Shown: in pieces, positions 1 to 43,363 of the stretch
Layout of the letters: each line of letters starts with the position of its first letter
How positions within the stretch are numbered: the stretch's first letter is position 1
Origin: a virus
DNA: 43,363 nt
Strand: one strand, 5' to 3'
IMG/VR virus record: IMGVR_UViG_3300037485_000597
Span: 1-43,363 of that record
Notes under the pieces: generated by a model
Database searches by the model: none
The model's input: only the letters and a program-made list of their open reading frames with translations
Told to the model about the DNA's origin: nothing
Program-made: the position numbers and the translations under genes

Positions 1-544
1 CGACCTGCAAAGCGTCTCGAAGGTCGTCAATGTCCCGACACCTACCGCAGCAGGCGACGCCGTACCTAAGTCCTACGTGGACTCTGCGGTTGAGGGTCTG
101 GCATGGAAAGACAGCGCCCGCGTTGGCACGCAAAGCAATATCAACCTGGCTAGCCCCGGCGCCACGATTGATGGCATCACCATGGCATCCCAAGATCGGG
201 TGCTGGTCCGCAATCAATCCACACAAAGCCAGAACGGCATTTATGTGTGGAACGGTGCTTCCACGGCGATGACCCGCTCGCTGGATGCCAGCACCTTCGC
301 CGAGCTGGAACAAGCCATTATCACCGTCGAGGAAGGCACCGACGCCGGCACAACTTGGCGCCAGACGCAAATCAACGGCACGATTGACGTCAGCAACGTC
401 ATCTTCACCTCGTTCGCCGCTGCAGCACCAGCTGCCAGCGAGACAACTGCAGGCATCGCCGAGCTTGCCACGCAGGCCGAAGTTGATGCTGGCACCGATG
501 ACCTGCGCATCGTCACGCCGCTCAAGCTGGCTACGTGGTCTGGC
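1..544. repeat. Left copy of imperfect terminal repeat
   Basis: Aligns base for base, without gaps, with 42820-43363. The first roughly 100 bases are identical; after that I count 26 substitutions. Only two change an amino acid (Ala to Ser, Ile to Val). This is the pattern of two diverged natural alleles of one gene, not of sequencing error or a packaging repeat. Confidence 0.9.
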
Positions 545-766
545 CGCCTCCGCAAGGTATCCACCAGTGTTGGTGACGGCAGTGCCACTAGCTATGTGGT
601 GACGCACAACCTGAACACCCGCGACGTGATCATCCGCGTGTTCCCCAACTCCGGCGAGTACGACGACGTGGAAGTGGACGTGCAGCGCACCAGCACAACC
701 ACCGCCACGCTGGTGTTCGCCACGGCGCCGGCCAGTAACGCCTACCGCGTGGTGGTGCTCGGCTGA
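2..766 (+). CDS. Tail fibre/collar-type protein, 5' end missing
   Basis: Reads openly from base 2, so the start is cut off by the window edge. The copy at 42794 shows that nine codons are missing (it begins MARKFFTDL). The N-terminal part is the 'VPTPTAAGDAVPKSYVDS' collar-like segment found in many phage tail fibres. Residues from about 180 to the end contain the 'VTHNLNTRDVIIRV' motif, a beta-sandwich module common at tail-fibre C-termini. It was probably about 264 residues when whole. It overlaps the next gene by one base (stop/start TGATG). The role is inferred as a virion surface or host-contact protein. The first 544 bases are about 95% identical to the right end of the window. Confidence 0.8.
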   Translation, partial: DLQSVSKVVNVPTPTAAGDAVPKSYVDSAVEGLAWKDSARVGTQSNINLASPGATIDGITMASQDRVLVRNQSTQSQNGIYVWNGASTAMTRSLDASTFAELEQAIITVEEGTDAGTTWRQTQINGTIDVSNVIFTSFAAAAPAASETTAGIAELATQAEVDAGTDDLRIVTPLKLATWSGRLRKVSTSVGDGSATSYVVTHNLNTRDVIIRVFPNSGEYDDVEVDVQRTSTTTATLVFATAPASNAYRVVVLG

Positions 767-1032
767 TGGCACGGGTCTTTGAGACTGACATAACGCTCAA
801 CGCACAACGCGAGCTGCGGCTGGCTGATGCGGACTCGTCCGCCTATGTCGGCTTCAAGGCCCCGTCGACCATCACGACCAACCGCATCTGGACACTGCCT
901 GCCGCTGACGGCACCAGCGGCCAAGTGCTCAGCACCAACGGCTCCGGCACGTTGTCATGGGCAACAGCAGGTGGCGGTGGCGGAGGCAGCTCCGTTGGTG
1001 ACAACCTGTACCTCAACGTCAACTGCATCTAA
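766..1032 (+). CDS. Small tail-fibre-associated protein
   Basis: 88 residues. It begins 'MARVFETDITLNAQRELRL' and has a 'WTLPAADGTSGQVLSTNG' stretch, a segment often seen in phage tail-fibre and adhesin proteins ahead of a glycine-rich linker. A run of six glycines (about residues 69-74) precedes a short C-terminal tail. The ATG overlaps the TGA of the upstream fibre gene. A structural part of the tail tip, possibly an adaptor or short fibre segment, is inferred from the motif and position. No enzymatic motif is visible. Confidence 0.7.
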   Translation: MARVFETDITLNAQRELRLADADSSAYVGFKAPSTITTNRIWTLPAADGTSGQVLSTNGSGTLSWATAGGGGGGSSVGDNLYLNVNCI

Positions 1033-1035
1033 GCC

Positions 1036-1431
1036 ATGGCCGCTAATCCCGCCTTCATCTCCACTCCGCGCATCGGGCGACTGTCGCTGAGCACGGCAAA
1101 CACTGCCACCGATGGCACCGGCACGATCAACGACCTCATCGTGGGCGCCAGTGCTGGCACGCGGGTGCTGAGCGTCAACGTCCAGGGCACCGCCACGACA
1201 GTGGCCGGCCTGGTGAACCTGTTCCTGTGGGACGGCACGCAGTGGGACTTGTTTGATCAAGTGACGATCACTGCCACCACCGGCAGCAACACAGTCAAGG
1301 GCTATCGCCTGGTGACGGCATACACCGATCTGGTCCTACCGAGCGCGAGCTACAAGCTGGGCGCCACGATCAGCGTTGCGCCAACCACCGGCACGGTGCG
1401 TGTCAGCGCATGGGGCGGTGACCTGACATGA
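1036..1431 (+). CDS. Putative virion beta-sandwich protein in fibre cluster
   Basis: 131 residues, rich in Thr, Val, Ala and Gly, with regularly spaced beta-prone segments and no signal peptide or membrane segment. It opens with 'MAANPAFISTPRIGRLSLS'. It lies three bases after the preceding stop and its TGA overlaps the ATG of the long adhesin at 1428 (ATGA). I do not recognise a named family. The composition and position suggest a small jelly-roll or decoration domain of the tail fibre. Confidence 0.65.
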   Translation: MAANPAFISTPRIGRLSLSTANTATDGTGTINDLIVGASAGTRVLSVNVQGTATTVAGLVNLFLWDGTQWDLFDQVTITATTGSNTVKGYRLVTAYTDLVLPSASYKLGATISVAPTTGTVRVSAWGGDLT

Positions 1432-2600
1432 ACCTGAACACTGGAGGGTGGGCGTCACCGCTACTGCGGCTTGTTGCGCGTTTGCGCAGCGACGGCCTCA
1501 ACAGCACCACACCCGTCACCGAGATCAACGGCGGCACCATCAGCGCCACCAACGCTGACATCGCCCTAGTTGCCAAAGGCACTGGCGCAACGTTGGCTCA
1601 GGTGCCGGATGGGACGATTGCGGGTGGAAATAAGCGTGGAACTGGTGCTACTGATTGGCAAAAAACAAGAGTCAATGCCGCATACGTGGCAAGTGGCGTT
1701 GACTCTACTATTAGTGGCGGAAAAAATAATACTGGCTCCGGGCTAAATGCAACAGTTGCCGGTGGCAATAGCAACACTGCATCAGCTCAAGACAGCGCAG
1801 TTGGCGGAGGATTTGGTAATAACGCTAGTGCACAGCAGTCTGCAATATGTGGAGGCAACGGCAACACCGCCTCTAGCACCTACTCCTTCGTCGGCGGTGG
1901 ACAGAACAACCTCGCCCAAACCAACACCCACGCTGCGGTGTGTGGGGGCTCAACTAGTACGGCAAGCGGGCAGTATTCGTTTGTGGGGGGTGGGCTAAGT
2001 AATGTTGCCAGCGGGTCACGAAGCTCTATTGCAGGTGGTGACACATGCACTGCCTCAGCCATTTACGCGACAGTCTGCGGCGGATGGCAAAACACATCCG
2101 ATGGCAACTCTTCACTTGTCACTGGCAAGCGGAGTACTGCACGAGGCATTGAGAGTAATTTTGTTTTTGGTGGTGCTTCACTTCCCAACCTTGGAAATTC
2201 GCAAGCCTCATTCCTTGTCTTAGGAGTAGCAACCACAGACGCCACTGCAACAGTCCTAACGAGCAACCAAAACGCCGCCGGGACCACCAACCAAGTCATC
2301 CTGCCCAACAACGCGGCGTACAGCTTCAGCGGCGAGGTGATTGCAGGCGTAACTGGTGCTGGTAATAGCGCACGCTGGACAATCAACGGCGCCATCAAGC
2401 GTGGTGCCAATGCTGCATCTACCGCCATGGTTGGCACGCCGACTGTCACCATGACCCACAACGACGCTGGGGCTGCTGCTTGGTCTGTTGCCGTCACAGC
2501 AGACACCACCAACGGCGGCATCGCCGTCACGGTGACCGGCGCTGCTGCCACCACCATTAGGTGGGTGTGCCGCATCGACACCACGGAGACGACCTACTAA
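1428..2600 (+). CDS. Long tail fibre/adhesin with YadA-like beta-roll repeats
   Basis: 390 residues. Residues about 88-240 are a run of roughly 14-16-residue repeats of the type 'AGGNSNTASAQDSAVGGG', matching the head repeats of trimeric autotransporter adhesins (left-handed beta-roll). The last 150 residues, with 'AYSFSGEVIAGVTG' and 'AAATTIRWVCRIDTTETTY', look like a receptor-facing fibre tip domain seen in cyanophages. Likely role: trimeric host-binding fibre. The repeat part uses more A/T-rich codons ('ggaaaaaataatactgg') than its flanks, which suggests module exchange. The start is supported by an ATGA overlap with the upstream gene. Confidence 0.75.
   Translation: MNLNTGGWASPLLRLVARLRSDGLNSTTPVTEINGGTISATNADIALVAKGTGATLAQVPDGTIAGGNKRGTGATDWQKTRVNAAYVASGVDSTISGGKNNTGSGLNATVAGGNSNTASAQDSAVGGGFGNNASAQQSAICGGNGNTASSTYSFVGGGQNNLAQTNTHAAVCGGSTSTASGQYSFVGGGLSNVASGSRSSIAGGDTCTASAIYATVCGGWQNTSDGNSSLVTGKRSTARGIESNFVFGGASLPNLGNSQASFLVLGVATTDATATVLTSNQNAAGTTNQVILPNNAAYSFSGEVIAGVTGAGNSARWTINGAIKRGANAASTAMVGTPTVTMTHNDAGAAAWSVAVTADTTNGGIAVTVTGAAATTIRWVCRIDTTETTY
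1690..2155 (+). repeat. Degenerate coding repeats of the beta-roll adhesin
   Basis: About ten diverged units with the periodic pattern S-x3-G-G-x2-N-x-A-S at the protein level. The DNA units are too diverged to be a simple tandem repeat, but keep recurrent GGTGG/GGCGG blocks about 45 bases apart. Base composition is more A/T-rich than in the flanking gene. Confidence 0.65.
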
Positions 2601-2875
2601 TGGCCCTCACAACTTCCCTAGCTGAGACCAACATTGGCATCCCCATGGCCGATACCTACGCCCGCATCACCCTGATGCGCTGCGACAAGGAGCAGACACT
2701 GATTCAGGTTTCGCATTACGCCAACGCTGATGCCCGCAACGAGAATGCCAGCCCGGTCTGGGACCGCACAATGTTTGCGCCCACCAGCGAGCTGCAGCCT
2801 GGCGACAACCCGCTGGCCATCGGTTACGCCTGGCTCAAGACTCACCTTGAGTACGCCAACGCGGAGGACTGCTGA
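2600..2875 (+). CDS. Small conserved phage protein after the fibre cluster
   Basis: 91 residues starting MALTTSLAETNIG. The ATG at 2600 overlaps the TAA of the adhesin gene, so I prefer it to the upstream start at 2561. It contains 'GDNPLAIGYAWLKT' near the end and 'ARITLMRCDKEQTLIQVSHY' near the start. The protein is soluble. I do not recognise a family with certainty; the position suggests a tail or virion-assembly accessory. The stop overlaps the next ATG (TGATG). Confidence 0.7.
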   Translation: MALTTSLAETNIGIPMADTYARITLMRCDKEQTLIQVSHYANADARNENASPVWDRTMFAPTSELQPGDNPLAIGYAWLKTHLEYANAEDC

Positions 2876-3009
2876 TGGCCGTCCGCAGCAAAACCGGCAC
2901 CGCTTCGGTGCAGCACACACCCGGCAAGCCCAAACTCACCCGCCAAGGGCAGGGCAAACGCTCCAAGGCCAGTCACGGGCGTAAAAAGCTACGCGGCCAA
3001 GGTCGCTAG
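2875..3009 (+). CDS. Very small basic protein
   Basis: 44 residues, MAVRSKTGTASVQHTPG..., ending KKLRGQGR. It is strongly basic (Arg/Lys-rich) with many Gly and Gln and no hydrophobic core. The ATG overlaps the stop of the previous gene by one base, which supports it as a real coupled gene. Short basic peptides of this look are common in cyanophage structural clusters. Nucleic-acid binding is plausible from charge alone, but nothing more can be claimed. Confidence 0.65.
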   Translation: MAVRSKTGTASVQHTPGKPKLTRQGQGKRSKASHGRKKLRGQGR

Positions 3010-3018
3010 GCTAGTGAC

Positions 3019-3261
3019 ATGATCGAGGTCATCGCTGCTGTCGCCGGAGCGTCCATCAGCGTGGCTGCGATGGGTGCTATGGGCTTTTCCCGCCGCAACG
3101 ATGAAGCCCGCGACGCCGTAATCCGCCTAACCTCCGCGGTGGAGCACATCGCCACTCAACTGGAAGTGCTCCACACAGACATCAAAGAAGACCGACGCGA
3201 GACATTTAGCCGGCTAAACAGCGCTGAGCAGCGGATCACCATGCTGGAAGCCAAGCCTTAG
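3019..3261 (+). CDS. Small membrane protein with coiled-coil tail (lysis-region)
   Basis: 80 residues. Residues 2-24 form a hydrophobic Ala/Gly-rich segment (IEVIAAVAGASISVAAMGAMG), probably one transmembrane helix. Residues 28-80 are charged and heptad-like (coiled coil), with 'VEHIATQLEVLHTDIKED'. It lies just before another membrane peptide and the endolysin, so a holin or antiholin-like role is possible. It is not diagnostic of any known holin family. Confidence 0.7.
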   Translation: MIEVIAAVAGASISVAAMGAMGFSRRNDEARDAVIRLTSAVEHIATQLEVLHTDIKEDRRETFSRLNSAEQRITMLEAKP

Positions 3262-3285
3262 GCTTAGACCAGCCAAGTTCACGCC

Positions 3286-3426
3286 ATGAGCCCCGAAACA
3301 GCTGCGATCATCGCCATTGTCATTGCTGCAGGCAGTGAACTAATCGCACTCAGCCCGCTCAAGTCCAACAGCTGGATTCAGCTACTGCTGCAAGCCGCTC
3401 GTCTTGTTTTCCCTAAGCATCGCTGA
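3286..3426 (+). CDS. Small single-span membrane protein, possible holin-like
   Basis: 46 residues starting MSPETAAIIAIVIAAGSE. One hydrophobic helix (about residues 6-22) is followed by 'ALSPLKSNSWIQLLLQAARL' and a basic end (FPKHR). The start-stop frame is clean and ends five bases before the endolysin start. Peptides with this 'SPETAA...ELIALSPLK' layout recur in cyanophages next to lysis genes. The holin-like role is inferred from topology and position only. Confidence 0.65.
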   Translation: MSPETAAIIAIVIAAGSELIALSPLKSNSWIQLLLQAARLVFPKHR

Positions 3427-3431
3427 GGTAC

Positions 3432-4481
3432 ATGAGCAACTTCCTTAGTGCCGCCAAGTGGACCGACAAGCAGAATCCACAGCCGCATCAGATTGCGGCG
3501 TGGAATGCAGCATGGGCATGGTTAACGCCTGAGCAGCAATCTGAGTTTCTTGAGTTATTCAGAGCTGCGCCGGCAACACCTGCAGCGCCATGGCTTGAGC
3601 CAGCGCTTAAAATCATCCGCGAATTTGAAGGGTTGCGGCTTGAGGCATACCGGTGTCCAGCTGGCGTGCCAACCATTGGTTATGGTGCTACGCGGTTAAT
3701 TGATGCGCCCGTGCGCATGGGCGATAAGATCACGCAGCAAATGGCAGAAGAGTTGCTCCGCAATCAAGTTGAAAACCTGTTTGCACCTGGCCTGTTTGGC
3801 CTGCTGCCATTGATGAAAGCATGGAAGCCTAACCAGCAAGCAGCGTTGGTATCTTGGGCTTTCAATGTTGGCCTTGGTGCCGTTGAGGAATCCACACTGC
3901 GCAAGCGGCTTGCTGCTGGCGAGGCGCCTAGCGTTGTTGTGCCACAGGAACTACCCAAGTGGGACAAGGCTGACGGCAAGACGCTAGAAGGGTTGGCGCG
4001 TCGCCGCGCTGCAGAGGTACGGCTTTTTACTGGTGGTATTGAGCAACAGCAGCAGCCGGCCAAGCTGGCGCCGTCTAGTTCCTTCGGTGCGCGCATCACG
4101 CCGCATATCACGCTAGGTGAGTTTGCGTTAAATCAAGAGGTCCGTCGATTTGATACGCAGCACCAGCTAAATACTGCAGCAGAACTGGCTGCATTTATGG
4201 AGCGGGCGCGAACTGTATTTGGTGGCAAGCCTGTGATCATCACCAGCGGTTACCGGCCAGCGGCAATCAACCGCTCCGTGGGTGGTGCCAGCAGCTCTGA
4301 GCACCTGTACAACGCACCCAATGTGGGCGCTGTGGACTTCTACATCCAAGGCGTTGATATCCACAAGCTGCAGGCATGGTGCGACAAGGAATGGCCGTAT
4401 AGTCTTGGCTACGGCGCACCCAAGGGCTTTGTGCATCTTGGTATCCGCGCTGGCCGCCCTAAAGTCCGCTGGGATTATTGA
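3432..4481 (+). CDS. Two-domain endolysin: GH24 lysozyme plus M15-like peptidase
   Basis: 349 residues. An N-terminal segment of about 55 residues precedes a T4/lambdoid-type lysozyme domain (about 56-200) with the triad spacing E66-8aa-C75-5aa-T81 in 'FEGLRLEAYRCPAGVPTIG'. The catalytic Asp is replaced by Cys, as in many phage lysozymes. A Gln/Pro/Ser linker (about 205-220) leads to a C-terminal zinc peptidase M15_3-like domain with 'ITSGYRPAAINR' and metal-ligand candidates H291, D302 and H335. It should cut both the glycan and the peptide of cyanobacterial peptidoglycan. There is no signal peptide, so export would rely on a holin. The stop overlaps the next ATG by one base. Confidence 0.92.
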   Translation: MSNFLSAAKWTDKQNPQPHQIAAWNAAWAWLTPEQQSEFLELFRAAPATPAAPWLEPALKIIREFEGLRLEAYRCPAGVPTIGYGATRLIDAPVRMGDKITQQMAEELLRNQVENLFAPGLFGLLPLMKAWKPNQQAALVSWAFNVGLGAVEESTLRKRLAAGEAPSVVVPQELPKWDKADGKTLEGLARRRAAEVRLFTGGIEQQQQPAKLAPSSSFGARITPHITLGEFALNQEVRRFDTQHQLNTAAELAAFMERARTVFGGKPVIITSGYRPAAINRSVGGASSSEHLYNAPNVGAVDFYIQGVDIHKLQAWCDKEWPYSLGYGAPKGFVHLGIRAGRPKVRWDY

Positions 4482-4996
4482 TGATTATTCCTGACCACGA
4501 AATCTGCCGGCTGTGCAAGCAACACGCCATGGTGGTGCCGTACAACGCAGAACTGCAGAACCCAGCGTCGTTAGATGTACTACTCGGTGATAATCTAATG
4601 GTTGAAGTAGAGCATACTGCTCAACTGCAACTATTGAGCATTGCGCACCATACAGAGGCTGATCCGTATTGGCTAGCACCAAATGAATTTGCGCTAGCCG
4701 AAACGCAGGAGTTTTTTAACCTGCCGGATCATATCGCTGCTCAGTTTGTACTTAAATCCAGCCGCGCAAGAGAAGGCTTGGAACACCTGCTAGCTGGATA
4801 CTGCGACCCAGGTTGGCACGGCAGCCGCTTAACGCTAGAGCTGCACAACAGCCGCAGGTATCACAACATTGCATTGTGGCCTGGCATGAAGATTGGCCAG
4901 ATGGTGTTTCACGTTATTGCTGGTACGCCTGAGCGCACGTATGCAGTAACTGGCCGCTACAACGGCGATTCAAGTGTTACCGCATCGCGCGGATAG
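4481..4996 (+). CDS. dcd: dCTP deaminase/dUTPase-like protein
   Basis: 171 residues from the ATG at 4481, which overlaps the endolysin TGA; a TTG one codon earlier is less likely. The trimeric dUTPase/dCTP deaminase fold is clear: 'NPASLDVLLGDNL' near residue 28, 'LKSSRAREGLEHLLAGYCDP' (Ser/Arg nucleotide-binding loop) and 'RLTLELHN', which holds the catalytic Glu of Dcd. The C-terminal 'TGRYNGDSSVTASRG' is the flexible lid motif. It would make dUMP/dUTP from dCTP, feed dTMP synthesis and keep uracil out of phage DNA. It is the last gene of the rightward late block and converges with a leftward gene at its 3' end. Confidence 0.85.
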   Translation: MIIPDHEICRLCKQHAMVVPYNAELQNPASLDVLLGDNLMVEVEHTAQLQLLSIAHHTEADPYWLAPNEFALAETQEFFNLPDHIAAQFVLKSSRAREGLEHLLAGYCDPGWHGSRLTLELHNSRRYHNIALWPGMKIGQMVFHVIAGTPERTYAVTGRYNGDSSVTASRG

Positions 4997-5134
4997 GTAC
5001 ATATCACAAGCTTGCTGGTAGTGCCATTGCGCCTGCCAGTCTTGCTTGTGTTCCTTCACCATTCCTGCATAAGTAACACGCCATATATCGCCAACCTGCT
5101 CTAATGTTGGCGGTAACAGGTTTGATTCAGCCAT
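4970..5134 (-). CDS. Small hypothetical protein, convergent to dcd
   Basis: 54 residues, MAESNLLPPTLEQVGDIWRV..., ending LSARCGNT. A complete ATG-to-TGA frame on the minus strand fills the gap after dcd and overlaps its 3' end by 27 bases. The composition is protein-like (Trp, Tyr, Gln and Glu spread evenly) and it contains 'VTYAGMVKEHKQDWQAQWHY'. It starts inside the first bases of the rightward candidate at 5133/5151, so the two genes are almost exactly divergent. No family recognised. Confidence 0.6.
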   Translation of the reverse strand: MAESNLLPPTLEQVGDIWRVTYAGMVKEHKQDWQAQWHYQQACDMYLSARCGNT

Positions 5135-5150
5135 GGCATGGGGTGAGTGG

Positions 5151-5390
5151 ATGATCGTTGAACTGTCAGTAGAAGATCAACTACGACTTGAAGGGCAGGC
5201 GCGAGCTGCTCTTTCACATGATGACCCAAGCCAAGTGGCGCAATTATGCGCCTCGTTGATCCGTCAAAATGCGTATCAATCCAAGTTGATCCAGCAAGCT
5301 ACGGGCCACATTGGCCAGCTAGAGATGGAGCAATTTCTAGCTGCCACCAAGGCAAAGCCGTGGTGGCGACGGCTATTACGCCGCCAGTGA
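5151..5390 (+). CDS. Small soluble cyanophage-type protein
   Basis: 79 residues from the ATG at 5151, preceded by a purine-rich GGGGTGAG; an in-frame ATG at 5133 would add six residues. It begins MIVELSVEDQLRLEGQARA, is helical and acidic/polar, and has a basic, aromatic end (KPWWRRLLRRQ) that may touch membrane or nucleic acid. Its 3' end overlaps the convergent sigma-factor gene by 15 bases. I do not recognise a function. The sequence style resembles small picocyanobacterial phage proteins. Confidence 0.65.
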   Translation: MIVELSVEDQLRLEGQARAALSHDDPSQVAQLCASLIRQNAYQSKLIQQATGHIGQLEMEQFLAATKAKPWWRRLLRRQ

Positions 5391-6263
5391 TGGCTGCAGG
5401 ATCAACTTCAGCTTGCGTTGCGCGCGTTGCGCGCGTTGCCTAACACGCTCACGGCATACGCCAAGGTTGCGGCCGATTTCCGCATAGCTTTGCGGTGCAT
5501 TGCAACCAATGCCATAGTTAAAGCGCACAACATCCCTATCAAAGGGATCTAGACGAAAAAAAGCCAGCTGCAGCTGCTCTACGCGCTCGCACACTTCTTC
5601 AGGGTTGTGGTCTTCGTCAATGCCATACTCGTCAGCAATGATGTCCAATACAGTGCTGCCATCTTCAGTGATGAGTGCATCTAGGCTGCGGTGCGGCCTG
5701 TTGCGCTCCATTAGCATCATCAGCTCATCAACTTTGACATTGATGATCTCGGCCACTTCGCGGGCAGTTGGTGTACGGCCATTGGCTTGCGCAAATTCGC
5801 GTTGCGCTTTGGCTGCAGCGTAGGTTTTTTCTAGCGCATGTTGCGGCACGCGGATCAGCCGCTCTTTGGTATCAATGGCGCGGGTGATCGCTTGGCGGAT
5901 CCACCAATAGGCGTAGGTAGAGAACTTGTATCCTTTGGTGCCATCAAACATCTCTGCCGCACGATGCAGCCCTAGCGCACCCTCTTGGATTAGGTCCATT
6001 AGGTCCATGTTGTTGGACTGCAACCGGGTGATGTAGCGCTTGGAGATATGCACCACCAACCGCAGGTTGCAGTTGATGATCATGTCACGCGCGCGAACAC
6101 CAATCCGCATTTCGCGTTGCTCTTGCTTGGTGCGTTCGCCTTCTGCATCACGCAGCTCAAGGTATCGACGCACTTGGCGGGACAGTTGGATTTCTTGCTC
6201 AGCCGACAGCAGCGGATAGCGGCCGATTGCGTTGAGGTACTGCTTGAACGAGTCGGGCGTCAT
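5376..6263 (-). CDS. RpoD-family (group-2-like) RNA polymerase sigma factor
   Basis: 295 residues from the ATG at 6263; a TTG at 6287 would add eight. All parts of a sigma-70 factor are present: region 1.2 ('YLNAIGRYPLLSAEQEI'), region 2 ('NLRLVVHISKRYI', 'LIQEGALGLHRAAEMFD', 'STYAYWWIRQAITRAI'), region 3 and region 4 with the HTH ('YAEIGRNLGVCRERVRQ'). There is no long region 1.1, which is typical of cyanobacterial group 2 factors. It would redirect host RNA polymerase to phage or stress-type promoters. It is the last gene of the leftward early block. It looks like a captured host gene rather than a T4 gp55-type late factor. Confidence 0.92.
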   Translation of the reverse strand: MTPDSFKQYLNAIGRYPLLSAEQEIQLSRQVRRYLELRDAEGERTKQEQREMRIGVRARDMIINCNLRLVVHISKRYITRLQSNNMDLMDLIQEGALGLHRAAEMFDGTKGYKFSTYAYWWIRQAITRAIDTKERLIRVPQHALEKTYAAAKAQREFAQANGRTPTAREVAEIINVKVDELMMLMERNRPHRSLDALITEDGSTVLDIIADEYGIDEDHNPEEVCERVEQLQLAFFRLDPFDRDVVRFNYGIGCNAPQSYAEIGRNLGVCRERVRQRAQRAQRKLKLILQPSLAA

Positions 6264-6368
6264 TGTGGGGCTATACTGGTGATCCAATGACCTTCGGAGT
6301 CACTGGGCATTCCGTAGCTGGGAGGCTGCGGTGAGGCCGGCACCTCGTGAGGACCGGCCACCTCCCTC
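6264..6368 (-). promoter_or_regulatory. Leader region of the sigma-factor gene with strong hairpin
   Basis: This 105-base gap separates the small zinc-ribbon gene from the sigma gene. GGCCGG at 6335-6340 pairs with CCGGCC at 6354-6359, and the enclosed bases can form a further CCT/AGG stem. No U-run follows on either strand, so it is not a classical terminator; a structured 5' leader or processing site is equally possible. A TATAG sequence lies about ten bases before the ATG on the minus strand and could be part of a promoter. Confidence 0.45.
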
Positions 6369-6602
6369 TTAATTATCCGGGTCGCAGTGGTCAAAATAAA
6401 ACCCCTGCAACCGTTGCACAATATCATGTGCAGCCGTTAATTGCTGAAAGAAGTCATCATTCAGCAAGTAACTTGTGCTGCGATGCTGGCAGTCGTAGCA
6501 TTCATGCCGCCTGCGTCGTGCGCGGCCTTCGTAGGTGCGCTCTTGATTGACTAGGCGCATGGAGCCGTGACATTCAGGGCATCGTTGCTCACCTAGGTTC
6601 AT
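6369..6602 (-). CDS. Small zinc-ribbon protein
   Basis: 77 residues from the ATG at 6602, which shares an ATGA overlap with the small membrane gene upstream; a start at 6626 is less likely for that reason. Two Cys pairs, CPEC near residue 8 and CYDC near residue 38, form a likely zinc ribbon like those of NrdR or Ogr-type regulators. The segment between them is Arg-rich (RARRRRHE). The C-terminal half is helical and acidic. A DNA- or RNA-polymerase-binding role is plausible; nothing further is certain. Confidence 0.7.
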   Translation of the reverse strand: MNLGEQRCPECHGSMRLVNQERTYEGRARRRRHECYDCQHRSTSYLLNDDFFQQLTAAHDIVQRLQGFYFDHCDPDN

Positions 6603-6688
6603 GGCAACAGCTTCGACGCCAACCACAGCGCCAAGCCGCAGGTGATGACATAGGCGGCCAGCAACTCAAGCATCAGCGGGAGCGTCAC
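6599..6688 (-). CDS. Tiny single-span membrane peptide
   Basis: 29 residues starting with GTG at 6688, MTLPLMLELLAAYVITCGLA and then LWLASKLLP. It is almost wholly hydrophobic, hence one transmembrane helix. Support comes from both junctions: the GTG overlaps the TGA of the gene before it (GTGA) and its own TGA overlaps the ATG of the gene after it (ATGA). This chained arrangement is unlikely by chance in a non-gene. Function unknown; a regulator of lysis or a host membrane target is only a guess. Confidence 0.6.
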   Translation of the reverse strand: MTLPLMLELLAAYVITCGLALWLASKLLP

Positions 6689-7005
6689 AGGCCCTCCAGT
6701 TCGGCGGCGATGGCGAGGAGCCGAGAACGGGATTGCTGGTAAGCATTCCAAATGTGCCACTCAATCGTCGGACGCTTTGCGTCATGACGAATCTTGGGAG
6801 CCTCACGAAGCGGCACCACCTGATCCGCAGCAGCGCGAAGGGCGGCGGCGATGTCGGGCTGTCCGTTCTTCAGCGGCAGGGCGTAAGCGGCAGCCAACAC
6901 CGCCTGAGCGGCAGGGGAAAGCGGAGCCGCAATGCCGTGCTCGCTCATCAGCAGCAGAGCCTCGTGCTCTTCGTTGCTGAGGTTGTCCATGAGCTGGTCA
7001 GTCAT
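6685..7005 (-). CDS. Small conserved cyanophage protein, helical
   Basis: 106 residues from the ATG at 7005 (MTDQLMDNLSNEEH), chosen because it overlaps the end of the upstream gene by eight bases; the longer frame to 7059 would run deep into that gene. It contains 'PLSPAAQAVLAAAYALP', 'IAAALRAAADQVVP' and a C-terminal 'NAYQQSRSRLLAIAAELEG', all amphipathic helices. This domain layout recurs in picocyanobacterial phages, as far as I recall. Cytosolic, function unknown. Confidence 0.75.
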   Translation of the reverse strand: MTDQLMDNLSNEEHEALLLMSEHGIAAPLSPAAQAVLAAAYALPLKNGQPDIAAALRAAADQVVPLREAPKIRHDAKRPTIEWHIWNAYQQSRSRLLAIAAELEGL

Positions 7006-7180
7006 TGAGCCGCCCTCCGTCAACGAGGGCGTCACACCACTCCTTAAAGGGTGTTTCAACCTGAGCCATGGCTTTGTTGTCCACGGTGTTCGGGTTGCGG
7101 ATCATGGCGATGGCAAGGCCAAGGGCATCGCCTAATCGGTTCTCAAGGCTGTCTAGTGGCACAAACTTGTAGTCAGTCAT
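6998..7180 (-). CDS. Small hypothetical protein
   Basis: 60 residues, MTDYKFVPLDSLENRLGDA..., ending WCDALVDGGRLND. Mostly helical with no Cys pair or membrane segment. It begins four bases inside the end of the preceding gene and ends eight bases inside the next, so it is part of the translationally chained MTD-gene series. Function unknown. Confidence 0.65.
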   Translation of the reverse strand: MTDYKFVPLDSLENRLGDALGLAIAMIRNPNTVDNKAMAQVETPFKEWCDALVDGGRLND

Positions 7181-7701
7181 TGATTTGCTTGGTCATAAAG
7201 GGCATTGACGACGATGCCGCAATTACCGGGGTAAAGATCTAAGGGAGCTTCGTTAAGCCACAAAGCCACCATGCGGATTGCGGCGCGGGCTTCCTCCTCC
7301 CAGTTAATGGGCTCATCGTCTCGGCCAATGGCGCGGGCTACCTGATCCACCAGCGAGCTATTAACTTGGTTTGAAGTAGAAGTTAGCGTCATGCCAACCC
7401 TGAAGTTGGGCGTCAGCAACGCATGTAACTCCGCCTGCTGCTTTGCAGTAAGTTTCAGAGGCTTGCTGATTTGGTAGACCTTTGATGTTTGGCGTTCAGC
7501 AGCTTCTAGCGATTCAACCCGACTAAATAAGGCCAAAATGTTTGAATTGGTTTCGACGATGTGCTTCTGAGCTGCATCTTTTAGCACCTTGACCCTGGCG
7601 CGGAGTTCAAGGATGCAAGCATCACTGGCACCAACAACAGAACTGCGTACCCAATCTTCGCACTGCGCCCATTGCTCAGGCGTTGCTGTGTAATCAGTCA
7701 T
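7177..7701 (-). CDS. Hypothetical cyanophage protein with coiled coil
   Basis: 174 residues from the ATG at 7701 (MTDYTATPEQWAQCEDWV), preferred over a start 84 bases upstream because it gives the same short overlap seen throughout this cluster. Residues about 28-70 have the heptad-like 'ILELRARVKVLKDAAQ', a probable coiled coil. A second half has 'KPLKLTAKQQAELHALLTP' and 'NWEEEARAAIRMVALWL'. The N-terminus recalls a recurring Synechococcus-phage family. No catalytic motif. Confidence 0.7.
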   Translation of the reverse strand: MTDYTATPEQWAQCEDWVRSSVVGASDACILELRARVKVLKDAAQKHIVETNSNILALFSRVESLEAAERQTSKVYQISKPLKLTAKQQAELHALLTPNFRVGMTLTSTSNQVNSSLVDQVARAIGRDDEPINWEEEARAAIRMVALWLNEAPLDLYPGNCGIVVNALYDQANQ

Positions 7702-8062
7702 TGGGCAATGCCTCCAGTGCGCGGCGGACAAGGTTGCTGACATGAGGGGACAGGCGACCATCAGCAACTGCGGTGTCAATGGCAAGCAGCGCCTCCTGCT
7801 TCAAGCTCACCGGTTTGGGGCGGCGGGCAAGCTTTAGATCCACGGCCCTGTGCATTTGTGTGCCATCAGGGCGATCAACAAAGCCCCACTGGTAATCCCG
7901 AATGTGATCACAGCACGCCTCCAGCTCCTGGTCGGCGCCCCAGCGGGCGGCTTGGGTGGCGATGGCGATGGCGCACTCTCCGGGCGCAATGGTGGTGCCA
8001 TAGAACTCACTTGCCCACTGCTGCACCAACTCAGGCGGTGGGGTGATCGGGTGGTCAGTCAT
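7694..8062 (-). CDS. PPPELV/ARWGADQELEAC family protein, copy 1
   Basis: 122 residues. The N-terminus MTDHPITPPPELVQQW and the core 'IATQAARWGADQELEACCD' are shared with the gene at 8297-8791; the downstream 'RRPKPVSLKQEALLAI' is shared too. The two genes are therefore paralogues, sharing a 51-base identical stretch. Proteins with this layout are frequent in picocyanobacterial phages to my memory, with unknown function. The ATG overlaps the stop of the gene before it (ATGA). Cytosolic and helical. Confidence 0.75.
   Translation of the reverse strand: MTDHPITPPPELVQQWASEFYGTTIAPGECAIAIATQAARWGADQELEACCDHIRDYQWGFVDRPDGTQMHRAVDLKLARRPKPVSLKQEALLAIDTAVADGRLSPHVSNLVRRALEALPND
7914..7964. repeat. 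51-base direct repeat, left copy
   Basis: Identical to 8484-8534. It encodes the shared core ATQAARWGADQELEAC of the two paralogous genes. Exact identity over 51 bases, including third codon positions, while the flanks are diverged, suggests recent duplication or ongoing gene conversion. Confidence 0.85.
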
Positions 8063-8304
8063 GGCTTTTGGATGGGGTTGAAGGACAGTTCAAACCATTG
8101 GTCGTTCTCGTTACACCAGAGCAAACGAGCTGGCTTGTCATCGGGATAGAACCACAACAGCTGCTCTTTAAAGTCGGAATCAGGATGGTCAGATGGAGGA
8201 GTTTTGCCCCGCTTGAGTTGAATTTGAAGGTTCCTGTGAGACGCGCGCATCCGAAACCCTTTGGCACCGTCAAAGCCGGCGGCAACGGGGGGAAAGTCAG
8301 TCAT
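8059..8304 (-). CDS. Small hypothetical protein between two paralogues
   Basis: 81 residues from the ATG at 8304 (MTDFPPVAAGFDGAKG), which overlaps the end of the upstream gene by eight bases. It has 'LLWFYPDDKPARLLWCNEND' followed by 'QWFELSFNPIQKP', a beta-rich look, and a basic middle. Not recognised. It is sandwiched between the two PPPELV-family genes and chained to both by short overlaps. Confidence 0.65.
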   Translation of the reverse strand: MTDFPPVAAGFDGAKGFRMRASHRNLQIQLKRGKTPPSDHPDSDFKEQLLWFYPDDKPARLLWCNENDQWFELSFNPIQKP

Positions 8305-8791
8305 TGAGTTGCTCCAGTGCTTTGCGGATGGTGTCACAATCTTCTGTTGCTATCAGCGAAGGGACTGATCGAACTGCTTGCCTTTTAAGAGCGGCCAACG
8401 CCTGCTCCTTCAAGCTTGGCGGCTTGGGGCGGCGGGCGGCGCGGAGCTTTTCTTTTTCGTCTTCGTATTCAAGCCAGGCCACACACGCCTCCAGCTCCTG
8501 GTCGGCGCCCCAGCGGGCGGCTTGGGTGGCGATGAGCTGGCGGCTTGCCTCGGAGAGGCCGCGCTGCTCCATAAACCATTCCTCCACCAGCTCAGGCGGT
8601 GGCTGAATCTCTGAACTTCTAATTTGGCGATCATTAGGAGTTGCCTGGCAGTTCATCGCCCACTCAATGCAAAGAGTGGCGAAAGTCTTGAGGTAGCCAG
8701 TTCCGTTTCGCTTGCTGCGCTCATCGCGTGCCTGCGCTAAAAACTTCTTCAGCAGGTGCGGTGGCGGTGGGGTGATCGGGTGGTCAGTCAT
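8297..8791 (-). CDS. PPPELV/ARWGADQELEAC family protein, extended copy 2
   Basis: 164 residues. The start MTDHPITPPPPHLLKKF is nearly the same DNA as the start of the 7694-8062 gene. A second 'IQPPPELVEEWFMEQRG' begins near residue 67, followed by the shared 'ATQAARWGADQELEACVAWL' and 'RRPKPPSLKEQALAAL'. The gene therefore looks like a fusion of a leader module with a full copy of the family. A small palindrome lies just before the start. Function unknown. Confidence 0.75.
   Translation of the reverse strand: MTDHPITPPPPHLLKKFLAQARDERSKRNGTGYLKTFATLCIEWAMNCQATPNDRQIRSSEIQPPPELVEEWFMEQRGLSEASRQLIATQAARWGADQELEACVAWLEYEDEKEKLRAARRPKPPSLKEQALAALKRQAVRSVPSLIATEDCDTIRKALEQLND
8484..8534. repeat. 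51-base direct repeat, right copy
   Basis: Identical partner of 7914-7964, 570 bases away and in the same orientation and reading frame of its host gene. Confidence 0.85.
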
Positions 8792-8796
8792 CTCCT

Positions 8797-8811
8797 AATT
8801 TGCTCCAAATT
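8797..8811 (-). promoter_or_regulatory. Small inverted repeat before the paralogue cluster
   Basis: AATTTG and CAAATT separated by three bases, centred nine to ten bases upstream of the ATG at 8791, in the only notable gap (31 bases) between chained genes here. Its A/T-rich symmetry would suit an operator or a weak hairpin. AGGAG touches the ATG directly and is too close to be an ideal ribosome site. Confidence 0.35.
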
Positions 8812-8822
8812 GGGAATAAGGG

Positions 8823-9041
8823 TCACGCCTCCGCCTCCAGAAGCAGGCGCCGCATGTACCAGTCGGCTTTACCGAGGTCTTCTACGGCATTGCCCTTGTG
8901 CTCAGCGCGCCATAGGTACTTAAACACCTGGCCCTTGCAATATGCCTTAAAGCCTTCAGAGCCAAGGGCAGCTTTTATGGCTTGGATGCACTCAATGTCG
9001 CCTTGCTTGTAATGTGGCGGATGGTTAATGAGATCCGTCAT
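8823..9041 (-). CDS. DUF3310 protein
   Basis: 72 residues. 'NHPPHYKQGDIECIQAIKAA', 'FKAYCKGQVFKYLWRAEHKG' and 'EDLGKADWYMRRLL' are the full hallmark series of DUF3310, a short helical phage family often found near replication genes and sometimes called a nucleotide kinase-like protein without biochemical proof. Starts at ATG 9041 and overlaps the next upstream gene by 17 bases. Confidence 0.88.
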   Translation of the reverse strand: MTDLINHPPHYKQGDIECIQAIKAALGSEGFKAYCKGQVFKYLWRAEHKGNAVEDLGKADWYMRRLLLEAEA

Positions 9042-9168
9042 TTTTCATTAGTTCAAGGATGTACGCTGCAAATCCAGCGTGAGTCATCACTGCATGGGTG
9101 CCGGGAGGGCGCCCGTAGGACGCCTCCCACCACTCCTTGAATGCAGCTTCAAGAGCGGTTTGATCCAT
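9025..9168 (-). CDS. Small phage protein, SYGRPPGTH type
   Basis: 47 residues, MDQTALEAAFKEWWEASYGR and then PPGTHAVMTHAGFAAYILEL. Start ATG 9168 overlaps the SSB stop codon, and its end overlaps the DUF3310 start by 17 bases. Short 'F..WW..SYG.PP....H..F..Y' proteins are widespread in phage early regions. Function unknown, possibly a scaffold for nucleic-acid enzymes. Confidence 0.7.
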   Translation of the reverse strand: MDQTALEAAFKEWWEASYGRPPGTHAVMTHAGFAAYILELMKNDGSH

Positions 9169-9512
9169 TAGAAAGCAGGCTCCTCAGTTTGTGCGGCACG
9201 AGGCAGAAACTCAAACCGCTGTACATTCAACACATGCTTGCTGCGCTTATCGCCAGTGGTTTTGTCGTTCCATTCTTGGCGGCGGACATTACCCGTCACC
9301 ATGATGGAGTCGCCCTTTTTACAGCGGTCTACAACAAGCTCTGCAGACTTACCCCACATTTCAATGTCAATCACATTGTTGATGTAATTGCCATCTTTGT
9401 CTTTACCCTCTTGAATGCCACCAGCGAAATTGGCAACCATGCTGCCAGATTCGAAGGCGCGCAGTTGGGGATCAGAAATGATGCGAACGATGCCGGATGC
9501 GTAAAGGCTCAT
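9168..9512 (-). CDS. ssb: Single-stranded DNA-binding protein
   Basis: 114 residues, one OB-fold domain: 'GIVRIISDPQLRAFESGSMV', 'NNVIDIEMWGKSAELV', 'CKKGDSIMVTGNVRRQEW' and a terminal strand 'HVLNVQRFEFL'. The long Gly/Gln C-tail of bacterial SSB is missing and the end is the short TEEPAF, a weak version of the acidic tip that recruits partner proteins. It sits with Bet and the exonuclease and would coat ssDNA for recombination and replication. Start supported by a four-base overlap with the upstream HTH gene. Confidence 0.92.
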   Translation of the reverse strand: MSLYASGIVRIISDPQLRAFESGSMVANFAGGIQEGKDKDGNYINNVIDIEMWGKSAELVVDRCKKGDSIMVTGNVRRQEWNDKTTGDKRSKHVLNVQRFEFLPRAAQTEEPAF

Positions 9513-9718
9513 GTCAGTGGGGTGATGTTATTGGCCTCTTCAAAGGCCAGAATTTGGGCTAGTGGATACCGTACCCGTGGCGTACCGGCAGGAAAGCCAA
9601 TGCGCGGGATAGTGTAATACTTGGGACCAATGCCGCGTGCACGTTGGTTTTTGATGGCGGCTGGCTTTAACCCCCAACGCGCCGCTAGTTGATCATTGGT
9701 CAGATACGGCTCAGTCAT
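9509..9718 (-). CDS. Excisionase/AlpA-like HTH protein
   Basis: 69 residues from ATG 9718 (MTEPYLTNDQLAARWGLKPA). The winged-HTH core 'LTNDQLAARWGLKPAAIKNQ' plus 'YYTIPRIGFPAGTPRVRYPL' matches the MerR-like DNA-binding fold of excisionases and AlpA regulators. The longer frame to 9775 is rejected because it runs into the bet gene. With no integrase in the window, it is more likely a transcription regulator of the early block than a recombination directionality factor. Confidence 0.75.
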   Translation of the reverse strand: MTEPYLTNDQLAARWGLKPAAIKNQRARGIGPKYYTIPRIGFPAGTPRVRYPLAQILAFEEANNITPLT

Positions 9719-10460
9719 CAGCGAATGGATCCTCCGCAGGGATATCGGACAGGAACGCTTCGCGCTCCATTGCAAGGCGCATCAGCTCGTCGTTCTGCTC
9801 ATCACTCAGATCAGGCTTGCGCTTGTCCATGCGCGCTACCACCTCCTGCAGCTTGGCCAGCGTATCGGCCTTGGCGATAGCAGCCTTGCCAGCTTGGAAC
9901 AGCTTTGCATCGCCCTTGGCAGGCGCTGCGGTCACAGTGACAAGCTCAACCTCGGCTTGGTGCATCTCGTCGGTGCTGTACACGCCAGACATGTCAGCAG
10001 GAAATGCCTTGCGCAGTGCCAATGCTTCAGAGCATTTGGCAATCATCGCGGCACCCATCTTGGACCAAAGCCCCTGGCCGGCGTTGTAATCAGCAAAGCG
10101 CGCCACACCAGTGAATGGATGCGTGCTGCCCTTGCGATGGATGATAGTTTTGGCCGCTGCAGGTGGCTTGCTGCCAAGCCATACATCAGCCCATACGCCG
10201 TCTTCACCGCACCAGTACGTCTCGCTGCCGTCCAGTTGACCGGTGCGCTCGGCAATGGCACGTAAGCCGTCAATGCCAGCCTGAATGGTCATCTTGCCGC
10301 CACGCTTGATGGCGTAGATCTGCTTGGAAAATGGATCCAAGCCGGTGCGCTGGCAAGCATAGGCAAAAAGCCGTAGCTCGTCATTGCTGCAGCCAGGAGC
10401 AATGGTGGTGCTAATCAGCTGCGTTTGCTCTGGTGTCCAGAGCGTGATGCTAGAAGTCAT
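9711..10460 (-). CDS. bet: Phage recombination protein Bet (RecT/Red-beta family)
   Basis: 249 residues. 'CQRTGLDPFSKQIYAIKRGG', 'MTIQAGIDGLRAIAERTGQL', 'YWCGEDGVWADVWLGSKPPA' and 'MGAAMIAKCSEALALRKAFP' are the core of the Bet family of single-strand annealing proteins. The C-terminal about 70 residues are an acidic, helical tail ending DIPAEDPFADD, perhaps an SSB- or partner-binding tip. It anneals ssDNA made by the adjacent exonuclease. It overlaps that gene by 11 bases. Confidence 0.93.
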   Translation of the reverse strand: MTSSITLWTPEQTQLISTTIAPGCSNDELRLFAYACQRTGLDPFSKQIYAIKRGGKMTIQAGIDGLRAIAERTGQLDGSETYWCGEDGVWADVWLGSKPPAAAKTIIHRKGSTHPFTGVARFADYNAGQGLWSKMGAAMIAKCSEALALRKAFPADMSGVYSTDEMHQAEVELVTVTAAPAKGDAKLFQAGKAAIAKADTLAKLQEVVARMDKRKPDLSDEQNDELMRLAMEREAFLSDIPAEDPFADD

Positions 10461-11244
10461 CGGAAGTGATGGTTGGGTTGGCAGTCAATGCCCATGAAGG
10501 CAGGCTGAGCGTTTGGCAGTCATCGCCGTAGCCAGGCCACTCGCTAGTAGCGCGGCAGTCAGCAATCATGCGTAGGTCACGTTGCCGTAGCTCATTGCCA
10601 GCAGCCAAGGCCGCAGCGTCAAGCTCATAGACGGCAACCGCATATGGCGCAGTCTTCTCGACAGCAATGAACACAAAGCGCTCGGCACCATGCAGACCAG
10701 ACAGGTAATGACTGGCTTGGGTATGGTAGCGGAAGGTGGCCACGCTTTTGGCGAAACCGGCAGGTGATGCGTCCGTAGTGGTTTTGAGGTCAATCACAGT
10801 GGTGCCCGAATACCAGTCAGGGCGGCATTTGCACCGCAGGCCGGTAGCTGCATCATCCCACCAGAACGACTGCTCAGCCTTGCCATGGGCAAGCAATGCA
10901 GATGCTGCAGGGTGACTGCGGACGCTATCGGCCATGCAGTTCGCAGTGAGCATGTCGCTAGGCGTGACAGCTTCAATGCCGCGTGCGGCCATGTCGGCAG
11001 CCTGCTCTTTGCCAGCCTTGGTATTGCGTGGCCCGCAAACGCCATAGCGCTTGCTTGCCTCATCAGGCTCTAGCACTACGCAATGCACCAGCGTGCCAAG
11101 CCGCATGGCAGCAGTTGGCTCAACTGGCATTCGGAGTGGGTTGATGTATCGCGCCCAGTAGTGGTATGGGCTGCGTGCGATGGCGTGCAGGTGACTAGCG
11201 CTGACGGCAGGGTCAGCGTGGTACTGCTCGTTGCTAATAGTCAT
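10450..11244 (-). CDS. RecE/exonuclease VIII-like PDDEXK nuclease
   Basis: 264 residues from ATG 11244 (MTISNEQYHADPAVSASHL), fixed by an ATGA overlap with the gene upstream. 'MRLGTLVHCVVLEPDEA', 'LRCKCRPDWYSGTTVIDLKT' (Asp and the D-L-K active-site pair) and 'ATFRYHTQASHYLSG' form the DUF3799/exonuclease VIII C-terminal nuclease. It degrades one strand of dsDNA ends to give substrate to Bet. Exo, Bet and SSB in a row make a complete recombination module. Confidence 0.9.
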   Translation of the reverse strand: MTISNEQYHADPAVSASHLHAIARSPYHYWARYINPLRMPVEPTAAMRLGTLVHCVVLEPDEASKRYGVCGPRNTKAGKEQAADMAARGIEAVTPSDMLTANCMADSVRSHPAASALLAHGKAEQSFWWDDAATGLRCKCRPDWYSGTTVIDLKTTTDASPAGFAKSVATFRYHTQASHYLSGLHGAERFVFIAVEKTAPYAVAVYELDAAALAAGNELRQRDLRMIADCRATSEWPGYGDDCQTLSLPSWALTANPTITSDDF

Positions 11245-11432
11245 GCAGCCCTCAGCTGGCGATGCAGGTGAGTCTGTGGGCCGTAGCACTGCTGCAGCTC
11301 TGGGAATGCAAGCATCACGCGCTGTTTGTTATCAGGGTCAGCGTGCAGCGTCGCCTCAGCCAAGCGGCGGTAGAAACCGCCGCCGTGGTTAATAGCTGTC
11401 TGCAGCGTCCAGTACGTGTCGTTCGTGGTCAT
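11241..11432 (-). CDS. Small hypothetical protein upstream of exonuclease
   Basis: 63 residues from ATG 11432 (MTTNDTYWTLQTAINHGG). Both ends are ATGA overlaps with neighbours, which fixes the start. 'FYRRLAEATLHADPDNKQRV' and 'AFPELQQCYGPQTHLHRQLR' are helical. No known family. Coupled to the recombination module. Confidence 0.7.
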   Translation of the reverse strand: MTTNDTYWTLQTAINHGGGFYRRLAEATLHADPDNKQRVMLAFPELQQCYGPQTHLHRQLRAA

Positions 11433-11554
11433 GGCTTCAGTTGCTCTTGGCAAGCGTGATGAGCCTGTACCTGTTGCTTGCCGGTGTCATATGCCATGGC
11501 AGCAATGCCAAAGATAATGACAAGTACAGCAAGGCGGTCAATGGTCTTGATCAT
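11429..11554 (-). CDS. Tiny membrane-anchored protein
   Basis: 41 residues, MIKTIDRLAVLVIIFGIAAM and then AYDTGKQQVQAHHACQEQLKP. One N-terminal transmembrane helix is followed by a polar tail with a Cys. Its TGA overlaps the ATG of the next gene and its start carries the same CCGAGA leader as two other genes nearby (see 11819 and 12067). Spanin-like or host-membrane role possible, unproven. Confidence 0.65.
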   Translation of the reverse strand: MIKTIDRLAVLVIIFGIAAMAYDTGKQQVQAHHACQEQLKP

Positions 11555-11611
11555 GGTTCTCGGGTTGGGTTGATGCCGGATTGGGTGCGGCTCCGGCTGG
11601 CCGCGTGGGGG

Positions 11612-11818
11612 TTAGGCGGCAGTCAAGCCGTCAGCCAAGCGAGCTGCGTACGTCTCGCGGGCATGGCGAACGCTCATGAAGTGATCAGCAACGCAAACCC
11701 AGCCAGTGCTGGCATACCAACGGCTATGGCGCACGTTGACGCAGTTGCCGTCAGCTTTGGGGGTGAAATCCCAGCGAACGGGATAGCCGTATTGGTTGGT
11801 GGTGAGTGAGTGAGTCAT
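11612..11818 (-). CDS. Small hypothetical protein
   Basis: 68 residues, MTHSLTTNQYGYPVRWDFTP..., with 'WYASTGWVCVADHFMSVRHA' and an Ala-rich end. It appears to be a compact beta/alpha protein of unknown family. It is preceded by the shared leader AACCGAGAG three to four bases before the ATG. Gaps of about 55 bases separate it from both neighbours, unlike the tightly chained genes downstream. Confidence 0.6.
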   Translation of the reverse strand: MTHSLTTNQYGYPVRWDFTPKADGNCVNVRHSRWYASTGWVCVADHFMSVRHARETYAARLADGLTAA

Positions 11819-11834
11819 GTCTCTCGGTTCAGGG
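11819..11834 (-). promoter_or_regulatory. Shared translation leader (one of three copies)
   Basis: On the plus strand the bases just after the start codons at 11552-11554, 11816-11818 and 12064-12066 read ggttctcgggttggg, gtctctcggttcaggg and ggctctcggtttgggg. On the coding strand this is a common CCAACCGAGAGCC leader directly before ATG. It contains a purine-rich GAGAG that may act as ribosome site, and it marks three small genes in a row. Confidence 0.5.
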
Positions 11835-11871
11835 TGGAAGCTTTCGCCTCCTGTCCCTTGATCCTACACCA

Positions 11872-12066
11872 TCAGCAACCGCTGGCAACCGTCAACAGTC
11901 GCACTCGGTAACGTGACATGCCCATGTGCTCAGCAATGCGGCGCTGGGTCCAGCCGTAGCTGCGCAAACGCTTGACGCGCTGCTCAGTGCTCTCGGTGGC
12001 CCATAGCAGGATGATGATCGGCAGTAGCAGCAGCGCTGCGATCAATGCAAGTGTCGTGGTCGTCAT
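11872..12066 (-). CDS. Membrane-anchored HTH peptide
   Basis: 64 residues from ATG 12066 (MTTTTLALIAALLLLPIIIL). One transmembrane helix (about 5-23) is followed by 'STEQRVKRLRSYGWTQRRIA' and 'EHMGMSRYRVRLLTVAS', which look like a short HTH of the homeodomain-like or resolvase type. The joining of a membrane anchor to a tiny DNA-binding motif is unusual. It carries the shared CCGAGAG leader and lies 83 bases inside the 3' end of the VRR nuclease frame. Confidence 0.65.
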   Translation of the reverse strand: MTTTTLALIAALLLLPIIILLWATESTEQRVKRLRSYGWTQRRIAEHMGMSRYRVRLLTVASGC

Positions 12067-12454
12067 GGCTCTCGGTTTGGGGCTCACGAAGCGTACCACC
12101 GCCAGCTGCCATGGTCAACCGTTGGGCATCCTCCACCGACCGCGCCACGCCAGCGATGCCGCCAGCGGCTTGCACTGCATCTAGCCACTGCTGCTGCTCT
12201 GGCCGCAGCCTGCCGGTTGCGGTCTTCACCTCTATGGATAGAAACACTGCCACGGTGGTGCCGACCATCTCAGGGGTAATGGTGACCGTGCGCCAGCCGA
12301 GCAAGTCGCCAGCACCCTTGCCACCAACCCCAAACTCGACCCATCGGCTAGTGCGTGGATCAGGCAGGCGTCCGACATTGTTCCGAAAAAGTCGCGTCGG
12401 ACCGTTGCTGCACGCTAGGCGGATCTCTTGCTGGATGGTTTGCTCAGATGCCAT
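11984..12454 (-). CDS. VRR-NUC domain nuclease
   Basis: 156 residues. Residues 1-115 show the VRR-NUC (PDDEXK) layout: 'ASEQTIQQEIRLACSNGPTR', 'FRNNVGRLPDP', 'GAGDLLGW' (catalytic Asp), 'VAVFLSIEVKTATGRLRPEQ' (E-x-K) and 'QQWLDAVQAAGGIAGVARS'. Such small phage nucleases can act on branched DNA like Holliday-junction resolvases. The last 30 residues are His/Asp-rich and overlap the next gene, so they may be dispensable. The start overlaps the end of the HNH gene by 11 bases. Confidence 0.88.
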   Translation of the reverse strand: MASEQTIQQEIRLACSNGPTRLFRNNVGRLPDPRTSRWVEFGVGGKGAGDLLGWRTVTITPEMVGTTVAVFLSIEVKTATGRLRPEQQQWLDAVQAAGGIAGVARSVEDAQRLTMAAGGGTLREPQTESHDDHDTCIDRSAAATADHHPAMGHREH

Positions 12455-12980
12455 ACCGCTTTTGCAAATGAGGCCAGTTGCGACCTGTTTTAATGTGAGT
12501 CACGGTTGATTTGCACACTCCAAACTCTTTTGCTATTGCAGAGTAGCTTTTTAATGATTGAAGAATGGCAATAGCTTGAGCTTCAGTCAACTTTGACTTA
12601 GGGCAAGACTCTCCGTATAAATGCGTGCCATGCGCAATTTTGTCTGCAGCGTTTTCTTCGTGTGTCCCCCATCGAAGGTTGCAAAGTCGGTTGTCAGTTG
12701 AGTCACCATTGTTATGGCAAGCAATCATGCCATCGGGCCTAGGGCAAACAAAGGTTTCTAGCACAACTACATGGATGCGAGCCTTTTCCTTAATACCAGG
12801 CTTTCTGAGGTCGCAATACATGTAGTTCCCTTGTTTCCACTGCTTAAGGATTTGACCCTTTTGCAGCGAGATGCCATTACCTCTGACGCGCTGCGGCCTG
12901 TCAAGGCTTCGGATGTGACCAAGGGTTGAGACCTCGTATATGCTCTCAAAACCCTTGACAGGAGCCCAAGCCTCTTCCAT
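12444..12980 (-). CDS. HNH homing endonuclease (NUMOD4-HNH-HTH)
   Basis: 178 residues from ATG 12980 (MEEAWAPVKGFESIYEVS), where the NUMOD4 motif begins; the frame to 13058 would overlap the helicase. NUMOD4 is at about 3-30, the HNH core at about 100-135 ('MIACHNNGDSTDNRLCNLRW' then GTHEEN), and a C-terminal HTH is in 'SYSAIAKEFGVCKSTVTHI'. It is a free-standing homing endonuclease that sits between helicase and VRR nuclease genes. Its DNA is clearly richer in A/T than its neighbours, a sign of recent arrival. It may cut the same locus in phages that lack it. Confidence 0.9.
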   Translation of the reverse strand: MEEAWAPVKGFESIYEVSTLGHIRSLDRPQRVRGNGISLQKGQILKQWKQGNYMYCDLRKPGIKEKARIHVVVLETFVCPRPDGMIACHNNGDSTDNRLCNLRWGTHEENAADKIAHGTHLYGESCPKSKLTEAQAIAILQSLKSYSAIAKEFGVCKSTVTHIKTGRNWPHLQKRYGI

Positions 12981-13012
12981 TGTTGCGGTGTGACTCAAGG
13001 CATTGTAACCGA

Positions 13013-14356
13013 TTATCGACCCTTGAGCGACCGACCATACATCACGTATTTCGCCCATGCTGCCGGATTCTTGTATCCGCGCTGGCGGCCTAACGCGATG
13101 AGATCATCCAGCGTTTGAGCGCCGCCCTGCTCGCGCCGCTTAGCCACTGCCAACTCCTGCAACTCACCATCCACCTGCTGCAACTCACGGCGTTCCTGTG
13201 GTGCAAACACATGGCCGCATTCACGGCATACCTGCGCAGCACTGGCGCTGGTGGCAAAGCAGCTAGGGCATACCTTGACGCTGGGTGCTGCCTCGCGGTC
13301 TCTGCGGGCAACCCCGTCTAGCGTCCAGTCGCGTGGTTCTAGATGGTGTCCCAGCCTGAGCGTGTTGCCGACGTGATCCAGCACCACGGCGCGTTTGCCA
13401 GGTTGCGGTCTCAGGCAGCGACCGATCATCTGCAGGTGCAGGCCAACGCTGGCGGTAGGTCGCAGCAGGATGCAGCCGCCAACGCTTGGTACGTCCACGC
13501 CTTCACCGATAAGTGCGCAGCTGGTGAGGACCTTGAGCCTCCCGGCGCCGAGGTCGCTGAGCAGCTGTCGCCGCTGCATGGTGTCCATGGTGCCGTCAAT
13601 ACTTGCAGCAGCAATGCCGGCTGACTGGAACAGCGCTGCTACCGCCTCGGCGTGGGCCACGCTGCAGCAGAACGCAATTGCCGTCTGGCCGGATAGGTGT
13701 TTGCGGTAGTGGCCCAAGCAGTCACCCATGATCGTGCCGACGCGCTGCTCAGCCTCCTTGGGATCAAAGTCACCCATGCGTTTGCGCAGGCCGGTTGAGT
13801 CAAAGCCAGGCGGTGCCAGCACTTTGGCGCCAGCGAGGAAGCCGGCATCGGTGAGCTGCTGCGCTGTTGGACCTTCCACCATGGATTGGTAGTGCTCGCC
13901 AAGGCCGCGACCGTCACCACGGATTGGTGTTGCCGTTACGCCTAGCAGCTTGGCTTGCGAGAAGTGCTCAATGGTCTTGCTCCACTGGCCAGCCGTGGTG
14001 TGGTGCGCCTCGTCCACTACCAGCAGTTGGAAAAAGTCCCTTGGCAGTAGGTGCAGCCGGCGGGCAAGTGTCTGCACACTGGCGACCTGCACCGTGCGGG
14101 ATAGATCCATTGCCTTGCCGGCGCTAATGCGGCCATGCGGCACCGGCATTGCACGACTGGCTTGGTCCAGTAACTCTTGCCGATGCACCAGTACCAGCAC
14201 GCGGTTACCCTTGCGGCTGGCCTGCTCAGCGATATAGCTAAAGCAGACTGTTTTGCCGCCGCCAGTAGGCAGCACCGCTAGGACTGACTTGCGCCCTAGC
14301 TGGTACTGCAGGCGGATGTCGTTGATCAGTTGGGTTTGGTATGGGCGGAGGTTCAC
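13013..14356 (-). CDS. SF2 DEAH-box helicase with zinc finger
   Basis: 447 residues, GTG start at 14356 in a GTGA overlap with the methyltransferase stop. 'LPTGGGKT' (Walker A, about 30-37), 'LLVVDEAHH' (DEAH), 'GVTATPIRGDG', 'TSCALIGEGVDVPSVG' and 'QMIGRCLRPQPGK' (motif VI) define a RecQ/UvsW/XPB-like SF2 helicase. Four Cys (CPSC, then CREC about 20 residues on) form a zinc finger near residue 370. It probably unwinds or remodels DNA in recombination or replication restart. The HNH gene follows 32 bases after its stop. Confidence 0.9.
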   Translation of the reverse strand: MNLRPYQTQLINDIRLQYQLGRKSVLAVLPTGGGKTVCFSYIAEQASRKGNRVLVLVHRQELLDQASRAMPVPHGRISAGKAMDLSRTVQVASVQTLARRLHLLPRDFFQLLVVDEAHHTTAGQWSKTIEHFSQAKLLGVTATPIRGDGRGLGEHYQSMVEGPTAQQLTDAGFLAGAKVLAPPGFDSTGLRKRMGDFDPKEAEQRVGTIMGDCLGHYRKHLSGQTAIAFCCSVAHAEAVAALFQSAGIAAASIDGTMDTMQRRQLLSDLGAGRLKVLTSCALIGEGVDVPSVGGCILLRPTASVGLHLQMIGRCLRPQPGKRAVVLDHVGNTLRLGHHLEPRDWTLDGVARRDREAAPSVKVCPSCFATSASAAQVCRECGHVFAPQERRELQQVDGELQELAVAKRREQGGAQTLDDLIALGRQRGYKNPAAWAKYVMYGRSLKGR

Positions 14357-16611
14357 ACCAGCACCCCCTGTTTATTGCTGGCTACCTCAGTCAGGTTTTT
14401 GACTGCGCAGTTGAAGTAGCTGGGCTTCAGCTCAAATCCAACAAACTGGCGCCCGGCTTGGATGCTGCAATAACCCTCGCTGCCGATACCAGCGAATGGG
14501 CTGAGCACCAGGTCGCCGGGGTTGCTCCACAGTTGCAGGCCGCGGCGGATCACCTCCAGCTGCAGCGGGCAGATGTGGCGCTCATCCTCATTGGCGCGTG
14601 CGCTGCGGTATTGCAGCGTGTCCGATGGGTTGATATCCATCCACACCGGGCTGGCGTACCGCTGCCAGATGTTGATTGAATCCTTGATTGGATCACTGGT
14701 TTTTGCTGGTGGATTCTCACCGGCAAATTCGGTGAACGGGCCAGCCACTGGCTCCGGGTTATCACCCAGCTTGCGCACGGTCACCAAGTAGTCAGGGATG
14801 CCCTGGCGGCTGAGCGCAGAGTCCTTGCGCACTTGCTTATGCAACAGTCCGATTGCCTTGGTGCGCTGCATAGCGGTGACTGGATCCTTCCAGATGCACA
14901 CCTCGCTATGAAACACAAAACCAGCGGCTTGGAAGATGCGCAGCATGTCGCCGCGGAAATCCTTCACACCGATGAAGCCATCGCGCTCTTTGCTGCTGGG
15001 CAAATTCATGCAGTGGAAGCTGATCAACCTGCCAGGCATCATCACCCGATGCAGCTCCTTAGCAAGGTATCCAAAATGATCGAAGAACTCCTGCTCCGTG
15101 CGACTATTGCCCATGTCACGGTCGCTGTTGCTGTAGGTGTACAGCGACGCGAACGGCGGGCTGAAGATGCTGTAGTGGATGCTGTCTGAGTCGAGCTGCT
15201 TAATGCTCTCCACGCAGTCACCCATGTACATGTCCCAGCCGTCGCCTGACTTGTGCTCAGTGACATGCGGCGCCACTTGGCGCTGGATCTTTTTGAGCTG
15301 TTCCATCGTTTGTTGCTTCATAATTTCCACCATTGATTGAGCCATTTGGATACTGTCCGCTTCCTTGCGGCGGATGTTCTCAATGACGCGGCCTTCGCCT
15401 ACGTCGTAGATGATATGCGCATTAACAGGCTGCTGCTGGCCAAATCGCCAGCACCTGCGGATGGCTTGATAGAAAGCCTCATAGCTGTGCGACAGGCCAA
15501 CAAATGCCAAATTGTGGCACCGCTGAAAGTTGAGGCCAAAGCCAAAGATGCTGGGCTTGCTGACCAGTACGCGAATCTTGCCATCTTGAAAGTCGATGGC
15601 GGCTTGCCGCTTGTGATCGTCAGAGTCTGAGCCAGACACCTCAACGGCGCCATTGATGGCAGCAGTCAGCGCCTTGCTCTCGTCGTTGAGATCACACCAC
15701 ACCAGCCACTGATCGGTGTTGCTGTTGGCCAGCTGGGCAGCAGCATCTACGCGCAGTTGCAGGCTGGCCTTGCGCACTTTGCGCTGGTCGTTGAGCGTAC
15801 GGGCCTCCATGGCAAACAGTGCCATCTGACCGTCGTCGCTTGCTGTTGCCTCGCGTAAAGTCTCAACCGTGCAGTCTTGGATCTGCAATGCCGGCAGCAC
15901 GAAGTCGCCGTCGTCATAGTCGAGGTCTGATGGCTTGCGGATAGTGACCGCCCAGCTGCACACCCACTCCCAGAACTTGCTTTGCGCGTGACCTTTCAGC
16001 CGCCACTTAGCAGTGTCGCCACCGTCATGCACAAAGAACATGGCCAGCATCTCAGTCCGCGTCATCACCCCTACAAACTCAGCGTGGTTGCCAAGCTCCA
16101 TGTGGTCATTAGGCGCCGGCGTAGCTGAGCAGGCCAGACGGTATGGCGTCTGCGCAAATGACTCGATGATCTGATTGCGGGTCTTGCCGGTGTACGCCTT
16201 GAGGATGCTGGACTCATCCAGCACCACGCCCTGGAAGCTGCCGGGATCAAAATGGCTCAACTTCTCGTAGTTGGTCACCGTGATGCCGGGCTTGACCTCG
16301 GCCTGTGTGGCAGCAAATGAGCACGGGATGCCGAACTTGCTGCCCTCGCGCACGGTCTGATGCGCCACGGCGAGCGGCGCCAACACCAGCACGTTGTCGC
16401 CGGTCTCTTGGTAGACCTGATGCGCCCACTCGAGTTGCATGGCGGTTTTACCCATGCCGCAGTCAGCCCAGATGCAGAACTTGCCCACGCGGCACGCCAT
16501 GGTCACGATGTCCCGCTGAAACGGGAACAGCGGCGCGGTGAACTGCTGCGGGTCAAAGCCGGCAACAGGTGCAGCAGTTGATTTGGAGGCTAGGAAGTCT
16601 TGGTAGGTCAT
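14353..16611 (-). CDS. SNF2-type helicase fused to beta-class DNA methyltransferase
   Basis: 752 residues from ATG 16611. Helicase part, about 20-420: Walker A 'ADCGMGKT' (49-56), 'VVLDESS' as the DE box (129-135), 'SATPAPND' and 'QAIRRCWRFGQ' (motif VI, 382-392). Methyltransferase part, about 455-750: motif IV SPPF (484-487) comes first and motif I 'LSPFAGIGSEG' (703-713) last, the permuted order of the beta class, with a target-recognition region between. It should translocate on DNA and methylate A (N6) or C (N4). The first gene of the leftward block. A GTG at 16644 would give 11 more residues but lies in the operator-like palindrome. Confidence 0.9.
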   Translation of the reverse strand: MTYQDFLASKSTAAPVAGFDPQQFTAPLFPFQRDIVTMACRVGKFCIWADCGMGKTAMQLEWAHQVYQETGDNVLVLAPLAVAHQTVREGSKFGIPCSFAATQAEVKPGITVTNYEKLSHFDPGSFQGVVLDESSILKAYTGKTRNQIIESFAQTPYRLACSATPAPNDHMELGNHAEFVGVMTRTEMLAMFFVHDGGDTAKWRLKGHAQSKFWEWVCSWAVTIRKPSDLDYDDGDFVLPALQIQDCTVETLREATASDDGQMALFAMEARTLNDQRKVRKASLQLRVDAAAQLANSNTDQWLVWCDLNDESKALTAAINGAVEVSGSDSDDHKRQAAIDFQDGKIRVLVSKPSIFGFGLNFQRCHNLAFVGLSHSYEAFYQAIRRCWRFGQQQPVNAHIIYDVGEGRVIENIRRKEADSIQMAQSMVEIMKQQTMEQLKKIQRQVAPHVTEHKSGDGWDMYMGDCVESIKQLDSDSIHYSIFSPPFASLYTYSNSDRDMGNSRTEQEFFDHFGYLAKELHRVMMPGRLISFHCMNLPSSKERDGFIGVKDFRGDMLRIFQAAGFVFHSEVCIWKDPVTAMQRTKAIGLLHKQVRKDSALSRQGIPDYLVTVRKLGDNPEPVAGPFTEFAGENPPAKTSDPIKDSINIWQRYASPVWMDINPSDTLQYRSARANEDERHICPLQLEVIRRGLQLWSNPGDLVLSPFAGIGSEGYCSIQAGRQFVGFELKPSYFNCAVKNLTEVASNKQGVLV

Positions 16612-16678
16612 AGGCCAGTGCAGGCTGTGCAACCGTAGCTCCACAGGCTACGATGCGTCAAGCACCCAGCTAGAAGCC
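16612..16678. promoter_or_regulatory. Divergent control region with CGTAGC palindrome
   Basis: The only divergent gap of the genome's main early and replication blocks, 67 bases. CGTAGC at 16634-16639 and its exact complement GCTACG at 16647-16652 flank seven bases. Because the rightward block starts with a ribbon-helix-helix protein, this is a good candidate for its operator. Opposite promoters are expected here, but no convincing consensus hexamer pair is visible. Confidence 0.55.
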
Positions 16679-16822
16679 ATGCAGCTTTGCCGACCATTCA
16701 GCCTTCGCCTAAGCCCAGGCCTACTGCAATGGCTAGACACTTGGCGTGGTGACCGCATGTCGCGCGGCACTGCCATCAGGCTTTTGCTGCAGCAGGTCAT
16801 GGAGCAGCAGGCCAGCCGATGA
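16679..16822 (+). CDS. Ribbon-helix-helix protein heading the replication operon
   Basis: 47 residues, MQLCRPFSLRLSPGLLQWLD and so on to QQVMEQQASR. 'FSLRLSPGLLQWLDTWRG' (strand then helix) followed by 'MSRGTAIRLLLQQVMEQQ' (second helix) fits the Arc/MetJ/CopG fold. The TGA overlaps the ATG of the prim-pol gene (ATGA). Likely a DNA-binding autoregulator of the divergent region directly upstream, inferred from fold and position. Confidence 0.7.
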   Translation: MQLCRPFSLRLSPGLLQWLDTWRGDRMSRGTAIRLLLQQVMEQQASR

Positions 16823-18885
16823 CCCTTGCTGAAGAACTCGCGCGCCTACCCGATGACTGGGGGTATGTCGCTGTTGATGGCCAGAAGCGCCCGTACCAGC
16901 CGGCATGGCAAGACAACCCACTTAATAAGGATTCGCTGCTAGCCGAGCTGAGCAATGGCCGCGCACGTGCCATTGGTGTTTGCTGCGGTGTGCCATCTGG
17001 TGGCCTGTTGTTTTTGGATCACGATGGCAAGTCAGCCACCACGCTGCTAGCCGAGTGGGATTTGCCGCTGTCATCCCTACCGCGCAGTTGGGTCGTCAAG
17101 TCAGGCCGTGATGGCCGGATGCAGATCATCTACCGCGTACCCGAGCAGTACTGGGATGCCATCGCCACACGCAAATACAAGACTGGCGTAATTGACGACG
17201 ACGGCAAAGCTGAGCAAATAGAACTGCGCTGGAATGGTTGCCAGTCGGTAGTGGCCGGCGCACACCCGCAAACCAGCGGCTATTACTGGGTGCCAGGCCA
17301 TGGGCCAGGCGAGCGCGACATCGCAGAAGCGCCTATTGGGTTAATCGAGCGGATGCTCAAACCGCAGCCACAGCCAGTGCGCGCCGAGTTAGTCCAGCTG
17401 CCTGACCCGCAGGCCGATACGGATCGCGCGCGGTCATACCTAGCCGCATTGAATGCCAGCCGCGCTGATGACTATGACGACTGGCTAGCGGTTGGCATGT
17501 CACTTCACAGCGTTGGCGATGACGGCCTTCTCGATCAATGGGAGCAGTGGTCTGCGCAGTCCACTAAGCACAAGCCCAGCGATTGCCAACGCAAGTGGCA
17601 GAGCTTTAAGAAATCCGGCATCACCCTTGGCACCCTTGGTGACATGGCCAAGAAAGACGGCTGGCGTAGCGCCAGTCCAGCGCGGCGTGCGGTTGGTGGC
17701 CGCACCGTTGAGCCGGAGCAGCAGGCTGGTGGCCGCGCGCCAGTTGGCGGCAAACCGGAGAAGTTAGAAGCTGCCGAGCTGCTGGAATACCTGCGCTGCA
17801 GCGCCGGTGATATCCGTCTCAATATCTTTACCCAACAGATCGAGGTTGATAACAAAGTGATCGAAGGCGTTGACCGCTATTACCTCAAGCTGGCAGAGCG
17901 TGGTTACAAGGTCGGCAAGGAGTTAGCCATTGACTGCTTGGTCCAAGTGGCAAGCGAAAAGCCATACGACCCGGTGCGGCTTTACCTAGAGCACTGCGCC
18001 GAACACGTTGAACCGACCTACATCGACCGCCTAGCTACTGCCTACCTACGGCCGTGCGATGCGGCGCTGCCGGAACCAACCATTTACGACGAGATGCTTA
18101 AGCGCACATTGATCGGTGCTGTAGCGCGTGCCTTTAACCCTGGCTGCAAGCATGACACCGCCTGCGTGTTAATGGGTGATCAAGGTGCTTACAAGTCCAG
18201 CTTTTGGGGTTGCCTAGGTGGTCCATTCTTCTCGGATGCACTTGGTGATATCTCAACCAAGGATGACGTAATGGTGCTCCATCGATCGTGGATGATGGAA
18301 TGGGCAGAGTTAGATCACATCACAGGTAGGCGGCACGCCGGACAGGTAAAAGCCTTTCTTTCGCAGGCTATTGATCTAATGCGTGTGCCCTATGGCAAGG
18401 AGGTTGAGTCATTCCCAAGGCGTGGCATCATCGTTGGCACAACTAACAAAACCACTGGATTTTTGGTTGATGAAACTGGCAACCGCCGCTTCTGGGTTAT
18501 CCCGACCACTAAGACGCAGCAGGACCAGATTGATACCGCTTCGCTGATGCTTGAGCGCGATGCGATTTGGTCCGCTGTTGTACATGCTTACAGGGCAGGT
18601 GAAACCAACCGACTACCTGTTGAGATGGAGGTTCGCGTTACCGAAGAGAACGACAACTACGTCATTGACTCACCGTGGCATAGTGCCATTGAGGAATACC
18701 TTGCCCGCAGGCGTTCTAGTGATGTGCTCACGATTGAGGACGTTCTTATTCACGGAATCAAAAAACCACTGGACCGGCAAAACCGCTCGGACCAGATGCA
18801 GGTGGCCGCGATTCTCAAGGATCTTGGGTTGGTCCGTAAACGAGAGGCAACAGGCAAGAGGCGCTGGCACTACGCCCCGTCCTAA
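16819..18885 (+). CDS. Prim-pol/VapE-type primase-helicase
   Basis: 688 residues. N-terminal bifunctional prim-pol domain (about 1-190) with 'GVPSGGLLFLDHDGKSATT', whose acidic pair is the metal site, and 'WNGCQSVVAGAHPQTSGYYW'. Then a PriCT_2 helical domain (about 195-280: 'DDYDDWLAVGMSLHSVGDDG'). A VapE/DUF5906 helicase occupies about 385-620 with Walker A 'GDQGAYKSS' (about 453-461), 'SWMMEWAELDHI' and 'GTTNKTTGFLVDETGNRRFW'. It should prime and unwind the phage origin. Start coupled to the RHH gene. Confidence 0.92.
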   Translation: MTLAEELARLPDDWGYVAVDGQKRPYQPAWQDNPLNKDSLLAELSNGRARAIGVCCGVPSGGLLFLDHDGKSATTLLAEWDLPLSSLPRSWVVKSGRDGRMQIIYRVPEQYWDAIATRKYKTGVIDDDGKAEQIELRWNGCQSVVAGAHPQTSGYYWVPGHGPGERDIAEAPIGLIERMLKPQPQPVRAELVQLPDPQADTDRARSYLAALNASRADDYDDWLAVGMSLHSVGDDGLLDQWEQWSAQSTKHKPSDCQRKWQSFKKSGITLGTLGDMAKKDGWRSASPARRAVGGRTVEPEQQAGGRAPVGGKPEKLEAAELLEYLRCSAGDIRLNIFTQQIEVDNKVIEGVDRYYLKLAERGYKVGKELAIDCLVQVASEKPYDPVRLYLEHCAEHVEPTYIDRLATAYLRPCDAALPEPTIYDEMLKRTLIGAVARAFNPGCKHDTACVLMGDQGAYKSSFWGCLGGPFFSDALGDISTKDDVMVLHRSWMMEWAELDHITGRRHAGQVKAFLSQAIDLMRVPYGKEVESFPRRGIIVGTTNKTTGFLVDETGNRRFWVIPTTKTQQDQIDTASLMLERDAIWSAVVHAYRAGETNRLPVEMEVRVTEENDNYVIDSPWHSAIEEYLARRRSSDVLTIEDVLIHGIKKPLDRQNRSDQMQVAAILKDLGLVRKREATGKRRWHYAPS

Positions 18886-18977
18886 GTGGGTGCGGACGGC
18901 GAGATCGCAGGCTGCGACTGGGTTTTGAGCCGTCCTATCCCCGTCTGGTCCTACATAGGGTTCAAGAGTTTCCTAAT

Positions 18978-18994
18978 CCCCCTCCCCCTCCCCC
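18978..18994 (-). other. Three G5 tracts on minus strand
   Basis: Plus strand shows CCCCC three times with single T spacers, giving GGGGGAGGGGGAGGGGG on the other strand. It may form a G-quadruplex or a polypurine tract. No other such tract was noticed in the window. Confidence 0.5.
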
Positions 18995-19020
18995 TCTTTA
19001 TCCTATTTTATTAAGAGGTT

Positions 19021-19041
19021 AGGACGGTAGGACGGTAGGAC
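19021..19041 (+). repeat. Tandem AGGACGGT iterons
   Basis: Period of eight bases: 19021-19028 and 19029-19036 are identical, 19037-19041 is a partial third copy. Related and inverted copies lie within 100 bases on both sides. Confidence 0.75.
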
Positions 19042-19128
19042 AAATCCAGTGGCCGCAAGGCGTCTCACCGTCCAAACCCCTGAAATGCGGTTAGGACGCC
19101 GGTTTTTGCTTACGCTCAGCACTCACCC

Positions 19129-19422
19129 ATGGACCAAATGCAAGAAACCAAAGTCCGTTTCCAACCCGATGACCTCGCTGCATTGGATCAGCAAGCTGCA
19201 GCGTTAGGCACCAGCCGCGCACAGCTGATCCGGGATCGTGCCTTGACCAGTGGGGTTGCACGGTTGACCACAGCCGACTACCATCGCCTCGTGTCTGGGG
19301 CTGCTGCGCACATGCGCGGTGATCTGTCCCACCGACACGTTGAGCATCTCGTTGCGTATGTCATCACAAGACTCGATCAGCATTCCCGCCAAGCAGTCGC
19401 CGGTGATCAACCGGCTGTCTGA
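19129..19422 (+). CDS. Ribbon-helix-helix protein with extra C-terminal domain
   Basis: 97 residues. 'ETKVRFQPDDLAALDQQAAA' and 'LGTSRAQLIRDRALT' form a CopG-type RHH DNA-binding unit (about 5-40). The remaining 55 residues are helical, with 'MRGDLSHRHVEHLVAYVITR'. It lies directly downstream of the AGGACGGT iterons, a usual binding-site layout for RHH autoregulators. Its 3' end overlaps the next gene by 65 bases. Confidence 0.75.
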   Translation: MDQMQETKVRFQPDDLAALDQQAAALGTSRAQLIRDRALTSGVARLTTADYHRLVSGAAAHMRGDLSHRHVEHLVAYVITRLDQHSRQAVAGDQPAV

Positions 19423-19570
19423 CGCCATCACCCAGGCTTACGCCTACGCTCGCGCCATCCGCGACAACGCCCAAGACGACAGCCAGCCGATCCCCTTGGA
19501 ATTGGTCATGTCATTTCAGGCTGATTTCGACAATCTCATCCAAATCCTTTCCGAAGCTGCTGCACAATGA
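19358..19570 (+). CDS. Small helical protein before the clamp gene
   Basis: 70 residues from ATG 19358 (MSSQDSISIPAKQSPVIN); the frame to 19319 is possible but adds only overlap. 'LSDAITQAYAYARAIRDNAQ' and 'FQADFDNLIQILSEAAAQ' are helices. The TGA overlaps the DnaN start (ATGA), which strongly supports it as coupled. Function unknown; a clamp or helicase loader would be a guess. Confidence 0.65.
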   Translation: MSSQDSISIPAKQSPVINRLSDAITQAYAYARAIRDNAQDDSQPIPLELVMSFQADFDNLIQILSEAAAQ

Positions 19571-20613
19571 AATTCACCTGCTCACAGTCCGACCTGTCCC
19601 ATGCCCTACGCGCTGTATCCCGCGCTGTAGGCACCGGACGCTCCGGCCATCCGATCCTTGCTGGTGTGCTGCTAGCCGCTGATGCAGGCAGCGTCCGCGT
19701 TACCGCCTACGACTTGGACCTCGGCATCAGCACCGCCATTGCGGCTGCAGTGGACACCACCGGCGCGTGCGTGGTGCCGCATCGCCTGCTAGCGGACATC
19801 ACAGGCCGTCTGGACGCCTCTGAGGCGCTGTCGCTGGCCGTGGACGGTACGCGCGTCACGCTGACCGCTGCAGGCGGCTCCTACAGCCTCTCCGTGGCCT
19901 CTGCGGAGGATTTCCCTGCATTGCCTGTGGTGGATGCTGCTGCAGGCGCTGCTGTGGACCTCTCAGCGCCATTGGCGGCGGTATTGCCTGCTGCATCCAC
20001 CGATGCGTCCAAGCAGCTGCTGACTGGTGTGCATCTCGTCATCGCAGACGGTGCCATGCGCCTTGAGGCCACAGACGGTCATCGCCTTGCCGTCCGTACC
20101 GCCGACACCGATGCCGCAGATCTTGACATCGTGCTCCCAGCGCGTACCCTGCAGCAAATCCGTCAGCCGGCCACCATCACCGCCGACAAGCATCAGGCCG
20201 CCATCGCCCTAGCCGATGGCACCATGGTCGTCTCGCGGTTACTGGATGGCACCTACCCGAACGTGCAGCAGCTCATTCCTGCCAGTTATGAGCACACAGC
20301 CGTCGTAGACCGCCTCGCCATGCTGTCTGCGCTGGAGCGGGTTGCAGTCATTGCCGACAGCCATAACAGCGTCGTGAAGCTCACTGCCAAATCAAAGCGG
20401 CTAACCATTGCCGCTGAAGCTGAGGCCAACAGCGGGTCTGAGTCCATTGCCATGGATGGCACCCTGCCAACCCTTGCCTTTAACGTGCATTACCTCATTG
20501 ATGCGTTCAAGCATCTAAGCGGTGATACTGCTACCATCAGCGGCAACACCTCAACTACTCCTGTAGTATTTGAGCCTGGCCTTACACTGGTAATGCCAGT
20601 TCAGGTACGCTGA
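19567..20613 (+). CDS. dnaN: DNA polymerase III beta sliding clamp
   Basis: 348 residues, close to the usual 360-370. Three clamp domains follow one another, each about 115 residues. Key motifs: 'HPILAGVLLAADAGSVRVTA', 'LLTGVHLVIADGAMRLEATD' then GHRLAV, 'DGTYPNVQQLIP', and the C-terminal 'VVFEPGLTLVMPVQVR', where most clamps end in MPMR(L/V). It would hold a polymerase on DNA, and since no polymerase gene is present, probably the host's Pol III. Codon use looks like the flanks. Start fixed by ATGA overlap. Confidence 0.93.
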   Translation: MKFTCSQSDLSHALRAVSRAVGTGRSGHPILAGVLLAADAGSVRVTAYDLDLGISTAIAAAVDTTGACVVPHRLLADITGRLDASEALSLAVDGTRVTLTAAGGSYSLSVASAEDFPALPVVDAAAGAAVDLSAPLAAVLPAASTDASKQLLTGVHLVIADGAMRLEATDGHRLAVRTADTDAADLDIVLPARTLQQIRQPATITADKHQAAIALADGTMVVSRLLDGTYPNVQQLIPASYEHTAVVDRLAMLSALERVAVIADSHNSVVKLTAKSKRLTIAAEAEANSGSESIAMDGTLPTLAFNVHYLIDAFKHLSGDTATISGNTSTTPVVFEPGLTLVMPVQVR

Positions 20614-20617
20614 TCAC

Positions 20618-20941
20618 ATGGCACGCAAATGTAACAACACCGAGTCAGAACAGCGTACACATGCTGTTTACGACCTACTTTTGCGTGCCAATAGCAGAAC
20701 GCAAATTATTCAATTTGCAGCGCAAACCTGGGGGATTGGCGATCGTCAAGTTGATGTTTACATCGCTCGCGCTCGCCAACTTATGGCACTTGATGCTGAA
20801 CTTGCGCGTCCGCAATGGATGGAAGCTGCTTTAGCGCGGCTGCAAGAATATGAGCGCCGCGCGTCAGATAAGGACCAACTCAATACTGCATTGATTGCGC
20901 TGGATAAGCAGGCAAGATTGCTGCGATTTGAGTTGTCGTGA
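20618..20941 (+). CDS. terS: Putative terminase small subunit
   Basis: 107 residues, MARKCNNTESEQRTHAVYDL... with an HTH-like 'RTQIIQFAAQTWGIGDRQVD' and a helical, charged second half ('LARLQEYERRASDKDQLNTA'), the usual TerS order of DNA-binding head and oligomerisation helix. It ends with a GTGA overlap with the large terminase. Function is inferred mainly from position and HTH. Confidence 0.8.
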   Translation: MARKCNNTESEQRTHAVYDLLLRANSRTQIIQFAAQTWGIGDRQVDVYIARARQLMALDAELARPQWMEAALARLQEYERRASDKDQLNTALIALDKQARLLRFELS

Positions 20942-22287
20942 GCATTGCCACCGGCATCTGCGAAGATGTGCCGTTGCTCAGCTTCATGGAGATGCCAACG
21001 GCAGAGCACACTGACGACCTACTAGACCGCATCCGCAACGACCTGCACCCAGGGCAGCTTGCATTTGTAGATGACACTGCCACGCAGATCATTGGCATCA
21101 GCGCTGGTTACGGTGCTGGCAAGACCCGTGCGCTGTGCGCCAAGGCGGTAATGCTGGCCGCGGCCAATCAAGGGTTTATCGGCGCCGTGATGGAGCCGAC
21201 CGGCCCGCTGATTCGCGACATCTGGCAGAACGACTTCGAGCAATTCTTGGAGGCGTACGACATCCCCTACACCTTCCGCGCTAGCCCGTTGCCGGAGTAC
21301 ATGCTGCACCTGCCAGGCGGTGACACCAAGATCCTGTGCCGATCCTTTGAAAATTGGTCACGAATCATCGGCTTGAACCTTGCATGGGTGCTGGCTGATG
21401 AGATTGACACCGTCACGCCGGCCATTGCTAACAAGGCATTTCCTAAGATCCTCGGCCGCCTACGCGCTGGCAATGTCCGCCAGTTTGGCGCCGCTAGCAC
21501 TCCAGAGGGATTCCGTTGGATGTGGAATACCTTTGGCAGTGAAGAGGCGCATGGCCGCGAGGATCGCAAGCTGATCAAAATGCGGTCAGTGGATAACCCA
21601 CACCTGCCGCCGGACTTCATTGAGCGCCTGCAGGCCAACTACGACCCGACCATGTTGCGGGCGTACCTAGATGGTGATTTCGTAAACCTCACCACTGGCA
21701 CCATCTACGACCGCTTTGATCGTGTCAAGCATGTCACCACGCAACTGCCCAACCTTGACCGTGAACCCTTGCGGATTGGCGTTGACTTTAACGTTGGCAA
21801 CATGTCAGCCATTATCGGCGTGCGCATTGCTGATCGGCTGTTAGTCATTGATGAAATCTCAGGCGCGCATGACACCGATGCACTTGCCCAGGAGATCAAG
21901 GCGCGTTATCCCGACCGGCGCATTTACGTCTACCCAGATGCCAGTGGCGGCAACCGCAGCACCAATGCAGCGCAGACAGACATCCAGATCCTTGAGTCGT
22001 ATGGCATGTCTAACCAGTCGCCGCGCGCTAATCCTCCCGTCCGCGATCGCGTGGCTGCTGTTCAAGCTTTGCTGGAAAACGGCAAAGGCCAAGTGAGGCT
22101 GCAGGTGTCAGAAACTTGCAAGCGGCTCATCGAATGCCTCGAGCTGCAGTGCTACACCGAAAAGGGCGACCCGGACAAGGATGCCGGCCATGACCACATG
22201 AACGATGCGCTTGGCTACCTGATCTGGCGTGAGTTCAACCCACTGCATGCAGGCGCTGGCCGAAGTACTGGCATTAGGCTATACTAA
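20938..22287 (+). CDS. terL: Terminase large subunit
   Basis: 449 residues, GTG start at 20938 overlapping the TerS stop. ATPase part: Walker A 'ISAGYGAGKT' (54-63), Walker B 'WVLADEID' (150-157) and coupling 'FGAASTPEGF'. Nuclease part (RNase H fold, about 270-430): 'RIGVDFNVGNM', 'YPDASGGN' and 'DHMNDALGYL', which supply the metal-binding acids. It packages phage DNA into the prohead with the portal at 22639. I cannot tell cos from pac packaging by eye. Confidence 0.95.
   Translation: MSIATGICEDVPLLSFMEMPTAEHTDDLLDRIRNDLHPGQLAFVDDTATQIIGISAGYGAGKTRALCAKAVMLAAANQGFIGAVMEPTGPLIRDIWQNDFEQFLEAYDIPYTFRASPLPEYMLHLPGGDTKILCRSFENWSRIIGLNLAWVLADEIDTVTPAIANKAFPKILGRLRAGNVRQFGAASTPEGFRWMWNTFGSEEAHGREDRKLIKMRSVDNPHLPPDFIERLQANYDPTMLRAYLDGDFVNLTTGTIYDRFDRVKHVTTQLPNLDREPLRIGVDFNVGNMSAIIGVRIADRLLVIDEISGAHDTDALAQEIKARYPDRRIYVYPDASGGNRSTNAAQTDIQILESYGMSNQSPRANPPVRDRVAAVQALLENGKGQVRLQVSETCKRLIECLELQCYTEKGDPDKDAGHDHMNDALGYLIWREFNPLHAGAGRSTGIRLY
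22280..22285 (+). promoter_or_regulatory. Possible -10 box before cyAbrB gene
   Basis: TATACT lies 27 bases upstream of the ATG at 22313 in the end of terL. The -35 position shows only a poor match (TGGCCG). It would allow the regulator to be expressed apart from the packaging genes. Confidence 0.25.
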
Positions 22288-22312
22288 ATCCGCCTTCCAT
22301 TAACTACAGCTA

Positions 22313-22630
22313 ATGCTGATCGGCGCTGAACTACTGTCGAAAGTCAAAGAATCTGCTCACCTGAACAAGACCGAACTGGTCCGCGAGTGCGGCTACATCA
22401 AAGGCGACAAGCTTTGCTTTACTGCCTTTTACGAGGCACTGCTAGAAGCCAAGGGCATCGCGCTGACCGGTTCCAAAAAGGCTGGCCGTACCCTTACCTA
22501 CAAGACCAAGGTGCAGTTCAACGGCAAGCTATCCATTGGTGCTGGCTACGTCGCAGAGATGGGTTTCAACCCTGGCGATGAGTTTGAAATTAAGGTAAGC
22601 AAGAACAGCGTTACACTGACTGCAGCTTGA
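22313..22630 (+). CDS. Cyanobacterial AbrB-like (cyAbrB) transcription regulator
   Basis: 105 residues. 'MLIGAELLSKVKESAHLNKT', 'CFTAFYEALLEAKGI' and the AbrB swapped-hairpin part 'VQFNGKLSIGAGYVAEMGFN' plus 'PGDEFEIKVSKNSVTLTAA' match the cyAbrB proteins that control C/N balance and other global processes in cyanobacteria. This family is essentially confined to cyanobacteria and their phages, so it is the best host marker in the window. It stands alone between terL and portal and may set host metabolism or time late genes. Confidence 0.9.
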   Translation: MLIGAELLSKVKESAHLNKTELVRECGYIKGDKLCFTAFYEALLEAKGIALTGSKKAGRTLTYKTKVQFNGKLSIGAGYVAEMGFNPGDEFEIKVSKNSVTLTAA

Positions 22631-22638
22631 CGTAGGAC

Positions 22639-24084
22639 ATGTACACGGGTTTTAACTACTACGACCGGCCTACGGCAGAGCGTAAGGTCACCCGTGTGCA
22701 GGATGCAAATTCTGCGTGGTACGCGCAGGAAGCGCATTGGATCCTAATTGAAGACCTACTGCAGGGCACCTACGGGATGCGTAAAAAGCATCGCCGATAT
22801 CTGCCGCAGGAGCCGCGCGAGCTAGACGAGTCTTACGACAACCGGCTAGCTCGTAGCGTGTGCCCACCGTACTATCAACGCCTAGAACGGCTGCTAGCGG
22901 GGATGCTGACCCGTAAGCCGGTGCGGTTGATTGATACCAGTGACACCATCCGCGAGCAGCTGTTTGACGTAGACCTCCAAGGCAATGACCTAAACGTGTG
23001 GACTTATGAAACCGCACGCAAGATGGTGCGGTACGGCCACATTGGCACGCTGGTAGATGCACCAGCAGATGGAGGCAGGCCGTATTGGGTGACGTACACG
23101 CCACGCGACATCCTCGGCTGGCGCACTGAAGCAAAGGAAGGCAAGCAGCAGCTCACTATGCTGCGGTTGCAAGAGTTTGCCAGCGTGCCTGATGGCGAGT
23201 ACGGCGAAAAAGTAGTGCAGCAGGTGCGTGTGCTAACGCCTGGCGAGTACCAGATCCACCAGAAGGATGACAAGGGCGACTTTCGTATCATTGACGAGGG
23301 GCGTACCAGCTTGAGTGAGATTCCGTTTTCAGTTGCTTATTCCAACCGTGTTGCCTATTTAGAATCCAAGCCGCCATTGGAGGACATTGCAGAGCTAAAC
23401 CTAAAGACCTATCAGATCCAGTCCGACCTAGATAACCAGCTGCATATCTCTGCAGTGCCAATGCTGGCGTTTTACGGTTTCCCGTCAAGCGCTGAGGAAG
23501 TATCCGCTGGCCCCGGCGAGGCTATTGCATTTCCAGCCGAAGGCCGCGCAGAATACATTGAGCCCGGTGGTACTAGCTTCCAATATCAATTCCAGCGGCT
23601 AGAGCAACTTGCCGGGCAGATCAACGAGTTGGGCCTATCGGCAGTCCTCGGCCAGAAGTTGACGGCTGAAACCGCAGAGGCAAAGCGCATCAACCGCAGT
23701 CAAGGTGACAGCACCATGATGGTGATTGCGCAAAATATGCAGGATATGATCGACAACTCGTTGCAGTTTCATGCGCAGTACCTCGGCCAAAATGAGGCTG
23801 CCGGTAGCTGCCATGTCAATCGTGACTTTATGGGTACAAGGCTTGACCCACAAGAGATTTCAAGCCTGCTGCAGCTTTACACTGCTGGCACCATCACCCA
23901 AGAAACGTTCTTACAGCAACTGTCTGACGGGGAAGTGTTAGGTGATGACTTTGACGTTGAACAAGAACTGGAGGCTACAGCAAATGCGGGAATGGGCCTA
24001 CAACCTGCTGGAAAGGATGACAGACTGGCTAGTGGATCTGATGATAATGATCGAACCGAAGAGACCACGCCGCCAAGAGCTTGA
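22639..24084 (+). CDS. Portal protein (DUF4055 family)
   Basis: 481 residues. 'RKKHRRYLPQEPRELDESYD', 'RLARSVCPPYYQRLERLLAG', 'PPLEDIAELNLKTYQIQSDL' and 'GLSAVLGQKLTAETAEAKRI' follow the DUF4055 order of siphophage portal-like proteins. The C-terminal 40 residues are acidic and disordered, overlapping the next gene by 101 bases. It forms the dodecameric DNA gate of the capsid. Confidence 0.88.
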   Translation: MYTGFNYYDRPTAERKVTRVQDANSAWYAQEAHWILIEDLLQGTYGMRKKHRRYLPQEPRELDESYDNRLARSVCPPYYQRLERLLAGMLTRKPVRLIDTSDTIREQLFDVDLQGNDLNVWTYETARKMVRYGHIGTLVDAPADGGRPYWVTYTPRDILGWRTEAKEGKQQLTMLRLQEFASVPDGEYGEKVVQQVRVLTPGEYQIHQKDDKGDFRIIDEGRTSLSEIPFSVAYSNRVAYLESKPPLEDIAELNLKTYQIQSDLDNQLHISAVPMLAFYGFPSSAEEVSAGPGEAIAFPAEGRAEYIEPGGTSFQYQFQRLEQLAGQINELGLSAVLGQKLTAETAEAKRINRSQGDSTMMVIAQNMQDMIDNSLQFHAQYLGQNEAAGSCHVNRDFMGTRLDPQEISSLLQLYTAGTITQETFLQQLSDGEVLGDDFDVEQELEATANAGMGLQPAGKDDRLASGSDDNDRTEETTPPRA

Positions 24085-24304
24085 TTATCACGTCAGCGAA
24101 TTACCAGAAGAAATCCTGGCCATCATCCGCATTAGCTGGTACAAAGATGGCAAGCCTGATGCAATTAACGAGGTCGTACTAATGGAAGACGGCCAAGATG
24201 GTTACGATGCCTTTGCGCAAGTGGTAACTGATGCGCTGCAACATGGCGCCAACTTAAGCATCCGCTCGGGCTATAGCGCAACAGACTTGGGCATCATGCA
24301 ATGA
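23984..24304 (+). CDS. Small hypothetical head-region protein
   Basis: 106 residues from ATG 23984, chosen because GGAGG lies nine bases upstream; a TTG/ATG start at 23942 lacks this. The N-terminal third ('WAYNLLERMTDWLVDLMIMI') is hydrophobic and could be a membrane helix; the rest has 'LPEEILAIIRISWYKDGKPD' and 'DAFAQVVTDALQHGANLSIR'. It lies between portal and head morphogenesis genes and overlaps both. No family recognised. Confidence 0.65.
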   Translation: MREWAYNLLERMTDWLVDLMIMIEPKRPRRQELDYHVSELPEEILAIIRISWYKDGKPDAINEVVLMEDGQDGYDAFAQVVTDALQHGANLSIRSGYSATDLGIMQ

Positions 24305-26328
24305 CAGTACCAGCCACCCTGTACCGCAACGCGATTGACCTTAATCGCTACAGCAATAGCGTGGCGCGGCGTGTTATCAATGCCTACAACGACATCATTA
24401 TTGATGCCACCAACCAACTGCGTACTATTGATGAGCTAGCTGCACCGGTTAAGGCTGCCAGGCTACGGGCAATCTTGGCGCAACTTAAGGATTCACTTGC
24501 AACATGGGCTGGTGATGCAACAGAGCTGACAGCAATCGAGTTGCAGGGCTTAGCTGAGCTGCAATCTGAGTTTGTTACCGAGCAACTATCGCGTGCATTA
24601 CCAGCTGGTGCGCGTACTGCAGTCAATACCGTTGAGATCAGCCCACAATTTGCGCAGTCAGTAGTAACGACTGATCCGACTCAGATCAATGTGGTTGCCT
24701 TGTCGGATGACTTATTTGCAGCAGTGCAGGGCGCACCGCAAACATTCAGCCTTACCGCTGCGCAGGGCGCCACCATCACGCTGCCCAATGGCGAGGTAAT
24801 CAGCAAAGCATTCCGTGGTATTGCTGTTGATCAGGCTGAGCGCTTTTCGCAGGTGGTGCGGCAGGGTTTGCTGACTGGCGAAACCACACCAGATATTGCC
24901 AAGCGGTTGATTGGCAGCTTGCAGTTTGGCGAGCAGGCCAAGACCGTTAAGCAGTTGGTAGCAGCAGGTGGCCAAGCCACTGCCGTGGCCGACAACCAAG
25001 TCATAGCCCTCGTTCGCACCAGCATTAACCAAGTGGCCAATACCGCCAGCCAACAGGTATACGAAGCCAATCAGGACATCACCAAAAAATACCGTTACAT
25101 CGCCACGCTTGACACACGCACCAGTGCTATCTGCCGCGCGCTAGATGGCCGTGAGTTTGAGTACGGCAAAGGGCCGATGCCACCGCAGCACTTCAACTGC
25201 TTACCTGGCGATGCGCTCATAACGCCCTGTGGCCGGATTGCGGCGGCTTACCGTCGGCGTTATAAGGGCTTTCTCTACGTCATCAAAACTGCCGATGGTC
25301 ACATAGTCAGAGTCACCCCAAATCATCCGATACTGACAAGTGCCGGCTGGCAGCCTGCTCAAAGCATCAATGTGGGTGATCAAGTTTTCAGCCGCTCGAT
25401 CATTCCAAACGAACTCGTTCATGATTGCCAAGAAGGCGATGCTGTAGCCACTGCTGAGGATGTATTTGGTGCGTTCAGGGAATCGAGCACGGTGTTCGCC
25501 GTGGAAGTGCCAACCACCGCCCCAGACTTCCACGGCGACGCTTGGAGTGGTGGCCCAAGGGTCAATCTTGCAAAGCAAGTCGCAGTTGTACTTGCCGATC
25601 GGGAACTGCTGCTCACAGTCAATCCCGGCTTGCTTAAGACTTTGCTGAATCGTGGATTCCAAAGGGCCAATCCTGCGGCAGCGAGCGGCGGCCATTTTGA
25701 CTTGGGCAGCCTCGCTATTAGGGCGGCCACGCTTGGCGGCATGAGCGGCAGCGGCCAACGCCTTGCGCTCGGCGGGGGTAGCGCGACCCATGCGAGCGAA
25801 TTGCTGCTCGCTTCTGTTCCTGAGCTTGCGCCCGGATTCCATGATGAGGCGCTCTATGGGACGTGGCGAAACATTGAATTGATCGGCAATGCCGCGAACT
25901 CCGATGCCGTCGTCATAGGCGGCAATGATCAAGTCGATGTCCTTTGGGTTGGGCGGGAACCATTTAGCGGCCATGTCTACAACTTTGAAACAGAGAGCGG
26001 CACCTACTGGGCCGATGGCATCCTAACCCATAACTGCCGTTCTACTACGGTGCCCATCATTGACTCGGACATCCTGCCGCCATCAACTACTGCAACCCGT
26101 GCCAGTCAAGATGGCCAGGTGCCTATCAATCAAAGTTACGGCGAGTGGCTATCTAAGCAGCCGCGTAGCGTACAAGCCGAAGCCTTAGGCACGGAGCGCG
26201 TTGCATACTTCAACCGCCTTGCCGACAAGTACGGCCCAAAGGATGCCATTGCAAAGCTAGTGCGTGACGATGGCTCAGAGGTAACCTTGGATCAGCTCCG
26301 CAAACGATATGGACCTGCCAAGCCTTAG
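24301..26328 (+). CDS. Mu F-like head morphogenesis protein containing an intein
   Basis: 675 residues before splicing, 396 after. Residues 1-299 and 579-675 are the host protein: a helical N-terminal half, 'DTRTSAICRALDGREFEYGK' and 'GPMPPQHFN', which is continued after the intein by 'CRSTTVPIIDSD'. Rejoined, PPQHFN-CRSTTVP is the hallmark motif of SPP1 gp7/Mu F minor head proteins. Residues 300-578 are the intein (separate entry). The protein helps build the procapsid near the portal and is coded after the portal as in most phages. Without splicing, the key motif is split, so activity should depend on the intein. Confidence 0.92.
   Translation: MTVPATLYRNAIDLNRYSNSVARRVINAYNDIIIDATNQLRTIDELAAPVKAARLRAILAQLKDSLATWAGDATELTAIELQGLAELQSEFVTEQLSRALPAGARTAVNTVEISPQFAQSVVTTDPTQINVVALSDDLFAAVQGAPQTFSLTAAQGATITLPNGEVISKAFRGIAVDQAERFSQVVRQGLLTGETTPDIAKRLIGSLQFGEQAKTVKQLVAAGGQATAVADNQVIALVRTSINQVANTASQQVYEANQDITKKYRYIATLDTRTSAICRALDGREFEYGKGPMPPQHFNCLPGDALITPCGRIAAAYRRRYKGFLYVIKTADGHIVRVTPNHPILTSAGWQPAQSINVGDQVFSRSIIPNELVHDCQEGDAVATAEDVFGAFRESSTVFAVEVPTTAPDFHGDAWSGGPRVNLAKQVAVVLADRELLLTVNPGLLKTLLNRGFQRANPAAASGGHFDLGSLAIRAATLGGMSGSGQRLALGGGSATHASELLLASVPELAPGFHDEALYGTWRNIELIGNAANSDAVVIGGNDQVDVLWVGREPFSGHVYNFETESGTYWADGILTHNCRSTTVPIIDSDILPPSTTATRASQDGQVPINQSYGEWLSKQPRSVQAEALGTERVAYFNRLADKYGPKDAIAKLVRDDGSEVTLDQLRKRYGPAKP
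25198..26034 (+). other. Intein, 279 residues, with antisense nuclease gene inside
   Basis: Begins at Cys1 (25198-25200, residue 300 of the precursor) and ends His-Asn (26032-26034), followed by Cys+1 of the extein. Block A is 'CLPGDALITPCGRIAA'. Block B is 'VRVTPNHPILT' with the T-x-x-H motif at intein residues 40-43. Blocks F and G are 'VYNFETESGTYWADGILTHN'. The stretch between (about residues 65-245) is low in complexity and shows no LAGLIDADG or HNH core in this frame. The usual His of block F is a Tyr, as in some phage inteins. Cys1, TxxH, HN and Cys+1 are all intact, so splicing should work. Confidence 0.93.
25201..25974 (-). CDS. Vsr/DUF559-like homing endonuclease antisense to the intein
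   Basis: 257 residues. An HTH at about 22-46 ('DGIGVRGIADQFNVSPRPIE') precedes an Ala/Arg-rich linker with 'AERKALAAAAHAAKRGR'. The nuclease core at about 105-185 has 'LESTIQQSLKQAGIDCEQQF', 'KYNCDLLC' (D132), 'VAVEVWGGGWHFHGE' (E149, H156, H158) and 'ERTKYILSSGYSIAFLA'. This is the Vsr-like/DUF559 PDDEXK layout of phage homing endonucleases. The gene lies wholly inside the intein: TAA at 25203-25201, ATG at 25974. Its codons sit in exact register with the sense codons. No clear Shine-Dalgarno sequence precedes it. Likely role: cutting intein-free alleles to spread the intein. Confidence 0.85.
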   Translation of the reverse strand: MAAKWFPPNPKDIDLIIAAYDDGIGVRGIADQFNVSPRPIERLIMESGRKLRNRSEQQFARMGRATPAERKALAAAAHAAKRGRPNSEAAQVKMAAARCRRIGPLESTIQQSLKQAGIDCEQQFPIGKYNCDLLCKIDPWATTPSVAVEVWGGGWHFHGEHRARFPERTKYILSSGYSIAFLAIMNEFVWNDRAAENLITHIDALSRLPAGTCQYRMIWGDSDYVTIGSFDDVEKALITPTVSRRNPATGRYERIAR

Positions 26329-26629
26329 GCATTTTCAGAATGGCCTGATCATTAGCGATCCGGCAGAAGCCTTGGTAGGCGAGGCATGGGTGTCAGCGGT
26401 GTTATGCCAGCGGGAAGACGGCAGCCAGTATTGGGCAACGTCTGATATGGTTAAGCTGCCATCAGTAACCGAGTGGCGTAGTGGCGAAGAAACCAACCAA
26501 GGCGGACAAGAAAGTAGCCAAGGTGATGGGCGAGTACAAGCGGGGGACGCTCCAAAGCGGCAAACCCGGTCCCGGCAAGGGTCCAAAGGTAAAAAGCCGC
26601 AAGCAGGCAATAGCAATTGCCTTATCTGA
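26309..26629 (+). CDS. Small hypothetical protein overlapping two neighbours
   Basis: 106 residues. The N-terminal 55 residues ('GLIISDPAEALVGEAWVSAV', 'REDGSQYWATSDMVKLPSV') look like a real folded domain. The C-terminal half (Gln/Ser/Gly/Arg rich) lies over the start of the DUF6496 gene in another frame and looks like a shadow of it. Either the gene truly overlaps for 149 bases or the tail is not conserved. Start ATG 26309 is within the end of the head-protein gene. Confidence 0.55.
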   Translation: MDLPSLRHFQNGLIISDPAEALVGEAWVSAVLCQREDGSQYWATSDMVKLPSVTEWRSGEETNQGGQESSQGDGRVQAGDAPKRQTRSRQGSKGKKPQAGNSNCLI

Positions 26630-26657
26630 AGCCGGCAAAACCCGCAAGAAAAAGTGA
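26481..26657 (+). CDS. DUF6496-like small basic protein
   Basis: 58 residues from GTG 26481 (ATG at 26526 would give a shorter form). 'VMGEYKRGTLQSGKPGPGKG' followed by 'SRKQAIAIALSEAGKTRKKK' is the DUF6496 signature. It is Lys-rich and probably binds DNA or RNA. The TGA overlaps the ATG of the next gene by one base. Known in many phages and bacteria without assigned function. Confidence 0.75.
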   Translation: MAKKPTKADKKVAKVMGEYKRGTLQSGKPGPGKGPKVKSRKQAIAIALSEAGKTRKKK

Positions 26658-26830
26658 TGGCTAAGAAACCCGGCCTTTACGCCAATATCCGCGCCAAGCG
26701 TGAGCGCATCGAGCGTGGCAGCGATGAACGCATGGCACGCAAGGGTGAAGCCGGCAGACCGACTGCTGCTGCATTCAAGGCCGCTGCTAAGACTGCCAAA
26801 AAGCGCCCCAAGCGTAAAGGCGTAAAGTAG
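26657..26830 (+). CDS. Very small basic protein near capsid genes
   Basis: 57 residues, MAKKPGLYANIRAKRERIER and so on, ending KKRPKRKGVK. More than a third are Lys/Arg, with 'GRPTAAAFKAAAKTAKKRPK'. It resembles histone-like tails or phage decoration peptides and may neutralise packaged DNA or be a virion component. Coupled to the previous gene (TGATG). Confidence 0.65.
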   Translation: MAKKPGLYANIRAKRERIERGSDERMARKGEAGRPTAAAFKAAAKTAKKRPKRKGVK

Positions 26831-26858
26831 AAGCGCAATCTATCCCTGCGGGATACGC

Positions 26859-27530
26859 ATGTCCGACGAAAACCAGACCCAGGAGCCTGCGGCAACTGGT
26901 AATACTGAAATGCTGCAACGTAGCGTTGAAGCACTTGAACGCAAGAATCAAGAGCTAATTGCTGAACTGCGGTCAGCCAAGAAAACACCGAAGCTGCCCG
27001 ATGGCGTCAACATCGATGAGCTGCTCGACTTCAAGCGTAAAGCCGAACAAGCCGAACTTGAGCAGCAAGGTAAATACTCCGAAGCAAGGCAAGCTTTGGA
27101 GCAACAGTTCCGTGAGGCGACGGCGCAGAAGGACCAGCGCATTGCAGAACTTGAATCCCGCGTCCGCGAGTTGGAATTGGTCACGCCAGCCGTAACGGCA
27201 TTGGCGGATATCGTGCATGATCCGGACCTCGTGCTCAAAACCAAGCTGAGCAGTGACCAGATCGAACGCGACCCCGATGGCACGGTTGTTGTCGTTGACG
27301 GCTACCAGCGCACGCCTGTAGGCGAATGGGCCAAGACATTGCCCGCCTGGATGCAAAAGCAACCCAAGCCCCAAGGCAGCGGCGCACCATCTAGCCGCAG
27401 CGGTAGTGACATGCCACTAGGTACTAAAAACCCGTTCGCGCCGGAGTCATTCAACCTGACCGAACAATCACGACTGTTCCGCACGGATCGTGAGATGTAC
27501 AACCGATTAAAAGCTGCGGCAGGACGTTAA
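26859..27530 (+). CDS. Capsid scaffold protein
   Basis: 223 residues. An acidic/polar start, a long coiled coil at about 15-105 ('MLQRSVEALERKNQELIAEL', 'EARQALEQQFREATAQKDQR') and a Pro/Ser/Gly-rich tail with 'GAPSSRSGSDMPLGTKNPFA' fit the scaffold type placed directly before major capsid genes. It would template the procapsid and leave before packaging. Confidence 0.82.
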   Translation: MSDENQTQEPAATGNTEMLQRSVEALERKNQELIAELRSAKKTPKLPDGVNIDELLDFKRKAEQAELEQQGKYSEARQALEQQFREATAQKDQRIAELESRVRELELVTPAVTALADIVHDPDLVLKTKLSSDQIERDPDGTVVVVDGYQRTPVGEWAKTLPAWMQKQPKPQGSGAPSSRSGSDMPLGTKNPFAPESFNLTEQSRLFRTDREMYNRLKAAAGR

Positions 27531-27603
27531 TATATTTGCAACCGGCTGCGCTGGTGATCGGGCTGCGCCCACACCGTTAACATCAATCCCCTGAGGTTTC
27601 ATC

Positions 27604-28617
27604 ATGGCGACTCTTCGCTCTGATGTCATCATCCCCGAGATTTTCACGCCTTACGTCATTGAGCAAACCACCCTGCGTGATGCCTTCCTGGCATCCGGTG
27701 TGGTGCAGCCCATGGCTGAGCTGAACGCTACCGAGGGTGGTGACTACATCAACGTCCCCTTCTGGAAGGCCAACCTGTCCGGCGACTTTGAAGTGCTGTC
27801 TGACAGCACCTCGCTGACGCCTGGCAAAATCACCGCTGACAAGCAAGTCGGCGTGATCCTGCACCGTGGCCGCGCCTTTGAGGCTCGTGACCTGGCTGCC
27901 CTTGCCGCCGGCGCTGACCCCATGGCTGCCATCGGCGCCAAGGTTGCCTCGTATGTGGCCAACCAACGGCAGAAAGATCTGATCAAATGCCTCGAAGGCG
28001 TGTTTGGCGGTCTGACCTCCAACACCGGCGCTGCATTTGCTCCGCTGTCGTTTGACCTGAGCGGCATGACTGCCCTTGGCCCCCGTCAGGTGGCTAAGGC
28101 TCGTGCGCTGCTGGGTGACCAAGGCGACAAGCTGACTGCTGTTGCCATGCACTCTGCGGTCTACTACGACCTCGTCGAGCGCAAGGCCATTGACTACGTG
28201 ACCGCGACTGACGCTCGGTTCACTGCCGACAGCGCCATGCCCGACGCCTTTGGCGGCAGCATCGCTGGTGCTTACGGCGGCGACAACTCCGTGCCGACCT
28301 ACATGGGTCTGCGCGTGATCGTGTCTGACGACCTGGTGCCTACCAGCACCAACTACCCCGTCTATTTCTTCACCCAAGGCGCAATCGCCAGCGGTGAGCA
28401 AATGGCAATGCAGACCGAAACCGACCGTGACATCCTCGCCAAGAGCGATGCCATGTCCATCGACCTGCACTACTGCTACCACCCTGTGGGTGCTAAGTGG
28501 ACCGTTGGTACTACCAACCCCACTCAAGCGCAGCTTGCCACCATCGGCAACTGGACGAAGGTGTACGAAACCAAGAACCTGGGCATCGTACGTGGTACCG
28601 TAACTTCTAACTTCTGA
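27604..28617 (+). CDS. Major capsid protein
   Basis: 337 residues. 'EIFTPYVIEQTTLRDAFLAS', 'GVILHRGRAFEARDLAALAA', 'QKDLIKCLEGVFGG' and 'LTAVAMHSAVYYDLVERKAI' fit the HK97-fold coat proteins of siphophages (phage A118-type family). A good ribosome site (CTGAGG, seven bases before ATG) and strong codon bias to C-ending codons, as expected of the most abundant virion protein. It lies after the scaffold gene and before a decoration-type gene. No N-terminal delta domain. Confidence 0.92.
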   Translation: MATLRSDVIIPEIFTPYVIEQTTLRDAFLASGVVQPMAELNATEGGDYINVPFWKANLSGDFEVLSDSTSLTPGKITADKQVGVILHRGRAFEARDLAALAAGADPMAAIGAKVASYVANQRQKDLIKCLEGVFGGLTSNTGAAFAPLSFDLSGMTALGPRQVAKARALLGDQGDKLTAVAMHSAVYYDLVERKAIDYVTATDARFTADSAMPDAFGGSIAGAYGGDNSVPTYMGLRVIVSDDLVPTSTNYPVYFFTQGAIASGEQMAMQTETDRDILAKSDAMSIDLHYCYHPVGAKWTVGTTNPTQAQLATIGNWTKVYETKNLGIVRGTVTSNF

Positions 28618-28628
28618 GGTAACTAACC

Positions 28629-29027
28629 ATGGCCCAACCTTCCCAGTTTGAACTCAGCACCGAGCAGTATTTCGTTGCTACTCACTACATCGCCGGCACC
28701 GTGGCAGATGTCCAATTCTGGACAGCTCCCGTGAAGTGCGAAGTGGTAGCAGTGCGTGAAATTCACGTTACTGCTGGCACCGATGGCAGCGCTGTCACCG
28801 GCACGATCCGCAGGTGCCAAGGCACTGAAGCGGCAACGGCTGGCGATGACCTGCTTAGCACCACCATCAACCTCAAGGGCACTGCTCTTACCGAGCAGGC
28901 TCCTGCCCTGACCACCACCACTGCTGACCTCGTTCTTGAGGCTGGCAACCGGCTGTCGCTGGACGTTACTGGCACCACCACCGCCCTGGCTGGTGTAATC
29001 CTGACCGTGCTGCTTAAGCGCGCCTGA
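28629..29027 (+). CDS. Head decoration-like protein
   Basis: 132 residues, rich in Thr, Ala and Val. 'DVQFWTAPVKCEVVAVREIH', 'VLEAGNRLSLDVTGTTTALA' and 'GVILTVLLKRA' predict a beta-sandwich. It follows the major capsid gene by 11 bases, the standard site for capsid-stabilising decoration proteins. Function inferred from position and fold type. Confidence 0.7.
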   Translation: MAQPSQFELSTEQYFVATHYIAGTVADVQFWTAPVKCEVVAVREIHVTAGTDGSAVTGTIRRCQGTEAATAGDDLLSTTINLKGTALTEQAPALTTTTADLVLEAGNRLSLDVTGTTTALAGVILTVLLKRA

Positions 29028-29203
29028 TGGGGCTGTTCGCTTTCCGGCGACTGCGTGAACAGGAGGCTGCCTCTTCGGAGGTGGCCTTTCTTTCTATGGC
29101 AGAGCCAATGCCTACACTAGATGTAACGGAGCCTGCAGATGGCGATCACGATCATCGCAACACCAAACGCGGCAGACGCAAACTCGTATCTGACGCTGGC
29201 TGA
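29027..29203 (+). CDS. Small arginine-rich protein over a terminator-like hairpin
   Basis: 58 residues, MGLFAFRRLREQEAASSEVA and on to KLVSDAG. It overlaps the previous stop (TGATG) and the next gene by 65 bases. I recall similar 'MGLFA.RR.RE.EAAS' peptides in cyanophages, but the conserved part is coded by the terminator hairpin itself, so it may be conserved for RNA structure and not protein. Function unknown. Confidence 0.45.
   Translation: MGLFAFRRLREQEAASSEVAFLSMAEPMPTLDVTEPADGDHDHRNTKRGRRKLVSDAG
29064..29095 (+). terminator. Terminator-like hairpin after the capsid genes
   Basis: Bases 29064-29073 pair with 29078-29087 (ten pairs, two of them G-U) around a TTCG tetraloop, and TTCTTTCT follows at 29088-29095. 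This fits an intrinsic terminator or attenuator. Its place, after major capsid and decoration genes, would keep capsid mRNA high relative to connectors. Confidence 0.7.
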
Positions 29204-29702
29204 TGCACAGGCCATCATTGATGGCATGGTGCTAGATGCTGATGCAACAGCATGGGCTGCCGCAATCACGGACAACAAAAACCGTGCGTTGTATTCCGCT
29301 GCGCAGAGGTTAGATCGTGAACGTTATCTTGGTGCTCGCTCTACTGATACCCAATCAATGCAGTGGCCGCGAACTGGTGTTCGCAAGCCCGATACCTACA
29401 TCAATACCTACGCGGTTGGTTTTCCGTTTCGCATCACCACCGACTACTTTGACGATACGGAAATTCCCGATCAGATCAAACGCGCGCAGGTGGTGCTGGC
29501 CGTTTACCTTAACAACAACCCAGACGGCCTTGGCCTTAGCGGGTTGGAAGACTACAAGAACGTAAAAATCGGCAGCCTTGACGTAACGCCTAACCTTGGC
29601 TACGGCGCTGTCGGCGTGGATAAGGTGCCGCCGCTCATGGAACGTTACCTTACCGGCCTTAGAATTAGTGGACCGGGCAACGTTGCAATTCGCCGGAGCT
29701 GA
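29139..29702 (+). CDS. Head-tail connector/adaptor protein (DnaT-like)
   Basis: 187 residues. 'NAADANSYLTLADAQAIIDG', 'NKNRALYSAAQRLDRERYLG', 'QSMQWPRTGVRKPDTYINTY', and 'IPDQIKRAQVVLAVYLNNNP' are the usual motifs of phage head-tail adaptors often named DnaT-like ssDNA-binding protein by homology only. It would sit below the portal. GGAG lies eight bases before the ATG. Confidence 0.82.
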   Translation: MAITIIATPNAADANSYLTLADAQAIIDGMVLDADATAWAAAITDNKNRALYSAAQRLDRERYLGARSTDTQSMQWPRTGVRKPDTYINTYAVGFPFRITTDYFDDTEIPDQIKRAQVVLAVYLNNNPDGLGLSGLEDYKNVKIGSLDVTPNLGYGAVGVDKVPPLMERYLTGLRISGPGNVAIRRS

Positions 29703-29704
29703 CC

Positions 29705-29935
29705 ATGGATCGCGCCTACAGCATCGGCTTTGAATACATTGATGACACAGCTGCGCATACTGGCCGCTTCTGGCAGCTCTATGCACTTGCTGATGCGGTA
29801 ATTGCTAGTGCAGTAATCGAAAACCAAACCGGAAATACATTTGCCAGCGTGCCGCTTAAAGCTGGCGATAGCGTCGCTGGTGTTTTTACTAGCGTCACAT
29901 TGGCAAGCGGCAAAATCGTTGCGTATAAAGTCTGA
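29705..29935 (+). CDS. Small hypothetical structural-region protein
   Basis: 76 residues, 'MDRAYSIGFEYIDDTAAHTG' then 'FWQLYALADAVIASAVIENQ'. Beta-rich, ending in 'LASGKIVAYKV'. Its stop overlaps the next ATG. Probably a cyanophage virion component near the neck; no named family. Confidence 0.65.
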   Translation: MDRAYSIGFEYIDDTAAHTGRFWQLYALADAVIASAVIENQTGNTFASVPLKAGDSVAGVFTSVTLASGKIVAYKV

Positions 29936-30144
29936 TGGCATACGTTCTTCCTGGTGGTGGTGATGCGTTCCCTAGGCAGGGACTTGATATCCCAACGCAT
30001 GATGCCATCGTCAACACCTACGATGGCGCAAATAACCTGCTGACTGCAACGTATAAGCGTGGCGGCACAAGCGGCAAGACCGTGGCAGTGCTGACAATGA
30101 CTTACGACGGCAACAACAACATGCTTACCGTTGTTCGGAGTTGA
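29935..30144 (+). CDS. Small beta-rich hypothetical protein
   Basis: 69 residues. 'IVNTYDGANNLLTATYKRGG' and 'VAVLTMTYDGNNNMLTVVRS' are two similar halves (YDG-N-N-L-T), suggesting an internal duplication that makes a small beta-sheet protein. It follows the previous gene with a one-base overlap. Function unknown. Confidence 0.65.
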   Translation: MAYVLPGGGDAFPRQGLDIPTHDAIVNTYDGANNLLTATYKRGGTSGKTVAVLTMTYDGNNNMLTVVRS

Positions 30145-30147
30145 CGG

Positions 30148-30681
30148 ATGGCATTCAAGCTAAACCCGTTCACCAGTCAGCTTGATACTGTCCGCAATCA
30201 AATGCTGTGGGGGTCGTTTTACGACACAACACAGCAAATTGCAACAGCAGCCAATACGGCATACTCTGTCGGCATTAACTCAACAGATCCAGACAGCCAA
30301 GGCATCAGCATTGCTAGCGGGTCGCGCATTACATTCTCCCGTGCTGGTGTTTACAGCATTACTTATTCGGTCCAGTTTGTAAATACCAGTACATCAATTC
30401 ACGATGTCAACATTTGGCTGCGCAAAAACGACAGCGGCACTAGCGGTGACGTACCTGCATCGGATAGCAAGTTTAGCGTTATCTCAAGTCATGGCGGCGT
30501 TGATGGTTTTATTATTGGATGCGTGAACTACGTTCTAAAACTTGCTGCTAATGACTACTTGGAACTAATTTGGTCTACCACTAACGTTGCCACCAGCATC
30601 CAATCGCTGCCATCGTCGCCCTCAGGGCCAGCGCATCCTTCTATCCCTGGCATTATCCTTACAGCAGTGCAGGTTGCCTAA
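30148..30681 (+). CDS. C1q/TNF-like jelly-roll virion protein
   Basis: 177 residues. A 15-residue 'MAFKLNPFTSQLDTVRNQ' leader, common at the start of cyanophage structural proteins, is followed by a domain with 'ITFSRAGVYSITYSVQFVNT', 'HDVNIWLRKNDSGTSGDVPA' and 'LKLAANDYLELIWSTTN', the pattern of C1q/TNF-like jelly rolls. This may be a head- or neck-attached receptor or decoration protein. It is unusual in being set among connector genes. Confidence 0.65.
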   Translation: MAFKLNPFTSQLDTVRNQMLWGSFYDTTQQIATAANTAYSVGINSTDPDSQGISIASGSRITFSRAGVYSITYSVQFVNTSTSIHDVNIWLRKNDSGTSGDVPASDSKFSVISSHGGVDGFIIGCVNYVLKLAANDYLELIWSTTNVATSIQSLPSSPSGPAHPSIPGIILTAVQVA

Positions 30682-31037
30682 TGTCTTTAGCCAGTCCGCT
30701 ACGAAAGGTCGCTAGCAAGCTGATGGCTAAGTTTGGCGGTGTTGCAACCATTCGCCGCGTCGCAACTGGCGTTTATAACCCCACCACCGGCACTGTTAGC
30801 GAAACAACCGCTGATACCGCAGTGCGTGGCGTACTGGAAGATGTCAACGTGCGTGAGGTCAATGACCTCATCCAAGCTGGTGACAAGCGGCTGATCGTTG
30901 CAGCGGCTGATGTAGCCAGCGCGCCGACAACAGCTGATCGCGTGTTGATTGCAGCAGTTGCGCATCAGGTAATTCAGGTGCGCACCATTGAGCAAGACAA
31001 CACAGCCATCACTTACGAGCTAATCCTGAGGGTCTAA
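30681..31037 (+). CDS. Head closure/stopper-type protein
   Basis: 118 residues. 'ATIRRVATGVYNPTTGTVSE', 'AVRGVLEDVNVREVNDLIQA' and 'GDKRLIVAAADVASAPTTAD' resemble the small head-closure (SPP1 gp16/HK97 gp7-like) proteins that seal the packaged head. Start and stop overlap both neighbours. Function inferred from family look and its place between adaptor and gp10-like genes. Confidence 0.72.
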   Translation: MSLASPLRKVASKLMAKFGGVATIRRVATGVYNPTTGTVSETTADTAVRGVLEDVNVREVNDLIQAGDKRLIVAAADVASAPTTADRVLIAAVAHQVIQVRTIEQDNTAITYELILRV

Positions 31038-31453
31038 TGGCACGTACCATCCGCGTTGGCGATATTGGCGATTACGCCAGCCAGCAGATGGAAAAGCTGC
31101 TACGTGCTTCAGTCTTGGAAACCGACAGATTGCTAAAGCAGGCCAGTCCGGTAGACACCGGACGATTTCGCGTTAGCTGGCAGGTAGGTGAGAATGCAGC
31201 GCCTGGCGGCATTGCGCCAGAGGGCAACTACAGCGGCATCCCACCGTTGTCCCGCATTGGCTACAGCCAAGAGCAGGTAGGCAACGTCTATTCAGTTCAC
31301 AACAACCTGCCATACGCTGAGTCATTGGCAAACGGGCACAGCAGGCAAACTGCTGGCGCTCAAGGCGGGCAGGCCGGCTGGATTCAGGGCATTGCCAAGG
31401 ATGTACAGGGCCGCGTCAGAATTGCAGCAGACAGGATCGGCAGGGAATCATGA
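31037..31453 (+). CDS. HK97 gp10-like neck/tail completion protein
   Basis: 138 residues. 'LLKQASPVDTGRFRVSWQVG' is the signature of the HK97 gp10 family, followed by 'YSVHNNLPYAESLANGHSRQ' and a Gly/Gln segment. It takes part in joining tail to head. ATGA overlap with the next gene. Confidence 0.85.
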   Translation: MARTIRVGDIGDYASQQMEKLLRASVLETDRLLKQASPVDTGRFRVSWQVGENAAPGGIAPEGNYSGIPPLSRIGYSQEQVGNVYSVHNNLPYAESLANGHSRQTAGAQGGQAGWIQGIAKDVQGRVRIAADRIGRES

Positions 31454-31872
31454 GCAGCACGATTAACGACGTTCGGGCTGCCATTGAGGGTCGCATTGCC
31501 GCCGAATTTACTGCTGCGCCAACCTATCGGGTCAGCTATCAAAACGTGCCATTTGCGCCACCCAACAATGCACCATGGCTGCAGGCGTTCATTCGCTTTG
31601 GTGACAATGCCTATGCCACGCTGCTGCCAACGGGCAGCGCAGGCTTCAACAGGCACAATGGCACGTTGGTAGTAAATGTGTTTACGCCAGTCGGCGCTGG
31701 CACGGCAGCTAATTTCACCATTGCCGAGCGCGTTAAGGATTTGTTTGATCGCGCTAAATTCAGCGGCATCATTTTTGATCCGATCTCAGGGCCAACGCAA
31801 GTAACGCCTGCTGCACCAGAGCCCTACTATCAAACGCAGTTAACCGCAACGTTTGAAGCCTATTTAGACTGA
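31450..31872 (+). CDS. Tail terminator-like protein
   Basis: 140 residues. 'INDVRAAIEGRIAAEFTAAP', 'WLQAFIRFGDNAYATLLPTG' and 'HNGTLVVNVFTPVGAGT' are typical of the DUF4128/tail-terminator group, just before the major tail protein. It would cap the tail tube at the proper length. Confidence 0.78.
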   Translation: MSSTINDVRAAIEGRIAAEFTAAPTYRVSYQNVPFAPPNNAPWLQAFIRFGDNAYATLLPTGSAGFNRHNGTLVVNVFTPVGAGTAANFTIAERVKDLFDRAKFSGIIFDPISGPTQVTPAAPEPYYQTQLTATFEAYLD

Positions 31873-31895
31873 GCGCAGCCACTACCGTTCACAAC

Positions 31896-32654
31896 ATGGC
31901 TGTTACTGTTCTGTCCGGTACGTCCGGCGCCCTCTACTACAAACCTGCTGGCACCACCGGTTCGTTTCCGGAATCTGGCGTTGATGCTGGCACTGACACC
32001 ATCACCATTCAGCAGTACCTCAACCTGAAGCCCGGAGACCCGGTGAAATTCCGCGTCATCAACAGCCAAACCGGAGGATCCGGCACCGGCACGCTGCCTG
32101 CCCCCATCTCAGCTGCCACCACCTACTACGTGCTCAGCTACACGGCCGCCAGTGGTGCGCTGACGGTTTCCACTGCCGCTGGTGGCACTATTCTGGCCAT
32201 CACCGATGATGGCACCGCTGTAGCACCCAACGAGTTTGAGGTGTACTACGCCGATTACGCCGCCGTCGGCCAGGTGCAGTCCTGGAGCTTCGAAATCTCA
32301 CGCTCCGAGATCGACGTTACCACCATCGGCCAAACCGCTGGGCAGTATGCACCCTTCCGTGCTTACATCCCTGGCTTTGCTGATGGCAATGGCACTGCTA
32401 CCGTCTACGTAACCAACGAAGACGCAGCGCTGTCTAACCGCATGGTGGAAGACGTGCTGCAGCGTCAGCAAGTTGGCTGCGCTTTCCGGTTGTACACCGA
32501 CAAGGGCACTACTGAAGCGCTCAGCCGCAGCATCTCTATGGATGCTGTACTGACCTCGGCCAGCCTAAGCGTCAACCCGGACGATGCTCAGCAGGTGGAA
32601 ATTGCCTTCCGTCCGGCTGGTGTGCCTACTTTTGACTTCAGCACTTCTGCTTGA
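31896..32654 (+). CDS. Major tail (tube) protein
   Basis: 252 residues, beta-rich. 'VGQVQSWSFEISRSEIDVTT' and 'QQVGCAFRLYTDKGTTEALS' match the lambda V/tail-tube fold. The mid-part 'ISAATTYYVLSYTAASGALT' looks like an extra domain or insertion exposed on the tube. Codon use is C-biased like the capsid gene. Followed by a hairpin before the chaperone genes. Confidence 0.85.
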   Translation: MAVTVLSGTSGALYYKPAGTTGSFPESGVDAGTDTITIQQYLNLKPGDPVKFRVINSQTGGSGTGTLPAPISAATTYYVLSYTAASGALTVSTAAGGTILAITDDGTAVAPNEFEVYYADYAAVGQVQSWSFEISRSEIDVTTIGQTAGQYAPFRAYIPGFADGNGTATVYVTNEDAALSNRMVEDVLQRQQVGCAFRLYTDKGTTEALSRSISMDAVLTSASLSVNPDDAQQVEIAFRPAGVPTFDFSTSA

Positions 32655-32663
32655 TAGTTGAAC

Positions 32664-32685
32664 GGCCCTAGCTTATGCTGGGGCC
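32664..32685 (+). terminator. Hairpin between major tail protein and chaperone genes
   Basis: Nine-base arms (32664-32672 and 32677-32685, one T-G pair) around TTAT. There is no T-run after it, so it may be an attenuator or an RNA 3' stabiliser for the tail-protein message, not a full terminator. Confidence 0.5.
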
Positions 32686-32700
32686 ACTTACACCTATTTC

Positions 32701-33048
32701 ATGGCATCATCCGCGCTCGCACGCCTCAAGAAAGCAGCCAACCTGAATCCAGTCAAACGGGCTGTAACTCTGAATGATGGCAGCGTGTTTGAATTTTATT
32801 CCGCGCCATTGACCATGGCCGAACGCGAGCGCGCGCAAAAGATGCCTGGCGGTGATGACACCAATGGATTTGCCTTGAATCTGCTGGTTATCAAGGCAAC
32901 GGACGACACCGGCAAGCGGTTGTTTGCTGCTGGTGAGATTGCCGAGCTTAAGGAAGAAGTGTTAGATGCCGACCTGCAAGGCATGATGCTGGCAATCATT
33001 ACTAATCCAGAAGAGGAAGAGATCGACATGAAAAGCACTCAAGCGTGA
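32701..33048 (+). CDS. Tail assembly chaperone (lambda G-like)
   Basis: 115 residues, MASSALARLKKAANLNPVKR and so on. 'NDGSVFEFYSAPLTMAERER' and 'LEEEEIDMKST'-like acidic end fit the gpG type. It lies between the major tail protein and the tape measure, the constant place of the G/GT pair. The stop TGA at 33046-33048 is followed by a second frame that continues the T part. Confidence 0.82.
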   Translation: MASSALARLKKAANLNPVKRAVTLNDGSVFEFYSAPLTMAERERAQKMPGGDDTNGFALNLLVIKATDDTGKRLFAAGEIAELKEEVLDADLQGMMLAIITNPEEEEIDMKSTQA

Positions 33049-33217
33049 TCTAAGTAAAGATAGCTTGTTGCTTCTACAGCTTGGCGTGGCCAAAGAGCTG
33101 GGCTATAGTTTGGCGCGGCTAAATCAGGAAGTGACGCTAGAAGAGTTGCTCATTTGGAGCAGTTACTTTGAGCTTCAAAACGAAGAGCAGGAGCGTAGAA
33201 TGAAGCAAAGGCGGTAG
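33032..33217 (+). CDS. T-like extension of the tail chaperone, other frame
   Basis: Open from 33032 to TAG at 33217 (61 codons) in the +1 frame relative to the chaperone. 'DSLLLLQLGVAKELGYSLAR' and 'LNQEVTLEELLIWSSYFELQ' match the usual T domain, ending EERRMKQRR-like. No good ATG lies in this frame near the start. The AAAA at 33031-33034 would let a Lys-tRNA slip +1 to re-pair exactly. The fused GT-like protein would carry the tape measure during tail assembly. Confidence 0.72.
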   Translation, partial: KALKRDLSKDSLLLLQLGVAKELGYSLARLNQEVTLEELLIWSSYFELQNEEQERRMKQRR

Positions 33218-33226
33218 GGTAGCGCT

Positions 33227-35266
33227 GTGTCTGTCGTCGCTAATGTTGCGATTAACGTTGACAGCCGCAATGCTGTCAGCAAGCTGCGTGAGGTGCAGTC
33301 ACAGGCCGGTGCTACCGAGCGGGCATTTAACGGCGTTGCAGCAGCAGCAGGCAAGCTTGCGCTTGCCCTTGGTGCATTGCAGGCGTTTAAGTTTGTCTTT
33401 GCCAAGACCGCAGAACTTGAAAGCCAAACCCGCAGCCTTGAGGTACTGACTGGCAGCGCAGAGAAAGCCGGCAAGATCATTAAGGAGTTGCAGCAGCTTG
33501 GTGCGGTAACGCCATTCACTAGCACCGAGCTAATTGATTCAGCCAAGCGGCTGCAAGCGTTTGGCGTTGAAGCTGACAAGGTTGTAGAAACCACTAAGCG
33601 GCTGGCTGATGTTAGTGGCGCCACTGGTGCTGAGCTGCAGGGCTTAGTGACTGCCTACGGCCAAGTACAGGCCAAGGGCAGGTTGCAAGGTGAAGATCTG
33701 CTGCAGTTCCAAGAGCGTGGCGTCGCGCTGCAGGAAGAACTGCGCAAGATGTACGGGCTATCTGGAGAAGAGTTCCAAAAGGCGCTAGAGAAGGGGCGCA
33801 TAGGGTCTGAAGCGGTAGAGGTTGCAATAAAACGCCTCACCGAGGCAGGCGGCAAATACGCGAATGGCGCTATTGCTCAGAGTGATACCCTAAACGGACG
33901 GTTATCAACGCTGCAGGATTCAATACAAGTATTGGCGCAAACTATCGGCAAAACCCTAGCACCAGTTTTTCAGTGGGCGTTGACCCAAGCAACGGCAGTA
34001 GTCAGTGAAATACAGCGACTGCTGGATGAGGCCAATAATACTGGTGGCGCTAGGGGACGCGAAATTCAATTTGCTCGAAATGCCGATGCAGCGGTGCGAG
34101 CCATGGGGCTTAATCCGTTTACTCAACAAGGAATGATGGCTGACATGCGTCAGCGGAATATTGAGCAGCAGCGGGCGGACTATCGCTTGCGTCAACAAGG
34201 AACAAGGACTCCATCCGCCCCAATCCCTGCCGGCGTGCCTCCCTTGCTGGGCGCCACAGTGGGCGCCACAGTGGGCGGCGGCGGTGGTGCTAGCAAAGCA
34301 GCCAACGAAGCAAAGCGCGCGGCTGAAGCTGCCAAAAAAGAAGCGGAACGAGTAGCGGAAGTGATTCGCGCGCGATTGGCAGAAGCTGGGATAATTCGCG
34401 CCAAATCCGAGCTACAAGATAAAATTGCAGCCGCAGAAATTGCGCAAGACTCAATGCTGGTCGCTCGGCTTCAAGGCCAGCAGCGCGCATTGGATCTGCA
34501 GTATCAGTATGCGCAACAGTTGGTTCAAGAAACAAACAAAGAAGCAGAAAAGGCAATCATTTTTGAACGGCAAACTGCGTTAGTCGCCAACCAGCGCGAA
34601 GTCCAGCGCACGTTAAACGAGCTGCAGGCCAAGGCCGACCAAGATCGCCTCAATGCCTTGCAAAAGGTTATTGAACAACAATACAAATTGAACACAGGGG
34701 TGCAGCAACAATTGCAGCTTGCGGATGGCATTGCTAACACCTTGGGCCAAGGCGTTGGCTCTGCATTTGATGCGTTGATCGCTGGCTCTGAAAGCTGGGG
34801 CGCAAGCCTAAAGCAAATTGCATCTGGCGTCTTAATTGATATCGCCAAACAACTGCTGCAGATCTTTGTTATTGAGCAGGCCATCAATGCAATTCGCAAT
34901 GTGCTTACGCCATTCAGCGCTGCCACACCATTAGGCGCTGGTGGCGGCAAGATTGGCAAGTTTGGCACTTTGGGGCCTAACTATGGCATCCCGCAACGCG
35001 CCAATGGCGGCCCGGTCACCAGTGGTTCCCCCTACATCGTCGGCGAACGCGGCCCCGAGCTGTTCGTCCCAGGCCGCAGCGGCACCATCGTCCCTAATGA
35101 CAAGATGGGCGGCGGCAGCTCCACCAACGTCGTGGTGAACGTTGATGCCAGCGGCAGTAAAGTAGAGGGCAACGACCAACAGGGCAACCAGCTGGGGCGC
35201 GTCATTGCCGCTGCCGTCCAGCAGGAACTCATCAAACAAAAACGCCCAGGAGGCTTGCTGGTGTAA
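33227..35266 (+). CDS. Tape measure protein
   Basis: 679 residues, GTG start. N-terminal tape-measure domain (about 40-230: 'LEVLTGSAEKAGKIIKELQQ', 'QLGAVTPFTSTELIDSAKRL', 'AYGQVQAKGRLQGEDLLQF'), long coiled coils at about 360-500, and a C-terminal 'GGPVTSGSPYIVGERGPELF' motif typical of such proteins. At roughly 0.15 nm per residue a tail near 100 nm is expected. A 12-base tandem repeat (about 34248-34275) codes the duplicated GATV segment before a poly-Gly linker. Confidence 0.93.
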   Translation: MSVVANVAINVDSRNAVSKLREVQSQAGATERAFNGVAAAAGKLALALGALQAFKFVFAKTAELESQTRSLEVLTGSAEKAGKIIKELQQLGAVTPFTSTELIDSAKRLQAFGVEADKVVETTKRLADVSGATGAELQGLVTAYGQVQAKGRLQGEDLLQFQERGVALQEELRKMYGLSGEEFQKALEKGRIGSEAVEVAIKRLTEAGGKYANGAIAQSDTLNGRLSTLQDSIQVLAQTIGKTLAPVFQWALTQATAVVSEIQRLLDEANNTGGARGREIQFARNADAAVRAMGLNPFTQQGMMADMRQRNIEQQRADYRLRQQGTRTPSAPIPAGVPPLLGATVGATVGGGGGASKAANEAKRAAEAAKKEAERVAEVIRARLAEAGIIRAKSELQDKIAAAEIAQDSMLVARLQGQQRALDLQYQYAQQLVQETNKEAEKAIIFERQTALVANQREVQRTLNELQAKADQDRLNALQKVIEQQYKLNTGVQQQLQLADGIANTLGQGVGSAFDALIAGSESWGASLKQIASGVLIDIAKQLLQIFVIEQAINAIRNVLTPFSAATPLGAGGGKIGKFGTLGPNYGIPQRANGGPVTSGSPYIVGERGPELFVPGRSGTIVPNDKMGGGSSTNVVVNVDASGSKVEGNDQQGNQLGRVIAAAVQQELIKQKRPGGLLV

Positions 35267-35607
35267 TGGCCACCTTTCCTAACTACAAGCCAACGTATTC
35301 GGCGACCAAGAGCAGCCAGCCAAAAATCCGCACCACACAGTTTGGTGACGGCTACCAGCAGCGCATCACCTTTGGTCTGCATCAAAACGCCAAAGAGTGG
35401 CGACTGTCCTTTAACGTCACCGACGAAGACGCCGACATTATCGAGGCATTCCTCGATGCTCGCGCTGCCGACGCCGCAAGTTTTGACTGGACACCACCAG
35501 ACAGCAACACCTCCTACAAGTGGATTTGCCCAACCTGGACCCGTGAGCTGTTTGACTTTGAGCGCAGCAAGATTGACGTGACGTTCAATCAAGTATTCGA
35601 GCCATGA
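35266..35607 (+). CDS. Minor tail protein, lambda M-like
   Basis: 113 residues. 'YSATKSSQPKIRTTQFGDGY', 'QRITFGLHQNAKEWRLSFNV' and 'DWTPPDSNTSYKWICPTWTR' match the phage minor tail/gpM family. First of the tail-tip set M-L-K-I-J, with one-base start overlap. Confidence 0.9.
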   Translation: MATFPNYKPTYSATKSSQPKIRTTQFGDGYQQRITFGLHQNAKEWRLSFNVTDEDADIIEAFLDARAADAASFDWTPPDSNTSYKWICPTWTRELFDFERSKIDVTFNQVFEP

Positions 35608-36281
35608 CAGTCCCCGTTTCAGCCCTGCAAGAAATAGCACCCGGCGCGGTTATCGAGTTGTTTGAACTGGAGCTGAACGCGGCGCAGCACGGCATCAGTG
35701 AGATCCGCCGTTTTCACGCTGGCACCAGCCTTAACAACAATGGCGAGGTGGTATGGAACGGCAACAGCTACCAGCGCTTTCCAGTCGAAGCTGATGGCTT
35801 TGAATACAGCGGCAACGGTCAACTGCCGCGTCCAAAGATTCGCGTGAGCAACATCCTCAGCACCATCACGGCACTGCTGCTGACGCTGCCAGATGGCTTG
35901 GAGGGTGCCAAATTCACCCGCATCCGCACGCTGGCCCGCTACATCGATGCGGTCAACTTTCCCGGCGGCGTAAGCCCCTACAGCCCCGACCCCACAGCTG
36001 AGTTCCCACGCGAGATCTACTACGTCGATCGCAAGACGATTGAAAACCGCAACGTAGTGGAATTTGAATTGGCGGCAGCTTTTGACCTTGCTGGCGTCAG
36101 CGCACCAAAGCGGCAGTGCATCGCCAACATCTGCCAGTGGATCTACAAGTCCACCGAGTGCAGCTACAGCGGCGTGCTGCCCACCTGCCTCAAGACACTG
36201 ACGGATTGCAAGGCTCATTTCGGCGCCACAGCTGAGTTGCCATTCGGCTCCTTTCCAGGCATTGGGACATACCTCGGATGA
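35604..36281 (+). CDS. Minor tail protein, lambda L-like
   Basis: 225 residues. Four Cys near the end (CIANIC, then STEC and LPTC with further CKAHF) are those that bind a [4Fe-4S] cluster in lambda gpL. '[20 protein letters not shown]' lies before them. It joins the tube to the tip. ATGA overlaps on both sides. Confidence 0.9.
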
Positions 36282-37003
36282 CCTGGCGCACCACGGCACT
36301 TGAACACGCCCAGACCCAGGATCCCCGCGAGGCGTGCGGGTTGGTGGTCATCGTCAAAGGCCGTGAGCTGTATTGGCCTTGCCGCAATCTGAGCACCGGC
36401 ACCGATCAGTTCATTCTCGACCCCGACGATTACGCCGCCGCAGAAGACAAGGGCGAAATTCTCGCAGTGGTGCATTCGCACCCGATGACACCACCTGTCC
36501 CAAGCCAGCCGGACCTGATGGGTTGCGAGGCCAGCGGCCTGCCGTGGTACATCGTCAACCCCAAGACCGAATCCTGGGGTGAGTGCCGACCATCCGGCTA
36601 CCGCGCTCCACTGATCGGCAGGCAGTGGACATGGGGCATCAGCGACTGCTGGACATTGGCGCGTGACTGGTACGCAGAGCACAGCCTGCACCTCCCGGAT
36701 TGGGAGCGCCCGCTAACGCCAGAGCATTTTGAAGCCACGCCGATGTTTGATGATTGCTGGCGTGAAGCCGGTTTCTGTGAACTGGAGGAAGAGGATGCAC
36801 TACAAAAAGGCGACTTTCTGCTGATGAACATCAGTGGCTTAGGCTTAAACCACTGCGGCGTGTACATCGGCGACGGTATGCTGCTACACCACATTCGTGG
36901 GCGGCTCAGCAGCCGCGACCTTTATGGCGGCGGTGGTTGGCTGCAAAAATGCACAGGCCGTAGATTGCGACACCCGAAGTTCGTTACCATGGATGGAGGC
37001 TGA
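36278..37003 (+). CDS. Tail tip peptidase, lambda K-like (JAB plus NlpC/P60)
   Basis: 241 residues. JAB/MPN domain about 1-100: '[10 protein letters not shown]', '[18 protein letters not shown]' (H-x-H-x7-S/D zinc motif, here with Gln and Asp). NlpC/P60 domain about 105-230: '[20 protein letters not shown]' (Cys) and '[18 protein letters not shown]' (His). It processes tail proteins and can cut peptidoglycan on entry. Short overlap with gpL. Confidence 0.9.
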
Positions 37004-37011
37004 GCAGGGCC

Positions 37012-37611
37012 ATGTTGCGTAAAATTCGCGTCTATGGCCAACTTGCCAAGTTCCTAGGGCAGCGCATATTTGAAGCGGATGTAGGCAGCGCAGCCGAAGC
37101 AGTTCGTTTTTTGGTAACCAACTTTCCAAAGCTGGAGCGCCACATGGCTGACCAGCACTACCGCGTGAGCGTGGGCAGTTACGACCTAGCGCTAGAGGAG
37201 ATTCACGATCCAGCAGGTCAACAGGAAATCAAGGTAGTGCCGATACTTACCGGCGCAGGTGCAACGGGGCGCATTATCGCGGGGGTTGCATTGATCGCAG
37301 CTGCTTTTTTCACGGGTGGTGCAACTATCGGCTTGCTCGGTCTTGCGGCTCCCGTTGCTGTTAGCACAGTGCTAGCTGGCATTGGCGCAACTTTGGTGCT
37401 TGGCGGCGTCGCCCAGCTACTCACACCAACGCCAAAAATTAACTTACCAGGCACGCCGCAAGACAACAACGATCCACGCAAGTCCTACAGCTTCTCCGGC
37501 ATCCAGCAGACCAGCCGGCAGGGCGTACCCGTTCCGATCGTCTACGGCGAGACACTGGTGGGCTCAGTGGTGATTTCGGCAGGCATCGACACAGTGCAGG
37601 TGTACGGCTGA
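37012..37611 (+). CDS. Tail assembly protein, lambda I-like
   Basis: 199 residues. The ubiquitin-like N-terminal half ('KIRVYGQLAKFLGQRIFEAD') is followed by a Gly/Ala-rich hydrophobic segment ('IIAGVALIAAAFFTGGATIG') and a C-terminal 'GIQQTSRQGVPVPIVYGETL' that also occurs in gpI proteins. Helps mount the central fibre. Stop overlaps the gpJ start. Confidence 0.9.
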   Translation: MLRKIRVYGQLAKFLGQRIFEADVGSAAEAVRFLVTNFPKLERHMADQHYRVSVGSYDLALEEIHDPAGQQEIKVVPILTGAGATGRIIAGVALIAAAFFTGGATIGLLGLAAPVAVSTVLAGIGATLVLGGVAQLLTPTPKINLPGTPQDNNDPRKSYSFSGIQQTSRQGVPVPIVYGETLVGSVVISAGIDTVQVYG

Positions 37612-40600
37612 TGGCACGCATCTACGGCGCAGGCGGTGGCGGTGGTGGCAAAGGTGGCGGTGGAGCACAGTCGCAACCAGCGCCACGCACGCCTGTCACA
37701 GAAGGCGACAGCCTTAACTCCAAGCAATACGCCCAAGTCCTTGACCTGCTCAGCGAAGGCGAAATCCAAGGACTCAAAAACGGTTATCAGTCAATCTTTC
37801 TTGACAACACACCTTTACAGAATCCAAACGGCACCTACAACTTCCAAAACGTCACGATTGCCACGCGCAACGGCACTCAAAATCAAGCGTATATACCCGG
37901 CACCACCGACATTGAAGATGAAAAACCCGTTGGCGTTGAAGTGCAATACGGCGCCCCAGTTGTCAAAACAATTAGCGACACTTCCATAAACGCAGTACGC
38001 ATCACCATTACAATCCCGCAACTACAGACTTTCACCAATGAAGGCGACGTACTGGGATCTCAAATCGGCCTGCGTATTTACGTCAACTACAACGGCGGCG
38101 GCGACACACTAGCCATAACCGATACCATCGTTGGTCGCACTGCCGATGCATACCAACGCGACTATCTAATCAATCTTGCGCCTGTTTATCCACTCACCAT
38201 CAAAGTAGAACGGGACAGACCAGACAGCACAGACTCAAAAGTCGTCAATGCGTTCAACTGGACTTCCTACACAGAAATCGTTTATGGCAAATTGCGCTAT
38301 CCCAACAGCGCTTTGGTCTGGCTGCGTGTTGATGCTGAGCAGTTCAACAGCATCCCATCACGCTCGTACCTAATTCGCGGTATCAAAGTACGCATCCCCA
38401 GCAATGCCACGGTCGATACCACTACAGGCAGGCTGATTTACGCAGGTATCTGGAACGGCACCTTTGGCGCCGCCCAGTGGTGTAGCGACCCGGCGTGGAT
38501 CTTATGGGACCTGCTCACCGCACGCTACGGATTCGGGGATCACATTGAAGCCGCGCAACTTGATAAGTTCGCCTTCTACGCAGCCAGCCAGTATTGCTCC
38601 GAGCTGGTGCCCGACGGCTTCGGCGGACAAGAGCCTCGCTTTTCCTGCAACGTCAACATCCAAACCGCAGAAGATGCGTACAAGCTGATCAACGACATGT
38701 GCAGCGTTATGCGCTGTATGCCGTACTGGAGCACTGGCGCACTAACCATCAGCCAAGACAAGCCCGCTGATACCGCCTATCTGTTCACGCTGGCAAATGT
38801 CACTGAAGAGGGTTTCAGCTATCAAGGCGGCAGCCGCAAGACGCGGCCAACGGTTTGCGTTGTCAGCTACCTCGATCTGCAGTCGCGTGACATTGCCTAC
38901 GAGGTAGTGGAAGACGCAGAGGCGATTCAGAAATACGGCGTTGTCAAAACTGAAATCAGCGCCTTCGCTTGCACCAGTCGCGGGCAGGCGTATCGCATCG
39001 GCGCATGGCTGCTGTACTCCGAGCGCTACGAGGGCCAAATCATCAGCTTTAGCGCTTCGATTGAAGCTGGCGTACTGGTACGTCCGGGTCAGATCATTGA
39101 GGTGGCGGATCCAGTCAAGGCTGGCGCTCGTCGCGGTGGCCGCATCTCTGCTGCAACAACCACTGCCATCACTGTTGATGACGCCACGGGCTTAACGGTG
39201 CCAGGGGCTGATCTATCAGTCATCCTGCCTAATGGCAGTGTCGAGACACGCAGCATTGCAGGCATCACAGGCAACGTCATCACAGTTGACACTGCCTTCT
39301 CCGTAACCCCCAATTCCAATAGTGTCTGGATCTACCAGACCAACGACATTGAAACCTCAACCTGGCGAGTGCTCAGCGTACAAGAGCAAGACGGCGCCAC
39401 CTATGCCATCAGCGCCATTGCCTACAACGCCAGCAAGTACGACTACATCGAACGCGGCACAGCGCTAGAAGAACGCGACATTACCAATTTAAACGAACCA
39501 GCTGGCACACCTAGAGCACTTACATTTTCGGAGATTTTGTATGAAGAAACAGGGCAAGTCCTTTCCAAGCTCATTATTAGCTGGCTAGCACCTGTCAACG
39601 AACGCGGCCAAGTAAATGCCGTCGAATATCGCGTGCAGTGGCGCCGAAAAGACGGCAACTGGACACAGGGCACAGTCACCACGCAAGAGTACGTCATTTA
39701 TGACACCGCACCAGGCGATTACGAAGTTCTTATTTATGGACTGAATGCCGGAAAGTTCCCCTCGGTAGTAGCAGCCCGACTAGATGTATCCGCACGCGGC
39801 AAACTAGCTGAGCCGGCTGGCGTACAAAATCTCACCCTTGAACAAATCAGCGCCAACTCAGCTCGGTTGCGCTGGGATGCCACAACTGACCTTGACGTAA
39901 AGGTAGGTGGTCGCGTACACATCCGCCATACCAGCATCACAGATGGCACTGGTTCATGGACAAACTCGCAGGACCTAATCCCTGCAGTACCCGGCTACAG
40001 CACTGAGGCAATTGTGCCGATGGTTGAAGGTGAATATATCGTCAAATTTGAGGACAGCAGCGGCAAGCAAAGCCTCGCCGAAGCCAGCGTCATTGTTGAT
40101 CTACCTGATCCACTCAGTGCCTTTTTACTGTTGGATAAACGCGAGGACACCACTGACCCTCCATTCCAAGGCGAATTTACCAATCTGTTTTACAGCGCTG
40201 AGTACGACGCCGTTGTGCTTGGCGGTTCAGCACTGTTTGACACCATCGCAGACCTTGACCTGCTGCTAGACCTTGACTATTACGGCGACATTGCCACTAC
40301 TGGCAGTTATGTGTTTACTGAAGTGCTAGATCTAGGCGCTAAGTATTCGCTAGACCTACGGCGTCATCTTGTTGCTGGCGGTTTCTACCCATCTGACTTG
40401 ATCGACGAACGCAACGATTTAATCGACACATGGGTGGACTTTGAAGGTGCCGTAGCCGACCAAGTGAACTCGAAGGTCTGCGTGCGCACCACCGACGACG
40501 ACCCCACCGCCTCCCCCACCTGGAGCGACTACCAAGAGTTCGGCAACGGCACCTTCACGGCACGCGCCTTCCAGTTCAAGCTGGATGCCGCCGCCTTTAC

Positions 40601-40931
40601 GCTGTCCCAAGCATTCGCCTGCTACGAGCTTGGCTACAAAGCATCGTTCCAGCGGCGCATTGAAAGCTCTGTGGTTGCAGAACAAAGCGGCGCTGGCACC
40701 AAGAGCGTCACCTTCACCAATCCTTACTGGACTGGTTCAGCTGTCTTGGGTGGTGTTAACACCATTTTGCCGTCTATCGGCATTACCGCCCAAAACCTGC
40801 AATCCGGCGACTATTTCAACGTAACCAACGTCACCAAAACAGGCTTTGACGTGACCTTCCGCAACAGTGGCGGAACTGCAGTAGATCGCCTGTTTGCATG
40901 GTCGGCGTTAGGATACGGCAAAGGCGCGTAG
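37611..40931 (+). CDS. Central tail fibre/host specificity protein, lambda J-like
   Basis: 1106 residues. A Gly-rich start, then the J core ('LSEGEIQGLKNGYQSIFLDN', 'WNGTFGAAQWCSDPAWILWD', 'TARYGFGDHIEAAQLDKFAF'), and at about 620-820 two fibronectin III-like modules ('LIISWLAPVNERGQVNAVEY', 'LEQISANSARLRWDATTDLD'). The end carries 'NVTNVTKTGFDVTFRNSGGT', a typical tail-fibre module. It forms the tip that meets the host receptor. Coded last of M-L-K-I-J. Confidence 0.93.
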   Translation: MARIYGAGGGGGGKGGGGAQSQPAPRTPVTEGDSLNSKQYAQVLDLLSEGEIQGLKNGYQSIFLDNTPLQNPNGTYNFQNVTIATRNGTQNQAYIPGTTDIEDEKPVGVEVQYGAPVVKTISDTSINAVRITITIPQLQTFTNEGDVLGSQIGLRIYVNYNGGGDTLAITDTIVGRTADAYQRDYLINLAPVYPLTIKVERDRPDSTDSKVVNAFNWTSYTEIVYGKLRYPNSALVWLRVDAEQFNSIPSRSYLIRGIKVRIPSNATVDTTTGRLIYAGIWNGTFGAAQWCSDPAWILWDLLTARYGFGDHIEAAQLDKFAFYAASQYCSELVPDGFGGQEPRFSCNVNIQTAEDAYKLINDMCSVMRCMPYWSTGALTISQDKPADTAYLFTLANVTEEGFSYQGGSRKTRPTVCVVSYLDLQSRDIAYEVVEDAEAIQKYGVVKTEISAFACTSRGQAYRIGAWLLYSERYEGQIISFSASIEAGVLVRPGQIIEVADPVKAGARRGGRISAATTTAITVDDATGLTVPGADLSVILPNGSVETRSIAGITGNVITVDTAFSVTPNSNSVWIYQTNDIETSTWRVLSVQEQDGATYAISAIAYNASKYDYIERGTALEERDITNLNEPAGTPRALTFSEILYEETGQVLSKLIISWLAPVNERGQVNAVEYRVQWRRKDGNWTQGTVTTQEYVIYDTAPGDYEVLIYGLNAGKFPSVVAARLDVSARGKLAEPAGVQNLTLEQISANSARLRWDATTDLDVKVGGRVHIRHTSITDGTGSWTNSQDLIPAVPGYSTEAIVPMVEGEYIVKFEDSSGKQSLAEASVIVDLPDPLSAFLLLDKREDTTDPPFQGEFTNLFYSAEYDAVVLGGSALFDTIADLDLLLDLDYYGDIATTGSYVFTEVLDLGAKYSLDLRRHLVAGGFYPSDLIDERNDLIDTWVDFEGAVADQVNSKVCVRTTDDDPTASPTWSDYQEFGNGTFTARAFQFKLDAAAFTLSQAFACYELGYKASFQRRIESSVVAEQSGAGTKSVTFTNPYWTGSAVLGGVNTILPSIGITAQNLQSGDYFNVTNVTKTGFDVTFRNSGGTAVDRLFAWSALGYGKGA

Positions 40932-40934
40932 TTC

Positions 40935-41939
40935 ATGGCCACCTACGACTGGACTGGTACAGACGTAATTCCCAACGGAAGTGGCTCGGCTGTACGCGCT
41001 GACCTGAACGACACCTTTTTGGCGCTGTTCTCGCAAAACAGCAGCGCTACTGCACCGCCTGAAACCGTCGCCTACATGCCGTGGGCAGACACCGCAAGCG
41101 GCTTGTACAAGATCCGCAACGGTGCCAACAGCGGCTGGATCACGCTGTACCAGCTCGATGGCGAGTGGACAACGATCGCATTGGAAAACGGCACTGCTGC
41201 TGCCCCATCGCTGTACTTCAAGGACAGCGGCACTGATACCGGGCTCTACAGCCCCGGCACCGACCAAGTAGCCATTGCCACAGCTGGCGTCCAGCGCGTC
41301 AACTTCAACGGATCCACCGAGGTGGTATTCAATGATGGCGGCGCTGACGTTGACTTCAGGATTGAAGGTGACACGAAACCAAACTTGTTCAAGGTCGATG
41401 CAGGTACAGATGCGGTCAGCGTTGACGGTGATTTCTCGGTTACCGGCAACCTTTCCGGCACGATTAGACAAGGTACGGCAGTTGCCTCGACCTCTGGCAC
41501 CAGCATCGACTTCACCGGGATTCCGAGCTGGGTAAAGCGGGTGACGGTGATGTTTGATGGTGTCAGTACCAGCGGAAGCTCCCCTTACCTTGTTCTTGTT
41601 GGTAATAGTGGAGGTATCATTACCACAGGTTACGTTTCTGGAGACTGGGGTGTAACTACTGCGGTCGCTAGTTCAGTTTCAAATAGCGCGACTGGCTTTC
41701 GATTTGGCGGTGTCGGTGTTGGAAGCGTGCAGCAAGGGATGCTTTCTCTGAATCTTATTTCGACATCTTCGTGGGCTGCGCAAGGCAGTTTCTACGACAA
41801 CAACCCAACTGTGCGCATTTCATACGTTACTGGACGGGTAACAGGAGTCAGCCCCGCACTCGACCGCATCCGCATCACGACCGTCAACGGCACCGACACC
41901 TTTGACGCGGGGTCGATCAACATTCTCTACGAGGGCTGA
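40935..41939 (+). CDS. Tail fibre protein
   Basis: 334 residues. 'SGSAVRADLNDTFLALFSQN', 'SLYFKDSGTDTGLYSPGTDQ' and 'AVDGDFSVTGNLSG'-type segments are the repeated shaft motifs of phage fibres. The last 150 residues ('VKRVTVMFDGVSTSGSSPYL', 'NGTDTFDAGSINILYEG') look like a fibre tip jelly roll. Third codon positions shift from C-rich to A/T-rich around 41550-41830, a sign of tip exchange. Confidence 0.82.
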   Translation: MATYDWTGTDVIPNGSGSAVRADLNDTFLALFSQNSSATAPPETVAYMPWADTASGLYKIRNGANSGWITLYQLDGEWTTIALENGTAAAPSLYFKDSGTDTGLYSPGTDQVAIATAGVQRVNFNGSTEVVFNDGGADVDFRIEGDTKPNLFKVDAGTDAVSVDGDFSVTGNLSGTIRQGTAVASTSGTSIDFTGIPSWVKRVTVMFDGVSTSGSSPYLVLVGNSGGIITTGYVSGDWGVTTAVASSVSNSATGFRFGGVGVGSVQQGMLSLNLISTSSWAAQGSFYDNNPTVRISYVTGRVTGVSPALDRIRITTVNGTDTFDAGSINILYEG

Positions 41940-41942
41940 TCC

Positions 41943-42128
41943 ATGTATCGCATTGTTGTCAATGTTCAAACTGGCAAACAGGAAACCATTCCGCTGACTG
42001 CTGCAGAAATCGCTGAGATTGAAGCACGTCCACAACCCGAACCAGCCCCAGCGCTCACCACTGAGCAAAAGCTGGAAGCGGCTGGCTTGACCGTATCAGA
42101 ATTGAAAGAGCTTCTTGGCCTGAGCTGA
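41943..42128 (+). CDS. Small tail-fibre accessory protein
   Basis: 61 residues. 'MYRIVVNVQTGKQETIPLTA', a Glu/Pro-rich middle and a C-terminal helix 'LEAAGLTVSELKELLGLS' resemble the XkdW/fibre-assembly chaperone-like peptides. Soluble and acidic. Three bases after the fibre gene. Confidence 0.68.
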   Translation: MYRIVVNVQTGKQETIPLTAAEIAEIEARPQPEPAPALTTEQKLEAAGLTVSELKELLGLS

Positions 42129-42130
42129 TC

Positions 42131-42469
42131 ATGGCAATCTCCCCCGGCACCTACAACATCAGCCTGCAGCGCCGGGCGGACTACAGCATCACGCTGCAGT
42201 TCAAAGACAGCAATGACGCGGCCATCAACCTGACCGGCTGGACCGTCGCCGCCCAAGCCTGGAACCAAGCCCGCACCACCAAGTACGCCGACTTCACCGT
42301 CACCTACACCAACCGCATCACTGGCACCGTCGCCATCGCCCTGACTGACGATCAAACAGCCATCCTCCCCGACGAGGCGTACTACGACGTACTACTAACC
42401 AACCCCTCCGGCCTCAAAGAGTATTACCTCGAAGGCATCATCTACGTCAGCGAGGGCTACACCGCATGA
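42131..42469 (+). CDS. BppU N-terminal domain-like virion protein
   Basis: 112 residues. 'ISLQRRADYSITLQFKDSND', 'INLTGWTVAAQAWNQARTTK' and 'AYYDVLLTNPSGLKEYYLEG' then 'IIYVSEGYTA' match the small beta-sandwich found in baseplate upper proteins and in many cyanophage tails. It may link fibres to the tip. ATGA overlap with the next gene. Confidence 0.72.
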   Translation: MAISPGTYNISLQRRADYSITLQFKDSNDAAINLTGWTVAAQAWNQARTTKYADFTVTYTNRITGTVAIALTDDQTAILPDEAYYDVLLTNPSGLKEYYLEGIIYVSEGYTA

Positions 42470-42792
42470 CGACCGTAAACGTCAGCGCCGTAACCAATAC
42501 CGTCACCGTTACCGAAAACGGCAGCAGCACTGTTGTAACTGTTCCCGTTACCAGCACGGTTACCGCAATCACCGAAGGTCCACAGGGTCCAGCAGGCGGC
42601 GCTGCTTTTGTTTACCAACAATCAACACCAGCAACGGTGTGGACAATTAACCATAATCTTGGCTATAGACCTTCAGTCGAATTACTCGACGCCGGCAGCC
42701 AAGAAATCGACGGTGAAGTGGCACATCCATCCGTCAATCAAACCGTTGTTACACTGAATCCAGCGTCTGCTGGCTTGGCTCGCCTGATCTGA
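42466..42792 (+). CDS. Tail fibre module protein
   Basis: 108 residues. A Thr/Val-rich start with 'AITEGPQGPAGGAAFVYQQS' (collagen-like GPQGPAG) and the 'WTINHNLGYRPSVELLDAGS' and 'EVAHPSVNQTVVTLNPASAG' fibre-tip motif. The same motif type is at the end of the 2-766 gene. One base separates it from the next start. Confidence 0.75.
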   Translation: MTTVNVSAVTNTVTVTENGSSTVVTVPVTSTVTAITEGPQGPAGGAAFVYQQSTPATVWTINHNLGYRPSVELLDAGSQEIDGEVAHPSVNQTVVTLNPASAGLARLI

Positions 42793-42793
42793 T

Positions 42794-43363
42794 ATGGCCC
42801 GTAAGTTTTTTACCGACCTCGACCTGCAAAGCGTCTCGAAGGTCGTCAATGTCCCGACACCTACCGCAGCAGGCGACGCCGTACCTAAGTCCTACGTGGA
42901 CTCTGCGGTTGAGGGTCTGGCTTGGAAAGACAGCGCCCGCGTTGGCACGCAAAGCAATATCAACCTGAGCAGCCCTGGCGCCACGATTGATGGCGTGACC
43001 ATGGCATCCCAAGATCGGGTGCTGGTACGCAACCAATCCACACAAAGCCAGAACGGCATCTATGTGTGGAACGGTGCTTCCACGGCGATGACCCGCTCGC
43101 TGGATGCCAGCACCTTTGCCGAGCTGGAACAGGCGATCATTACCGTCGAGGAAGGCACCGACGCCGGTACGACTTGGCGCCAGACGCAAATCAACGGCAC
43201 GATTGACGTCAGCAACGTCATCTTCACCTCGTTCGCTGCTGCAGCACCAGCCGCCAGCGAGACAACTGCAGGCATCGCCGAGCTTGCCACTCAGGCCGAA
43301 GTTGATGCTGGCACCGACGACCTGCGGATCGTCACGCCACTGAAGCTGGCCACATGGTCTGGC
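42794..43363 (+). CDS. Tail fibre/collar-type protein, 3' end missing
   Basis: 190 codons from ATG 42794 (MARKFFTDLDLQSVSKVV) run off the window. It is the same protein as the 2-766 gene, with two amino-acid differences over 181 shared residues. If the genome is circular, this start and that end belong to a single gene of about 264 residues. Confidence 0.85.
   Translation, partial: MARKFFTDLDLQSVSKVVNVPTPTAAGDAVPKSYVDSAVEGLAWKDSARVGTQSNINLSSPGATIDGVTMASQDRVLVRNQSTQSQNGIYVWNGASTAMTRSLDASTFAELEQAIITVEEGTDAGTTWRQTQINGTIDVSNVIFTSFAAAAPAASETTAGIAELATQAEVDAGTDDLRIVTPLKLATWSG
42820..43363. repeat. Right copy of imperfect terminal repeat
   Basis: Ungapped partner of bases 1-544, about 95% identical. 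See the left copy. Confidence 0.9.

Follow-up and report, generated by a model that had tools for sequence, protein, structure and literature searches.

A mobile MuF intein with a predicted homing endonuclease encoded antisense to it, in exact codon register, in tailed phages

Background

Mobile inteins with a nested endonuclease, such as PI-PkoII, PI-PfuI and the Thermococcales VMA inteins, consist of two Hint halves with the endonuclease inserted between blocks B and F. They are sporadically distributed and are inserted in highly conserved motifs of their host proteins, and their nuclease is built into the intein polypeptide as a domain and encoded on the same strand. Vsr-type nucleases have also been tied to phage and environmental inteins; in the fractured genes of Dassa and colleagues (2009), split inteins reportedly flank a free-standing Vsr-like homing endonuclease gene. 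An EDxHD/Vsr-like fold is found in I-Bth0305I, encoded by a phage group I intron (3r3p, PMC3943268). Homing nucleases in second frames or on opposite strands have been described as well. The ShiLan domain is a hidden out-of-frame HNH endonuclease in a phage DNA methylase, located in an insert that is kept open in the host frame (PMC11855218). In group I introns, homing endonuclease genes can also run antisense to the host: that of I-DsqI lies on the strand opposite to the host gene and is expressed from there (PMC9548176). An intein of the Guernseyvirinae has been mentioned in genome papers, the antisense gene has not (PMC6776784, PMC8425127).

In this study, we report an intein in a MuF-like minor head protein gene, with a Vsr-like nuclease frame on the opposite strand of the same DNA, in a stretch of 43,363 bases from IMG/VR record IMGVR_UViG_3300037485_000597 (hereafter, the window). 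The locus resembles the inteins of the PI-PkoII type in its Hint halves, its sporadic occurrence and its insertion in a conserved motif, and differs from them in that a separate antisense gene overlaps most of it, with block B and the first part of block F inside the overlap. It shares with I-Bth0305I the catalytic fold, as judged by profile and structure, and the setting in a phage mobile element; I-Bth0305I, however, is intron-encoded, overlaps no protein, has another DNA-binding part and is only about 15% identical. Unlike the fractured genes, the MuF intein is contiguous and its coding overlaps that of the nuclease. ShiLan differs in being a same-strand, other-frame nuclease of HNH type without a self-splicing domain, and I-DsqI in being placed peripherally within an RNA intron of eukaryotic rDNA, without protein-protein coding overlap. 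No earlier description of an antisense-nested intein nuclease was found in open-access full texts, subscription literature being outside the scope of the search, in agreement with the first-pass annotation of this DNA, which knew of none.

Methods

Phage relatives were collected by tblastn of the window antisense protein against 50,697 phage records. IMG/VR and GTDB were searched with nuclease queries using peptide patterns, a procedure which distant relatives may escape; the full 33-member alignment was too diverse as a query, and sub-alignments were used instead. Structures were modelled with AlphaFold2 and compared using VIA-align and Foldseek.

In exact register, position 3 of each sense codon faces position 1 of a nuclease codon. 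The ratio of third- to first-position substitutions (third/first ratio) was computed in sense codons over the window and 18 close relatives. In addition, each column was compared with random synonymous choice in the nuclease.

Results

The MuF gene and its intein

The window carries a tailed-phage gene set comprising terminase, portal, scaffold, major head, tape-measure and J-like tail genes, the first four of which are neighbours of the MuF gene. The sense protein of this gene was matched by Phage_Mu_F (PF04233, E=4.5e-11) and by phrog_241 (E=7e-87). The sense features are as follows.

24301-26328, + strand: MuF/SPP1 gp7-like minor head protein gene, 675 aa (PF04233, phrog_241)
24301-25197 and 26035-26325, + strand: exteins of the MuF gene, interrupted in frame by the intein
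25198-26034, + strand: intein, 279 aa, Cys1 to Asn279, then Cys+1 (TIGR01445, Hint model)
25198-25395, + strand: Hint N-terminal half, intein residues 1-66, with block B T40-P-N-H43 at 25315-25326
25525-25539, + strand: sense motif D110-F-H-G-D114, opposite nuclease residues 146-150 (V-A-V-E149-V)
25600-25917, + strand: sense middle, residues 135-240, filler predicted to be disordered (pLDDT, codon-position ratio)
25918-26034, + strand: Hint C-terminal half, intein residues 241-279, with blocks F and G (GHVYNFET...HN)

The insertion point is the conserved HxN|CR motif of the MuF domain, and in intein-free relatives the head gene runs unbroken across the junction (HPN|CRS). The sense protein scored 26.7 bits with TIGR01445 (intein_Nterm, cut-off 24.5) and 15.2 with TIGR01443 (C-terminal, cut-off 15.6), the latter just below its cut-off; Pfam Intein_splicing matched with E=1.7e-5, under its own cut-off. 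The intein residues named in the first-pass annotation, Cys1, TxxH, the C-terminal Asn and Cys+1, proved invariant: C1, T40 (of T40xxH43), H43 and N279 were present in 62/62 family members, and a Cys follows each intein. In the AlphaFold2 model of the sense protein, the Hint N-terminal half had a pLDDT of 87-97 per 10-residue block up to residue 60 and the C-terminal half (241-279) of 88-96, with values below 50 at residues 134-240. The model was aligned to the Mtu RecA intein (2in8) with a VIA-align Z of 13.2 over 107 residues at 1.4 A, and other Hint structures also matched.

The antisense nuclease

The features on the opposite strand are listed below.

25201-25974, - strand: nuclease gene, 257 aa, in exact codon register with the intein (ORF, AlphaFold2 model)
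25837-25950, - strand: HTH DNA-binding domain, nuclease residues 9-46 (PF02796, fold matches)
25354-25674, - strand: Vsr/EDxHD-like core, nuclease residues 101-207 (VIA-align, residue conservation)
25657-25659, 25579-25581 and 25528-25530, - strand: acidic residues E106, D132 and E149, respectively
25975-25990, - strand: translation-start region, opposite intein block F, with a weak Shine-Dalgarno match

The initial proposal that the two strands of one stretch of DNA encode an intein and a Vsr-like nuclease, respectively, was borne out, with frames 24301-26328 (+) and 25201-25974 (-) in exact register: profile and fold searches of both translations found Hint in sense, and Vsr/EDxHD together with HTH in antisense. 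The nuclease ATG is the complement of the block-F His259 codon CAT and lies 60 nt from the intein end, as had been noted. The stop had been placed adjacent to the Leu2 codon of the intein; it is in fact that codon itself, TAA being the reverse complement of TTA. No record examined labels the antisense ORF as a nuclease.

MTES_1575 and HTH_7 were both weak matches in the window antisense protein, which did not reach the gathering threshold of MTES_1575 (PF18741; 22.7 bits vs 38.2). Across the family, MTES_1575 matched 39/71 nuclease members at E<=0.01, and PF02796 (HTH_7) was found in 37/71, with further HTH families matching too. A profile built from the 71 members matched I-Bth0305I (3r3p, E=2.6e-6) and 3hrl (1.6e-6). 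The AlphaFold2 model based on the 71-member alignment (pLDDT 91.5, pTM 0.74) gave its best VIA-align match with Vsr (1cw0; Z 11.6, 114 residues, 2.4 A), followed among nucleases by I-Bth0305I 3r3p (Z 9.7) and 3hrl (Z 8.7), and its N-terminus matched the HTH folds of Tc3, IstA and gamma-delta resolvase. In Foldseek the nuclease model drew no hit below E 0.001; the Vsr assignment is based on the profile matches and VIA-align. Two mitoribosome chains also scored Z 10.6 and 9.8 against the model in VIA-align.

The nuclease core had been described as D132, E149, H156 and H158. The two acidic residues were retained throughout (71/71 each), together with Y129 and with E106, which had been overlooked; H156 and H158 were found in 48/71 and 17/71 nucleases, the position of the EDxHD H and D being uncertain. 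The invariant acidic set is thus E106/D132/E149, constant even at about 22% nuclease identity.

Survey of relatives

The tblastn search returned 90 phage records at E<=1e-5, of which 76 cover at least 80% of the query. The listed matches fall on head genes or on genes that are unnamed or lack annotation; at each fetched phage locus the nuclease match is antisense to a head gene. Relatives occur in phages of hosts including Salmonella, Escherichia, Pantoea, Klebsiella, Vibrio and Gordonia, and in a Chloroflexota plasmid with phage genes.

A total of 170 loci with a nuclease core of at least 120 aa was obtained, mostly by searching with the nuclease itself, and none (0/170) has an in-register stop on the opposite strand. 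The arrangement, present in 170/170 of the loci found, is much more general than the first-pass annotation was able to tell. In the first IMG/VR and GTDB set, collected with nuclease queries, the exact-register opposite frame was open in 123/124 loci, and the remaining two opposite-strand frames almost always had several to 43 stops. Phage_Mu_F matched 52/55 N-exteins tested; since the queries were nuclease sequences, these results are not a product of intein searching.

One internal nuclease stop was present in each of three contigs (L103, L109, which equals L143, and L110, which equals L144), with the sense frame intact, and in L070 both frames were broken; some copies thus look decayed or affected by sequencing errors. 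No free-standing nuclease relative was present among the phage, plasmid and IMG/VR loci examined; more distant ones may escape the peptide patterns with which IMG/VR and GTDB were searched. A Hint-only query over phages gave no nuclease-less mini-intein at the insertion site among the 60 matches listed: two-piece matches span about 845 nt, corresponding to a nuclease-sized gap, and the other, single-piece matches were largely from phages with the nuclease or from groups in which the fetched member has it. The phage fEg-Eco06 carries the same design at another site of the MuF gene (TSTT|CFTA...KN|CRARDG), and its nuclease used as a query had no match in IMG/VR. The single scan of GTDB yielded one Atlantibacter locus. 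L155 and L156 have two inteins per head gene, each with its own antisense nuclease.

Selection on both strands

Over the window and 18 relatives, the third/first ratio was 2.38 and 1.82 in the two exteins and 0.48 in the intein middle. Within the sense middle the ratio stayed at about 0.4-0.6; it was about 1.1 where intein blocks A and B overlap the nuclease, and 3.19 in the last 20 intein codons, outside the nuclease. The codon-position flip was seen in three further clades, the Guernseyvirinae (0.40), Pseudomonas/enterobacterial prophages (0.72) and L124-L137 (0.81), with extein ratios of 1.45-4.3.

Codon choice in the nuclease gave evidence for the other strand. The window nuclease contains 14 Leu and 14 Ser codons and uses neither TTA nor CTA nor TCA, in line with the earlier count of about 14 each. 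Among 74 nucleases dereplicated at 90%, 0/1,129 Leu codons were TTA or CTA and 0/1,115 Ser codons were TCA, and this absence held in ten members below 42% GC. Exactly these codons would stop the intein frame. When compared with the nuclease synonymous expectation, intein residues 40-54 (block B), 85-96 and 110-115 were far more uniform, the DFHGD residues by z 13-27, and residues 141-240 hardly deviated. These comparisons show both strands to be under selection, with nuclease-only selection in the middle. As a protein, residues 135-240 are predicted from the model and the codon pattern to be filler, hardly constrained. The refuting case named in the first-pass annotation, a broken antisense frame beside a conserved sense middle, was the reverse of what homologues showed: in them the sense middle is free to change and the antisense frame is conserved.

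The openness of the antisense frame was rejected as evidence for a gene, since a comparable chance ORF of 314 aa, likewise in exact register, lies antisense to the major head gene (27604-28617). This control ORF is interrupted by 16-18 stops in two close relatives, and its third/first ratio of 1.93 is normal. Because of it, the evidence for the antisense gene is taken from conservation and not from openness.

Start signals of the nuclease

In the dereplicated set, the codon opposite the nuclease start was CAT in 54 cases and CAC in 3, against 136:157 for extein His codons (p=5e-15); this and the following tests take sequences as independent, so shared descent makes p too optimistic, but the signals recur in distant clades. 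Many relatives have a strong GAGG/GGAGG Shine-Dalgarno sequence upstream of the nuclease, formed by the complement of the N-L-E/Q codons in the block-F motif GHVYNLE. A match of at least 5 nt was present in 26/61 (expected 4.0; maximum 10 in 200 synonymous shuffles). Near- or at-consensus sigma-70 promoters were found in two clades (L082/L112/L115 and L126-L137), with TTGACA-17/18-TATAAT in L112, L126, L132 and L136 and the -10 box 32-34 nt upstream of the nuclease ATG, within the last 20 intein codons. Promoter scores of at least 11 occurred in 9/60 (expected 0.76; maximum 4 in 300 shuffles). By these counts the start signals appear to exceed what sense coding needs. In the window itself no sigma-70 promoter was found upstream of the nuclease and, given its weak Shine-Dalgarno match as well, expression of the window nuclease stays a prediction.

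Mobility of the intein

Contiguous intein-free head genes were found in Escherichia virus fEg-Eco19 and Salmonella phage SE2, with 94% and 80% protein identity, respectively, to the exteins of LSPA1, which carries the intein. Nucleotide distances between L024 and L025 were 0.34/0.41 in the exteins and 0.04 in the intein; between the window and L024 they were 0.30/0.38 and 0.05, and 0.07 in the 57-nt flank of the left junction, as co-conversion would give. Near-identical inteins in divergent head genes, together with intein-free alleles, indicate from these alignments that the intein moves horizontally, independent of its host gene. Its low divergence could partly reflect dual coding, though 0.04 vs 0.34 is hard to explain in this way.

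Discussion

The data are very probably best read as a mobile MuF intein with its homing endonuclease on a gene of its own, antisense and nested in exact codon register. The sense frame would be translated whole together with the head gene, the Hint halves would pair across a long unstructured linker, and the intein would excise to restore the head protein. A separate antisense transcript, with its ATG opposite block-F His259, would yield the HTH and Vsr/EDxHD-like nuclease. This enzyme is predicted to target head genes that lack the intein, cutting at the conserved HxNC codons or close by; the break would then be repaired from a copy with the intein, and in this way the element would spread. 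With its antisense start, the nuclease may be made independently of the head-gene transcript, which would suit homing between co-infecting genomes. The nuclease avoids TTA, CTA and TCA because both strands are coding, and as its start signals lie inside the essential C-terminal blocks of the intein, loss of one product would tend to damage the other. The arrangement may have arisen by the backward invasion proposed in the first-pass annotation. In the middle the nuclease frame is probably the older one, with the sense linker overprinted, since the nuclease belongs to an existing fold family by its Vsr homology.

Vsr-like folds serve in repair and restriction too, and the cutting target is a prediction; the antisense nuclease might therefore be real and serve the phage otherwise, for instance by excluding competitors or degrading host DNA, sheltered in the intein. 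We consider this unlikely, as free-standing copies numbered 0/170, near-identical inteins occur in divergent genes with intein-free alleles common, and a homing endonuclease, I-Bth0305I, is among the closest solved relatives. Quite unlikely, too, is an intein that was once mobile and whose nuclease is now inactive in most lineages, kept only because losing its strand would harm the intein. The nuclease stops beside intact sense frames in L103 and L109/L110, and the weak start signals of the window, would fit such a history; against it, E106, D132 and E149 are invariant even at about 22% identity, the middle, indifferent for the intein, is under nuclease-only selection, and recent transfers are seen (L024/L025, window/L024).

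That the insert is no longer a working intein, leaving the head gene disrupted or the insert unspliced, is very improbable: the sense middle is disordered and unconstrained and splicing is predicted from sequence and model, but C1, T40, H43 and N279 are kept in 62/62, the Hint halves are modelled with high confidence, and three-codon avoidance keeps the sense frame open in 74/74 nucleases. Least credible is that the antisense ORF is no gene and results from sense coding and composition. Chance can produce long antisense ORFs in exact register, as in the major head gene; this explanation is already contradicted by the stops and normal ratio of that control, the inverted codon-position pattern at the intein, the confident antisense model (pLDDT 91.5) with its match to Vsr-type nucleases, and start signals beyond sense needs.

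A mobile intein with an antisense homing endonuclease is a new architecture for mobile inteins. With it comes a large natural collection of genes that overlap on opposite strands, rare in that the folds of both products can be recognised and their chemistry is known. It makes testable the origin and upkeep of an overlapping gene pair, and whether homing nucleases, usually lost once fixed, are lost more slowly when the two genes overlap each other. Functional antisense genes escape phage annotation, and start signals of its own can be present for a homing nuclease set within a structural gene, which would allow expression independent of the head transcript. More broadly, these loci likely represent an ancient class of mobile inteins with the homing enzyme on the reverse strand in exact register, and with its promoter (in some clades), ribosome binding site, start and active site opposite essential splicing sequence. 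If so, few antisense protein-protein overlaps known in phages would be as widespread and as tightly interlocked, and through this lock the nuclease would be shielded from the decay to which fixation usually leads.

Sequence features of the intein and the antisense strand

An antisense promoter of perfect consensus, TTGACA-17/18-TATAAT, was found in four of the collected loci with an antisense nuclease (L112, L126, L132 and L136), where it is written into the strand opposite the codons for the C-terminal end of the intein, with the -10 element at -32/-34 relative to the nuclease ATG. In the sense frame, the window and the family alignment A6 share the following motif:

25525-25539, (+) strand, sense motif DFHGD

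Together with EDxFxA, located upstream of it, this motif is conserved beyond what the nuclease requires, and to our knowledge it matches no standard intein block.

Comparison was made with a second antisense ORF of the window:

27583-28527, (-) strand, antisense ORF of 314 aa, its codons in exact register with those of the major head gene

This ORF was ruled out as a gene and is a chance ORF, serving as a control, because it is interrupted in two close relatives and the codon pattern of the head gene opposite is normal.

Variation among the collected loci

The copies in L070, L103, L109/L110 (the same loci as L143/L144) and L023 appear to be affected by decay or sequencing errors: L103 and the L109 group carry a single stop within the nuclease while the sense frame is open, both frames are broken in L070, and the nuclease of L023, an unverified record, is in fragments.

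The architecture of the window recurs in fEg-Eco06 (L151) and BEU35 (L016), whose nucleases have two HTH matches, and the intein of the fEg-Eco06 head gene occupies a different insertion site (TSTT|C...KN|CRARDG). In L155 and L156, one MuF gene holds two inteins within a sense ORF of 1921 aa, each with a separate antisense nuclease; the first lies at a different insertion site and seems to end in an N|S rather than an N|C junction. The intein of L146 (sense gene of 775 aa) may occupy another site.

The head genes of L024 and L025 diverge by 34-41%, yet their inteins are nearly identical, with 4% of nucleotides differing, which reflects a recent transfer.
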